DNA from: Symbiodinium natans
Lineage: Eukaryota > Sar > Dinophyceae > Suessiales > Symbiodiniaceae
Assembly (NCBI GenBank): GCA_905221605.1
Contig: CAJNDS010002717.1
Coordinates: forward strand, 62,001 to 126,000
Direction: 5' to 3'
Length of the DNA: 64,000 nucleotides
How positions within the stretch are numbered: the stretch's first letter is position 1; every line of letters begins with the position of its first letter. Below are positions 1-64,000 of this stretch, piece after piece. The position numbers and the translations under genes were made by a program. The notes under the pieces were generated by a model. That model did not search any database, was not told the origin of the DNA, and worked only from the letters and a program-made list of their open reading frames with translations.

Positions 1-240
1 AACCCTAAACCCTAAAACCCCTTATTTAATTAAGTCAAACCTTGCTGCTCCAGCGCAAGTGATAAATTTGCTACCATAGGGATCTGTATAGGGGTCTATC
101 GACGCCTATCATAAGGGAGGGGGTACTTTGTAGACCTATCTTCAATAAATGTGTCTTGGGGGAGATCCCTAAACCCAAACCCTAAACGCACACCCTTAAA
201 CCTATCATGTTAGCTCAGGTTAGGTTAGGTTAGGTTTGGT
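1..240. repeat. Degenerate telomere-like repeats at left end
   Basis: CCCTAAA units occur at the very start and again near 169-187, and a GGTTA/GGTTT-rich run sits near 219-247. The unit is the TTTAGGG type known from dinoflagellates, plants and some other protists. The copies are few and mutated, so this is either a degenerate subtelomeric patch or one of the internal telomere-like islands found elsewhere in this window, not a proven chromosome end. Confidence 0.6.
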
Positions 241-2146
241 TTAGGTGTCCGTGCATGCTGATTCAAACCTCGCTGTTTTCTGATTCGTTCCTTGCTGTTT
301 TCTGAACCATGGGTGCGTGATTCATGATCTTGTTTTCCGATTTAGGTAGCATCCGCCCTTTGCTCCTGGGAGCCAAAAAGACATCCCCCACCCCTACCCC
401 CGACGCGCCCCAGGACTCTTAGACAAGGTTTCTTTCCTCCCATCTTTCCCCTAGTCCATGGTCCAAAGCCATCTGTTCGAAGACATTGATATTCACAGCT
501 CACCAAAAATCAGCGTTCAGCTGATAAAGCCCGTTTGACTAAGATTGCGACGGCTCCGGCGATCAGATCCTGCGCAATGGGAGAGCTTAAAGACATTTGA
601 GGACACAGCTTTCGAGTTTGGCGGCTCAAGGGCTCTAAGCATGTCGCCCTTTCTCGCTCGGGCCGTGTAGCTGCCAGGACTGTTGGTTTGGGTTTGTACG
701 GCCAGGATGCCCAAACACCACTGGAGCACTTCTGTAGAAGTCTCAATGTCGGCAATTGTCACATGAATGTTGCATGATTGTGTCCTTCAGAAGGCAAGGC
801 ACGTGCCAGGCTAAGCAAACTCCTGTCCCCACCCCCCACTTCCACACCCCCCAACCCCCACCGATCCCCCCAACCAACACGGCTTAAGCAACACCAAATA
901 CCCTCAAAATCGGCTGCTTGCTCCTCCAAAGATAGCTGCACATTTGCGTACATGTGCAACCTACAAAGCACTACCGGCAAAACACCCGCACTAACGAGAT
1001 TTTTGCATCCCAGCCCACACCTGAACGCGCCAACTGTCCTCGTAAACCTCCTGGTAGAGAGCTTCGAGAAGATCCCGGTCGAGGCCTGCTAGGGGCTTAC
1101 CGAATCTTACAGGCTAAGAATAGATTTACAAGAGGGGTCGGGTTTAGGGCATAGGGTCAGGTGCCGATGGCAGAATTGTAAGGCTCTGGCTCCACGAGAC
1201 GTGCTTTCTCTTCAGCTGCGCCTGAAACTCTAGAGGCCTGGGCAATGCACTCTGGGAACTCAAGGTTGCAGCAGCTCTCTGACTTACCAAATCACAAGTG
1301 CTGGGCGTCATAGGTGGCGGTCTCTTTGCCTGGCAAGTCTGGAGGACGGAAGGCCTTAAGAACATCCACGCGTACATCCTGGCCATGGGAACGTGGACTA
1401 GCTGTGACTGTCTACGACTAAGCGTCGGGCCAATCCAGCACTCGGAGTGTTTCTAAGGACAGTCGGCCTGCGAGCACAGTACATAGCCCCAACACGGCAT
1501 CAACCTGTACAGTACAGCTCATCAAAGCTCCAGGATTCTATAGGCTGGCACGAGACTGTAAAGCTGCGAGCCGTGTGACTGTTCGTAGTTGCACCCAGCC
1601 TATGTCCAGGACGTTCTTGTTGCCAGCTGGCAAGAGGCTGACCGCCTTGGGCACCATCGACTAGAGCCGAAATGGGAAGGGCGACTTTGCAACAGGTCTC
1701 CCTTGGAGGCTATGGTCATCGCTCGCTCAAACGTCGGCCAACCGCGCAAACTGTATGGCTCCTTAGTGAGATCTCGCACGAGTCCTGCCGCAGTTGTGCT
1801 AAGTGAATTCTGTCTGTTTTGGGCCCTGTGCCGCTCCGATTGGGGAGTTCGTCAGCATCCACACCATCGTGTGTTCGTGCCTTGGCATGTGCAGCGCAAA
1901 GCAACGCTGCGTGCCGTGATCGTCAGAATTACCTATATTTACAAGACCACGAAGTGAGCCCCAAACGCGAACCATCGGCCAACCTTCGGCAGGTGCATCA
2001 ATGCATGTGAACCGAGCCAATGCAGCATGAAGCTGCAATGGAAATTGCGGATTGGAACGGATCGATGGACACCGCAGGATCATCATCCCATGTTCTGCAG
2101 AGCACTCTTCAGCATGGCTGCGTATCATCCTAGTGTGCATGCAAGA

Positions 2147-2168
2147 CCCCCCCCCCCCCCCCCCCCCC
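2147..2168. repeat. Poly-C homopolymer (about 22 C)
   Basis: An uninterrupted run of C, which is poly-G on the minus strand. It makes long poly-Pro or poly-Gly in shadow frames, so the open frames across it are not evidence of a gene. Confidence 0.9.
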
Positions 2169-3172
2169 TCCCCGTTGTTCTGGCATGTGCCCATGCGCAG
2201 CCTGCTGCAGGAAACGCTCAGCCGAACGTCTTTCATCCGCAAATCGAGGCTCCTGCCAAGACATTCAAGGACTTTTCTCCACAAAAGTCTGATGGATCTG
2301 CCTGGTAGCAGCTGCACCAATCCAGGAGCACAGCGCAGTCTTTCCTGCGCCGGCGCATCACGTCTTCATCTACCACCTCCCATGCTCACAACCTTGTAGT
2401 GCTGCTTCTCAATGTGGCCAACCGCCTACCTGTATATCCTCATACACCCCAAGCCATGACTGCACACAGCATCCTCAATAGAATCGCAATACTGGTACAT
2501 CCCTAAACCAAAGCCACCAACCAAATGCCCAGCCCTCACCATTCTGCAAGACCTTTGGCCTTCAGGTCTTGAAGCAACCCCCTAGCTTACTTGGCGCATT
2601 CTGACTACAACAGCGCAGAATGAAAACTTCACATTCGAAGACACCACCCGTAGCAAAATGACAAGTTGAGTCTATTGGACTGCAAATGCATTCCTCTACT
2701 TCGTGCTTTGCATGCATTCGTAGGCAATCCGTGCCTTTGCAGGCTGGAAGTCGTCGCTTGCAGTCGTTTGCTCTCCTGACTCCGGGACAACTTAGACTTG
2801 CAAGCTGCAGAGGGCTACTAGAAGGCTTCTCGTTGCCCAACCCAATGCCCATGCTGTGACTGCGCCTCGTCTCGAAGAGCTTCGTCCTGCTGTCAGCAAG
2901 CTGAAGTAGCTAAGTATCAAGGGCTGCCATATTCATGTTCATGAAGCCGCTCTGCTCGATGCAATTTTGCATTAGAGAGCACTTCCTTGTCGCGACGGAG
3001 AGAGAGTGGCTTTGGGAGACACTTGCAGTTGCAACTTCTACCTGACTCTGCCAGTACCGTGAAAGAGAGCTCTCACATAGTTAGCCAGTCCGAACCGGTC
3101 CGTTCCTGGCTGCAAGTGGCCGGGCTGTGGAGGCTCTGCGACTGATGCCTCATCGACTCATCATTGCACAGT

Positions 3173-3212
3173 TGCACCTGTTGCACCTGTTTGCACCTGT
3201 TTGCAGCCCTCT
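3173..3212. repeat. Short tandem TTGCACCTGT repeat
   Basis: About four imperfect copies of a 10-11 base unit (TTGCACCTG with an extra T in later copies) lie head to tail. No gene is visible around it. Confidence 0.8.
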
Positions 3213-3793
3213 CTCCTCTTATAAAGTGCACTTGGAAGGACTCCTGACGTGAGCCCCTCGCGCGCTGTTTGCTGAGAGCCAGAGGTCCAGCAGCTGGCCC
3301 AGGATGCGAAGCTGCTGCCCCTGAGTCAAACAGAGTGACTCAACCCATCTCGGATACTGGAACAGTCCGCTTCGACGCCACCCAGAAGACGATGACTACA
3401 AGACTCTCTCCCCCGAATTCTTGTGAGAAAAGCACAACCATGAGAAAAAGTGGCAGCGCTCTTTTTGCAGGGGGGCCTCTGGGTCGGCGTGAGCCGCGGT
3501 CGCCCAGCAGTAAGACACCTTTCATGCCGCAGTGCCACCCTTGCACCTTGATAAAGAAAGCTTAAGGCCTGGATCCCCCCAAAAGGGGACCCAAAGGAAA
3601 TAAAATGCCATCATTCACAACAATACACCCAGATCAAACAGGCAGGTCCCACTGCCAAGAGCGGGATTCCTCCACCGACATCGGCTGCGTTGCAGATTGC
3701 CTGAATGGACTTTGGACGGCGCGGCTTTGCAAGTCAGAAGAGCTGTACTGGTTCATGATGAAGCTCGAATCAGAGCTCTGGGATGTTTGATGA

Positions 3794-4175
3794 TTAAGCT
3801 CGAATCAACCCTTCACGAAGAAGTCTAGGCATCTGCTGAGTAGAGCAGCAAGACAACATATTTGGCAGTGCACAATTACCAAAACTCTCCTTTCTGCAGC
3901 TTGTGTTAGTACCAGCAGGAGTTGTCGCGACATCAACTTGAGAAGAGAATGCTCTGACAGTTTTAGCTCTCGCCAGATGCTGCGACATAAGCACTCCTGT
4001 TGATGGTGCCGGTCAGGCTACTCTCTGAAGAGTATATTGAAGAACCTTTCTCTTGAGCATATCTGCCAAACAAAGCGTTACAAGTGATAGCTCTTGCGGT
4101 TGGCTGAGGGTTGCTTGCTGATGGTACTGTACTTGCATCGCCCGGAATGCGCACAAACGAGTATGTGGGTAGCAA
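3794..4175 (-). CDS. Possible exons of an unidentified gene
   Basis: Two overlapping minus-strand open segments read like protein. The upstream one (3963-4175) contains YSFVRIPGDASTVPSASN and runs to a stop. The downstream one (3794-3994) contains ARAKTVRAFSSQVDVATT. They are in different frames, as expected for exons of an intron-bearing gene or for chance. I recognise no domain. They lie on the same strand as the well-supported genes to the right, which is weak support. Confidence 0.3.
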
Positions 4176-4789
4176 ATTCGCGCTGACGCTGCTCCATCAA
4201 AAATCTGGCACCCGAGGCATCCAAGCCAACTGCTCCACAGCTCTTGTGTGCGAGTGGCTACAGACGAGGCAAGGGTCTTAGAGAAAGGGGGCCGTAAACA
4301 CTACAGCCTCCTCAGCCCACAAATCCTGAACCCTCAACCTCAAAACCGTTAACCACCTACAAATAGGCCTATGACCTGGACCCTAACTCAAAACTCTAGG
4401 CCTCTATGCATCCTAGACTAGTCGTAGACTGTCGGGGAGGGCGCACCTCCGGAGGTAGCTGCTGCCGCCGGGGTAGGACCGCGCCTCGAAATTCAGTCAA
4501 GGGAGCTTCTTTGTCGTAGGCGCGCATGTGTGCGCAGGAATAAGGCCACAGACCGGCCAGCAAGCCATCAAAGACAAGGAGATTTCACATTTAATATGAG
4601 GCGCACAGCACTGCTTTCTGGTTTGCTTTGTGGATAGACAGCGAGCAGCTGGAGGGCAAGGCCTCGCTTGCTCCTAGCGAGATCCGCAAGCCAGGAGCCC
4701 CAGACCTGTGGTCCAAGACATGACGACAGCTGAATCCATAGCTGCATCAACAGCTGCATCAATAGCTGCGACAGTTGTGTTTCATGAAG

Positions 4790-5373
4790 TCACGAGCAGT
4801 CACACGACGGGGTCCGAGCAAGGACCGCATCCCCCTCACAGAGGGACTTGGCCAAGTCTGCGCAGCCTTCGAGAGCGGAGAACGGCAAAGAGCCCCCGGT
4901 TGTGACCAACTTTTTGCCAGGGTCTGGGGCGCGGGCTGGTGTATGACCCGCCTTCTGCATGCCAGCTGCCCCTTCCCGATATTGAAACCTGTGCTGGTTC
5001 TCCCGTGGGCTATTGTAGAAGACTTTGAGCAAGCGAACCTTCGTAAACGACTCCTCGGGCGAGCAGTCCTCAGCTGTTTGAGCTGCGAATCGAAAGGATT
5101 GCGCAGCTAGGATTGCTCCGCTGTCGCAGATCTCTGAGCTGCCCCGCCGAAAGTGAACTTGAAGACTGGCTCACGGTGTCCTAGCACGGTGCAATCTTAA
5201 AACTGATGCCGTCCTCGTGTTCTACTTCGATGTCGCGACAAAACCCTGACTTGTTGCCCGAACATGTGCCCATTTTCAAAGTCCCAGCCTCGAAAGGATG
5301 TAGCAAGTTCTCAACGGCCAGCGTCTCTGTGCTCTCGTCCACCTTGCCGAGCTCAGCTTTGATGTCAGACTTT
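4790..5373 (-). CDS. Unidentified protein, two likely exons
   Basis: On the minus strand a CAG acceptor at 5374-5376 opens a frame of about 63 codons (5181-5373) with strongly protein-like content, including DIKAELGKVDESTETLAVEN and then DIEVEHEDGISFKIAPC before a stop or splice. A second open segment, roughly 4790-5108, contains FRFAAQTAEDCSPEESFTK and VRLLKVFYNSPRENQHRFQY. The two differ in frame and are probably successive exons. No family was recognised. Composition (many D, E, K) is unlike the shadow frames nearby, and the orientation matches the minus-strand array. The start and the full exon set are not resolved. Confidence 0.45.
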
Positions 5374-6662
5374 CTGGCTCACGACAGGCCCCCTTTGAAT
5401 TGACCTCCCTCGAAGAGCAATTCTGTGCTGGCCCCCAAGCGAAAACTTATCGACCGCCAAAAGGCCCAGAATCCCAGACAGAGAAGGGAACCGGGGCCAG
5501 GTTCCGGAACTATTTGGGGCTGAGGATGCAAGCCATTGCTGAACCAGACCCAACTTAGAAGCAAATCTGCGCTTGGGCATAGTGAGAAACGCAGTTGACG
5601 GACCTAAAGAGGCCAAGCCTGGCGGATGACAGACGCGGTCGTAACATCAGTCTCTCCCAGATCCCCTGCACGGTTCTGCAGAATCTAAAGCAGGCAGCAA
5701 GGGCAAACTGACAAGAACACGTTGCCCTTCCTGAGCGGCAGCAGCAGAAACCTTGCGAAACTCGGAACTTCTGCCTAAAATTTACAGGATCCAGTAGCGC
5801 AGGGGTGGGCGTATTCTACCATCAACGGCGCCTCTTTCTGGCTTCACTTCAGCATCGATGCCCACACTCCTAGGGCTTGGGTCTTCAAGCACGCAGTAGC
5901 AGCCAACCACATCCTCCTCCCTCAAGATCCCTCAAGCGCCCACTACACAGGCGACCGACAGGTGCAGATCAGTTCTGAGTCGCTTGCACATGGTCAAGCG
6001 GCCTCTCCGCACAACGCAGTCAATGCAAGCAGCCATCGGCCGCATCAACCACGGACAACTGCAAGAGTCTGCAAGAGAGGGAACAGCTGCCTTTCCACAG
6101 AGCTGTTCACCTCAGAAGCGGAGGGTTGCACGCTGCCAGCTGGCTGACATTAATCCAGGCCCCGATCTACAATATGGAATGAACATCTGAGCCGCAGGCC
6201 CCCATGAGTTGCACATGGCATGCACATGGGCCACGGGCACAACAGCTTCATGTCAGCCAAGCTTCGGACAGGCGCTTGCAAGGTCAGGCGCTGGTGAGAT
6301 CATTTTGTTAGTTGACAAACGTGGAGAGACATGAGTAACGCCTGAGTCCTGAGTACCAGCACGGAGTCCTGCACCCTGCCAACCCGAAAGAATGCCCCGT
6401 AGCCCCGAAATGCTGCCCTTCATTCTCTGCTCCATGCTCGAGCATGGAGTTTGGGACTTGAGATTATTTGGCTTGCGAAAGCTAGACACACGCCGGAGTC
6501 TTCGGAGTAGCGGCAAGCGCAACCAGCTCAGCTGTGTGGGAGCGGGGGGGCGGGAAGCATTCCAGGTCGTCCGACACTGCTGAACCAAACCACACAAACA
6601 TCCCTGACCCTATTTAACTCTTCAGCTTCTGGACCCAGAGCCACAACCCCCAAAAAGCCCCA

Positions 6663-6960
6663 AACCCCTAATGACCTCAGTACGAAAAGTCGCCAGAACT
6701 CGAGTGGCGAAGAATGTCTGCCGGTTATCAGAATACTATAGGTTTCGGTGGCTTGGCAAGGCATGTTTCGAGCACATGCAAGTGCTCGGTGCCTGTCTAT
6801 TCATTTTGCTTGGCCGGTGGTTCTCGTCCTTTGCAACTACCCAGACCCCCCGAACACAGGCTTATGTCTGTCTGTTTTGGGACTGTAAATCCTAGATTGA
6901 TGAGCCTCAGTACGAAACGTCAAGAACTCGAGTGGCTTTTCGAGCATATGCAAATGCTGT
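6663..6960. repeat. Dispersed direct repeat, two diverged copies
   Basis: A block near 6671-6712 (CCTCAGTACGAAA...AGAACTCGAGTGGC) recurs at 6905-6935, and both copies are followed by TTTCGAGCANATGCAANTGCT. The copies are about 230 bases apart, with one spacing change inside the unit. No gene is visible across them. They are probably a diverged local duplication. Confidence 0.65.
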
Positions 6961-7662
6961 TCGATGGTTAATGCACGTTTCGAGCCTGTGCAAAAAAAAG
7001 GCTGCTCGATTGTTCGCAGCGTTCCAACCAGCAACGAAAGGCCTTGAAAAGGGGGGCCTCGAGGGGCTGGGGGCCCAAAGACTGGTAGAATCAATTTTTT
7101 GCGAGCTTTCCCCCCACCCCCCCCCGGCAGCCCTTTAGCTAATTGGAGAGAAAGGCTTGTACACGACAACTCTCGCAATCTCCAAGGAGCGAGCTTTCGT
7201 GATTTACAGTTCAGGATACAGTTTAGTTCATGCAAGGCTGGTTACAAGTCGGGTCCAAAGGGAGCTTCCGAATGTCCTGGAGCTGCCTTCCACCCATCCA
7301 AACCCACGTTCCAGCCAGGCGCGTTCCTCTGTTCTTCTGAGGAGAAGACCCCAAACATTGTCGCCTGGGAAGAGAAAGAACTGGTCTAGGCCTAATTTGC
7401 GAAGTTGTAATCAACCCGGACGTGCAACACACGGCAGCGTGCGATCATAGCATATCACACAGCACGTACAGCACCTACTACCCCCAATCCAAGCCAGGAG
7501 CCCCAAGATGAGTCTCTGTCGTGGTCTTTGTGCTTCGTAGCCATGCTCTAAGAGGTACTGCGCCGAGGATCACAAGTGCTTGGCCCTGCTGGCTGCATCT
7601 CATGGTGGACTGCAAACATCATCCCTTCTGACGTCTATAGGAGTCAGAGAGAGAAAGACAGA

Positions 7663-7705
7663 GGGAGGGGAGGGGAGGGGAGGGGAGGGGAGGGGAGGGG
7701 AGGGA
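7663..7705 (+). repeat. G-rich (AGGGG)n tract
   Basis: About eight tandem AGGGG units lie on the plus strand, directly after a GA-rich run. Four or more G4 runs with single-base loops is a strong G-quadruplex pattern. The long minus-strand frame crossing it encodes only low-complexity Pro/Ser/Leu there. Confidence 0.85.
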
Positions 7706-7712
7706 GAGAGGA

Positions 7713-8210
7713 ATGTGTGCAAACGCCATCCTTTCCCGCAACGTGGGTGCGAACTGGCAGTTCATGTCAGGTCGGGCATCTCGCCGCCTGCACGTAAGGA
7801 TGCAGGCTGAGCCCGTGGCTGCCTTCTGCTCCGAGGCCCAGACTCCCAGATCCGCCGGGCACTGGATCCGCGTCGCTGTGCGGCCTGGAGAGGAGGGCAA
7901 AGCGAACGTGACCGGCCACTCGGGAGAACCAAGAAGCAGCCTCAAAGTCCGAATAAGCCTCTTTGGGGTCAGCAGCGACGTGCCCCCGATTATCACCTCA
8001 AGGACAGGTCTTCGATACCCGGGCCTGCAACAACAACACGGGACCCTGCCAGCCTCCGTGCCCCGAGGCATCTTCTGCTCCACCTGGCACTTGCCAGCTT
8101 TGCCAACGAACGGAAAAGGCAGGGAAGGAGGCAAGTTCAGGAGTTTCAGATAGTTTCAGGGTTACTAGGTCGACAGCCGAGCAAGTAAAGCGCTCAAAAA
8201 ACACGTAAGC
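7713..8210 (+). CDS. Candidate plus-strand exons, Cys-rich segment
   Basis: Two plus-strand segments read like protein. The first (about 7740-7969) includes AEPVAAFCSEAQTPRSAGHW and ends near a GTCAGC donor-like site. The second begins after CCTCAAG and contains the Cys-rich stretch FDTRACNNNTGPCQPPCPEA, then GTCQLCQRTEKAG. The spacing RACN...PC..PC recalls the end of a thrombospondin type 1 repeat, where R-x-C-N and paired Cys close the domain, but the Trp-rich start was not found, so this is a guess. Its strand opposes the neighbouring genes, so it may equally be chance. Confidence 0.3.
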
Positions 8211-8736
8211 CACTGTGCACCAACACGCCTCTGCCGCGGCTCTGAGTTCCGAGAGGGTGAAGCCACCGATCCTCAGAGCAGCGCGTGCCCTCTTATTCCA
8301 CCACCCTCTTACTACCCAGTCACTACCCCTCATGGTTTGTAGAAGCAGACCATGGAGCCCGGCACGAACACCAGAATCCGATGAGACACTTGCGCATGCT
8401 CGCTTTCAAGTGTACCTGTGTCGGATGCAACGTCCAAAACAAAGCAGATGATGGCGACATCAAAGCGAGGCCACCTGAAACTGTAGCAAAGGACCAGTCA
8501 TCTTTGGCCTGGAAAGAAGCCGCGTGGCCGTGAACATATGTGAACTTCATATTACATCCACATCATTTTCCACATTCGCAGTGCGTCACACCAGGGGCTC
8601 CTGGATCACTGGAGCTCCCAAAGGCTCGGCAGTTGCTGTGCCGGCTTCCCGCAGGCCTCACAGAATGATCATAGAACCCGTCACGTGGGCAAGGGCCGCG
8701 AATCCTCCAATTTTTGAGGTGAGGCTGCGGCCAAAG

Positions 8737-10038
8737 TCATCCCTTGGTCAATTCTCTCGACACGCTGGACACATGGCGTATGGGCTCCACTGCAACATAC
8801 TGAGGGTTCGTCGCCGTGCTTTGGAGCACTGGAAACTCCTCTGCAAATATCGATAGACTTAGATTTGTACCGTACCACGTTCAGCATATGCTCGGAAATA
8901 TTCAACATGGTCGCCCAGTGCAGCCAGTTGCTCAGCTGGATCCTCCAAGCTGAGCCGATCTTCCACCAGCTGCTCCAGGATGTCCTGGCGACGCACAGCT
9001 CCAGCAAAGACTTGTTAACGAAGTCTCTGCAAGGCATGACCTTCAGGCGTGGCTCAAACCGAGAGAGCTCGAAACGCCCCTCAGCCTTAGGTGCGGGGTT
9101 CGTCTGCTTGGGCTTTGATGGCTTTGGATATAGGGCGAGTTCTCAAACAAGCCCTGTACCCAACAAGTCATAACAGCCGATGAGTCCCGAGCAAGCGCGT
9201 TCTTCTTGAACCTAGCTGCCTGTCGGGCGTACCATGTCGTCCGCAGTACATGAGCTGCCATTTAAAGAGCATGGATCTCTTGCGAAGCCTTGAACTCTCT
9301 GTCGAGACAGTCACTGGTCACACTTGAGAGTTGCTTCTGAGCTTTTTCTTGCTCGTTTGTGCTCATTGCGTGGTCATGGCCAGAAACCTGCTGAAAGAGC
9401 AGTGTGCCCTGAGAACCCACCCCGAGCCCTAAGCGCTGAGCAATGGTATGATGTCGCTGCTGTACATCAGGACAGGTGGGTCAGGTTTCCCAAAAGAACA
9501 CTCAAGCATCGAATCCACGATGTGATCATGGTACGCTGCGGATGCCTTTACACCATGTAGCTGCTCCCGGCTGTACCGAAGCATTAAGCGATAAACCTGG
9601 ATTCATCTGCCTTCCTCACACAGTGTGTCCCTCTCACTCAGGGCAGCCGGACCAGTTTGGGAAAAACCGTCGCAATGAGTCGAGCGAGGAGATCGTAAAC
9701 TCTGCCTGCGCGCTGGTTGCAAAGAACATGCTTGCAGTCATACATGGCGATACAGCCAAGTGCTTCCCTACTCCAGAACTAGCAGGCTTCTGATCGTGGA
9801 TGCATAGCCTGCTGGAATGTGCTCTCTTGCAACGCTGAATATTATGTTTGGTTCACCCTGACAGTTTGGATAGACCACATCGCCTGGGCCGACGTGGATG
9901 AGTGTCGGTCTTCGGCATCTTTGCCCTGTGCGCTGGGGTATCCGGATCCAACACGGTCACCTCGCGATTCCAGGCACGACTGCTGCGCAAAACACCCAGA
10001 GATGGTACGTTGACTGCGACTCCGCAGACATCTACCAT
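8737..10038 (-). CDS. Unidentified multi-exon protein(s)
   Basis: At least five protein-like minus-strand segments follow each other. They are 9911-10038 (starts ATG at 10038, includes VNVPSLGVLRSS), 9769-9911 (HVGPGDVVYPNCQGEPNIIF), 9638-9745 (VYDLLARLIATVFPKLVRL), 9429-9597 (CAG|G acceptor; VYRLMLRYSREQLHG, then IVDSMLECSFGKPDPPVLMY) and 8859-9014 (DILEQLVEDRLSLEDPAEQ). A further exon, 8737-8840, has a clear CAG acceptor and reads EEFPVLQSTATNPQYVAVEP. The helical, leucine-rich character suggests an alpha-solenoid protein, but I recognise no family. One or two genes may be present. The first ATG lies only about 70 bases downstream of the pyridoxal kinase stop, in the same direction. Confidence 0.5.
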
Positions 10039-10105
10039 GATCTATCAGTGGCAGTTCAGCAGTGCACAGCAGCATGCTTGGCGAATATAAGATACAGTGA
10101 CGATC

Positions 10106-11347
10106 TCAAGAACTAGGCATAACAGCGCTCCGGCCTTGTGACTCGTTACCCAGCATGGCAACTGGAGTGCATCCAGCTGCCCCAGCCATAGCCAGATACT
10201 CACGTTCAGCTCCAACTGCAAGCACTTCACTAGGCGACAGGCCAGCCGACGAAAGACTGCCCACAAAGGCTTCTGAGTCGCCAGACTTTACGCTGATGAC
10301 CTTCAGCTTGTCTAAGGTGGAGAAGGTGCTTCGACTGTCGACAGCCTTGTCCGTGACAACACAAACCCGCGCGGTTTCGCTGAGACTCTGCAGGACCTCC
10401 TTGCAACTGTCGTCGCAAACGACACTGTACTGAAAAGCCACACAGGAGCAATTCAGTGGCTGTAACGGTTGACAACGAAACCGAATGCTTGGCGACTCAA
10501 TGGCTAGCTTGGATTCGATGATCCGCAATTCTGGAGGTACTGTTTTCCCGCCAATCACATAGGCACTGGCGGAGGCCACCGTTGTTCTTATGACGCTTTG
10601 AAGCACTGCGCCAGCCTTCTCCAGTGCCAAGGGCGCTTCATGCGGCTTCTTCTGCGTCCAAGCCAATATCATTGCAGCGGTCAGGTCGCCAGTGCCCACG
10701 AATGGTCCACCTTCTACCCTAGGCAACCGTAGCATCCACTTGCGACCAGCACATGACAACATCATGGCAACGTCCTGCCCTCCTCGCGTTGCTTCCGGTA
10801 CATCGAGTGTCGTCAGCACTATCATCTTAGGCCCCATGCTATGCAGTTTGTCACATGCTGCAGCCGCTCCGTCGATGCTAGAGATGCTCATTTCCGTAAG
10901 CAGCTCTGCCTCAAACTGGTTTGGTGTAAGGACAGAGACATGCTGCAAGACATCAGACCGGTACACTGCAACCAACTCTTCAGGAACGTATAAGTGGCCG
11001 TTGTCACCCATGACAGGGTCACAAACATAACAGCAGCTTGAAGGAAGCATTTGGCGCAACTTGACGACTTCCTTCAAGAAGGATGCTGCGCCAATGTATC
11101 CTGTCAGTAGAAACGAATGGTTGAGTACCTGATTCTGAGACAAGCCCTGAACCAGCGTCTGAAGATCATCGCCGGAAAGGCGTTGTCCAGCAAAAGATGG
11201 ATAGGCGGTATGGCAGCAGAACTGCACAGAGTTGATCACGTCAACTTCGAAGCCCGAGATCTGGAGTGGGAAGACTGCGGCACGGTTGCCCGCGTATCCG
11301 TGGACAACGTGCGACTGCACGCTGAGCACGCGCGGCAAAGAGGCCAT
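10106..11347 (-). CDS. PDXK: Pyridoxal kinase with C-terminal HAD-like extension
   Basis: An intact, intronless gene for pyridoxal kinase, which phosphorylates pyridoxal, pyridoxine and pyridoxamine with ATP in the B6 salvage pathway. I chose the ATG at 11345-11347 because MASLPRVLSVQSHVVHGYAG aligns directly with the N-terminus of eukaryotic PDXK. The frame stays open 41 codons further upstream (to 11470) without similarity. Residues 1-296 cover the whole ribokinase-fold enzyme. NSVQF follows near 39, VCDPVMGD near 108, LTPNQFEAE near 140, and GTGD, which holds the catalytic Asp, at 228-231. The usual end (ELRIIESK...) is followed by about 115 extra residues. These contain VCVVTDKA and SPSEVLAVGAEREYLAMAGA, which resemble the later part of a HAD-phosphatase fold, but no nucleophile Asp motif is visible. 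The neighbours run in the same direction at very short distances. Confidence 0.93.
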   Translation of the reverse strand: MASLPRVLSVQSHVVHGYAGNRAAVFPLQISGFEVDVINSVQFCCHTAYPSFAGQRLSGDDLQTLVQGLSQNQVLNHSFLLTGYIGAASFLKEVVKLRQMLPSSCCYVCDPVMGDNGHLYVPEELVAVYRSDVLQHVSVLTPNQFEAELLTEMSISSIDGAAAACDKLHSMGPKMIVLTTLDVPEATRGGQDVAMMLSCAGRKWMLRLPRVEGGPFVGTGDLTAAMILAWTQKKPHEAPLALEKAGAVLQSVIRTTVASASAYVIGGKTVPPELRIIESKLAIESPSIRFRCQPLQPLNCSCVAFQYSVVCDDSCKEVLQSLSETARVCVVTDKAVDSRSTFSTLDKLKVISVKSGDSEAFVGSLSSAGLSPSEVLAVGAEREYLAMAGAAGCTPVAMLGNESQGRSAVMPSS

Positions 11348-11796
11348 GACTGGAGCAATTTGAGTTTGAGCAGCCCACTTAGTGAACAGATTTGAGCAGC
11401 GGATCTTCCACAATGCAATGATGCGACTTGCTGCATCGTTAGCTTCTCTATTTGCGGAGGTGCTCTTCAATGTGTCAACATGTGCTTCAGCTACAGCGGC
11501 TGCATCTGCCTAGCTCAAGCTCTTCCTTGTGAGTTCTGTGCAGTTTGCACATCTTTGCTGAAGCCGGTGCTTCGAAGGCAGCGCGGATGAGTCTCCAATC
11601 CCTCTAAACGCCCCCTCCCAATTTTTGTCCCACCATGCCATGGCCTGCTGCTTTGTGACTCGGTGTGAGCAACCGCTGGCATGCTTGTGCCGCTGCGACT
11701 CTGGTACCTGCCGAAGGGAAGGCAGGCCTTGAAGGGGAGGAGATGGGAGGATCGATGAGGAGTGTTTGGAGCATCAAAGCGGCAACAGCATCTTTC

Positions 11797-14417
11797 ATTG
11801 ATTCCTGGCATTTCACCCTGCTGTGCCTCCATCAGGCGAGTACGAAGCATGTTCATCAAGGCCTTCATCGATGTCTTCGCGTCTTCAAAAGCTGTGGTAG
11901 GCTGTGACTGTGATGTACGGATATGGAAAACTGTTGAGGACTTGTGGCCTGCTGGTCATCCGCTCCAAGCTGCGCGACGTCCAGCAGCTTCGATCGACTG
12001 GCCTGATGGAGATACTTCACACGCCTAGCAGGCGCTTTCGCTTGGCATCGTCAAGATCACAACAGTGCCTCAGGCACGTTCGCCACGCAGGCCTTAGAAG
12101 CTTACGCAGATGTTTGGAATCTGGATGAAACTGGAGAACAGATGCCGTGCTTCAAGAGTGTCCATGAGTCCTGCACAAAGAAAAGCATCAGCAAGCGAAG
12201 CTTCATCTCGCTGGACAACTCCGGTCGGTCAGTGAGAATCCTCACAAACAAATTTAAAACTGGCTACTGAGCACATCAAGATGTCCTTCAATCGTGCCCA
12301 ATCGGCCTCTGCAAGGTTGTCTGCAGGTTTGTGATCTTCACATCCTTGCCCGAGCGGTCGATTCCACAGGCAATGTCCTGAATCAAGTGGGCCCAATGTT
12401 TATGCAGCTGGGATCAGCCGGCTATCTTTCTGATGCTTGCGGATTTCCCTTGATTCATCCCTCTTTGCGCTTGTCAGACACATGGCGCTGGCTTCACTCT
12501 GATCACTCATCGGCTCTACCAGGCTCTGCAAGTACCAGATGGCCAGTCACTGCCCTTTCGCGCTTAAGCACCATCGGCCACCATGGTGCGGGGCGAAGTA
12601 CTATATGTGTCCTGCTCCAGCAGGCCCAGGTGCAGAGGCTCCAGGATCTGCTCTGTGTTGAGGCGGCTGTGGATCTGCCTCCAGGTCTCAGCATCTGCAG
12701 CACTGTTGAATGAGAGTGCTACGGCATAGAGGCTTCGACGTAATCATTGCCAAATGGAGTGCCATGCGATCGACCGCATCACGCCTCGGGCGTCAGTACA
12801 AAAAGCTCGTCTCCTCTCACGGCCCAGTTTGGACAGCCCCTCGGTCCAATTGGGGCAGCAACATCTCAGGAGCTGCGCGTAGTTGATCCAGCATCGCCTC
12901 AGCTCGCAAGGATGGTAAGCCATCTGGCAGTCTGGTACAGGCTGGCAAGGCTGACAAGTGGAGATTGAAACTACAAGTAACCACAGCTCTCGTGGCTTTC
13001 AGTCCACTGCGCGTGTACTGATAGCCGTGGCATCCTGCTGCACATTCTGTCCTTGCATCGTTGCTCAATCTCAGATCTTGGAAATTAGTGTAGCAAGGGC
13101 ACCGCGGCCGGAAGTCACAACAGTGCCAGCTGAGCTAGGAACGCTTCACTTCATCCACCTCAGGGGGGTTCTGGCACTGTCATGACCTCAACTGGCAGGA
13201 AAAAACGCTCAGCAGTCTGGCCTTAACCTCCACGAGCTCTCTTGCTGCCTCCAGGTGCATGTACTTAAGCTCCTGAATCGACAGAACACATCTCCGGCTG
13301 CATGACGCTGACGATTTCTCGAGTTTTTCGCCTCCCACAAGGGGTCCGCCAACAGCACCTCCTTGCTGTGTCCTGTTGAGAATTGTGGCTGTCGCTCTGA
13401 CTTACGCAGATACAAGAAACCGTTCATGAGCAATCGGCCCTGTTTTCAAGCGGGCCTTCCCCAGCTCAGTTGATGACGTCCGACCCCACGCCCCCACCCC
13501 CGATCAACGCTCTCCCCAGCCTTCCCTCCCCCCCCAACCTCCCGTCCCCATGCCTGCACATTGAAGATTTGTCAAGACAAACCGGTTCCTCCGCTGTTCA
13601 GAGTCACAATGTTCCGATCTGCATCCAGCATGTTGCCGTCAAGCAGATCAAAGACGCATGCCTCCAGGCTACCATGCTCCACTGACAAAGCCATTAAAAC
13701 AAGAAGCACACCGCTTTGGTCGCTTTGTGGTCGCTGTGCACCGGCGAACCTCGTAGGAGTATTCGTGAACTAGCGCCGCTGCCATGTCGATGGAGCGGTC
13801 AAGAATGAGCAGCTGGCCTCACAACACTCTCCATTTTCCAGGCGCCAGATGCATGGGACAGAACCGCGACCAGCAGGCCCCAGGCAAGGCTGACTGTGGG
13901 ACTGCGTAGTCAAGCTCTTCTGCCTCTTACATTCGGCAAAGCCCAATGGCTACTTCCAGCGCTCTAGCCCTGTCTGGGCTGCTCACATGCCCAGTTCGCG
14001 CTGAACTCTTTCTGCCACATCCTGGCCTCGAGCAAGACTCGTCTTCTGCTGATTTGAGGGCAAGCAACCCCACCCATTGCTGTCAATGTCGGATGCCCCC
14101 GAAACATAGGAACTGGACATAACTCAGATTGAAAACGGATGACTGGCGAGGTGGCCTCCCAAATCTCAGTCGATTGGACATGCAGGCTGCAGCAGGCGAA
14201 CTGCAACGAAACCCCAGATCAGGACGCCTGCAAGCACCGGCACACGTCCACCAGCTTCTGCACAGTGTCTGACAAAAGCTGCAGATCAGGCCTGGAGCTC
14301 TGAAGCTCTGAAGTCACAAAAAAAAAACACTGCTGCATCAAGATGCTTCTGGGCGCTGTACACTGGGAAAAGGCCCGTGATCGCCTCGGGAGTGTCGAAG
14401 TGGAAACCTCGATCCTC
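11797..14417 (-). CDS. Sec1/Munc18-family (SM) protein, multi-exon
   Basis: SM proteins clasp syntaxin-type SNAREs and are needed for vesicle fusion. Family segments appear in the right order on the minus strand. 14225-14417 reads FDTPEAITGLFPVYSAQKHL (domain 1/2; Munc18 has DTPEAIY.I.PTE). 13987-14200 follows. Near 13690-13815 comes LLILDRSIDMAAALVHEYSY, the hallmark LLILDR.hD..t.l.Hehty motif. Then KEVLLADPLWE (13332-13400) and ELKYMHLEAARELVEVKARL (13180-13272) match KEVLL..D.lW..lRH.Hia. Segments 12821-12930, 12564-12714, 12172-12250 (ELSSEMKLRLLMLFFVQ), near 11951-11995 (KLLDVAQLGADDQQ) and 11797-11893 complete domain 3. KEVLL and the D.lW block favour the Sec1/Munc18 branch over Vps45, Sly1 or Vps33. 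N-terminal exons lie upstream, perhaps to about 15.2 kb. A T10 run at 14318-14327 breaks the frame. Confidence 0.85.
13273..13331 (-). other. 59-nt GC-AG intron in the SM gene
   Basis: Minus strand: the exon ends ...TGGGAG, the intron runs GCGAAA...GATTCAG, and the next exon starts GAGCTTAAG. Removing it joins DPLWE to ELKYMHLEAA in phase 0, which matches the conserved D.lW..lRH.Hia block of Sec1 proteins. No GT donor gives the same join. GC donors preceded by G, and CAG|G acceptors, are common in dinoflagellates. Confidence 0.7.
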
Positions 14418-15199
14418 CGTAGCAGCAATCCGGGAAACGTTGTTTTACGTCTTTCTTGGAACGCATCTCAATCTACACGTGGCGTTGGCAACATGGGCCT
14501 GTACAACCACAAAGCTCAGGGGCGCTTCGACAAAAGACTTTACCTCGGTAACCATCCGAGATCTTCAAAGAAACTTGCGAGACAAGGTGGCCCGAGCTGC
14601 GGGCGCGCGGTGCCAGAACGGGGGCCTGCGCGGCACTTCCCCGGCACTTCCCCGGCACAGTTGTGCCCTCACAGTTACGCCCTCACAGCGTGAATGCTCC
14701 TCAACAAGCTTCGAGAGAAGCGCCGAGTCCAAGGGCTGTGAGAAGCACAGGTGCACCTCTTGGCTTTTAAGGGTATCGCATGGAAAAGGCTAGGGCGGCT
14801 GGGATATTACTTTCGGTATTTAATGCAGGCCTTTAGCAGTGGCTGTTATCGGCTGTCCGGCAGGCCAGAATGACTCGCGACTAGAGGCCGGTCTTTTCTC
14901 TGCTGCTCTCGCTTGCATATACATATCAACTCACACGTACTCTGTACTTTTGTGCTTTGTACTAGTACAAACCGAACTAGGCATCCTCAATCCTGGAGCA
15001 CATAGCCTCTCAATCCAAGGTTCCTCGACAGCCTGTTACTTGCACAATCGGGTTGGATCTTTGCCTGACGGTGCTGCGGGGCAGTCTTGAAGTCTGCCAG
15101 GACCCGCTCGATGCTTGATGCTTGAGGCCTGGATTTTTCTTTCCGACTCTTCTGCTCGCCGAGCTGACCAGTTGCCAAATTATGGTCCTTTTTGGGGGG

Positions 15200-17005
15200 C
15201 TTACCCTAAGTACAAGGGTGCTCGAAGATCGGGGATCCAAGAAGGGACCATGAGTTGGAGACCTGATTCACAGAACAGGCCCACCGGCCTCAGGAAGTAC
15301 AGAGCATCCAGTCCAGGCCTCAGAAGACTAAATAAATATATATATATATATATATGATATGTAGTATATACATATACATAATATCTACTATCTAATGTAT
15401 AATATATAACAAACTATATATCATAAGAATATATGATATACAATAAACAATAAAGAATATATAATATATAATTTTATACTGTCTCAGTGTGTTGAGTCTT
15501 AGCCTGATGTCGTATGCTCAGATGCCGGAGGGAACAGGGGTGTTCCGCTCTTATAGGCAACTTTCAAGGTTGAACCCCTCACTTATATCAAGCCCCCCAA
15601 CTGGCACCTTAATGTGGAACTGCAGCCAAGCGTGTAAACGAACAGTCACTTCCTAGGAGCATGCGCACGGGATCGAGGGGAGATCGCCATGCGCAACGCC
15701 AAGAGAACCCATCTAGCAATCCCAAGACGCAGGAAAGTACGTGCACGGCACGATTCGCGACATGGGCAAGCGCAAGCCTCCAAAAACTGCTTGCGACATA
15801 GGTGCAAGCATGAAATCCGAGAGGTTTCGGCCAGAGCGATGTTCGTCCAAAACAGCGATCTAAATCCCCGATAGTGCATATGGTGTTGGCACCCTCTTCT
15901 GCAAATAAACTAGCGGCCGAAGGAGGATTTCGGAGGGACTGGCTTATTTATAGAACATCCTGAAATAACTGAAGCGTGAACAAGCCCCTCTCAACAAAAT
16001 CCAAACTGAAGCACACAACGGGCCCGGATGAGGATTTCTTAAGGTGTGGCATGAAACATCCTAATCTTCTTTTCGCGAACGATGTCTAGAGGAGGATTTC
16101 TCAGGATGTGGCCGCCGTTTGGCCTCTAGAGGAGAAGGATTTCCCACGGCCAGCAAGATTCTGCTGACTAAATGTTCTCTGCACTTGTCGTGCTTCTTGA
16201 ATGCAGTCTTGTGATATAGTTGAATACGAAAGACAAACGAGGCCCGATCAGGGAATGCTGTAACAACGTCGACGTCCGGAAATATTGCGAGCAGATCTCC
16301 TTTAAAGTGAGGGCTGACCTTTTTGAAGTCATAATTTATACGATTTTAGGTCAGAAAGCCAGCTTGGCACAGAAGCGATATCGACCTCGGATAGCCTGCA
16401 CTTGGTTTCGCATGTTGATTAAGAAAGGCAGCCTGTAAGGCCACGTTCTCAAAAATGCTATTCTGGGCCTTGTTCTTCGGAATCGCTATTGCGAATTTAC
16501 GAGAACATGGCCAGCTCCTAAAGTTTAGGCCTTCTGGCTTTTCAGCCGCCTTACTTTATTTTGGAATTATATCGGAACTGGCCGCCCTCGCAAGCAGTAT
16601 ACATAAACATATGTATATATATACATATATATATATATATAATCTGCTGGTTGAACTCAAACACAAACTTGAACATGGTCCAGAACAAGCACTTTGGACA
16701 CATTCAAGCACCTACAACCTTCAGAGGGCTCATGATTTTCAGGGGGTTGTTTGCACCTGCAAGAGTAAAGAAACGCCTGCAGAGTAAAAATCTGCAAATT
16801 GCATGTGTGGGGTCTACACGACAAGGCCCGATGCACTAGCTCGCCTGGCGAGCATATGCATTCACGTATATATTGCAGTAATATCTATATCTATATATAC
16901 ATGTATTAATTTATGTATTTGTTTATTTACACTGACTTGTTTTAATGTATATCTTGCACTTCCATTGTACATATCAATTTACAACATACATATACATGTT
17001 CAACT
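15200..17005. repeat. AT-rich, microsatellite-bearing, gene-poor stretch
   Basis: 15331-15480 is almost pure A/T with (AT)n and ATATG variants. Similar islands lie at 16608-16645 ((TA)n) and 16860-17000. Between them there are only short unconvincing frames. The upstream exons of the SM gene could reach about 15.2 kb. Direct repeats of AGGAGGATTTC/AGAAGGATTTC type occur near 15920-16145. Confidence 0.7.
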
Positions 17006-17147
17006 TTCAGCCACATTCGCAATATTTGCATCCTGCAGTGGTTCTTGGAGCCCACTGGGCATCGGGCAGCGGCTCGCGGGACTCCTCGAGCAGCTCGACG
17101 CTGGTGACGCCCTGCAGGGCCAAAACGGCTAAGACTCCGCCAAGAGG

Positions 17148-17235
17148 TTTAGGGAGTTGGGGGTTTAGGGTTTCGGGTCTAGAGTCTGTCGGAAAAGGGT
17201 TAAGGGTTTCGGGCTTAGGGCTTAGGGTCTTTAAG
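17148..17235. repeat. Degenerate TTTAGGG-like island
   Basis: Several mutated copies (GGGTTTAGGG, GGGTTTCGGG, GGGTTAAGGG, GGGCTTAGGG) stand head to tail. This is one of many internal telomere-like islands in the window. Confidence 0.75.
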
Positions 17236-17237
17236 GT

Positions 17238-17447
17238 TCAGAATCTGAAGCCCAAGCAGCCCCACTGGTCTTTAACGTCTTTGACCTGGAAGGTGGACAT
17301 ACTCCCGCCCACCCGAACATCCCCTACCATCTCGGACACAGACTCATCAATCATGAACTCTGGAGCACCTGAGTCCCCACTCCATTCAACGTCTAGAGAC
17401 CCCAAGGCTAAGCTGGTACAGGCGTCGCCATGCAAAATGTTGCGCAA
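17238..17447 (-). CDS. Possible exon, product unknown
   Basis: A minus-strand frame of about 69 codons with protein-like, acidic content (includes GDSGAPEFMIDESVSEMVGD and MSTFQVKDVKDQW). No domain was recognised. It sits directly beside the telomere-like island, and no splice partner was found. Confidence 0.3.
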   Translation of the reverse strand: MRNILHGDACTSLALGSLDVEWSGDSGAPEFMIDESVSEMVGDVRVGGSMSTFQVKDVKDQWGCLGFRF

Positions 17448-18859
17448 CTTTGCACAACTTGTTTTTAAAAATGGTTTAGTAGACTAAGGCAAAACCACTG
17501 TAAGCCCTGAAGCCCTAAAGCCCCGTGAGGGCAAGACGTTGCAGAGGAGGCCTCTGAGTGCAGGTCGGCCATTCGAAGGAAGGAGTTGAGCACCTCGGTG
17601 CCGTGCTGCCATGTTTGGGAGACTCGGGGGGAAGGGGGGGGGAGGGGATAGTTTCTTCAAGGAGCCCGAAGTGCTGCAGCATCCACAACCATCTGGAGTC
17701 GGTCGAGGCCTGCACCCAAAGCTGGGGGAAAAGCTGAGCTTCAGCAACAAAAGTCCTCTTTCGAGTTGTGAAAATCTTCACACTGAGCAACCAGCCATCT
17801 CCTCCAGCCTTCAGAGCTCGGCGAAGAATTACCTTTTAAGAAGGCTCTGTGGCTGCGGCTTCGTGGCTGAGATCGGTTTCAAACCATTTTGTGCGTCGTG
17901 GATCCAGAGAAAGACCTGGCCTCGAGCACGAGCTCTCGGCAAGTGCGCCTTTTCAGGCCGGCCCGGCACAAGTGAAGTCTACGCACTGACTCAAATGCTT
18001 CGAAACTGCACGTATCAGCATGTCGCGTCTTTGTGATTCTTCATGACGAGCAAGGCTCCGCTCCCCAATCCCACAAGTCCTGACTCTGAGCACAAGCAAA
18101 GCTCACGTTCTAAAGAACCTGTGTCGAGCTCTACGGCACTGTAGGGCACCAAACTCCAACCTCAAAATGAGACGAGAGCGCTCTGGGCCTCAAAGACATC
18201 GCTCAGGTAGCGATGCTGCGCGGCTCCTCTGAATGAGGCACGGCGCGCATGTTCCACAAACAGTAGCAAAAGCTGCAAAAGATCCTTGGTCCAAGGTGTC
18301 GCTGTCAGCTGAAGGCAGCATTATGCCATGCTGTGGCCGATACACTTGCTAAAGTCCGGGCAACTTCCTGGCATCCTGAAGCTGTTGGGATTGCTTGGTG
18401 GCTTGGGTGGTGCACCACTCTGATCTGGAAAGCCGATCAGCTTCACACACAATACAGCGCCGCGGTACGAGATCTCAACATGTGCTGCTCGGGTGAACTT
18501 GCGTAGCATTCGCAGCTATGGTGAACTGTTGCTTTTTTTGCGCGCGATCCTCCTCAAAAAGGGTCACACAAACATAAGCTAGATGCCTTTGGCACCAGCA
18601 GTCGGACTGCCAAAGAAGAACTTGACGAGATGCCGCAACGGCATAAATGAGGATCTCTTCTCGCATTGTCCGGGCTGAGTATCATGGTAAGCCATGTCAT
18701 AACCATAAATTTGTCCATACAAACCATGTTGTTTAGTGTGAGACTCTTTTTCCGAAGGCTAGTGCAGCTCCGATGTTATCGTGAGCCGCCCGCTTCAAGA
18801 TTCTCCTGACAACAAGTGTCGGACTGCTGTTTGGCTTTTCACGCAGCTCCATAGATTCT

Positions 18860-18975
18860 GACTGATATGGGTACTTCCCAAGCCTTTCATACCCCAGATG
18901 GAATAGAATCCCCTTGGACCCCAAAAAGGGTACCCCCATTTTCGGAAACCCCCATAATGCTGAGTGCTCCCAAGG
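18860..18975. repeat. Candidate dispersed repeat (GGGTACCC-centred)
   Basis: The stretch CCCCAAAAAGGGTACCCCC, followed by ATTTTCGGAAACCCCCAT, has near-palindromic halves around GGGTACCC. In translation the minus strand gives the GVSENGGTLFGV and GFPKMGVPFLG type phrases that I remember recurring across Symbiodiniaceae sequences. That recollection is not a search result. Only one copy is in this window. Confidence 0.45.
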
Positions 18976-19761
18976 TGCCATGGGTCTGGCCCACGAGCAG
19001 TAGATGTTTCTCCACCGCATACCGCGGAACAGCTCCAACCTTCCGGGGACGGGGAACCCAAACAAACAAAACCATCTTTGTCAGCATGACTCAGTATGAA
19101 TTAGTATCAATGAAGGCAAAAGCTATCCAGCTCCATTGTGAAAGTTCTCCAGGTCTTTGAAGTGGCATGTGGAAAAATAGACTCATCTTGCATGTCAATG
19201 CCGGGCCTCTTCCCTCACGGTCGGCCTGTATAGGGTGACCTGCAGCTCTTCCCATCTACACATGAGGGCAGTTGTTTTCAACCTGCTGGTAGGACGAGGG
19301 TCCCTTTATAAGTACTTCTTATCGTTGGGACGCCCGAAAGCGATACGAATTCGTATAGCTTACTTCGGACAATCCAACATCTGCACTTCGCCGCGTCTGG
19401 GACCTCTCTGGGGAATTCTGAGGCTGAAGCCCACCCCGTGGAGTAGAGCGACCACTCTGCTTCCCACTGGCCTTAAGAAGCGCTTAACTTTATAGTGCAA
19501 CAAAATAAAGAGCCAAAAGCCAGTATGAGCATCTTGAGGAATGGTTTTGTGCAATGATAATGGCGTTTGGATCCACACCGGAGCCGTGTATCTGGAAGAC
19601 TCCAAGGGAGGCAAGTTCTGCCAGACCACTTTATGGCATTCTCAGTGCTGAAGAGGAACTCAGCAAACAAAAAGACGTCACAAGAAGCAGCCTGCACAGA
19701 ACCTTCCAGTTCCAGAACCGGCTGGTGAGCCTGGCAGGTGCACCCGCCCAGGACCTCGAGT

Positions 19762-22328
19762 TTAGCAACTTCGCTTCGCAACTTTGCCTGCCTTGGCCTT
19801 TGCCGCCCCTTTGGGCTTGCCCTGGCCGTGATGGCAGGATTCAACTCCCATGGTTTGGAAAGCTGCCCCTGCCTTCGTGTTCTTTTGCAGTTGCCGCACC
19901 TTTTGCATGATTATTCGGAGCTGTGCCTGGGCGACAGCATGCGCACGCCCCGTCTTGCCTTGCAAAGGTTGCCTTGCCATACTACATAATCTACATAACT
20001 GCGCTTGGAACAGAGCATCTTTCTCCTCATACATTCGGTCTTTCGAAGCGAGCGTTCGCTCCAAGTTGACCTGCAGTGTCAAAAGAGGCAGGCAGGACGG
20101 CAGGAAATTGACGTGATCGTCAAGGTGTCAACATCCCAACATTCCAGGGCTCAAGCGTTGTCCTTCCGCATCGTCTCGACGACCTCTGAATTTGAGAGCA
20201 TGATACGAGCCTGCAGAGGCCCCTTTTTTCACTCTGAGGATGCGGCCATCATGAGCTTCTGCATACGCTCCATGAGCTTGAGGTTTTTCTGCCTGAAAGG
20301 CTGAAGAGGGCTTCGGGGGTCGAACTCAACAGTGCCATCGTGGCAGCCTTTTAGCCTGACTTGGCACCGCGCTCTAAGCGATCTCGCATCAGCTTCTCCT
20401 GGAAGGGAAAGTGGCATGAAAGAGCAGGCAGAAAAATAGTCGGCAATGCTGATCACCACTGCTTGAACACACCAGCTACTTGACCGAGTGCCGCTTATCC
20501 AACTGAGCACGGGTGGTCGTTCATCTGAGTATTGATCACAGATGATAATTATCAACAGAGACACGGCAGGCCACAATGCTCAAACACATGCCAGTGCGGT
20601 GGTGCAGCGCCTTGTGAAGCTCGTAGTGAGAGACGATCAGCGCCTCACTTGACTCTGGGACTCTGTTTGGCCCTTTTTCCAGGGAACTTCGGGAACTCAC
20701 TCGGAAGTCCGGGGCCCCAGGCGCTGTCTTTGGCAGCCGCCTCCGTGCGCAACGCATCCAGCACGCCATCATCGCCTGAAGGCGTAAGGTATGATTGAGG
20801 CCCCTCTGCCCTCGAACCAATCCAAGCGCTTCGCCATCTTTACCTCCCCGAGAGCTTTGCCTTGAATGCTCGGGACTCGAGAATAGCTAGTGGCGGGGAA
20901 TGGCGGGGACTGAGGTACGAGCTGCTCTTGCTGACGATAGTGCATGAGATCCACCTGGCATTCTGTGCGAGTCGCGCCTGCGTATTAAAATGCAACCGTT
21001 TGCTCCCTGAGGCCTCCTGATGCTTGAGGACCTGTTCCTTCTCTTCTAACTGCAGGCGGGCCTGAGCTGCTTACGTCCACAGACAGATGTTGAGAAGAGC
21101 TTCTCTCCTGGCCGCTGGCCTCGGCCATTTCCTGCTGTAAAGCCTTCATGTCTTTCATCATGACCTGCTTTTCCTGAGGCAGCTGACCATGTTGCCCACA
21201 GAGCTCAGGAGGGGCAGACTCAGAGGGCCTCTAAAAGCTGATCGACCTTCTGCTGGTGGTACTCAAGGTCGAGCCTAGGGCTCCGACATGCCATGAATGC
21301 CATGACCAAACCCTATAGACCCCTAAACCCCTAAGCCCCCCCGAAATACTGTAAACACATGAACAGTCCTAACAGTGTACTAACAGGACCCCTCGCTAGA
21401 TGTCACTCTTGAGTCCGCGGCTGAAGGTGCCGAATGTCGCTGACCAGATCAGCAATTTGCTGAGCTTGTCGTTGGTCTAAGTGTGGCTTTAGGGGTTTTA
21501 GGGCTTTTGATGGCTTTTGGGTGCCCCCCGAGGCGCACACAAGGCAGATCAAGATGATCGAGGCAGTTGTGCGGCTTTTCTTGCTTGTTTTTGGCAGCCC
21601 CAAAGTAGCTTAAGCGATCTTAAGCTCTTAAGGGCTGAGTTTCTGAGATTCCTGAGGAGCCGGCTCTCGGCCTGGGCTGCAGCAGTTGCGGCCTCCGACG
21701 CTGCGAGTTTCTCGTTTGCCTCGGCGCCGCACAGCTTTCGGGGAGCCCAGAGCGGCGGCGCTGGCAACGTTTTATGAGATATCTCCCTGCGGACAAGTCT
21801 CGCCGCCACCCGCCTGCACCCACGCGCACAGCCGAGCATGCGAGCCGCACTGATCTCTGATGCGGTTGGGAATTGAATTGGGGCGTCCTGGGGGGGCATA
21901 TGGAACCGTTTCGGCAACTCACCTCTGCCTGCTCTTTGTCGGCTCGAAGGCTGGCAGCCTGAGGGCAAACGAAGCGGCAAGCGGTGGCTGCACAGCATAC
22001 GACGGGCACGGCGAACGCGCAGCGCACAATCGCAGCGCCGCCTCCGTTCGAGCAAGCGTCAGCTCGGTGTAGAGGTGCGCGAGCCTTCAAGGGATTCAAG
22101 GTTGGCGATATTTTGCTTTGACACATGCATTCTACTCGGACATCCTGGGGATATCCTAGGTTCAGGCTGCGTGTTCAGATGCGAGATCTGCTGGTAGGCT
22201 GCTCCCAGCAAAGGAGGCTCCTGCGCCCAGATGCCATCCAACTGCTTGCAGCTTAGAGTTACAAATGTCCGTTGAGCGGTCCTCAGATGCTGTAGCTGCA
22301 AAGCCTGAGCGTTTCGCACACCAGTCAA
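19762..22328 (-). CDS. Coiled-coil protein, many short exons
   Basis: A series of minus-strand segments has heptad-like, Glu/Lys/Gln/Ala-rich sequence. They are 22059-22328 (IWAQEPPLLGAAYQQISHLN), about 21610-21735 (NEKLAASEAATAAAQAESRL), 21403-21480 (DQRQAQQIADLVSDIRHLQ), about 21080-21200 (QEKQVMMKDMKALQQEMAEA), about 20993-21062 (ARLQLEEKEQVLKHQEASGS), 20640-20800 (LRTEAAAKDSAWGP), 20229-20345 (PFRQKNLKLMERMQKLMMAA), about 20152-20220 (RIMLSNSEVVETMRKDN) and 19762-20082 (NLERTLASKDRMYEEKDALF, ending in a Lys/Ala-rich tail). No enzyme domain is visible, so it is probably a structural or cytoskeletal coiled coil. Exon ends are approximate, and whether all segments belong to one transcript is inference from order and style. 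Confidence 0.6.
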
Positions 22329-22789
22329 TGAAACAACCCATTCTAGACTCTAGACTCTCCACAAGAGGTGGCTCAGGTCGCAGCTTAACTGCTCGCCCTC
22401 TCCAGGCACAGCCGTGCTTGCCTGGCTTGGCACGAGAACTGAAACCAACTCGGATGTGTTAAGATGCTCGAGCGCCATCAACTTTTTTGCGCATGCGGAG
22501 CGCTGCTGGCACTTCTGCTTGAAGCAGAACCATTCAGTGACATTATGTTGCGATGTGATCCTGGACTCATGGTGCAGCTACCACCTTCGTATCACTGCTG
22601 TGTGTCTCTGCTCTCCCGAATCGAGGAGAGTCTCTTCATGACAGACATGTGCTTCTTCCGGCATCCAGGTTTCCATGTGGCATGGGGGCGAGTCGAAGCT
22701 GTGGCAGCGAAAGATCGTGAAGCAGACATGTCAGAAAGCGCTCGTTCCCGATGATGCTGTCACTGGGACGTGTTCGGACAACCACCATC

Positions 22790-23722
22790 TCATGACCTGG
22801 TTTTGCTCTTGCAGCAAGTATAGACAAAACACTGGCCCTCAGCTAGCTGGACATCACACTGGAAAGCCTTCTGCAGGTGATGCAAGCGCGCTGCTGGAGG
22901 CGAGAAGGAGAAGACAACAAAAACACCCGACTCATTCAGAATACGCGCCACTTCAGCCACGTATAGAGCAGCATCTGCATCTCGTTTACAGTCACACACG
23001 GAGTCCAGCGTAGACTTGTCAATTGCGCAATCGAAGAATCCATCTTCAAAAACGTCTCTCATGTCACGAACGTCTCCCGTCACCCAGTGCAACCTTGCGC
23101 TATGCTTGTGGTCTCGAGATTGCATGGCTTTCACACATGACTCAGACACGTCAACATTCCATATTTCACCACTTACCCCAGCATCAGCCATGTTCTCTGC
23201 CAGCAAACTCGTACCACATCCCAAATGTACGATGCGCTTCTTCTCTGCCATCGCGCCGAGCCAAGGCTTCAATGACTCGAAATTTCCTAGCCAATCGTGT
23301 GGTTGCCTGTACCATTCCTGTTCATATCTTGCTTGCCAGTAGTGGACATCGCCATAATCAACATCGGCATCAGAGTCCTGAAGATACTGGCAGAGCAGCG
23401 CAGTGCAGAAGGTAGAAGACGTGACCAGACCGATGGCCCGCAGCCATTCATGTGATTTTTGCGTTCCGTCTCTGTTTTTTCGCGTCTCTGTGGAGTTCGG
23501 TCTGCAAGCTAGGTTCAGCATGTGCAGCTGCAGTCTCCGGCATCTACACCTGTGTGCCCCGACAAGTTGTGTGCGAATCGCGGCCGCGCTGGCCATCATG
23601 GCATACCACGGCACACGCGCATCAAGAATACACAAACCCACACCTTTGTCATTAGTTGCCGCGCATAGTGCCATAGTGCGGCACGAAGCATGCAAATACC
23701 TAGCAACATGCTCCAGGACCAA
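22790..23722 (-). CDS. METTL13/EEF1AKMT4-like methyltransferase
   Basis: An intact single-exon frame of 310 residues. The class I SAM-methyltransferase domain starts near residue 123 with YGDVHYWQARYEQEW and DWLGNFESL, the signature opening of the METTL13/EEF1AKMT4 group (YW..RY.....fdWf..f..l). Motif I is HLGCGTSLLAENM near 166, motif II NVDVSESCVKAMQ near 189, and the group-typical DKSTLDSVCD (D-K-G/S-T-L-D) lies near 235. Known members methylate lysines of elongation factor eEF1A. That activity is inferred here by family only. The first 120 residues match nothing, are Cys/Arg-rich and contain a hydrophobic stretch at about 96-115, so they could be an organelle-targeting or membrane extension, or a start at M42, M43 or M68 may be used. 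Confidence 0.87.
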   Translation of the reverse strand: MVLEHVARYLHASCRTMALCAATNDKGVGLCILDARVPWYAMMASAAAIRTQLVGAHRCRCRRLQLHMLNLACRPNSTETRKNRDGTQKSHEWLRAIGLVTSSTFCTALLCQYLQDSDADVDYGDVHYWQARYEQEWYRQPHDWLGNFESLKPWLGAMAEKKRIVHLGCGTSLLAENMADAGVSGEIWNVDVSESCVKAMQSRDHKHSARLHWVTGDVRDMRDVFEDGFFDCAIDKSTLDSVCDCKRDADAALYVAEVARILNESGVFVVFSFSPPAARLHHLQKAFQCDVQLAEGQCFVYTCCKSKTRS

Positions 23723-23913
23723 CGTAGCACGACAAAGATCCGAAACTTTGCGTATACACTACGATTGCCATGACTTGGTGATCTCCATGCCCGGCTAGCC
23801 ATAGCACAGACAAGGCAGTCCCTCGTGGCCCGAAAGCTGGCCTGGTGGCGTTGAGATAGCTCATGCTGCAAACCTGGGCAAGACTGCCGCGCTGTTCGCG
23901 GATACTGGAAGGA

Positions 23914-23934
23914 GTGTGTGTGTGTGTGTGTGTG
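23914..23934. repeat. (GT)n microsatellite
   Basis: About ten GT dinucleotides in a row. The minus-strand frame across it gives His-Thr repeats, which should not be read as protein evidence. Confidence 0.9.
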
Positions 23935-24099
23935 CCTGCCTGAGACTTCATTCTCGAGCTCTGACACCTTTTGACACATGCCAGTCACATGCGGTGAACA
24001 GGCAATCCAACCCCCTTGTAGCGCCTTCGCTCTAAGCTTCAGCACATCCTGGGACTCTCCTGCCGCCTCGTGTGGGCAGATAGAGAGAACAAGAGAATC

Positions 24100-24365
24100 A
24101 GGGACAGAAACAGACCCGAGCCATTCGCGGACGTATCTCGCAAGATGCTCTCAAAGATGCCATCCGTAACGTCCTTGCTGAAGTCCTGAAGGCATTTATG
24201 CAAGCAACAGGGTGTACGCCTTGCTACGGCCTGCTGCTTCGCAAAGGAGTTCCCACACAAGCTGCTTTGTGAATGCAGTGGTCTCCTCTGCTCCGTTTGG
24301 ATCCCGCTGTTCGGGATGAAATGTTCGGATGCCTGCCGCTGCAAATTTGAGCGTGACACGCGAGC
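24100..24365 (-). CDS. Unidentified protein, two likely exons
   Basis: The upstream segment (about 24196-24350) reads HPEQRDPNGAEETTAFTKQL, then VWELLCEAAGRSKAYTLLLA, to a stop or splice. The downstream one (about 24105-24185) reads DFSKDVTDGIFESILRDTS. Both are convincingly protein-like, and their order fits minus-strand transcription. No domain was recognised. The region between these and the methyltransferase start (23722) holds only the GT microsatellite. Confidence 0.45.
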
Positions 24366-24954
24366 ACAAAGAAGCACTACATCTCTCAGCCACGAGCCAA
24401 GAGAGTCCCGATCCGAGCCAGGAGTTTGTGTGACTGGCAGAGCACAGCTATAAGACAACAGCGAAGGTCCATTGTCACTGCCGGGCACCGCCTCTCACAT
24501 TCCCACTTTGGTCGTCTTCAGGTTGTGCCATGCGCGCGTCGCCTTAGTGTGGCAAAGACAAGAACATGAAAGACACACTCTGAGGAAAACACAAACACTT
24601 TGAACACACCTGCAGTATGCAAGTATGTTTGTGCCGGGGGCAAAGCTGAGAGCTGCGCAATGGACGACGACCTCTTACCTACGGCGTGTCATTATCCCGC
24701 TGCAGTGGAACCGCAATCTTCGGCAAATGCGAGCAAGGATGACTGCAAGATTCTAAAGCACATGCTGCGAACTGTGCAAACAAATTCTGCCATGTAAATG
24801 TATCACATCATGATGATCATGATATGCATTCGCATGCACTCACTTTGCACTCTCGTTCTGGGTCCACTTGGCAAGCTCCATCCTCTTGCTGTACTTGCAA
24901 TGCTCGACTGGCTGACGCAAACTTCGTCCTGGGAATTTTATGCATGCTTCTCCA

Positions 24955-25195
24955 GGTAAAGGCTACCACTGGATGCGAACTTTGCGCCTTCAAGTCTATC
25001 CTACTAATGCATTATTGGTTGAGGACTCTGCCTCAGAAAAACTCACAGCAGCTGGAGTTGAGGACTCTGCCCCAGAAAAACTCACAGCAGCTGGAGACCA
25101 GCACCTCACCAGATCATCGACGCACTCATCAAGGGCGCCTTCGACATTGCCTCACGCATGGGGCAGCACGTCGTCTGAGAGTTTCTTGGCCTGAA
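24955..25195 (+). CDS. Candidate plus-strand gene, unidentified
   Basis: A plus-strand frame after TTCTCCAG|G contains MRTLRLQVYPTNALL, then VEDSASEKLTAAG and VEDSAPEKLTAAG, an in-frame duplication of a 39-base unit (25018-25096). In a second frame at about 25114-25181 the same strand reads HQIIDALIKGAFDIASRMGQ, also strongly protein-like. A splice or shift between the two frames is needed but not resolved. If real, this gene runs against SEC13, and the C-rich tract lies between their 3' ends. Confidence 0.4.
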
Positions 25196-25224
25196 CTCTC
25201 TTCGTGCCACGTCTTGCCTTCACG

Positions 25225-25765
25225 TGAAATCCGCCGACCCCCTTTGTCGGCGTCAAGAAGCTGGACTCGTACCTTTCCCGCTGGACCCGCTAGTGCCCTT
25301 CCCCATGGACCCGCGCGGCTTGCTTCCTACCTGGATGGAACCACGCGTGTTGTAACCCACCCTTCCCCCCCTTGTCAGCGGTCAAGCAGATGGAAGCACA
25401 CGTTTTGTGTTGGCTGAACCCTACCCCGACCCCTACGCAACCCCCCCACCCCCCCCCCCACAACCCCCCAACAACCCCCCACCCCCCGACCTGCCACTGC
25501 CCCCCCCCCCCCCCCCCGCCAGAAACCACACGTTTTGACCCCCCCCCCCCCCCCCCCCCCACCCCCCCCCCACACCCCCCCCCACCCCCCCCCCCACCCC
25601 CCCCCCCGCCAACCCCCCCCCCAACCCCCCCCACCCCCTACCTGCCTCCCCCCCCTTCCCTCCTCTCATTAGCGGGCCCACCCCTTTTTCGCGCCCCCCC
25701 CCACCCACCCCTGCCCCCTTCCCTACCCCCTTCCCTACCCCGCCTGACACCCAACTCCTCCTAAA
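25225..25765. repeat. Extreme C-rich / G-quadruplex tract
   Basis: The plus strand from about 25434 to 25760 is almost entirely C, with runs of up to about 19 broken by A, T or G (poly-G on the minus strand). Just before it, two diverged copies of CCCCCTTTGTCGGCGTCAAGAAG-like sequence (about 25229-25265 and 25369-25400) and two CACACGTTTTG boxes suggest the tract arose within a degenerate tandem repeat. Long Pro- or Gly-rich frames across it are artefacts of composition. Confidence 0.9.
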
Positions 25766-26002
25766 AGGATCGCCGTGGCGATGCACGTGCCCCCGATTGG
25801 TCGGCGGCAGCGGCGTCAGCCTTTAAATAAAGCAGCCAGCGCTTTGTTTTGCACTCTGGACGGGGCTGGTGCCCTTTGCAGCATCTCATACGCTGCCGGA
25901 AAAGCGGTGAGGTGAAATGGGACATGCGCGATGCTTGTAAGGCGCTGTTACCTTCTCTGAACGATGCAGCAAGATTCAGTTAGCAACATTCAGCGTCCCC
26001 AA

Positions 26003-27818
26003 TCACGAGTCGTAAAGCTGACAAGCTTGTGCCCACTGTCCTGCTGACTCTTTAAAGAGTAGGCTCTGTTCGGGACCAGAGACGGCGAGCAGAGAGCCAG
26101 CAGTGGACCAGGTCAATCGAAATGTCTCTTCGCCCACGCTCCACGAACTTTGGACACTCCAGGGTTGCCCCTCCATGTCCTGCCACCAAATTTGAACAAG
26201 CCCATCCTCGAAGCACACTGCAATGGAGCTGGAAGGTATGCCCAGATTGGGCCTGATCAGGGAGGCAGCACTCAACCACCCCAACCCACACCCCAAAACC
26301 CCAAATTGCTTTGAAAAGCCCAACTGACGGGGTCTTGGCTGGCCTTGGGCTGTCGCAAGCCTTTGACACTGTAACGGAAGCTTGAGAATAACACCCTAAA
26401 CCCTAAACCCTACACCCGAAACCCTAAACCCCAAGCCCCAAACCCTCAACTTAAACCCCAAGCCCGAAACCCTAAACCCTGGATCTAATTCAAGGTGGGG
26501 AGGGGGTCGTATAGAAGTTTAAAGAATTGGAAGCGGGGTTCGACAAGCAGTCGCCGGGCCCTTCATCGGCTCAACGGCCGCGAGCCTGCGGCCCTGAGAC
26601 CCGCTTGGCACTTCTCCTGGGCCCCTCTTAACACCAAAAGCGAATACTGCGGTGCATCACGGATGACCTCGCCCGGCCCATCAAGAATGACCCCCCCACA
26701 CATGCAAGCTCAACCATTATTTCCTTTCAAATCCACTCAGATGATTTCTACCATCCATACTGGACTGGGGGCTCCAAGCTCTAGGGTCCACTTGCAGGCA
26801 CGTTTTACAGCAGGATTCCCTAGCGACAAGGCTCCCCAAAAAGAAGCCCTGCAAATGCAATCGGCTCTGCTGGACCAGGCCTCCAAGCAACGTCGCGGAC
26901 AGGGGGCCCGGGCCCCCTTTCGACCAACTCATGCTGCAGAGACCAGGTGTCACTCTTCTCATCTCCTCGCCAGATCCGGACAGACCGGTCGCTCGACGCA
27001 GACACGAGCCGCAGCGGAGCTCGCGCGGCTGCTCGGGCTGCTGCTGGCCCGGCTGCGAGCGTGGCCGGGCTCGCTGCTGGTGCCCAGCAGAAGCCAACCA
27101 ACCCTGCACTGTGTGCCTCCATGGGCTTTGACAGCCACTGCTCTCCGGCTGGGAGGACCGCGCTGGCAGAAACCTCCTTGCGTGTTAGGAAACAGATGTC
27201 GGGACTCTCGCTGCCCGCGACGGCCAGCATGAGCCCGTACTCAGCAGGTCGAAAACTCGCCGCAACGACGGACCCTCTCACAGTGAGCCGGTGCACTGAA
27301 CTCCACCTCGGACGATTTGAGAGACTTTCACGGGAATGCACAATCATGTTTTCTTACGCAACCACACCAGTCCGACCGGTCCTCTCCTCTGAGCGCTCGG
27401 CTCACCCTGCTCTCGCCAGAGCACGATGCTTCCATCAGCTGCGCCGCTCACCAGTTGAACCTGCGGTACGGTCTTGCCAAAACAGGTCTGAGGTCGCTCA
27501 TGGTCGCTCCCTACCGGCCCCATGCTGTCAAAGCAGCGGGGAGGGTCTTCTTTGGAGCCCAGCCCACGACCAACGCAGCAGCCTGGTGAGCTGGCAACCT
27601 CAGCTGGCTGCAGGTTTTGTCAAATGCCGACACATGCCGAGATGCGCCGAGCACGGCAATGAAGCTCCGGACTGGGCCACCATCTGATGGCTCTCTGTGC
27701 ACCAAATCCTGACAACCTGCGGCCACTGCAAGCCACTGCAAGCGGGGAAGAGGCAGTTCAATGAATTGAGCAGTGCGTCATAGTGTGTCTGCTTCGAATG
27801 GATGAAAGAAGCCGACAT
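26003..27818 (-). CDS. SEC13: SEC13 beta-propeller coat protein, multi-exon
   Basis: SEC13 is a six-bladed WD40 protein of the COPII vesicle coat and the nuclear pore outer ring. Pieces align with family members in order. 27670-27818 is MSASFIHSKQTHYDALLNSL, then VVRIW (blade 1). About 27560-27600 reads LPAHQAAALVVGWAP. 27406-27460 (CAG|G acceptor; donor GTGAGC) reads VQLVSGAADGSIVLWREQ. 26881-27316 reads RPAEYGLMLAVAG, EAHSAGLVGFCWAPA, RLVSASSDRSVRIW and VRDVAW. The last exon, 26003-26252, reads NLGIPSSSIAVCFEDGLVQI, then LTWSTAGSLLAVSG to the stop. Joining 26881 to 26252 recreates VRDVAWRPNLGIPSSS, a hallmark of SEC13, across a 628-nt GC-AG intron. Boundaries among the first exons are approximate. 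An Ala-rich insert (about AAGPAAARAAARA) replaces the usual blade-4 loop. Confidence 0.92.
26253..26880 (-). other. 628-nt GC-AG intron of SEC13 holding telomere-like repeats
   Basis: Minus strand: exon ...GCTTGGAG, intron GCCTGGTCC...CTGATCAG, exon GCCCAATCTGG. The protein join is exact. The intron contains an island of mutated telomere units (26393-26481, CCCTAAA, CCCGAAA, CCCCAAG variants on the plus strand). Confidence 0.8.
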
Positions 27819-27926
27819 CTAAAAAGCCGAGACGCGCCGTCAGATGAAGCTGTCGCCAAGCGACGCCCGACTGAGTCATACCTTTCCAGTGTCCTCCTAC
27901 TATGCTAAATGGGATTGTTCTCAAGC

Positions 27927-28500
27927 TCAGCTGGCATGCCTGGCATCGTGCAGGCTGCCGAAAGCCAAGGCGTCATAGCCGGGAGCTGCAACCATGTGGG
28001 AAACTAGCGTGCGCAAAAGGAATCTGCCTTGTGGCAGCACTATATTGGGGGCCACTTGCGCAATGGTAAGCAAAAAGAAAAGATGTAGTTCCCGAAACAA
28101 CTTCCAAGACTTTGCGAAGCAATTGTCTGCGCTGCAGAGCCATGCGGCATCCGGCATTAGCCAAGCAAGAACTTGACAGAGTTTTAGCAGCCTCAAGGTT
28201 CAAAAAGTTCAAGACCAGCTGAGGCAGCTCGGGAAGCAAAGGCCTTGCCATCGCTTGAAGTGGATGTTGGCGACAGCGCAGCCGGCTTTGAGGAGGAGCT
28301 ACTACGGTACTATCAAAGACCTATCGAGTTGACTGAACCTTGATCCGCGGGATTCCGTGACTGGCAGCTGTTGAGATCATGTCCATCTGACTCAAATTCA
28401 CCCGAATCACCTGCTCAAGGAATCCACACAAGCTGGCTGCAGCCTCAGTCCCATGATCCTTCTCCTTGCAACCCTGCATGCTCCTGTACGGAAGGGCTGA
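27927..28500 (-). CDS. Unidentified protein, several likely exons
   Basis: Minus-strand segments upstream of SEC13 read like protein. 28325-28497 contains EAAASLCGFLEQVIRVNLSQ to a stop. About 28190-28305 contains KPAALSPTSTSSDGKAFASR and AASAGLELFEP. 27927-28060 contains VAPNIVLPQGRFLLRTLVSH and APGYDALAFGSLHD. An alternative frame at 27973-28251 (LPELPQLVLNFLNLEAAKTL) looks a little like an F-box but competes with the Ser-rich frame. No family is assigned. The gene lies head to tail with SEC13 at very close range. Confidence 0.4.
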
Positions 28501-29129
28501 GCGCAGTCAGCCGAGGGCACATCAGGGCAGCGCGGCCACTCTTGCACCGCTCCGCCGACACCAAGGGAAAGCTCATCGTACAGGAGCTGCAAAGGAGCTG
28601 GAAATTCGGAAAGGCGCTGCCCTGAAAAACATTCTGAGCTTGTCCTCGACCGTTTGAACTGCTATGCCGGCATTTGCTTGTGTTGCGTACTGTACATGGT
28701 TGTGTACATGAAAATGCATGTGTAGCTATATCATACAGGTATACATGTATGTATGCTTATGCTCTCTCTCCCTGCAGGTCCTCGGAAAATCTGCTTTCCC
28801 ATGGTGAGACGACATGAAACCGCGCCCTTGCGCAGCTTGTGAAAGCAAACCTACGCCGAGTCACAGCTACCGGCTATTACTCTCAAGACTGTGCGCAGCC
28901 TCATGGCCATACCCATTTTTCAACACCGTTTAAGGAGCATGCACCACACAACCGGAACAGTGACTGTCATGACTGGCACTAGAACTCGCGGCAAGAGTTA
29001 TACATGGGGCGCACCTTTGCGGCCAAAGCCCAGTCTCTCGGCATTGAGTCATAGCCTGGCAAATCCAGGGGCCACAGTGAAGTACGGCGAAGTACGGTGA
29101 GCAAGAAAGGCAAGTACCATGGATCAGCC

Positions 29130-29242
29130 ATGGATCAAACGAAATCCGAGAGCACCCAATGGATGACAAAATCTCATCAGGCGGCCTCTCGTGTGTGACA
29201 GCCCACACGTGGGAGAATGCGATCGCAGCTTCGTAAACAACA
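29130..29242 (-). CDS. Likely exon, product unknown
   Basis: A GTGGCAG acceptor at 29243-29249 opens a protein-like frame including VVYEAAIAFSHVWAVTHERP and PDEILSSIGCSRISFDP. An upstream segment, VLDPAKLPKPLDQPTRLC (about 29270-29330), may be the previous exon. No domain was recognised. Confidence 0.35.
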
Positions 29243-29460
29243 CTGCCACAAACAGAAAACAGAGCAAGACAATTGAACATAGCCTCGTAGGTTGGTCAAG
29301 TGGTTTCGGCAACTTCGCCGGATCAAGAACCTGAAAGGGCAGATGCCACCCAACTAGCGCGCAACCAGTGAGCACCAGCCAGACGCCAACTTAGGCCGGC
29401 AAGGTCCCCTTCAAGAATCCTTAAAGCCCTTGCAAGTCAGCAAAGCCTAGACGGCATCGT

Positions 29461-29769
29461 CATGCAGCCGTGCTGGTGAAGCCGCACGGGCAATGCTGTG
29501 ACCCTGCTGAGGTTGCCGCACCATCAATGATCTGTGTTGCAGCTTTCAAGTCTCTCTGCTCAATAGCCTCCGAGCATTGCGCCGGCAACGTTTGCCCCTT
29601 TGAGCCACCGATGGACTACAGCTTCATGGTTTCCAAGTACCCTTCAAAGCATAAAGATCCACACTGGCTAGAGGAGGGCAAGTCATGCACAGCGCCATTC
29701 TGGCATGAAGTATGGGCGAAGCAAGCACAAGAAGCGGCAGTGGATCAGATGCCATCTGTGTATTTATAG
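29461..29769 (+). CDS. Candidate plus-strand exon, unknown
   Basis: The plus strand is open for about 100 codons with protein-like content, including DYSFMVSKYPSKHKDPHWLE and APFWHEVWAKQAQEAAVDQM, before a stop at 29769. It would oppose the flanking minus-strand genes. The minus strand here has no comparably convincing frame. It could be a small gene or exon, or chance. Confidence 0.3.
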   Translation, partial: HAAVLVKPHGQCCDPAEVAAPSMICVAAFKSLCSIASEHCAGNVCPFEPPMDYSFMVSKYPSKHKDPHWLEEGKSCTAPFWHEVWAKQAQEAAVDQMPSVYL

Positions 29770-29984
29770 GCAGTGCAAGGCTGTTTCTGAAAGTTACCGG
29801 CAAACCATGGACTTGCATCTTCGGGCTATCCCACCCTGGCACTAGTCCAGTATCTTGCCATTGTACTACTTCTTATTCCCCAGCTATGTTATTCGCTACA
29901 TTACCCCTTACTTCCCCAGCCTCCGTTGCCTCGAGAGCGTACTGGCTGTCCATGTTCATGTTTAGCACCGCCTGCCCGAGGTGA

Positions 29985-32900
29985 CAGATTTCTGTCTTCG
30001 CGACCTTTCAATTTCTTCATCCACTGGCTAGCAGAAGCCAAGGCCCGGACGCTTTGAAGGAAGTTCCAAGTGTGCGTTGCTTCTGGATTCAGCACCAAAG
30101 ATGACCTTGCACAAGAAGCACGTAGATCCGGACAACAGTTTTCGGCGGAGTGGAAGCACTGAGGCACATACAGGTACAAACGCGCAGCATCCTTGTGCTT
30201 GCCTGTGAGCCGGAGTCGTGCACGTAGCCACGCGAAGCATCAAGCAGGCAGGGAAGGCCCAAATTAGCGTGCGCGATGGCCATGTTCGACCTCAAATCAC
30301 TCAGATGATCACCATGGAACGAGGCGAAACCCGGCTGCCCCGCGGTCACCAAGCTGAAGGTGCCGGGCCAGCTCCGAGCATAATTGGGCTTCAGCTCCAA
30401 TCCTTGATGGTAGGCAACCTGGGCATGATTGGGGCTTCACGGATTTAGGCATTGGGAGTTTATTCAAACAGCTTTTGGAAGGAGGCTTACAGGAACGCAT
30501 TTTGGGGCTTGTGGCGTTCAGGATGCAGGAAGCATGCTCAAGGCCCTGACCACGGCTTGCTCACTCTTTCCCGAATTGGCCAAGGTTGCACCCAGCTTGT
30601 TCCAAACCTAAGTATCAAGCGGTGGCATGAAGCCAAGCTAGGCTAGGACTGCCCCACCCCTGCCCCGTTTTGCTAATGTACGTGAACTCACGTCCCCAGG
30701 GCAATCGCTGTGGGATCGTTCGGTCGCAGCCGGCAAGCAGTGGCAAGAGCCTGATGAAACTCATGACACGAGCACTGGTGACAGGACCGATTGGTGGTAC
30801 AAAAAAAAGAAGGCCGTGCCTGAACAGCGGCGGGGAAGTCTCCTCAAGACCAAAGGTCTTTTTTACAGCTGGCTTCTGCACAGCAACTATCGGGAACCAT
30901 TTTCGATTTTTTCGTTTTAAGGCTGAATGTCGAGTCTTAGGCACTGGGTCGCAATGGCCAAAGTTGAAATACCCTTGTTGACTCCTAGCACATGGCATTA
31001 CGTGCTGCCTGGAGTCTGTTGATGTTTTCCAAGACACCCAATGCCACAAACACATCGGCATCATGAGGATTGGCCTGAGCTCCCCAGCTGCAAGGAGACG
31101 GGTTCGAGCGCAAGTCGTTTAGCTAAGACTTCTCATGGCTACTGATGGCCTGCGCAGCTTGCTGAAAGAGTTCTGTGACCTGTCGGCCTGGGAACAACAT
31201 TGCAAGTGTTGTTCCATGTCGGCTAGATTTGCTGCGCAGCTGGCTGCTCTCTGAAGTGAAATGCTGAAGATGCAGCGCCACGCGTCGTACTCATAGTCCG
31301 GCGGCGCTTCAACACGGTCTGCAATGGCCTGCGTGGCTTCGAAAGGTTTCGCACAACAAGCTGGTAGCAGACGTTTCGGATTGCCTCCCCGTCCTGCCAA
31401 AGCGGCAAGATTGCAAACGCGCGCCTGGTGCTCCTCGTGGTTTTCAAGCCAGGTCCGCAAGTAGCGCCTCAATGTCCAAGCGGCTCTCAGAATGACAAGA
31501 GCATATTGAAGAGCACGTCGCGGACACTTGCTTCAACTAAATCACGTCTTTGGCCGAGAGATGAGCAGAGCGGGGAGCTGGTCCAGCTCATTTGTACAGC
31601 TGACGCCTCCGAGTCTCACGAGATGCGTTCTTTTCATCGCGCGCTGCCCTGAGGTGCCTGCCTAAGGCAAGCAAGCTGTCTAAGTTGTAGGGGTCGACCT
31701 GCCAATGCTTGCGCAGACTTGCCAGTGCCGACGCAGAGGATGAAACAGATGCAAGTCAGAAAGTCAGATGAGCATGCCCACACCGTCGCGAAGCGGATAC
31801 ATAAGAGGATTGTGGAAGGATGCGGGGGTGCCTCGTGACCTCTCCTGAGGCATTGGATTGCCTCAGCACGTGCTTGAAGCGGAGAGGATATCTTCATGCC
31901 CAAGACCGGCAGCCTCTATGTCTTGGTCAAGCTCGGCATAGAGTTGGCCCAGCCTAGGTCAAGCTGCATGTAGAGATAGATATAGATAGATATATATATA
32001 TATATATGATGTAGATATATATATATACATACATGTAATTATAAAAAAATTATATATATGTATATATATATATATAAAGAGAAGATCCCATGAGCAGTCA
32101 GGTACAGTCCGTTGCTCAACCCAGAGCCAAGGGCATTCTCCAGCCTTCGGAACTTTCCGGATTTCGCTGGACCTGTACACTGTTCACCGCAACCAGCTGA
32201 GAATGTACTGAAAAAAAGAAGAAGCTGCTTGCTGTGCATTCAGGCTGCATTGCAACAGTACAGTGTGCTGCATCAGGCACCTCAGACTCCAGGCACAGAA
32301 GTGCTTCTCGGTCTCGACCTGGCAACGTATGCGAAAGCTACGGCTGCAAAATGAAACGGGCAGTTGGACAGGCGCTTGCAAGATGTTGGCAAGTTCCGCA
32401 AACTGCTCTCTGGCACATGGTGCTGATTAGCCAGAATTGCATTTGTTCTGACAATGTGACGTCATAAAGATGGACGGACGACGCAGTAGCAGCGAAAATC
32501 TGTCGTGATTGCTGCACACTGGAAGGCAACTTCAGCCGTTGAATCATTAAGCTTCTAGGATCACTTCTTTAATTGCACGTAAGTAAACTCCATTGGTAGA
32601 TCATGATGGTGCGCCACCGAAAAACTTAAGTCGTTCCTGACTGTAGCGAACACTGGGTGTTGGGCCCCCTCCCGTTCTGACTTCGGGGTTCGGGGCCGAC
32701 ATGGGCTCTTCCCAAGCTCACACTTCTTACCGTCTCCTTGCTGCAAATGTGCTAGCCCTCTGCTACACCTCTTTAGTTCTTGTGTGTGCATGCTCGCACA
32801 GCTGGTGGGCACCTTCTCTGATGAGCCGGATAGCTTCTGCAAGCGGGTCCGAGATTTCACCTTGGCAAGGCGGCAATCCATGCAATCATCTGCAGCCTCT

Positions 32901-33205
32901 GTTGATCTGTGATCAGTGACTGCATGCGACGGCCTTCCAAATTTAAAGCAATTGAAAAGCCCGGGCGCGGAAAGGATTCTCTTCCGCAAATTTGTACTCC
33001 TTCGCCCGGCTCATCGCAGCCTGAAGCAAGCATTGGCCACCAAAGGATCCAAAAGCGCATCGCTTCGCAAGAAGTCTTGTTGGCCCCCAGCCAGGTCCAT
33101 CGTCGACGCATCGAAGCCGTCCAAGCCTCTCGCTCTGACACGGAACTTCCCGAAAACGAACATCGCACACATCGTACAGCAGCATTTCGAAACACATCGC
33201 AACAT
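29985..33205 (-). CDS. PEX5: PEX5, peroxisomal targeting-signal-1 receptor (TPR), multi-exon
   Basis: PEX5 binds C-terminal SKL-type signals in the cytosol and delivers enzymes to peroxisomes. Segments match the family in order. About 32943-33015 reads AKEYKFAEENPFRARA (human Y.FEEENP), the block before the TPRs. About 32767-32880 reads GEISDPLAEAIRLIREGAHQ. About 31380-31490 reads LRRYLRTWLENHEEHQ (family L..WL). 31123-31182 reads VTELFQQAAQAIS (V.ELFL.A). About 30987-31081 reads NPHDADVFVALGVLENINRL (D.DVq.gLGVLfNl). 30368-30415 reads AYHQGLELKPNYARSW and 30258-30292 RSNMAIAHANLG (ALelkPgYvRsRyNlgIsc.NLG). About 29985-30105 reads LVLNPEATHTWNFLQSVRAL, the C-terminal helix. An upstream exon, 33011-33120 (DASTMDLAGGQQDFLRSDAL), probably belongs to the unstructured N-terminus. 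WxxxF/Y docking motifs were not located. Exon ends are approximate. Confidence 0.87.
31967..32080. repeat. AT-rich microsatellite inside the PEX5 region
   Basis: (TA)n, GATA and poly-A stretches over about 110 bases. It falls between exons assigned to PEX5, so it probably lies in an intron. Confidence 0.8.
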
Positions 33206-33298
33206 ATCTCAAGATTTCTCAACGACTTCAGTCTCTGCCTTGCATCATCTGCTCCAAGAGATGATCTGCCTGGCAGGCTCTCAGACTTCTTGACTCGT

Positions 33299-33819
33299 TC
33301 AGAAAGAACTCCGGATGCGGTCCCACAGGCTGTTCGAAAAGGATACTAGTAGCTCAAGTGGCATCGCGTGGGTTTGGGACAGGGATGCTCGCCTCCTCCC
33401 TGCCGAGGGCCTCCTGAGTGACTGCACCGAGTACGAACCCAAAAAGACATCTTCACTGGAGCCCACGGGTTGAAATCGGTCCTGGAGAGCCTCCCGGTGA
33501 TTCGCCATTCCGAGGGCGAGGTCACCCTCGAAGTCCTCCATGCCCAACGGGTGGTCCAAGCCCACCCGGTTGAGGACGGCCTCCATGCCTCAACAGATAT
33601 CATAAGACCACGCAAGGTTGAGGCCTTGGGCAGGGCACCTGCCTGCAGGGCCAGCCGAAGCTTTCCACATCGTATCCTGCATGCTCACAAAGTTCACAGG
33701 CGACTGGGCCCCTATTCTTTGCCTGTCTTCATGTAACAAGCGAGGTGCACCAGGTGAGCTCTATCGTTGTCTGTCACCGTGGCCACATCAGTGTCGTACA
33801 GAGCTTCCCAGTCCTCGAT
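33299..33819 (-). CDS. Unidentified protein, three frames in series
   Basis: Minus-strand segments follow closely: 33712-33819 (DWEALYDTDVATVTDNDRAH, then LVHLACYMKTG), 33590-33706 (SPVNFVSMQDTMWKASAGPA, then LNLAWSYDI) and 33299-33586 (MEAVLNRVGLDHPLGMEDFE, then REALQDRFQPVGSSEDVFLG). The frame changes between them happen within fewer than 20 bases, too short for ordinary introns, so small indels, a decayed copy or wrong boundaries must be considered. They could be the N-terminal part of PEX5 or a separate gene just upstream; I found no family match. Confidence 0.45.
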
Positions 33820-33842
33820 TCACGTGTCGCACTCACGTTTAG

Positions 33843-34560
33843 AACGCCTTCAGCTTAGGCTCAGCTTGGATGTTCACTGTGCCAGGTTCTGCCAGCATTC
33901 TGCCCGCTTTACCCCATTTTTTACCTCTGCGCCTCTCAGACACACAGATTACGAGCACTGAATGAGTCAAGAATCACTAACACCAACCAACGAATCCATG
34001 TGTGAATATCACCTGAGGCACCGACTACCTGGTTTCCATCTCTGTCCACGACGGTGTTCTCTTTAAACTGAAGGTCGCCCTGGCAGAGCCGGCAACTGGC
34101 AGACTGAGGGTTTAGGGTTTAGGGTTTAGGGTTTAGGGTTTAGGGTTTAGGGTTTAGGGTTTAGGGCCCCTGTTGCAGGAGCCTTGCTCACCAAGTCAAT
34201 GAAGTTCACGAACTTCGAGTTGGCGAGCTTGGTGTTCCCACTGTTTCGGAGCCTCCAGACGGCAGCGTAATACACGTGTTGGTAGTAACTCATGAAGATC
34301 AGCAACAAAAAGCAGGCAATGCATACACACTTGCGGGTATATATACGCATATAAATATACCTATATATATATGTATGTTATGAAAACATCGTGCTCATGG
34401 CAGGGGGCAGGACTCTGAGACGCGCGTGCTGCTGTTGATAGAGATGGCAGCAGCTTACGCCAAGCAACATCTCCACCATTTGCGCAGCTTGCCCCAGGTC
34501 TGCTTCTTCAACCTTTTCAGCATAAGCCGCGAGTTTTTCAGGACGACGCGCCAGCTTAGC
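33843..34560 (-). CDS. Unidentified protein with a CxxC exon
   Basis: Four minus-strand segments. The first is about 34447-34560: ARRPEKLAAYAEKVEEADLG, then QAAQMVEMLLG, ending at a GTAAGC donor. 34192-34262 reads VWRLRNSGNTKLANSKFVNF, then IDL, ending exactly at GTGAGC. 34029-34103 is exactly 25 codons, starts after CTCAG, reads SASCRLCQGDLQFKENTVVD and ends at GTAGTC. The last, about 33843-33895, ends TVNIQAEPKLKAF and stop. The CRLCQGDLQF segment looks like half of a small zinc-binding knuckle. The donors make the exon structure unusually clear. The intron between the second and third exons is mostly telomere repeat. Product unknown. Confidence 0.6.
34104..34191 (-). other. 88-nt intron built mostly of telomere repeat
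   Basis: The plus strand carries eight perfect TTTAGGG units at 34111-34166. On the minus (coding) strand the intron reads GTGAGC..., about 25 unique bases, eight CCCTAAA units, and a last mutated unit CCCTCAG that supplies the acceptor. Without splicing the frame hits TAA inside the array, while splicing joins two protein-like exons in phase 0. Confidence 0.65.
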
Positions 34561-34719
34561 ACTGGCGCTGTTGCACAACTACGGCCCTACAGTCCCATGT
34601 GGACTTCTGAAGGGACAAGATGAAAGTTGCCGGCTGGTTGCTGCGTGTATGTGATCGTATGTGTATAAGAATCCTCCACATGTGCCATCAAGCATTCAGC
34701 GACGACTCTTCATGGTAGG

Positions 34720-37700
34720 CTATTCGAGGCACCACGGCTTGCGGCAAGTGCCTGCGGGGCCTCTGCCAGGGTCTCGATGGGCGCAGCCTCTGAACCCGAA
34801 TGTCCGCAAAATTGTTGAAATCTGCGCAGTGTCTTTCCCGGTTCTCCAGAATTCTCCGGCCTCCTTGGAAGCAACATCTGTGCTCACAGCAGGCGCCGAG
34901 GCCATCATTGCCGGCGCCGGCATCAAGGAGGGCCCGGCTTGGTGTGGTGCCTGGGCCGGAGCATCAGGTCGGCTGAGATGCCTGGAACCGATGTGAATAT
35001 TCTGCTGCGCTAATTTTGCCCGTCTCAGCGCTCTGCCCGGAGCATTGGGCCCATACCCATGCCCATCATGGGGCCCATCATGGGCGCCATCATCGGACCC
35101 ATCATAGGCCCAACTGGGCCGCTGCTGGACCTCTCGAGTATCAACAATGTTCGCACAAAAGTATCACGTGATAATACGTGATACAGTGATACAAGTGATA
35201 CAGGGACCCCTGGCATCCCTTTCTGGGGAGTCGGCATCGCCGTGCTGGATGAAGCTGGGCCAGCTCCTATGCTCTTGTGAAAACAACGCGAGGAACGCGA
35301 AATTGCAGCCTGACAGAACTTTGAAGAGCCTGCAGGTCCGGCCATCTGCGCCTTGCCAAGAGCAGTGGCAAACAAAGCTGCGAATGCTCTGATGTAGACC
35401 ACGCCAACAGTGGAACCGGGCACAGACATGCGTGGAGCCTGTTGCCACGCGCTCTCCATGGCAGGAGGCGCCGTACCCTGCCTCAGCCGAGAACACGTCA
35501 GGAGCCTCTTGCTGCTTACTGCATGCATGCAGAAGCCGATTGTTAAGCAACGGCGGCAAGTTAAACAGCATTTTGAAAGTTCCGTTCAACAAGGACATAA
35601 ACATCCCATGGTTGCATCGCCAACTTCGCAAGAACCATGTGCTCTTGGGCCAGACAATGCCTGATCTTCGGATTGGTATTTCATGGTCGGTTGGCAAATG
35701 TTTGCTCAGACGTCGATGCAGCAACGTCTGGCTGTACAGGGATGGTTGAGGGTGGGTTTCCAACTTGTTTTAGCTTCAGTCGTCATTCTCGATAGGATTG
35801 GCATTGCACAGTACAGTAGTGCTTTGTCATTTCTCGACAGTCTTTGCAGCCATTTCGGCAGTCTATTCCCGTAGAGCTCTATGAACGAAAGCTTGGACTC
35901 ATTGTGACTGCTTGAAGACTAAAGCTGCGTCCGCTTGCTGTGGTTTGAGCTTCTTCATTACAGTTGTGGCGGCCAGTCAGAGGCCGCAGTTCAACCCGCT
36001 TGTGCTCTGCAGGTGCTGCTGGCGATGGTGGAGGGGAGGCGCGGTGGGAAGCCATTAAGGCCAAACATCGCCCGCTGTTGGCGTGGACAAGGAGACAAGG
36101 ACCGCTGAGGAGAAGGGCGAGGCAAGCGCAGCTGAGGCAAACGGAGTCTCGGATGCTTTGCCCTCAAGCCTCCGCCATCTGCCCTGGGCCCAGGCCGCGC
36201 AAGCTCGGCGAAGAGATGGGTTGATGGATGAGTGACCTGTGGCCAGTGACCTTTCATATCTGGACGTTTGGGTTGTCAGAACAGGCACCCCCCTGCCCTG
36301 GGACCCCTGGGCCCAGAACTCTCATCGGACTGCCTTGGAGGCGTTTATGGCATCCAAATGCTGAGCCCCCCCCTGCGAGAGCCGCGTTGGGCCAGGCCGA
36401 GGCGGGTCGCGTAGCGTTTCAAAATTAGACTTCAAGTTTGTTCCATCCTCTACGCGGCCCCTAACTGTTGATTCTGGGTGAACGTGGGATGAGGCACATT
36501 AAGCCGGCAAAACCAGAACGAGCTCCAGCCCTGGTGTCTCGGCAAGGTCTCCATGCTGTTGATGTTCCACGAGATACAGGTACCAAGGCCGCCACACAGC
36601 AAACCTTGCGTGATCAGCTGCGACGCACACACACACACACACACTAACTAACTACACACAGCAGACATCAGCGGATGGCAGCTCACTTCGTCGGGTTTCA
36701 CTTTTCCATATCTTCCATTAATTTTCATATCTTCCACTAATTTTCATCCGAGCCGCTCTGATGCCCAGTCTGGCCCTACGGGCCCTACAGGCCCCATCAT
36801 TGGTGGCCGGAATGCCTGTGGTCCGTGATGGGCCTTGGGGTGTTGCGATTCGCGCACCTTTACGGCAGTTTACGATGCAAAAAAGGCGGACATGAAAACC
36901 TCAGCCTCCCGCAGCAAACTCTTGGGCCCAGTCAGGTCCTGCGACTCTGCGCACCAAGCTACACTTTGATTGCTTGTTGCTCTTAGAGTTCTATAGCAAG
37001 TGCTTCTAGACCTACTGTAGACCCCTGTTCATGACGCCCTTACCTGCATGGACAGGCATCGCAGGCCCAACCATAGGCCTGGCTTTAAAGAAAGGTCAGG
37101 GCATGAAGCCTTGTTGCCCAATAGCACCGTGTAGTGACGGCGTATGTTCTCAGGCACGTTTCTGAGGTACGTGCCCGTCGAAGAGACCGGGCCTTCACGC
37201 TCCAAGACTCCAGGCAATGACCCGTTTAACAATGACGTTTGAACGTAGTACTTGTATTTGATGGAAGTTAACAGGCCCTGAATGTCCCTGACTCGCATCA
37301 GCCCCCGACTCTGCACCCAGCCCAGGGCCCTCCATGTGCTGTCTGAGCTGGTCCGACCTTGGGTCGCGAAGTCCGAGGACCGGCAGGACTCGGTGGATTC
37401 TCTGTTCTGGACGCCACAGCTGCGCACAGCATCTGGTTTTCTAAGCATCCGGCATCGTCGCACCAGGACCCGGGCCCATCCTTGGCCTGCTTCCAAGGTT
37501 CGAGCTCAGAAGGTCGCATGAAAGTTGCCTTAATTACATACACAGACTGTTTTGTACATCGGTCAGTATAAAGCCGAAAACAGAATGTGAACCCGTGCCG
37601 GCAGTACCCACGCATGCCCGGGCCGGCTTCTCGCCAGGCGTTCTCCAGCTCCTGAGAGTGGAGCTGATCAGTTTCCAGGGCTTCTGACACAGAGACATAT

Positions 37701-37963
37701 TTACCAACAGGGACTTGTGGCTTGAGGCTGTGCGCGCGGCGCTCGGGCCCATCATCGGATCCATCATCTGGCCTCCGAGGGCACCAAGCCTGACAGCATG
37801 ACACCGCGTGCAGCTCCCGATGTCGACTGCCCCTCATGCGATTGAAGCTGAGTTCCAAGCGGCGGCCTCGCACATCAAACAAGAAGGCACTTGCCAACAG
37901 TTGACAGAAGTTGGGCCCAGCGCCTGATCCCAGACAGGTAGCCTTCTCGCATCTGCTGTGCAT
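34720..37963 (-). CDS. Gly/Pro/Met-rich protein, multi-exon, product unknown
   Basis: The sequence PMMG and its variants recur in separated minus-strand segments: about 37735-37770 (GGQMMDPMMGPSAA), about 36763-36815 (PPMMGPVGPVGPDWASERL, then stop) and 35026-35125 (GPMMGPMMAPMMGPMMGMGM, ending MLRAER and stop). Between them lie protein-like exons without low complexity: about 37500-37725 (VSVSEALETDQLHSQELENA, then HGFTFCFRLYTDR) and about 37081-37300 (RVRDIQGLLTSIKYKYYVQT, then PENIRRHYTVLLGN). A Pro/Ala/Met-rich segment follows at 34720-34990. One gene or two is unclear. No domain was recognised; the repeats suggest a flexible scaffold. Confidence 0.45.
36611..36745. repeat. Microsatellite and short tandem duplication
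   Basis: A (CA)n run occupies about 36624-36644. At 36703-36747 the unit CATATCTTCCANTAATTTTCAT is repeated twice in tandem. The region between PMMG-gene segments shows no exon here. Confidence 0.75.
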
Positions 37964-38050
37964 GATGCTTGTCCTTAGTCCAATTCTGTCATCTTACTGA
38001 ATGAGGTTTGGAGACGACAAGCCCTGCAAGGCTGCTTTCATATCCATATC

Positions 38051-39213
38051 TCAGGCTGCGGAGTGCTGCGAATTTTTGGGGGCCCCGTTGCTAGGCCCAG
38101 CTGGGCATACCTTGGCATCCTCGCAGCTGTGAGATGCTGCGAGTCTATATTTGGGCCCACCGGATTTCACCTGGGTTCCTTGATGCTTCGCATGCACCCG
38201 AAGCCATGAAGCTTCTGAGAAAATTCTGAGCACGAAGCACCCTAAACCCGAAACCCCAAACCCCGCCAGTGCATCTTCACTGAGCTGGGGGACATATTGG
38301 GGCGCTCTTGAGCCCTAAGGTTGCGGCTGCGGTAAGCGAGTCGAAGGCCCGGGACAGCGGGTTTCCCGCAAGGCCATCGACGCTGCAGCCTCAGAAGACA
38401 GCAAAAAGGGGAGGGGAAGGTGAGGGTTTAGGGTTTAGAGTTTAGTTTACTAGTTTAGGGTTTAGGGTTTTTGGGGGGGGGGGGGTGGAGGTGAGGGGAG
38501 GGGTGTTGCGGCGTTCGGCATTTTAGGACTTGAAATGCCAGCTCCACACTGACCCACTGCTCTAAGGCGAGGCGCTGTCGGGCTTAAAGAAAGGCCTCAT
38601 GGCACCTCGAGGGAGTGCACAAGAGTCCAGTCACACTCTCCAGTCACACTCTGATCGTTGCGATGTCAGGTTGCTCAAGTGCCAGTTCGCTCCGATTTCT
38701 GTGCCCTGGACGTCAATGAGGCACAGAAGTGGTCGGTATGAACTTCCTCCTACGAAGTAGTGGAAGCGAAGAGTAACAATTGTTGAATATGTGTGGTGGT
38801 GTGGAAGTTTGGAGTTATCAATGCTTGCTTCACATGGCTGCGCACATGATTTCAAAAGCAGCCTGGAGCCGGCACGATTACAGAGAAACTGCGGCAGTGG
38901 CTGACCACATGTACTAGTAGCAGCCTCCTGCCTCCGGGCACATAGACATAGCAAGTACTTGCCGTGCCGCCAGGACTACACTAGGTGAGGGTGGTGCTGA
39001 TTCAGTCGCTCCAAGATGCTGCAAGCAAAGCTCAGTCTGTGCAAGCCTAGTGCTGCGAGTTCGAAAGCTGCCCTGCGTGTGATTGCTAGGGTCAGAAAAT
39101 AAATCTGAAAAGGGAGCATCTTCACCGAACATGTTTCTGCGCTTGAGCGCAAACGGGACGCCATCCTTCAATGAAGCAAATGATTTCCACCCCTGCCAGT
39201 CGGTTGTGCCCAC
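38051..39213 (-). CDS. Unidentified protein(s), three exon-like segments
   Basis: Protein-like minus-strand frames: 38914-39213 (TDWQGWKSFASLKDGVPFAL, then NMFGEDAPFSDLFSDPSNH), 38631-38815 (TYSTIVTLRFHYFVGGSSYR, then LIDVQGTEIGANWHLSNL) and 38095-38230 (FSEASWLRVHAKHQGTQ next to a GTGAAA donor-like site). Between the last two lies a G-rich stretch with telomere-like units (38420-38490). No family was recognised. Confidence 0.4.
38424..38490. repeat. TTTAGGG-like island and G run
   Basis: Four to five TTTAGGG or mutated units are followed by a run of about 14 G with one interruption and further GGGG clusters. It is the same unit type as the other islands. Confidence 0.8.
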
Positions 39214-39539
39214 ATCCCAAGGCCTTTAATGGATGGACCCGTGGGTGAAGTCATCGGCTCCACAGCTAACGTAAGAGGTGAAACTGTCACGATCTACAAG
39301 AAACAGCATGACTAGGCTGGCATGGTGAGCCTCTGTCTGATTCCTATTGGGCTGCCTACCATCTGCTCAGAAGCACTTGTGGCATGAGCGTGCCCCCTGC
39401 GAGTTTCGACTTAAAGATGAAAACATGTGGAAGCACACACAGCTGAAAGAAGTGTGCCTGGTCAGTGCATCATCAAATGGTGGGGTGGATACTGCATTGG
39501 AGGAGCGAAGTGCGGATGGGGACCTGAGCTGATTGTCAC

Positions 39540-40440
39540 CAGCGCAGCCTCTGAACAAGTGGCTGAGCTCTCAGGTCATCCAAGTGTTTTGTCAGACTCT
39601 CTTGCTGTGCCAACGTCATGGCGTCATGGATGGCATACTGTAGGTCATCGTTGCACGTTGCGCGTTACGCAGTCTGAATTTCCTGGCAAGTGTAAACGGG
39701 GCGCTGGCCATAGTAATGCGGTGGGTGAGGGGGGTAGTGCGGCATGTGGACCATCATCTCCGAAGGCCCTCAAGCACAACATAAGCTCCAGTGACCAAAT
39801 TTGCAAACTGCGGACAACAAGCCTAGGTAAGCTTCCGGAGGTCCGTAGGGCATGGCAGCCCCAGGAATTCCAGGTCCTCACGCCACTGCCCAAACAGCAA
39901 AAAAAATCGACGCGAACAACCATGACGGGCAGTCGCACCTGGCGGCATGCTCGGCCTGAAAGCAGAAATACCCTCTCTCCAACAGCAAGGCCACAGTCAG
40001 GTGAGTCTTGTTCTGAATATGAGTTTAGTAGAAAGTTACCTTTAAGGGGGCCCTTCCTGGAACAACTTCCATGAACCTCCTTGCTTGGGCATGAGCTGGT
40101 GATACATGGAGGCCGACGCCAGGGCTTTGCCAATGCGCTGCAAGATCGCCTGCAATTTTAGAAGGGTTCCTCACAAATCAAACTGGATCAAAACTGCACT
40201 TCAGCAGATGCACCTCGCCACGTTCAAGAAGATCGTCGATGTCCTGTGAGGGATGTTGGGCTCGCGCCACGCAGGGTCCGTTCAGGAGGGGGGTAAGAGC
40301 GGACAGAGAACCGCCGTCCTGCTCAGCAGACTCCTCCAGTGTCGCAGAAATCTGTGCAAGATGCTCGTAGATCTGCTTCGTGTGCCTCACGAATGAAGGA
40401 TCGCAAAGGATGAATGGTCTCTTTGTGCCAACAGCATGTT
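39540..40440 (-). CDS. Unidentified multi-exon protein
   Basis: A clear open segment at 40178-40440 reads GQHAVGTKRPFILCDPSFVR, then IYEHLAQISATLEESAEQDG and DIDDLLERGEVHLLKCSF. Downstream segments include about 39840-39905 (WREDLEFLGLPCPTDLRKL), about 39672-39755 (PHYPPHPPHYYGQRPVYTC) and 39540-39648 (NDDLQYAIHDAMTLAQQESL, then TKHLDDLRAQPLVQRL, ending at GGTGACA). All are strongly protein-like and in transcription order. No domain could be named. 39347-39530 on the plus strand is also open but less convincing. Confidence 0.5.
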
Positions 40441-40743
40441 GCCCACATAGGGCTGACTTATGTCACGTGACAGTTACAGTTAAAGCTCATCGCACCATTT
40501 TCAATCCAGCTCGGCTCTTGGAACCTCTGAGGCTGCACCTTGAGGCTGCACCTTGAGGAGCTGTGCTGACGCGCAAGAGCCGGATGTGAACTGGGAAGTT
40601 CGTCCAAGCCAGCTTGGGGCAGCGATTCAGCGTTGCAGCAACCCGATCCCCTTGGCTGCATCTTCTGTTCGCCATTGTTCCCTGCCTGTCCATCGAGGAA
40701 TCTTCGTCTGTCCTTCTGGTCCTGGATACGGAGCTGAGCCGAA

Positions 40744-40815
40744 TCGCACTACTCCGTTGGACTCGACTCCGTTGGACTCCGTTGGTTGTTGGACGCCGTT
40801 GCACTCCACGGCTCC
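40744..40815. repeat. Short tandem GTTGGACTC repeat
   Basis: Imperfect copies of a CCGTTGGACT-like unit (TCCGTTGGACTCGACTCCGT...) stand in tandem, giving Glu-Ser-Asn-Gly-Val repeats in a minus-strand frame. No flanking gene is established between 40,460 and 41,330; several frames are open on both strands there. Confidence 0.7.
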
Positions 40816-41347
40816 GTTTCTTGTTCAGAGCTGGGCACTTTTTGTCGCGGGCTCTGTGGGACGATGTGCCCATGACTGCCTACGTATTCTTCTGGACGTC
40901 CTTGGCGCGACCGGAATTGCTTTTTGCAAGTGTGAACAGGTAGCCACCCGCCACGGATAGGACCACGCCCAGTGCCTGGCGCGGCTACTCTTGCAACTGT
41001 AGTCATGCTGACATGCAAGCTTCAGCTGAGGTATGGATAACGAACGAGGGGATTGTCCAGCACACTGCATGCAGTCATGTGGCACTGAGAGGGCTCATCT
41101 CATCCCCATAGTAAAGGGTAAGCCTTCGACTGCTTGCAGGAGTCCAAGAAATTGGAAGTTGGTACATTGCAAGATCAGGATCGAGGCTCAATGGTGTCCA
41201 CTAAGCCTTCCTGAGCCATTGCATCAAAGTCACACGACAATCATCAGGGCCTGCACTCAAGCGCAGCCAAGCGTATAGTCAAGCCCCACCTTCGTGGTAA
41301 ATTGAAGTTGAGCCCCAGAGTAGCTTGGAGTGCCTTCACCACCGGCG

Positions 41348-42597
41348 TCAAAACCGAGAACGCCTCGGCGAGTGACCGATCGCACGTCTCACCCGCCCCT
41401 CTGCGAAAAAAGATGCACTGAATTGGGCAAGGCCACCAAAGGGCTGAGCTGGGTCATAACGAGCAACTGCACGAACCTCGATTCGACATTCACTGACACA
41501 TACAATGACAAATTCAGTAGCAACCCGACATATCCATGTCAGGAGCTTCAAAGAGGCGCGAAGGTTTCTCACGTTATGTTGAGGGCATCGCTGTCAATGC
41601 TACCTGAGAGCCTTTGAGCTTTTTCAACATCAGCTTCTTCTCTGCTGCCAAGACTCTGGTAGAGGAAGAAGAATACGCTACTAGCCAACAGGTCCTTAGG
41701 TCTGCTTCGAGGCACACCCTGTTCTGCCCTCAAAGTGAACATTGTCGACGCCAGCATGACACAAGGGTCAGCATGTCCTGTGCTTCTTCGAGTATTGGAG
41801 CCTCCACCGACAGCAATATCAAGCCAACTTGTTTGGCTGCGGCTAGCAATAACACTATTGCAAAAAAAAGAACTGTTTATCTCGAAGAGGTGCTTACTCG
41901 CAGTCTCTGTTGATTTGTGCACAGCTTATTGCCGAGGCTTTGAGCCCTAGTATTTGGCTACTTTCCCTTACTTTATGGCCAAGCTTGCCCTAACGTCTTT
42001 ACATCCGACAGTTCCGCGCAAACCAGGGGCTTGTTTTTAAGTTCGGGCTCCCCCTTATGGTCCAGCGTTGAAAACCGCATGCGTCGGAGCACGTGGAAGG
42101 CAGCAATCATCAGAAACCTCCTCAGTGCAAGACAAGGCTCCATTGCAAAGATCCATCGCCGGTCACCTAGAGCCTGCAATGATGGAAGCACCTGCGCCAC
42201 TGAAGGGGAAGGAGGGCAGAGGGTGCCTACGTGGCAGGAAACAGCCGGCAACATGTTTGCACCTGCGCGCCCTCCAGCGGAACCTGGAGAAACGGCAACG
42301 CAACTGTGGCAGTCCAGCTGACATTGAAGAAGACAGCCAAGTCATCGAGCCTGGCTGCATTGCCGGTTTTAGCACATCTCATGTGAATTCACTGTGAGCA
42401 GCCTCCAGCTGCAGTACTAGAGTCCAAACTCCTGAGTCCTCACAAATCTCCTTCCAACCCCCGAGAAGACTCCAAGCCCTAAACGCCACATCCTGGATCC
42501 CGAATGGGGTCTGCTCTACATTTCTAGAAGATTCGGTTTGGAGTTTACAACAAGATGCAAGGGGACCAAAAGACGAGGAATCCTCCTCACGAGTCAA
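41348..42597 (-). CDS. Unidentified multi-exon protein
   Basis: Protein-like minus-strand segments in order: 42379-42597 (FGIQDVAFRAWSLLGGWKEI), 41973-42200 (WIFAMEPCLALRRFLMIAAF, then KGEPELKNKPLVCAELSD), 41575-41922 (WLDIAVGGGSNTRRS, then SREEADVEKAQRLSGSIDSD), whose end falls on a GTGAGA donor, and about 41392-41470 (LLVMTQLSPLVALPNSVHLF, then a GTGAGA donor). The matching donors at two frame ends support real exons. No family was recognised. The segment near 42150 has a hydrophobic, possibly membrane-associated helix. Confidence 0.5.
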
Positions 42598-43119
42598 AGT
42601 ATCAGAAAGGTTTCAAAAGCTGAGCTCTAAAGTACTCTAAAGACGCCTAGAGTGCCTAGAGTAGCCATCCTGAACCCCTCTTTCTTAACCCTTCCCCGTG
42701 GGTTGAGGAACCCGCAGCGTCTCCCAAGATACAACTAAGAAAGGAGGAAGGAGACTCGTCCTGTTTGTTCTAGGTGACTTAGAAGAATTGCAGAACCTAA
42801 ACCAAAAACACACACAGACAACTCATCGATTTTGCGAGTCTTTCGGTCACGGAGCTTGTTGTGCGGATTGCGGCGAAGCCGCTGCAGGGAGAAGGACCGG
42901 CCTCGAATCCCTTAAATCCCTTAAGCACTTCAACCTCTGCATCCGTACTCCGGGGCTTTGTGACTCCTGCTTCTGTGACTTGGGGCCGGGGGTTTTGTCA
43001 TTTCTGGTACGTTCATTTTTCATTTTCTTGCTGTTCTGCTGAGGGAAGAAGGGTGATATCACATTAAACAGGTTCAACGTGGATTCCAAAGTGTGTTGTC
43101 AAGCAAGGGTGGTCAAGAA

Positions 43120-46100
43120 GGTTCATCTGCCGCCTAGGCCCTTGGCACGTAAGTCCCAGCAGGCGAGCATCATGAGCATCAGCCGCCCAGGCCTTTGCCC
43201 TTTGGCACGTAAAGCCCGTGTGCTTGCCCAGGGGGCGAGCATCATGAGCATCAGCCGCCAAGGCTCTTTGGGACGTAAAGCCCAGAGCCCACTATAGCCC
43301 TTTGGCACGTAAAGCCCAGCAGGCTTGGCACATAGAGCCCAGAAGGCCAGAAGGCAAGCATCATGAGTATCAGCCGCCCAGGCTCTTTGGGACGTAAAGC
43401 CCAGCAGGAGAGAATCATGAGCATCAGCTGCCCATGCCGTTCGGGACATAAAGCCCTTTTGGCATGTAAAGCCCAGCAGGCGAGCACCAGGCGAGCATCA
43501 TGAGCATCAGCCGCTTAGGCTTTTGCCACAAAAGCCCAGCAGGCGAGCATTATGACACATCAGCCGCCCAGGCCCTTGGCACTTATGTGCTTGGCACATA
43601 GAGCCCAGGGGGCGAGCATCATGAGCATCAGCCGCTCAGGCCCTTGGCACGTAAAGCCCAGAAGCCGAGCATCATGGGCATCAGCCGCCAGGGTCTCGGC
43701 ACTTGGAGCCCAGGAGGCGAGCATCATGAGCATCAGCCGCCCTGGCCCTTCGGACGTAAAGCCCAGGGGGCGAGCATCATCAGCATCAGCCGCCCAGGCC
43801 CTTAGCACTTCGAGCCCAGGAGGCGAGCATCATGAGCATCAGCCGCTTAGGCCCTTGGCACGGAAAGCCCACAGGCGAGCATCATGACCATCAGGCGCCC
43901 AGGCCTCTGCCCTTTGGTAAAGCCCAGCAGGCTTGGCACGAGCCCAGCAGGCGAGCATCATGAGCATCAGCCGCCCTGGCCCTTAGGCCCTTCGCCCTTT
44001 GGCACGTAAAGCCCATGTGCTTGGCACATAGAGCCCAGGGGGCGAGCATCATGAGCATCAGCCGCTTAGGCCCTTGCCATGTAAAGCCGAGCAGGCAAGC
44101 ATCATGAGCATCGCCGCCCAGGCCCTTGGCACTTAGAGCCTAGCAGGCGAGCATCATGAGCATCAGACGCCCAGGCCCTTGGAACATAAAGCCCAGCAGG
44201 CGAGCATTATGACACATCAGCCGCCCAGGCCCGTGGCACGTGAAGCCAGGAGGCGAGCATCATGAGCATCAGCCGCCCAGGCCCTTGGCACTTAGAGCCC
44301 ATCATGAGCATCAGCCGCTTAGGCCCAGCAGGCGGGCATCATGAGCATCAGCCGCCCAGGCCCTTAGCACTTCGAGGCAAGCAGGCGAGCATCATGAGCA
44401 TCAGCCGCCCAGGCCCTTGGCACGTGAAGCCCAGCAGGCGAGCATCATGAGCATCAGCCGCTTAGGCCCTTTGCCCTTTGGTAAAGCCCAGCAGGCGAGC
44501 ATCATGAACATCAGCCGCCCAGGCCCTTTGCCCTTTGGTAAAGCCCAGCAGGCTTGGCACATAGAGCCCAGCAGGCGAGCATCATGAGCATCAGCCGCCC
44601 TGGCCCTTCGGACGTAAAGCCCAGGGGGCGAGCATCATGAGCATCAGCCGCGTAGGCCCTTGGCACGTGAAGCCCAGCAGGCGAGCATCATGAGCATCAG
44701 CCGCCCAGGCCCTTGGCACTTAGAGCCCAGGCGGGCATCATGAGCATCAGCCGCCCAGGCCCTTAGCACTTCGAGGCAAGCAGGCGAGCATCATGAGCAT
44801 CAGCCGCCCCAGCAGGCGAGCATCATGAGCATCAGCCGCTTAGGCCCTTTGCCCTTTGGTAAAGCCCAGCAGGCGAGCATCATGAACATCAGCCGCCCAG
44901 GCCCTTTGCCCTTTGGTAAAGCCCAGCAGGCTTGGCACATAGAGCCCAGCAGGCGAGCATCATGAGCATCAGCCGCCCTGGCCCTTCGGACGTAAAGCCC
45001 AGGGGGCGAGCATCATGAGCATCAGCCGCCCAGGCCCTTAGCACTTCGAGGCCAGCAGGCGAGCATCATGAGCATTAGCCGCGTAGGCCCTTGGCACGTG
45101 AAGCCCAGCAGGCGAGCATCGTGAGCATCAGCCGCTTAGGTCCTTGTCATGTGAAGCCCAGCTGGCGAGCATCATGAGCATCAGCCGCTTAGGCCCTTGG
45201 CACGTCATGAACATCAGCCGCCCAGGCCCTTTGCCCTTTGGTAAAGCCCAGAAGGCTTTGGCACATAAAGCCCAGCAGGCGAGCATCATGAGCATCAGCC
45301 GCCCTGGCCCTTCGGCCCTTCGCCCTTGGCACGTAAAGCCCATGTGCTTGGCACATAGAGCCCAGCAGGGGAGCATCATGAGCATCAGCCGCTTAGACCC
45401 TTGCCACGTAAAGCCGAGCAGGAGAGCATCATGAGCATCAGCCGCCCGGGCCCTTGGCACTTAGAGCCCAGCAGGCGAGCATCATGAGCATCAGCCGCCC
45501 TGCCCCTTCGGCCCTTCGCCCTTTGGCACGCAAAGCCCATGTGCTTGGCACATAGAGCACAGGGGGCGAGCATCATGAGCATCAGCCGCCCTGGCCCTTC
45601 GGACGTTAAAGCCCAGGGGGCGAGCATCATGAGCATCAGCCGCCCAGGCCCTTAGCACTTCGAGGCCAGCAGGCGAGCATCATGAGCATCAGCCGCGTAG
45701 GCCCTTGGCACGTGAAGCCCAGCAGGCGAGCATCATGACCATCAGCCGCCCAGGCCTCTGCCCTTTGGTAAAGCCCAGCAGGCCTGGCACACAGAGCCCA
45801 GCAGGCGAGCATCATGAGCATCAGCCGCTTAGGCCCTTGACACGTAAGCATCATGAGCATCAGCCGCCCAGGCCCTTGGCACATAGAGCCCAGCAGGCGA
45901 GCATCATGAGCATCAGCCGCCCTTTGGCACGCCCATGTGCTTGGCACATAGAGCCCAGGGGGCGAGCATCATGAGCATCAGCCGCCCAGGCCCTTAGCAC
46001 TTCGAGGCCAGCAGGGGGGCATCATGAGCATCACCGCCCAGGCCCTCAGCACTTCGAGGCCAGCAGGCGAGCATCGTGAGGGCCCTTAGCACTTCGAGGC

Positions 46101-46860
46101 CAGCAGGCGAGCATCATGAGCATCACCGCCCAGGCCCTTAGAGGCCAGCAGGCGAGCATCGTGAGCATCAGCCGCCCTGGCCCTTCGGACGTAAAGCCCA
46201 GGGGGCGAGCATCATGAGCATCAGCCGCGTAGGCCCTTGGCACGTGAAGCCCAGCAGGCGAGCATCATGAGCATCAGCCGCTTATAGGTCCTTGGCACGT
46301 GAAGCCCAGCTGGCGAGCATCATGAGCATCAGCCGCTTAGGCCCTTGGCACGTCATGAACATCAGCCGCCCAGGCCCTTAGCCCTTTGGTAGCCCAGAAG
46401 GCTTGGCACATAAAGCCCAGCAGGCGAGCATCATGAGCATCAGCCGCCCTGGCCCTTCGGCCCTTCGCCCTTTGGCACGTAAAGCCCATGTGCTTGGCAC
46501 TTCGAGGCCAGCAGGCGAGCATCATGAGCATCAGCCGCTTAGGCCCTTGCCACGTCAAGCCGAGCAGGCGAGCATCATGAGCATCAGCCGCCCGGGCCCT
46601 TGGCACTTAGAGCCCAGCAGGCGAGCATCATGAGCATCAGCCGCCCTGGCTCTTCGGCCCTTCGCCCTTTGGCACGCAAAGCCCATGTGCTTGAGCACAT
46701 ATATCGAACCCAGCAGGCTCAGCTGCCCAGGCCCATGCCACGCCACGTGAGCCCACAGGCGAGCATCATGAGCATCAGCCACCCAGGCCCTTGGCACAGA
46801 AAGCCCCAGGCACGCAAAGCCCAGCAGACGAAAATCAGGCGAGCATCATGTTACGTGTTG
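43120..46860. repeat. Large minisatellite, about 60 copies of a 50-60 bp unit
   Basis: The core GCGAGCATCATGAGCATCAG, followed by CCGCC and a variable linker (CAGGCCCTTGGCACGTAAAGCCCAGCAG type), is repeated about 60 times by eye, with linker variants of different length. Larger blocks are themselves duplicated: about 44460-44650 recurs near 44835-45025, and about 45130-45240 recurs near 46280-46390. Because the unit has few stops, long frames appear on both strands (for example MSISRPGP and ADAHDARLLG phrases). These are translations of the repeat, not evidence of genes. Confidence 0.95.
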
Positions 46861-46934
46861 GCCTGGGGTTTATAGTGACTCACCGGCATTGCTCGTGCTG
46901 CTATTGATTGACCCGTATTTTGTCATGACATCGG

Positions 46935-47420
46935 TGTGGGCTTGATTTGTTTAGGGTTTGTGGGTTTAGGCTCTAGGGGCTTCAGGATTTAGGTTTTACA
47001 GTAGCGATGGCTGAAAAATGCGTTCTTGGGCGCCTGAAAAACGCATTTTGAGCACAGGGCAACTCCTGGTGGGCTTGCAGGGAGGATGTCTATCAATCAG
47101 GCGACCACAATGACAATCTCAGGACTGGATAGTTCCGAGACAATATTTCGGAATGTGCGCCTTCAGCACCTGAACAACTCCGACATCTCCGACCCTGCTC
47201 TCTGCTTTCGATTTTCGGGTACTGACTGACTTGTCATTGAGGAGCCTTTGACAGGTTGAGCCAAGCAGCAGCAGAATGCCACATTCGAAACCATGGCAAA
47301 GCAGATGCCTGTCGCGGAAAAACTTCCTGTTGTCAGCGAAGCCATAGCAACCTGGTCTTAACATTTTGAGAGGCGGCTTTGCGAGTGTGAATTATGTCGG
47401 CTTGCTCGACATAATCTTTT
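46935..47420. other. No gene seen; short repeats
   Basis: Right flank of the minisatellite. It has one telomere-like patch (about 46950-47000) and a duplicated CTGAAAAANGCGTT motif (about 47010-47050). No convincing exon lies between these and 47.4 kb. Confidence 0.5.
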
Positions 47421-47427
47421 CATTGTT

Positions 47428-48060
47428 TCAGATAAGCGACTCCGCCACAGATGGGCACAAGCGTGGCAAGCACTTGCCACGAAAACTGCTGCCCCAAGCC
47501 AGCTCCCACACAGACAGTAGCCAAAGGTTCCATGCAGCCTTGGCGTTGCCAAGACTTGCCACATGTGCAGAAAACTTGTGAAGGTTTCCGGACATGAAGA
47601 ATTGATTGAGTTCCACTTGCATCCATGAGTCGGATGACATTCACCATGCCCGGGCTCATGTGAAGCGCCGCCGCGTTGAACATCACGAACCCACCCGTCC
47701 ACCTAAGCTGTGTCAATCGTCTGCAGGGGCTTGTGCCGCTTTCCGACTGCGTGATGGCAACGACGGCTCAAGCCATGCAACGTTGGAGCCTCAGAGCATC
47801 GACAAAGTCGAGCGACACAGCACTCAGGGGCAAAATGTCCGCCAGCACGGTCCAGGGTGCCAACAACTGCGCGGGCGTGCCCGGTGCAGCGTTACCCGCC
47901 TTACTCTTTCGACTCCGGCTCAAAGCGTGCGAGGCCTCGGCCAGCGAACACGGAACACTCCACGAGAACGGGAGGACTGCGCAACCTTTGGTGCTGAAGG
48001 GAAAAGCACGTGAGATGTTTCAGGTGTTGGAGTGCTTCGCGGCTGAAGGATGGTAAAGTC
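47428..48060 (-). CDS. Unidentified protein, several likely exons
   Basis: Minus-strand segments: about 47905-48060 (SFSREALQHLKHLTCFSLQH, ending at a GTAAGG donor), about 47770-47870 (TVLADILPLSAVSLDFVDAL) and 47428-47716 (GGFVMFNAAALHMSPGMVNV, then a second frame NLHKFSAHVASLGNAKAAWN). The helical-repeat style recalls organelle RNA-binding proteins of dinoflagellates (FAST/RAP or similar), but no diagnostic motif was found. A plus-strand frame at 47676-48056 competes. Confidence 0.4.
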
Positions 48061-48543
48061 CGCGCTTACGATTTCAACACTTTCCGAAGCCAGGCTCTCC
48101 TTCGCGCAGTATGCGGGAAGCCCATGAGTTCAGCTGCTACTTCAACCCCATCGCACAGCACTCTCGTCTACAATGGCTGCCTAGGCTCCGTTGCAATATT
48201 ACAAGTCTTCCCGTCACCCCGGCAAGCTCATGAATGTCCGGACGTCTGCTGGCAAGCCCCCGGCAGAGGAAGACAGCACCGCCGAGATGGTGAACTGCGC
48301 CAAGCACAGAAGCAGCGGAAGGGGCGCTTGACCTGTGCACCTCCAAATGGCAAGGAGGACGGCTGCAGGCACTGGAACAGCTGGCACAACTGCTTTCTTT
48401 AGACTTGCGCCTGCCTTTTTGCAAAGACAATCATAAGTAGCTGAGTGATCACCAGGAGTGCAATCCTGAGTCAAGCCAGCGTGGGCGGTGGGGCGGGGTT
48501 TCAGATGTCAACACATCTCAAGGAGCTTAAACCTCATCCAAGC

Positions 48544-49084
48544 TTACAGAAACTCTTGACCAGGATTCCACCCAAGCATGGCAAGCCATTCTTGCGCAGC
48601 CTGGGCCTCATAGACATGAAAGTAGGTGGGACTGCTCTGCTCAGGATGTAGTTTTTCGTGGCTCCATCCTGAAATCTCAGAACTTATCACCCAGCCTCGA
48701 CAGGTTTGCTTGCAGCTGCTTTGCCGGAAGGCTTCACCTTCGGCGCGGGGCTGGTTGCGCGATGGCGCGCCTGGCAGCAAAGCATTCTCAAAGGGTCAGG
48801 GCATTGCAGAGTCTAGAGTCTGGAGTTTAGTTCAGGGTTTCTGGTTGAAGGGCTTGCAACTGGCCTTGGGTCCGTGTGGTTCGATGGCAGGATTATCTTC
48901 CATGGTGCTGCGAATTCTGTACACCGTTCTTGCAGGCACAGGTGATCAAAGTAAAGCAGCAACGCTTCTGTAGGTTGGGGATGGCTAGGGTGGCTAAGCT
49001 AAGCAGTGACTGGCGATGATATTTGGACGCGATGGCACGCGAGATCGCATCAGCATGACTGCTTGAAGCTGCAACTTGAGCCAA
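48544..49084 (-). CDS. Possible exons, product unknown
   Basis: The 48893-49084 segment reads AQVAASSSHADAISRAIASK, then YHRQSLLSLATLAIP. The 48544-48780 segment reads GWVISSEISGWSHEKLHPEQ, then FHVYEAQAAQEWLAMLGW. Both are protein-like on the minus strand. They may continue an upstream helical-repeat gene. Boundaries are unresolved, and 49.1-49.8 kb shows no frame I would defend. Confidence 0.35.
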
Positions 49085-49823
49085 CGCAGCAGTTGCAGCA
49101 CCACTTGGCTCCCAGTGTCGGCGGATTGCTTCCGCAAGCCCAAAAAATGCAGTCCAAATATCCCACAGTCTGAGCTCTCGGCACTTGTGCCGGTGTAGGC
49201 TTGTCCTGCAGGGAAAGAGGCTTGGTGCTCAGAACATCGCTTACTTGCGGGCAACAGCTCCATCGGTCGGCGGTTTTTAGAAGCAGAGAAGCGGGAGCCA
49301 CGGCACCGGCACACTCCATGTCAAACGTGTGTTGTTCCGCGTCTGTCCTCTTGCGGCTCCTGACGATGCCAGGCGTGCAGCGGGTCTTTTGCTTGCTACT
49401 GGTTCTTCATACATGATATGTGTGGCAGCTCTTGCAGGGCCTCGATGGCTGCGTGAATCGCCTCTATGGCAGCCTCTGCACCATTGACACGGCAACGCAA
49501 CCAAGCACACGAATCCTACGGCGGGCGGACTTGCTTCTTAGTGCAGCTTGTGGAAAAGGATTTACGCATATTTGCGCTTTATGCTTGTTACCTGACTTGA
49601 TCCTAATGAAGGAAGCAGCAATTGCGTTGTGTCCAAACACACAAAGTGACTCAAAACGACTGCAAGCCGCCCAGGACAACAGACCTTGTGGTCGGCCATA
49701 AGATCGGCGTTGTGGTTGTGGACTATGATGGTGTGGTGCAGGTCCCGCTGGCAAGACCAGGAGCAATGAGACACTTGTATCCACAAACTGAAATTTTTAA
49801 CAACCTTAAGTGATTAGCTACAA

Positions 49824-50480
49824 TTAGCTACACATCTTGCCTTGATGGTCTGCAACTCCTGATTTGGCAACAACAAGGTGCAAGTGATGCAGTTGACTCG
49901 AGGTGCCCTCCTGCTCCCTCTTTTGCTCCACCTTCACAAGAAGCTTCTCCAGTTTGTCCTCGTGAGCGTGCAGTGAATGTCGATCCGATGTAAATGAATT
50001 TGCAAGAGCAATGGTCCTGCAGGACTGCTTCACCTCCTTTCGCCTGCCAAACTGCATGCACAGCACTGTTTCAGCGGCACTGTCCACACTTCTCGAGTGT
50101 GCCTTGTCCTTCTGGCTTAAAAGCACCTCTACTCTTCGCACCTGAAGGTCGAAGAAGCTTCGAAAAGCTCAGACACGCCGGTGCGTGGTGGCTCTTGAAC
50201 ATCACACGCGCACCGTACACGGTGCGCCTTGTCTGCAAGGGCATTCATGGACGATTCCATGCGCCGCAGCTCTGCGACCACCTCTAACGATTGAAGATTA
50301 TGATCAAGAACCAAAGAACCAAGTGCATGTCTGAGAATGTCGATGGCAATCGTGCGGCTGCCTGAAATTCGGCGTGGCTGGTGGCATGTTTGACTCTTTG
50401 GCTGATGTGGCTCAGCATGTCCTCTCGCTTCAGTCAGTGCTTGGCAGGCTTTCGCACCACTATTTTGTACAACGTTTTGG
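49824..50480 (-). CDS. Unidentified protein, two or three exons
   Basis: After a TTTCAG|G acceptor near 50370 the minus strand reads SRTIAIDILRHALGSLVLDH, then LQSLEVVAELRRMESSMNAL and TGVSELFEASSTFR, ending near a GTGCGA donor-like site. The next segment, 49824-50141, reads VEVLLSQKDKAHSRSVDSAA and HEDKLEKLLVKVEQKREQEG. The second exon is charged and helical. No family was recognised. Confidence 0.55.
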
Positions 50481-51425
50481 CTGTGTTGGTTTCCCTGTAC
50501 CACAACAGCTGAATTGCACAACCGAGCTAAGCTTAAGACGATGTCAATGCAACGATGTAGAACTTAAGATATTGATCTTCATAGCGCCGCACGAGAATGA
50601 ACGACAACGTTGAAGTGACTTGAAAAGACAAACAAGCCCAGAACAACGTTTAGCTTCCTTCTGCTTCAATCCCACGAGAACTCTACCGAAGCTTCATTTC
50701 GCAACAGACAGCAGGTGCACCGAAGGATTTGCATAGCCTGCTGACACAGCAAGCCTTTTCTGCTAATCAAGGCAAACAGGGCTTCAGGTTGAGTCAAGGT
50801 CCCTCAAATCTTCAAGGTGTACTGGTCGGCTGCTCTCCGGCATCTTTTCCTCGGGCCGCGGTCACTTTCCGCATCTGCGGCGGACTGGAAACTCCGAGGG
50901 GCACCGCTTGGACTGCCGTGGTTTGGGCCGGCCCGGCTGCCGAGGCGTGCAAATAGGGCATGGCATTTAGGGTACGAGTTTCAAAGCTCGGAGAAGCCTT
51001 GGTCGGGGTCCACGTTTCCGATCTTGGAGCTTTTTGCACGCAAACTCAAAGAACGGACCCGATCGCAGCGAAAGTCATGTTGAAATTCTGGAGCCCAGCG
51101 GTCGCATTGACCCGTTCCTAGGACCGTCTACGTGGACTCCAAATGCCATCTGATGAGCGTGCGGCTTCATGGCGTGCTGCTTACTGGCAAATGCTGTGGT
51201 CGTGGACGTATTCATCATGCAGGCATGGATGCTGTGCCCATTCTAACCTGGACGTACTCGCGCGCAGGAAAGCGAAGATGTGCACCTGAGCGAGCAAGGG
51301 TGGATTTTTTTCCCGCCGCAAGCCTCATTCTTGGGCGCCATCAAGTTCCAAACAAACTGAAGGTTCGGACTCCAAGCTTTGAACAAGATTCATGTTCGGA
51401 TCCTAGTTGCGTGATTAGTCAAAAG

Positions 51426-52306
51426 CTACGCCTTCGCTGCACCGGCCACACTTTCCCACATGCCCCTGACCCCGTTCTCTAACACGTTTTGTTTTGGGGG
51501 GTTGTCGTTGTCTCTTGCGCCGCTCGGCAAAGAATAAGGAGAGGCCAGCCAGAACTTGCAAGCTTGGTTTGGCTGGATCCCAAACACTCTCTCAGAGACT
51601 CGTTCAGTAGAGGAGGGATCAACCCGCAACATTGCTTCCGCGCTGGGCCTGCGCATGCTTGACCCCTGAACTCTCCCATTTCGGGTTGAACCCCTTACCC
51701 TTCCTGGATCATGAGCCTTAGTTGAGCTTCATCTCCAAACCTTCAACCCGGGCTTGGTCTGACCCCCCCCTAACTCCCCATCTTAAGAGGGAGGGGATTC
51801 GGGAAACAATGTTAGCTGCGCCGAACACAGAAGCCCACAGCTGCAATTAAAGCCTAGTCTAGACCGATGCAAGTTGACTTGAAAGTCAGCCCATGACCGG
51901 AACCTTTCGAAGCTGATCTCAGCACACTGAACCGTCGAATCTTCCAGAATTGTTTGAGGTATTCGGCATTAGAACGACCCGAAGTGAAGTCGGAAGTGCA
52001 CTCTGTCTCGCTGGTCCTGCGGCACCCATAATCTCGCATCATCCAGGCCTGCCATCCCAGAGCAGTCTTTGCTGCAAACCGATGTAGGCACAAAGTCTTA
52101 TTGCAACATGCCCAACCTGGAGGCCCGAAAGGGATAGATTGCTCATAGCCAGGCGGTCCAGGCGGGTACATGGGAGGTGGAACGTGCGGTAGGTGCGCCT
52201 GCGTCCGACCCGCTTCATTCAACTCATGGGCGAGGTGCTCATATCGGACGCAGATTTGACACACGGCAGCCCTGGCACGGCCTGCGGCAGCGCCATTCTG
52301 TACCAC
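51426..52306 (-). CDS. Unidentified protein with Pro-rich segment
   Basis: The minus-strand frame 51854-52306 begins with an ATG and reads CQICVRYEHLAHELNEAGRT, then PHVPPPMYPPGPPGYEQSI, then a basic region. Its 150 codons are open throughout. A further segment, 51426-51656, reads VFGIQPNQACKFWLASPYSL and VLENGVRGMWESVAGAAKA, then stop. They may be successive exons of one gene. No domain was recognised. Confidence 0.45.
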
Positions 52307-52319
52307 TAAGACCTTGGAT

Positions 52320-53660
52320 GCCCCGGTTTGCCTCCCAATGACTTGCGAGTGCGAGTTACACCGCAGAGTAACGACCAGCCGAGCAGCTTCATCTTGTCAC
52401 CCCTGGGTCTGTTTTAAGCATTCTGAAACTGCGCGTCGCCATTGAGCAAAGTGAGCCACGCCGGCAACAAGATGTCAGATTATCCTAAGCCCTGGGAAAG
52501 CACAACTGACTCACGCGAACTCGGGGCGGCTTCCTTGGCAATCTTTTCAAGCAAGGCCGAAAAATGGATTGAGCGGGATTGGCTGTAAAGCAGCCGGCCT
52601 GCGCCATTAACACGGAATTTGGGGAACAGGAGATCTTCTCCCGCTCACCACAACGGATCAACCAACAGAACCATGAAAATATGGCCCCTGGCTCACTCAG
52701 TTGACTGCTGCACCTTTGCCTTGGTCACCGCCACGCTACCTACTACCACAAATACCACACATGCTCCTTTGCGATGTGAGGAGGCTCAGGTGGGTACCAT
52801 TTTGGCTGCAGATGTTATTCCCATCTCACTCTCGTACTTGCTGATTTCCTGCAGAAGGAGAAGCTGAGCTGGGCAACTTGAGAAGGTCGCGTCAGCTATG
52901 GCGTGAAAGCGGTTTGAGGAGGTATGGTCAAGAAAAGGGCTAAAGAGAGTCAGTCAGACTAGTTCATGATCAGCCAAGAGCTAGAAGCCTGCACGATCGG
53001 CAACCCAGCCACAAATGTTGGTGAACCGAAAGTGCCGCTGCTTTGGTAGCTGGGTCTCTCTGCCAGTGCGCCTCAAGGATTTCTTCTGCTTGCGGCTTGT
53101 GCGACCCCTCGATGAGCCTGAAGCACGCAACCCAGCAGTCATTGCCCCATCGCCCTAGCAGAGCTCATACGCAGCCGGACTTCTTTCACCTTTCCGACTG
53201 TTGACATGCGCTAGTCATGCACTTCTGGCTTGCACCGCCACCTCACCACATCGCCGTCGAGGCTTTCCAGATAAACCACCCACGGTTGAGGGTAGGCACC
53301 TGCAGAGCCATCCGTGCATCCATCATCCATCCATCGGAGTCGCATCATTCTTCTTCACACCACAAGTGACGGCTGCTCAGTACCGCGAGCTGTCCGCAAA
53401 AAACTGGATTTACTCTAGCATGGTACCCACCGACCAGCTGCCAGCCCGACCTACTTCAGCCCAAAAAAACCTAACCTGCAAGCAACTCAAGCTGGTACAA
53501 AGTGTACAAAGCCAAGACTCGAAAGATGAGTACTGGCCAGTCACTCAAGAGCCTGGATCCATTCTTGGGCTTCAATTTATACGGTTCGGAAGCTTAGCAG
53601 TTAAACCATTAAGGTTTTCAGCATCCTCTTCAAAATCGTAGTGGAGAGAGACATTGGGGT
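52320..53660. other. No supported gene
   Basis: Open frames exist on both strands (for example plus 52619-52867 and 53201-53641), but composition and lack of splice partners give no support. The string CCATTTTGGCT at 52797-52807 matches part of the dinoflagellate spliced leader, but only over 11 bases. Confidence 0.4.
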
Positions 53661-53944
53661 ATGTTGTGTCCTAGGCTCTGATTGTAGGCAAGAGACAGGA
53701 GACGGATGTAGTACGTCTCTTCTTGGAACTCTTCACAGAACCTGACTGAGCGAAACGCTGACGAGGCCTCAAGCAAGCCGGGACTTCAACCTGGCAGCTT
53801 TCCAAGAATCTCCACGTCCTTGCCGAAATTTCCCCCAACGCTGACTTCTTCACCTCTGTTTTCGATCCTCAGGGTCGCATGCTTCTGCTCTTGCAGTGGA
53901 ATCAATTTTTGTGCTTCTTTGGGATGTAAAATGTAAAAGAGCAC

Positions 53945-54776
53945 CTACACGATGGCCCTTTCCACAACAGCCACAGTTGGAATTCTCCCACTTTGCCTGA
54001 AGCTGGTTGCCGCGTCTTCTGCATTCAGCATGACAACCAGACGATCCTTCATTCCACCGATGAACTCGCTGGAGGGATCTTGCAGAACGAACTTGCGGCC
54101 ACCCAGGAAAATGACCGCAGCATCCTGTCCACAGAATGACAGCACATACTTGAAGCCCCGCAGGGTGAATAAGGTCAAGGTTCTCAGAGACTGGACTCAT
54201 GAGTTTCTGTGGGTTCATGACCTAGCGTATCCTGCAGCGTGCACCTGTTTGGCATCATCCGTGACTCGATACAGGAGCGTGCCCACATCGCCAGAGGTCG
54301 TTCCCACTCCATCAAACCTAGAGACGCGCCTCAGAAAACCGGCAAAAAGTGCATATCAAGGATAGAAGAGGCTTTGAGATCCCCCGACTCGGATTATGAG
54401 CATCCAAAGCACACATCCTGCAGCGCCGCCCCTTCTGGAGCCTGCAGGCTCTTTGTAAAGGCCTGGCGCCAGACTTGAAAGTGAAACACTCTTTGGCACA
54501 AGATGCTCGATGCAACAGGAGCTTCTGAAGACATTCAAGATGCACCTGTGCCATTGGCAGCGCAGCGTTGAGGAGTGCTTCCATGCCAGCTTCCACCACA
54601 CGATTCGGCGGGCAGACCATGTCCAATCTCCTGAATACGACCGCCGCAGTTTCAACCAAGTGCCCCGAGCAGCATGAGCAGCTTCCTAGCGTCTGAGCTG
54701 CTGGCAAGCGCACTGACTGTCGCGAGATCCCATCTCTGAAGGCTGCCATCACTGATTCTGCAGCTTGATCGACCAT
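53945..54776 (-). CDS. Possible DUF1995-like plastid protein, multi-exon
   Basis: The first segment starts at an ATG (54774-54776): MVDQAAESVMAAFRDGISRQ, resembling the opening helix of DUF1995 proteins (..A...A..aL..G..R..v..P). Later segments are about 54440-54520 (VWRQAFTKSLQAPEGAAL), about 54245-54320 (RFDGVGTTSGDVGTLLYRVT, then DDAKQ at a GTGCAC donor) and 53945-54190 (GFKYVLSFCGQDAAVIFLGG, then FIGGMKDRLVVMLNAEDAAT). The last resembles the DRLVVLLNP step of the same family. The whole is clearly protein-coding in style. The family name is a tentative memory-based match, and the function of DUF1995 proteins is poorly known. Confidence 0.45.
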
Positions 54777-55286
54777 GAGCCGAGCCTGACAACCGAGCTT
54801 AGGGAGTCACTCATGCTGCTGTAGATGGGTTTTCCGAAGCCTGGAAACACAGAAACGGTGCCTGAACTCCTGTCTTCCGAGCATACTGCGAGATTTTATT
54901 GAGTTGGCCAGGGCACTGAGTTGGGTGGCGAAACTTCCTCAACAGCTTTGCGCGAGCATCTCGACACGCAGCGAGATGTGTTGACCTCGATCCAACTAAA
55001 CCATTTCAGCCAATTTCATGCAGCCGCGGGCGAGGATTGCACACGTGCACACCTGCTGCATGGCGACTTCATAGCCAAACGAATCCCAGCAGAGATGAAC
55101 TCTGCTCGGCAATGCGTGCGGTACGGTAACCAGCAAATAAGGTCAGGGCGGGTCTCAGACCACTCGATGTTAGATGAGGCAGCACAAAGCTACAAAGGCT
55201 GCCTCGGGTGGAACAGATGCTGTAGTTGCGTATAGTTGCGTAATGTTGGCTAACTCGTGCTCGCGTTCTGGCATGGGTGAACTTAC

Positions 55287-55385
55287 TCGCACTGGCTTAG
55301 GCTTGACTGGATGGTGGCGAGTGTCCAGTGGCAACTGCAGCTGCCAAAACCAGCACATGATGTCCCGGTCTTCGATGCGACGGCC
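55287..55385 (-). CDS. Likely exon with perfect donor, product unknown
   Basis: The minus strand reads IEDRDIMCWFWQLQLPLDTR, then HHPVKPKPVR, and ends exactly at GTAAGT (55281-55286), the strongest donor consensus in the window. No family was recognised and no partner exon was identified nearby. Confidence 0.45.
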
Positions 55386-55542
55386 ATACAGCCATCGCAA
55401 CAATGTGGCAGCGCTGGACTAGTATCAAAGATATCAAAGTAGCCAAAGACCGTAATGTGTTTTTGTGTGCTTTCTATTCTCTGCGTGAATGGGCCGTTGA
55501 GTAGTCCGTCGGACGTGCTGCCTCTAGAAGCATTAAAAAGCC

Positions 55543-56106
55543 ATGACAAGCCATATCAAGCAATCTCGTACCGAAGCAATGTCAGCCTCACGAGAGACAT
55601 TAGCCCTGCAAAGCATCTGCACCTACCGCCTTTGTCCGGATTCTGAAAGACATGATGATTGTGATAGGCTGCGTAGGGAAACTATGTCCCTGTGTCTTGT
55701 GCGACGAAGCTGGGCCACAAAGGCCACAGCAGATTGGGGCCACAATCAATCGATCGAAGCCCTTCATGCCCTTCAATCACTTAAGATGAAGCTGCGCTGC
55801 GAGAAGAAGCCAAAGGAGCATGAGCAAAGAGCCCTTTCTTTGCATGAAGCAATGTGGAGCACGTCATTGCATGCTAGGCATTATCCAGCGGTGACCAGTG
55901 GCTCCGAGTCCATGACACACCAAGGTCGGCACCGCACTTTCCTAGAAGTACGCGTCGGTGGCCAGTTTCGAAACTCTTCACATCATTTGGCAAGACTCCG
56001 TCATGTGAGCGTATTTAGCTGGTCCTGCACTGTTCACAGGTGCACGCGGCGTACCGCCCTGTGCCAAAAACATCCCAAAACGCATACAAAGGCTGCGCTA
56101 CTCTGA
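55543..56106 (+). CDS. Open frame of 187 codons, doubtful
   Basis: A plus-strand frame open for 187 codons with a moderately protein-like middle (LKMKLRCEKKPKEHEQRALS). It opposes the neighbours, matches nothing I recognise, and has no splice or codon evidence beyond its length. The minus strand here has no better candidate. Confidence 0.2.
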   Translation: MTSHIKQSRTEAMSASRETLALQSICTYRLCPDSERHDDCDRLRRETMSLCLVRRSWATKATADWGHNQSIEALHALQSLKMKLRCEKKPKEHEQRALSLHEAMWSTSLHARHYPAVTSGSESMTHQGRHRTFLEVRVGGQFRNSSHHLARLRHVSVFSWSCTVHRCTRRTALCQKHPKTHTKAALL

Positions 56107-56513
56107 AGCATCCTGAGCAGGCTCCTGAACGTCAGGTCGGCGGCGATGGAAAGATGATCACTTGGATGCAGCTCCTTGGCGAAGTCGGGGATCAAACCAT
56201 CGTTGCATCAGATCCCAGCGTCTAGCTTTTACAAGAGGGTGGCTTCTGATTGAAGAGGATTCTCAGAAAGAGTTCCCGATTAGAAAAGTACCTGAAGAGT
56301 CCCCAAGTACGATTGCCGGCCACATTTGGGACTCAGATCTGGGCACTGGGAAGGCCACCGTGGACCTCCACATCCTGCGATCAGGCCAAGCCTTTGAAAG
56401 CAGCGCCATCCGCCTATGGATCCATGCGAATCTATGTCCGGTGTCCTTTTCGGCAGGTGCCAGCCTGGATGTGATCAGGATGAAATCACGACAAATGTCG
56501 ATGAGCCGCTCAC

Positions 56514-58720
56514 CGAGCTGTGTGCAAACACTTCGTCGACAGCAAGTGGTCATCGGTGAGGATGTAGTCCTGGAGCTCTGGCAGGCAGGTCATGCGTGGA
56601 TGGCTTACTACAACGAGGAAGCAAAGAAAAATCTATTCGCGAGCAGCAAGCCAACCCACAAAGGTGAAGCATGGCGCAGTCCAGAATGCCGCTGAAGTCG
56701 TGCACATAGTTCGTGAACTTCTGCGGAGAATTTGCGTACCTCTCCGGCAGATGCAAGTCGACAGGTGCCAGGGCAGTCCAATGCAGCACAGCCGGCGGAC
56801 ACATCCACCAGCGCGCCAAGTGGATTGCGCAGAGCAATTCCGCTGCCTCGGCATTCGCGGAATCTGTGAGTTCTGCCAAGAAAGCTGATGAAATGACTGA
56901 AGATCAGCCCAAGGATGCCCTTTGTCGGAGTCACGATGACACATGTGCAATTCACCTTGCCTGGGGCCTAGCACTGACAATCGGGCTTTAAACAGTGTTG
57001 AGATGTTGTGAGGCCCTCTGCTTCTTCGTGGCCCTGATGAAAGGGAGCTTTCCAGCTGTTTCCAAGACATCGACCACTGCTTTGGTGGCGTTCAACACAC
57101 GAACACCTCTCCAATCTTAACTTTAGGTGGAGCCGATGGCACGGTTTAAGGTTTCAAGTGCGAAGCGCAGCTGCTGCTGAGTTGGCCTTGCCACCCCCCT
57201 GCGAACGCTCAGGATGTACCAGTTCTCTACAAGCCAAAAACCTCAACGGAATGAGGTCGGCTGGTGAACAACTGAAACCGTCTGCCAATTGTCTACAGGC
57301 CCGTACCCATGGTTGGAGCATGGACCGGTGAAAAATTGGCGGATGGGACTCAAGTGGTGAAAGTCCGCAGGTGGCATCATCCAGCTCTCGTCTTCGCGGG
57401 CTTAAGGCGTTTTGTTCATGAAATCCAAACCGGAGATTCCTCGTGGGTTTATTGAGTACCTTGGCCTTGACCTCCTTTTCACCCCTGCCCACACCTTCTC
57501 ACACAGAAACCCTTGGAATGTCAAAAGACTCAAAAGACAGTGGGTTCATGAGCAGGTGAACGACCTTGCCATAGCTTCTAGACAGAGAAGCTTCACCGTC
57601 AACAGCCTAAAGAACAGGCCGAGAGCCTTGGCTCTGCTAGGTTCTGCTTCGAGGCTGTGGCCCTTCTGCCAAGCTTCCCTCCCCAAGGGCTCCACAACAT
57701 CGGACTCGTCAGCCTGGCTTCCCGGCCCCCTTGAACGCGCGACCCGTATGACTAAAAAAGGCTGCGTCGCCTCCATGGAGGGCACCGATGTTCTTGGAAC
57801 CTCCTCAGCCTGCAACCGAAATGAAGGCACCGGGGTTTGAAAGGTGGGCATACAGTGACAGTCAGTGACAGGCGAGGTTCATGTGGCGCCTCAGGTGAGC
57901 CCAAGTCAGTGCTTACCTCCAGAAAAGGTTCCCTGGCCTCTCCAGCGTCAGCTGAAACCTCTTCATCTCGCCAGGCGAACTTAGCCACGGAGCCAGGGTA
58001 CAGCCACGAATTTATCACCGAAGCCCAACTGCCGAGCTTCGTGCCTGGGAAGATGTTTCCCAGTCCTCGTGGTCACTAGCAACCTGCAACAGCGGATAGC
58101 TCACGAGGCAAACCTAAGCAAATCATGCTAGTAGGCATCTTTTTGGAGCTTCAGCGCCAGAATCAAGAGGCCCTGAGACCCTGGGCAAGCTGTACGTCTA
58201 GACTTCGGAAACTCAACGCCAAAGATAAGGGCTCTAGCACTCATGTCACGTCTCAGAGCCGCTCTCCACAGCTGTTGTCGCAGAGCTTGAACTGAAGGAC
58301 AGGACCCCGTCCCTCAACTTTGACATGCCTCGCCGTTGAGCAGCAGCTGCACCTGAACTGCTGGTCATGGTTGAATCTTCGTGTAAAATAAAACAACACC
58401 CCTCAGTCCCTGTCAGTTCCCCAGTCAACATTCACCTGCAGTGCATCACCTTACTGAGCCTGGTACTGCGCCAGTCTCCGGCAAGCAGTTCAAGTCACCA
58501 GCAAAGATCACGTGGGGAAGTCGACCTGAGGGCTGCGTAGCCATGAGAACTCCAGTCCCCCACCCCTGGCAGGTCTGCATGGCCTTCTGCATCTTTGTGC
58601 TGCTCGCGCAACGCCTGTACCTGATTCGATCTGTTAAGGCCCCCTAAGGCTGCACTCCAAGGCTTCGGGAGCAGTGTCGCAGCACGCAAGCGCTCGAAAT
58701 ACATCTCAGGAAGTCCGCGT
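56514..58720 (-). CDS. EEP-superfamily nuclease (CCR4/nocturnin/PDE12 type), multi-exon
   Basis: Endonuclease/exonuclease/phosphatase-fold enzymes of this type remove poly(A) tails or 2'-linked nucleotides, or act on NADPH. Two diagnostic blocks are in the right order on the minus strand. About 58455-58600 reads GRLPHVIFAGDLNCLPETGA, the GDfNs.P.sg motif with the catalytic Asp and Asn, and ends near GTAAGG. About 56671-56720 reads KFTNYVHDFSGILDCAM, matching FTNYt.dF.G.lDYIf. Upstream, 58650-58720 has YFERLRAATLLPKPWSAAL, like the LPKPWSpcL step of nocturnin. Intermediate exons are 58246-58430 (LTGELTGTEGCCFILHEDS), 57917-58018 (AREPFLE, GTAAGC donor), about 57600-57830 and 56995-57085. The last, 56514-56587 (LPELQDYILTDDHLLSTKCL), ends at GTGAGC. 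The final SDH motif and the N-terminal catalytic Glu exon were not located. The subfamily is undecided. Confidence 0.72.
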
Positions 58721-58919
58721 CTAGAAGAGCACGCAGCGGTCCTCTGGCCAACAGCCATCCCTCGACGCCAGCTTCTGTGACACGTGTTTCAGGTGCCTTT
58801 AGGATCCAGAAGCCTGGGGGCAAGGAAGAGCCCCAGAATGTTGTTGGCCCTTCTCTTCCAATGCCGCTCCAGTCCCGTGAGCCCCGCCTTGGAAACACCC
58901 GAGCACCCCAAACTGCTAA

Positions 58920-58958
58920 TATTGGGTTATAGGGTTTAGGGTTCAGGGTTTAGGGCAA
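58920..58958. repeat. TTTAGGG-like island
   Basis: Four units, GGGTTATAGGGTTTAGGGTT and onward, with substitutions. It lies just upstream of the EEP gene's recognised exons, in a stretch without coding signal. Confidence 0.8.
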
Positions 58959-59090
58959 TATATGCATGTCACTTCATCTCCGACTTGCGAGGCCGAGCTG
59001 CCATGTGCAAAACCCCTCCCCGCCATCGGCCCTTAAGAGACCAATTCCACGTGTGTTCTGCGCGGGGCCCAACTTTGGTCCCATCGACAA

Positions 59091-60450
59091 CTACGGGCTT
59101 TCAGCGCTGTGTTTGGGCTTGGGGCGACGTATTTCTACAAGGGGGGGTCCATGATTGCGGCAGGACAAAGTCTCTACAAGCAACAATAGATTCTTCGGCT
59201 CATCCCGGAAATTGGGCATCTCCGAAAGTGCTTTTGTGTATGAAGGCCCCATGTACATGTAGTCGCGTGCAGGCATTTGAAGCCATAATGCTCCTGGTCC
59301 TGGATTCCCGAAGCAGGAGCCGCCAAAAACCCAGCGCTGTACCTTTAGAAATTGTGCAGAGGTCTGCGATCTTGTGCTGCGACCTCTTGCTTGGCTTTCT
59401 TTTGGCCCATTGGTGCGGGTGTGTTGCTGCCATTGCTCTGCTCTTGGCCTGTAGAGCTACGGCTGAACGGCCGAACGCTGTAGTTAGTGGATGCTGGTGA
59501 AGGCTTGCCATCGTGGCGAGTGTCCAGCACCTTCAATGCGGGAACGCACGGAGTCCGGTTTTTGCAGATCCCACTTGGCTCAGAGGGGGTCAATGCTGAG
59601 TCCTGCCATATGCTGCAACTTGCACCTTTGAGCCCAGTTGGGCCAAGCCCGGCCATATGGAATTCACAACAACTTCAGTAGCAGTTCATTCCACGGAGCA
59701 CTTCATGTAGCAGGCACATGATCTGCAGAAGACGAATATGCCTCAGGCAGCATCTGTTTGGTACAATCCTAAACCGAAGACGCAGAAGGTCCAGAAACTA
59801 ACTTGCCTGGCATTGGGGTGGTAGAACAAGTGCCTTGGATCCGTGCTGCGTCGTGAGGGACGGCAACATGAGCCTTCTGCCCCACTTGGGCTGGGACGTG
59901 TTGGAGAGCACCAGTACTCTGCCAGTTGCCTTGTGCCTGCAGGACCGAAAGCACATGAGCTCGTGCAAATCAAGGCCTGAACCTTCGCGAGCAATAAAAA
60001 CCTGACATATCACCTGATGGCGGAGCCTCACGACTGTCAGCTGGAAGACCGTTGACATCCTTGGCCTGAGTTCTCCCACGTCTAGTCAGTCCAGTGCTCC
60101 CCTGTCACAGCAGTGAGCATAGTCATGAGGCTTCCACAGAATGCCTGCCAAGAAATCCGGCCACTTGGCAGCCACCTGGTCCAGGTCACACAGGGAAGCC
60201 CAGTGCTTTTTGTCTTGCTACTTACCAGCTTTACTAGTCACGACTTCTCCCGGGCTGCAGTGCATTGTAAGGCAGGAGCTTCACGGAGCTGCGGGCGAAA
60301 AGCTTGGCTGGTTCGCAACAGGTTCCTGCAAGCCCATGAGGCGATGATGCTTTTAGCAAGCAATCCTCAAGCCCAAGAAGAGCAGCACGTGACAGACGAG
60401 AACTACGAGAATCTGTCCTGAACAAACAGTCCTTCTCTTGGAGCACCTAC
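59091..60450 (-). CDS. Unidentified protein(s), several exon-like segments
   Basis: Minus-strand segments: 60234-60440 (SRLSRAALLGLEDCLLKASS), 59798-60079 (AREGSGLDLHELMCFRSCRH, then VLVLSNTSQPKWGRRLML), overlapping with another open frame at 59769-59954 (HVPAQVGQKAHVAVPHDAAR), 59345-59656 (GQEQSNGSNTPAPMGQKKAK) and 59091-59276 (MGPSYTKALSEMPNFRDEPK, then NLLLLVETLS). Some may be N-terminal exons of the EEP nuclease, others a separate gene. No motif decides. Confidence 0.4.
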
Positions 60451-60903
60451 AGGGGCTCTTGCGTGCAAGTTGTTCATTTCCACGCATTCCATGCACTCGA
60501 TAGCACATAGCTCGCTGCAACTGTCTGCTCCCTTTTTTACTTCCACACCTCTCGTGTGAGACAAAGTCCTTCATGCCCCTTGTCGAGCGTCCGTTCACTG
60601 GCTTGCCACGGAATCGAGGCCACTTTCGGCACGGATATTACAGACGTCCTTGCACATCCTGACAGTGCTTTCTCCCGATCATCCAGAAGATCCGTCTCAG
60701 GGCCGGGGTCCACTATGTTCCACTGTGTTCCGCTGCTCCCGGCACGGCTGGTTGATGCTCACAGATGCTCACAAGCAGGGATATTCTTGAAGCCAGAAAT
60801 TGCCAGACCACTGGGCCTAGGGCAAAAGCTACTGAAGGGCCGGGCGCGATCCAGGCCTAAGACAAAGCACCCATCAGCACTCTGCACATTTCCGCACTGG
60901 GAT

Positions 60904-61116
60904 TCAATACTGTTCTGAGATGTTCTGAGGCTTTGAGGGTCGGACTTTCTTAGCAGGGCGAAAACATTCAGCGGATACCTGAGGCGGTCGACATTCCCCG
61001 GCCCCACGAGTCTGCAGTGCTGTTGCGGGTCGCCTGGGGGCATCCTCCTTTTCGTGGAGCCCCTCTTCACGCAGAATCTGCTCCGGTGTCCAATATGGCA
61101 ACACCATGCCCATCAA
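60904..61116 (-). CDS. Likely exon, product unknown
   Basis: The minus-strand frame reads LPYWTPEQILREEGLHEKED, then CFRPAKKVRPSKPQNISEQY and a stop. It is charged and protein-like. It lies about 190 bases downstream of the SAM methyltransferase exons and could be that gene's C-terminal tail or a new gene. Confidence 0.45.
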   Translation of the reverse strand: MMGMVLPYWTPEQILREEGLHEKEDAPRRPATALQTRGAGECRPPQVSAECFRPAKKVRPSKPQNISEQY

Positions 61117-61305
61117 GACCTCCCGTCAGCCAAGGTGAAGCACCGTGACTGCGTCAGCAATAATCAAGAATAATAATTGTTATTATTACAACTAAGCCAG
61201 TCAGTTCATTTAACTCAGGGCGCTGCTCCATTGACCAAGGATAGGTCGCCCGGTGCAAAGAGCCGCTTGACCTGCTCACGAGCCATACGCGCCGACGGCA
61301 TCTCC

Positions 61306-61848
61306 CTAAGTGTCCAGCAACAGCTCACGCAGCACACCACAGCAGACCTCAAGCCCGGCATGTTTCGCCAGTGCCGCCACTCCCTTCGGCGTGTACCGGT
61401 AGTAGTCATGCGGCGACCTTGCCATGATGGGGGCCAATATCACGACCATATACTGACCTAGTAGCACTACCGGTACTAGCAGACTTGGGCCAGCTGCCCG
61501 TGGTACCTCTGGTACATTGGGGCCTCATGTCACACTCGCCATCAGAGCCCTCTCAAGCACGAAGTACAACAGGACAGGACCACCGAGGGTGTACAGACAT
61601 GAATTGGAGCAGGCTGTCATTGACGGCAAGGGGCAGCCCAAACGATGAAGCCACCCGGCTTCAGAGTCTTGGCCAGCGTCCTCACAAGGTCAAGATGCGT
61701 CCAAGCTCATTCTTACAGCCTGACATAGCTTGATGGGGGACATGTCAAAACATGTCGCGGTCCGGATGGCGACCCAGGGCTGTGAGACATGCTCGAAGAT
61801 GAAGGGGCACAGAATGAGGTCAACGGACTCAGGATCCACGCCTGGGCT
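61306..61848 (-). CDS. Class I SAM-dependent methyltransferase (type-11-like), partial
   Basis: Three minus-strand exons carry the second half of a Rossmann-fold methyltransferase. 61763-61848 reads DPESVDLILCPFIFEHVSQP, then WVAI (motif IV, sFDlv....lEHv..P...l). About 61620-61680 reads TLAKTLKPGGFIVWAAP (post-motif .r.LKPGG..i...P). About 61306-61410 reads HDYYRYTPKGVAALAKHAGL, then EVCCGVLRELLLD (YRyT..gl..ll..aGf). Joining the first two recreates AIRTLAKTLKPGG across an 82-nt intron. Motif I (SAM-binding GxG) should lie upstream, about 61.9-62.4 kb, and was not found. Substrate unknown. Confidence 0.75.
61681..61762 (-). other. 82-nt GA-AG intron in the methyltransferase
   Basis: Minus strand: exon ...GCCATCCG, intron GACCGCGACATG...CTTGTGAG, exon GACGCTGGCC. 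This is the only join at an AG acceptor that restores IRTLAKTLKPGG in frame. GA donors are otherwise almost unknown but are reported for dinoflagellates. Confidence 0.6.
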
Positions 61849-62503
61849 AAAGAAAGCAAGACAAGCCCGAAGCACCAGCCAACGCAAGAGGCGCTGAGGC
61901 ATGCGCCAAATCTGTCCTCCGTCTCCATATCTCCCCAATAGTGAAGGGTACCCCCTGGAAAGCGGTGACGTCCGGGCCTGGGCACCGCGAAGGCCGACAG
62001 AGGCCATGCTAGGCCAGGACAGTCAGTTCATGGTTCATGCAGGACCCTGCAAGGCTCGGGCAGACCCATGTTGGGGTTCGCCGGTGTGGGCCTTGCACGA
62101 ACATACCCCTCCCCACAACCCCTTCTCCTTATTCCAAGAGGTCCCGGCTCCGAGTAGGAGTACACATCCATCCATCGGCAAGCGGTCTCACGGCGATGTT
62201 TCAAAAGACAGGAGCAGCGAAAGATCCTTCTGGCTGCCACGGTGTTGCAAAATGTACAAACTCAAAATTCCAGGTGTAAGATCGGCACTGCGAACGTGCT
62301 CGCTAGCAGAAACGGCTGATCCCACTCCTTTCTTGCTGCTCGGTGATCAGAATGCCAGCGGTCCGAATCCCACGAATGCTGCAGCTATGCTCCGAGGTTC
62401 GGTCCAGACACCGCTCCATTCGGCCCTCTGAAACAACTTCGTCCTTGACCTCCCCACATCATTCGCCACACGCGAGGCTGGAAAGGCTTAAGGCCATGGA
62501 GAC

Positions 62504-62580
62504 TCATGTCGAGGTTGATTGCTTCAATGCCTCCAAGATGAAGTGGGCAAGCTGCATGCGATCCACCTCTCCGGTCCCGT
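62504..62580 (-). CDS. Likely exon, product unknown
   Basis: The minus strand reads GEVDRMQLAHFILEALKQST to a stop or splice. The pattern v.r.qLA.FilealL recalls the late helix of NmrA-like NAD(P)-binding proteins, but nothing else of that fold was found, so no name is given. Confidence 0.35.
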
Positions 62581-63216
62581 GTCACAAGCAAGCGCATGTT
62601 GCATGCAAGTGGAAGGCAAAGCTTGCAATGATGCTCGCAAGCGTATGGCAGTGTTCGCAGACAAAGCATGCATCAAACAGCAGCACTCCTGTGCATTAGT
62701 CCTTCGTGATGCGTCGAAAGGCTGTATCGAAAAGATACTAGCTCTTTGGCGCCGCTCAAATTACACTAGGAAGCGCATGCCCATTCATGCCTCGACTGCG
62801 CACAATGCGGTTGCCCACACTAAAGAATGCACAGGAGGCCTGCTCTGATTTATTCGAGCCCTGTGATGAATGTCAATGTACCTGAATCAAAGGATACCCG
62901 ACATTAGAATCACGGCCACAGGCATCCCAACAAAGGAAACTCCAGAAGAAAACAACCTCCAACTCCCAAAGGCCCGATACCTTGAACTATTCTGCTCTTG
63001 GTCGGGTGCGACAACCCTTCAAAATCCTGCAAGGGGCAGCTTCGCCTGTAAGGGATGGTCCATGGGCATCATCGAGCGGAGGTGCTCTTCGCGGCTGGTG
63101 CCTGCACTGCACGGCTTCCAGACATGTCCAGACTAGGGTGCTCGAGTTTTGGGCTAAGTAAGGGGCTTTGAGGCAGTTCGATGCTTGAGGAGTTTTTGGT
63201 CGTTGGGCTTTGTTAG

Positions 63217-63446
63217 CCGATCTTTCGGAGGCCGACGTTGTGAGGTGCACGCAACGCCCCGACTTTTCCGGCGGGCGGCTACGGCGCCAACCCGATCACG
63301 CACAGCTCTCGGTCTCGACCGACAGTTTCGAGACCCGCTTAAGCCGACACAAGTTCTACAGGGGGTGCGTTTGGATTGGGGCGCTGGACGAAGTCCCTTT
63401 TCGGAATATTTTCAAGGGCTCGTCCTGCGGTGACGTTTTCTTTGGG
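63217..63446 (+). CDS. Plus-strand exon, unidentified
   Basis: A frame bounded by a TTAG acceptor-like site and a perfect GTGAGT donor reads LADLSEADVVRCTQRPDFSG, then FETRLSRHKFYRGCVWIGAL and FKGSSCGDVFFG. It is richer in CG dinucleotides than the minus-strand exons. It is the best evidence that transcription switches to the plus strand at the right end of the window. No family was recognised. Confidence 0.5.
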
Positions 63447-64000
63447 GTGAGTAATGGGCTCTCGCGGTCTTCCGGGGTGATTGAGCACACTGTGCCGGGC
63501 CCCTAGTGTACTTCACGCTCTTCCCAAACGCTCATCTTCACTAATCCTTTTCCTCAGTTATCCTGCCCCCTGCCTTCAGCTTGTCGGGCAAGGTCCTTGC
63601 AGCGCACTCCAGGAGTCTCATGATCGCCTGGGCCTACCGGGACATCTCTCCTCGACGACAATCTTCATCCAGTCATACTCCGGGGTTTCTGCGCCATCTG
63701 CACCTCACACGCACGTCACGCACAATGGATGATTGGGCAACATGTGAACCGAGCAGTGACATGCAAATCAGGCTGGCAAGCTTCCGGCCCTTGCCGTGAG
63801 CGTGACTCTGCAGCATCTGTTGAGATAAGATGTGATCCTGGCCCCGCTGAGAAACAGTTTGCTGCTGGCAGGGATAACTAAGATTGTGGTAGTGGAAGTG
63901 GGTAAAACTCTCCAAGGTCACAAATGGCCGCGAGGTGCCTCGTTGTCAAAGAAGATCTGGTCACGAAGAGGCAGATCGCTATTGGCGTAAAGCAACAATT

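Follow-up and report, generated by a model that had tools for sequence, protein, structure and literature searches.

Short arrays of telomeric repeats at internal sites, including introns, have been described in mammals, where such interstitial telomeric sequences (ITSs) are reported to be inserted in one step at breaks with the involvement of telomerase (PMC2246262, PMC7215372). As far as the available text of the human survey goes, no short ITS lies in an exon and 31% lie in introns, a distribution compatible with random insertion, and stop codons are given as the reason (PMC7215372). In dinoflagellates, the telomere unit is TTTAGGG and introner elements are widespread, according to the accessible part of PMC11453091. 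The introns of Symbiodinium natans carry GC (58%), GT (23.6%) or GA (18.4%) donors and 97.1% of the acceptors are AGG (values from the available portion of PMC10666404), GC donors and AG|G acceptors being the majority class. Here we describe a short ITS that lies within an intron of the S. natans PEX5 gene. Like the mammalian ITSs, it is a short telomeric array at an internal site; unlike these, it is of the seven-base TTTAGGG type, lies in a dinoflagellate host and makes up over half the length of a 103-nt intron that is known only with the array. This intron shares with ordinary Symbiodiniaceae introns its GC donor, its AG followed by G and its length of ~100 nt, and differs from these by the perfect telomere array that it contains and by the absence of a CTNA motif at position +9. 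Introner elements are likewise small introns in dinoflagellate genes; however, the end repeats of the intron described here fall within the range seen in shuffled sequences and in the other introns of the gene. No case of an intron carrying a telomere array was found among the titles and abstract beginnings of the open-licence PMC literature on telomeric repeats, introns, intron gain and dinoflagellates.

The window, i.e., the whole 64-kb stretch of DNA that was analysed, contains on its minus strand a gene that, judged by its sequence, is PEX5, the predicted peroxisomal targeting signal 1 (PTS1) receptor for peroxisome import. Local spliced alignment of the S. natans PEX5 protein (P0001) with the window yielded 746 identical residues out of 746 aligned (38600-29155) and a coding part (29155..38600) of 51 exons and 50 introns. 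When the last residue was forced into the alignment, 746 of the 747 residues matched (38600-29152, 51 exons); this final residue was left unplaced and may lie past one more intron. The window therefore belongs to S. natans or to a strain nearly identical to it. Donor costs were set equal for GT, GC and GA, and AG|G acceptors were not favoured. The deposited protein is an annotation, and S. natans gene models have in general been guided by RNA-Seq and Iso-Seq, as stated in the available text of PMC8045281. A search with the joined exon translations retained 36 PEX5-type proteins at E ≤ 1 among 181 candidates, the best being S. natans PEX5 and the weakest having an E value of 1.3e-17. The query of this search, which also served for the joint scoring described below, was the first joined model, with one Leu too many and one Val missing at neighbouring junctions. 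The sources of these 36 proteins include NCBI, JGI, MMETSP and EukProt; five carry transcriptome labels (P0005, P0007, P0014, P0022 from MMETSP and P0031 from EukProt), one S. microadriaticum entry is labelled PPT1 by its source and another is just 294 aa long. TPR families match P0001 and place a TPR domain at its C-terminus, as in PEX5, and solved PEX5 chains of the PDB also match this protein (1fch, 2j9q and others; best value 9.5e-47). Short pieces of PEX5 exons gave nothing near the cut-off in Pfam and no match, or weak matches only, in the PDB (including PEX21 at E 0.42); one short-piece Pfam query returned weak beta-propeller matches, which came from the WD40 gene described below. Exon 17 of PEX5 bears a 12-nt tandem repeat (35061-35105) that codes for a GPMMGPMM-type stretch.

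Intron 21 of PEX5 (34080..34182, minus strand) is a 103-nt GC-AG intron in phase 0, which separates exon 21 (34183..34252), ending with ...FVNFIDLVSK, from exon 22 (34026..34079; GDLQFKENTVVDRDGNQV), which has 54 nt or 18 codons. Its acceptor, TGCCAG (34080..34085), is followed by G. When the local part of each protein was aligned separately with the window, all 36 homologues placed the intron at 34182-34080 with GC-AG|G boundaries, and the motif [VI]SK[GR][DE][LY] at the junction was uninterrupted in 36 of 36, the five transcriptome-labelled proteins included; because these comparisons share one genomic sequence and the proteins are kin to one another, they testify separately to the protein sequence, but not to splicing in this strain. 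Splicing is thus predicted to join Val-Ser-Lys to Gly-Asp-Leu and to treat intron 21 like any normal dinoflagellate intron of the GC-AG|G class. The earlier note had instead placed a GT-AG intron at 34191-34104. The GTGAGC and CAG letters on which it relied are present, but the boundaries are wrong: GTG AGC at 34191 is coding and provides the Val-Ser codons of the VSK motif within exon 21, and the CAG of the mutated unit CCCTCAG (34104..34106), followed by T, is an intronic decoy located 24 nt before the true end. Similarly, a phase-compatible stretch of 75 nt (34103-34029), taken for a following exon of 25 codons, can be read, but the real exon is exon 22 (34079-34026). The joint so obtained would replace Val-Ser-Lys by eight intron-encoded residues that are found in none of the 36 homologues, and it was outscored by the 34183/34079 joint against every one of them. 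The repeat had also been credited with the acceptor and the pyrimidine tail; the intron, however, ends at 34080 (TGCCAG|GG), 27 nt beyond the last repeat base. The aligned proteins therefore contradict the proposal of a repeat that provides its own splice site.

With neutral settings, the 50 PEX5 introns have 36 GC, 12 GT and 2 GA donors and AG|G acceptors in all cases, in line with the S. natans values given in the available portion of PMC10666404. The length of intron 21 is close to the median of these introns (98.5 nt; range 52-1114). The sole AG|G wholly within it, at 34171, lies directly past the donor and upstream of the array, and a role in RNA structure was rejected, the fold z-score being -0.67. 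Two further observations concern the modelled introns in general. Of the 56 introns modelled on the minus strand between 38575 and 26253 (50 in PEX5 and 6 in the WD40 gene), 11 have a CTNA that starts precisely at position +9, for ~0.9 expected per position, and six have CCTYA at +8; CTNA at +9, which intron 21 does not have, is a positioned donor-proximal motif that may represent an extended donor or else a branch site in an unusual place, and is not mentioned in the accessible part of PMC5029490, a paper from a literature search on dinoflagellate branch points. In-register direct repeats over the boundaries of the 50 PEX5 introns average 3.06 nt, compared to 2.83 nt with donors and acceptors re-paired (p about 0.03), which hints weakly at target-site duplication.

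The array itself (34107..34166) reads (CCCTAAA)8 followed by CCCT on the sense strand. It consists of 60 nt of perfect period 7 (8.6 units) and occupies 58% of intron 21 (60/103 nt). The eight perfect TTTAGGG units of the earlier note are present, on the plus strand, unspliced readthrough does hit stops within the array, and a telomere repeat does fill over half of a spliceosomal intron, here in the conserved gene PEX5. Made of perfect telomere units at an internal site, the array is an ITS. The telomere repeat is real and far beyond chance: the window has 19 occurrences of the 14-mer TTTAGGG dimer with at most one mismatch, versus a mean of 0.04 over 100 shuffles. Three properties of these units are relevant to their location: (i) the sense strand of the array is devoid of G, so that it can form neither a GT, GC or GA donor nor an AG acceptor, which would leave splicing untouched; (ii) in either orientation, telomere units have stop codons in all three frames; and (iii) in the G-rich orientation each unit, TTTAG|GG, can be read as an AG|G acceptor.

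The array is not the only telomere-like tract of the region. Fourteen mostly degenerate clusters, each comprising four or more telomeric 6-mers, are spread over the 64 kb on both strands. Ten are outside the two modelled genes and the four others are all intronic: besides intron 21, these are a degenerate CCCTAAA tract in PEX5 intron 1 (38423..38470 in 38575-38390, minus strand), in the same orientation as in intron 21, a degenerate TTTAGGG-sense tract in PEX5 intron 2 (38239..38263 in 38327-37974, minus strand), in the opposite orientation, and a degenerate TTTAGGG-sense tract (26393..26480, minus strand) in a 628-nt intron (26880-26253) of a gene for a WD40-repeat protein. The latter gene was modelled from the protein of a relative, P0038 (274 identical columns out of 312), which was preferred to P0039, as P0039 aligned poorly outside the intron 26880-26253 and implied two implausibly short introns. 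Single telomeric 6-mers in PEX5 are intronic in 98 cases and exonic in 2. The intronic share is 76% for PEX5, 53% for the WD40 gene and about 72% for the two combined, so that the intronic location of four clusters out of four is weak evidence. On the sense strand two of the four are C-rich and two are G-rich, and this 2:2 orientation gives the idea of splice neutrality no support from strand bias. Only the tract of intron 21 is unbroken among the four, which suggests that it arose last or has undergone the latest expansion. Elsewhere in the window we noted a long degenerate tandem array (43590-46654) with a unit of ~53 nt (CTTGGCACGTAAAGCCCAGGAGGCGAGCATCATGAGCATCAGCCGCCCAGGCC) and higher-order periods, and a long C-rich low-complexity tract (25438-25655). 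ARAGORN and Rfam (gathering threshold) detected nothing within the 64 kb; searches of plasmids gave no DNA match and one chance Streptomyces protein match (E 0.8), and no relative was found among viral contigs and prokaryote genome contigs.

Taken together, we consider it highly probable that PEX5 intron 21 is a normally spliced GC-AG|G intron, more than half of which is a short ITS that was acquired or enlarged after the intron had formed. Most likely, repair of a break, of the telomerase type or by end joining, or slippage at a later time brought the array into this intron or expanded it there; insertion during break repair is plausible by analogy with mammals. Once there, it would persist because it is tolerated in an intron, unlike in coding exons, where the stops in three frames in either orientation would work against its survival. 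The telomere tract of intron 21 is real but ordinary, and so is the intron.

Could the array have created the intron? Telomeric DNA might have been inserted at a break in the PEX5 coding sequence and have become an intron together with a few flanking bases, as mammalian ITSs have been documented to enter at breaks (PMC2246262, PMC7215372, in the portions available). The array accounts for 58% of the intron, and removing it leaves 43 nt, the shortest of the other 49 introns having 52 nt; it is therefore not obvious that the array was cleanly inserted into an intron that already worked. Replacement, expansion or a joint origin of array and intron may apply instead, and this remainder keeps an intron birth alive, at a low probability. 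Such a birth is nevertheless not favoured: neither splice site falls within the array and both resemble those of the other introns, the insert would have to bring 16 + 27 non-telomeric bases around the array, and telomere-like tracts are also present in introns of greater length and throughout the window, where no intron birth is needed. The broader proposal, in which telomere addition or capture at a PEX5 break created the intron and G-less arrays of C-rich sense, being splice-silent, would possibly be a recurrent raw material for introns in dinoflagellates, is very improbable; if true, it would mean intron gain seeded by telomeric DNA.

There is a slender chance that intron 21 is an introner element, i.e., a copy of a non-autonomous transposon that holds telomere units by chance. 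Introners are widespread in dinoflagellates, as reported in the accessible part of PMC11453091, and are recognised, within 30 bases of the ends of the intron, by 8- to 20-nt inverted repeats together with direct repeats that are 3-5 nt long (criteria as quoted in the available portion of PMC10666404). In intron 21, CCTGCAAC and GTTGCCGG form inverted arms of 8 nt with a single mismatch, and a repeat of 3 nt spans the boundaries. However, arms of 8 nt were matched by shuffled ends in 15.7% of 1000 trials, inverted repeats of 8-9 nt occur in 7 of the 45 introns of at least 60 nt (intron 21 included), at 2 + 1 nt the boundary repeat is close to the gene mean of 3.06 nt, and the fold z-score of -0.67 also speaks against this origin. 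Telo-boxes are plant elements, and it is more doubtful still that the intronic AAACCCTAA units act as a telo-box-like element that binds telomere-repeat factors and regulates PEX5: the array is perfect compared to the degenerate tracts nearby, but youth explains this perfection equally well. Finally, a GT-AG intron at 34191-34104 whose acceptor is the mutated last telomere unit is hardly credible: its GTGAGC and CCCTCAG letters exist and the next 75 nt stay open, but, in addition to the residues, junctions and scores reported above, its CAG|T has no following G and falls outside the AG|G class of 50/50 PEX5 introns and of 97.1% of S. natans introns (PMC10666404, in the portion available).

With intron 21 read as an existing, normally spliced intron that carries a short ITS, an attractive but wrong splice model is corrected, and GT-AG intuition is shown to fail in dinoflagellates. 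The locus also adds a clear intronic telomere tract within a conserved gene.
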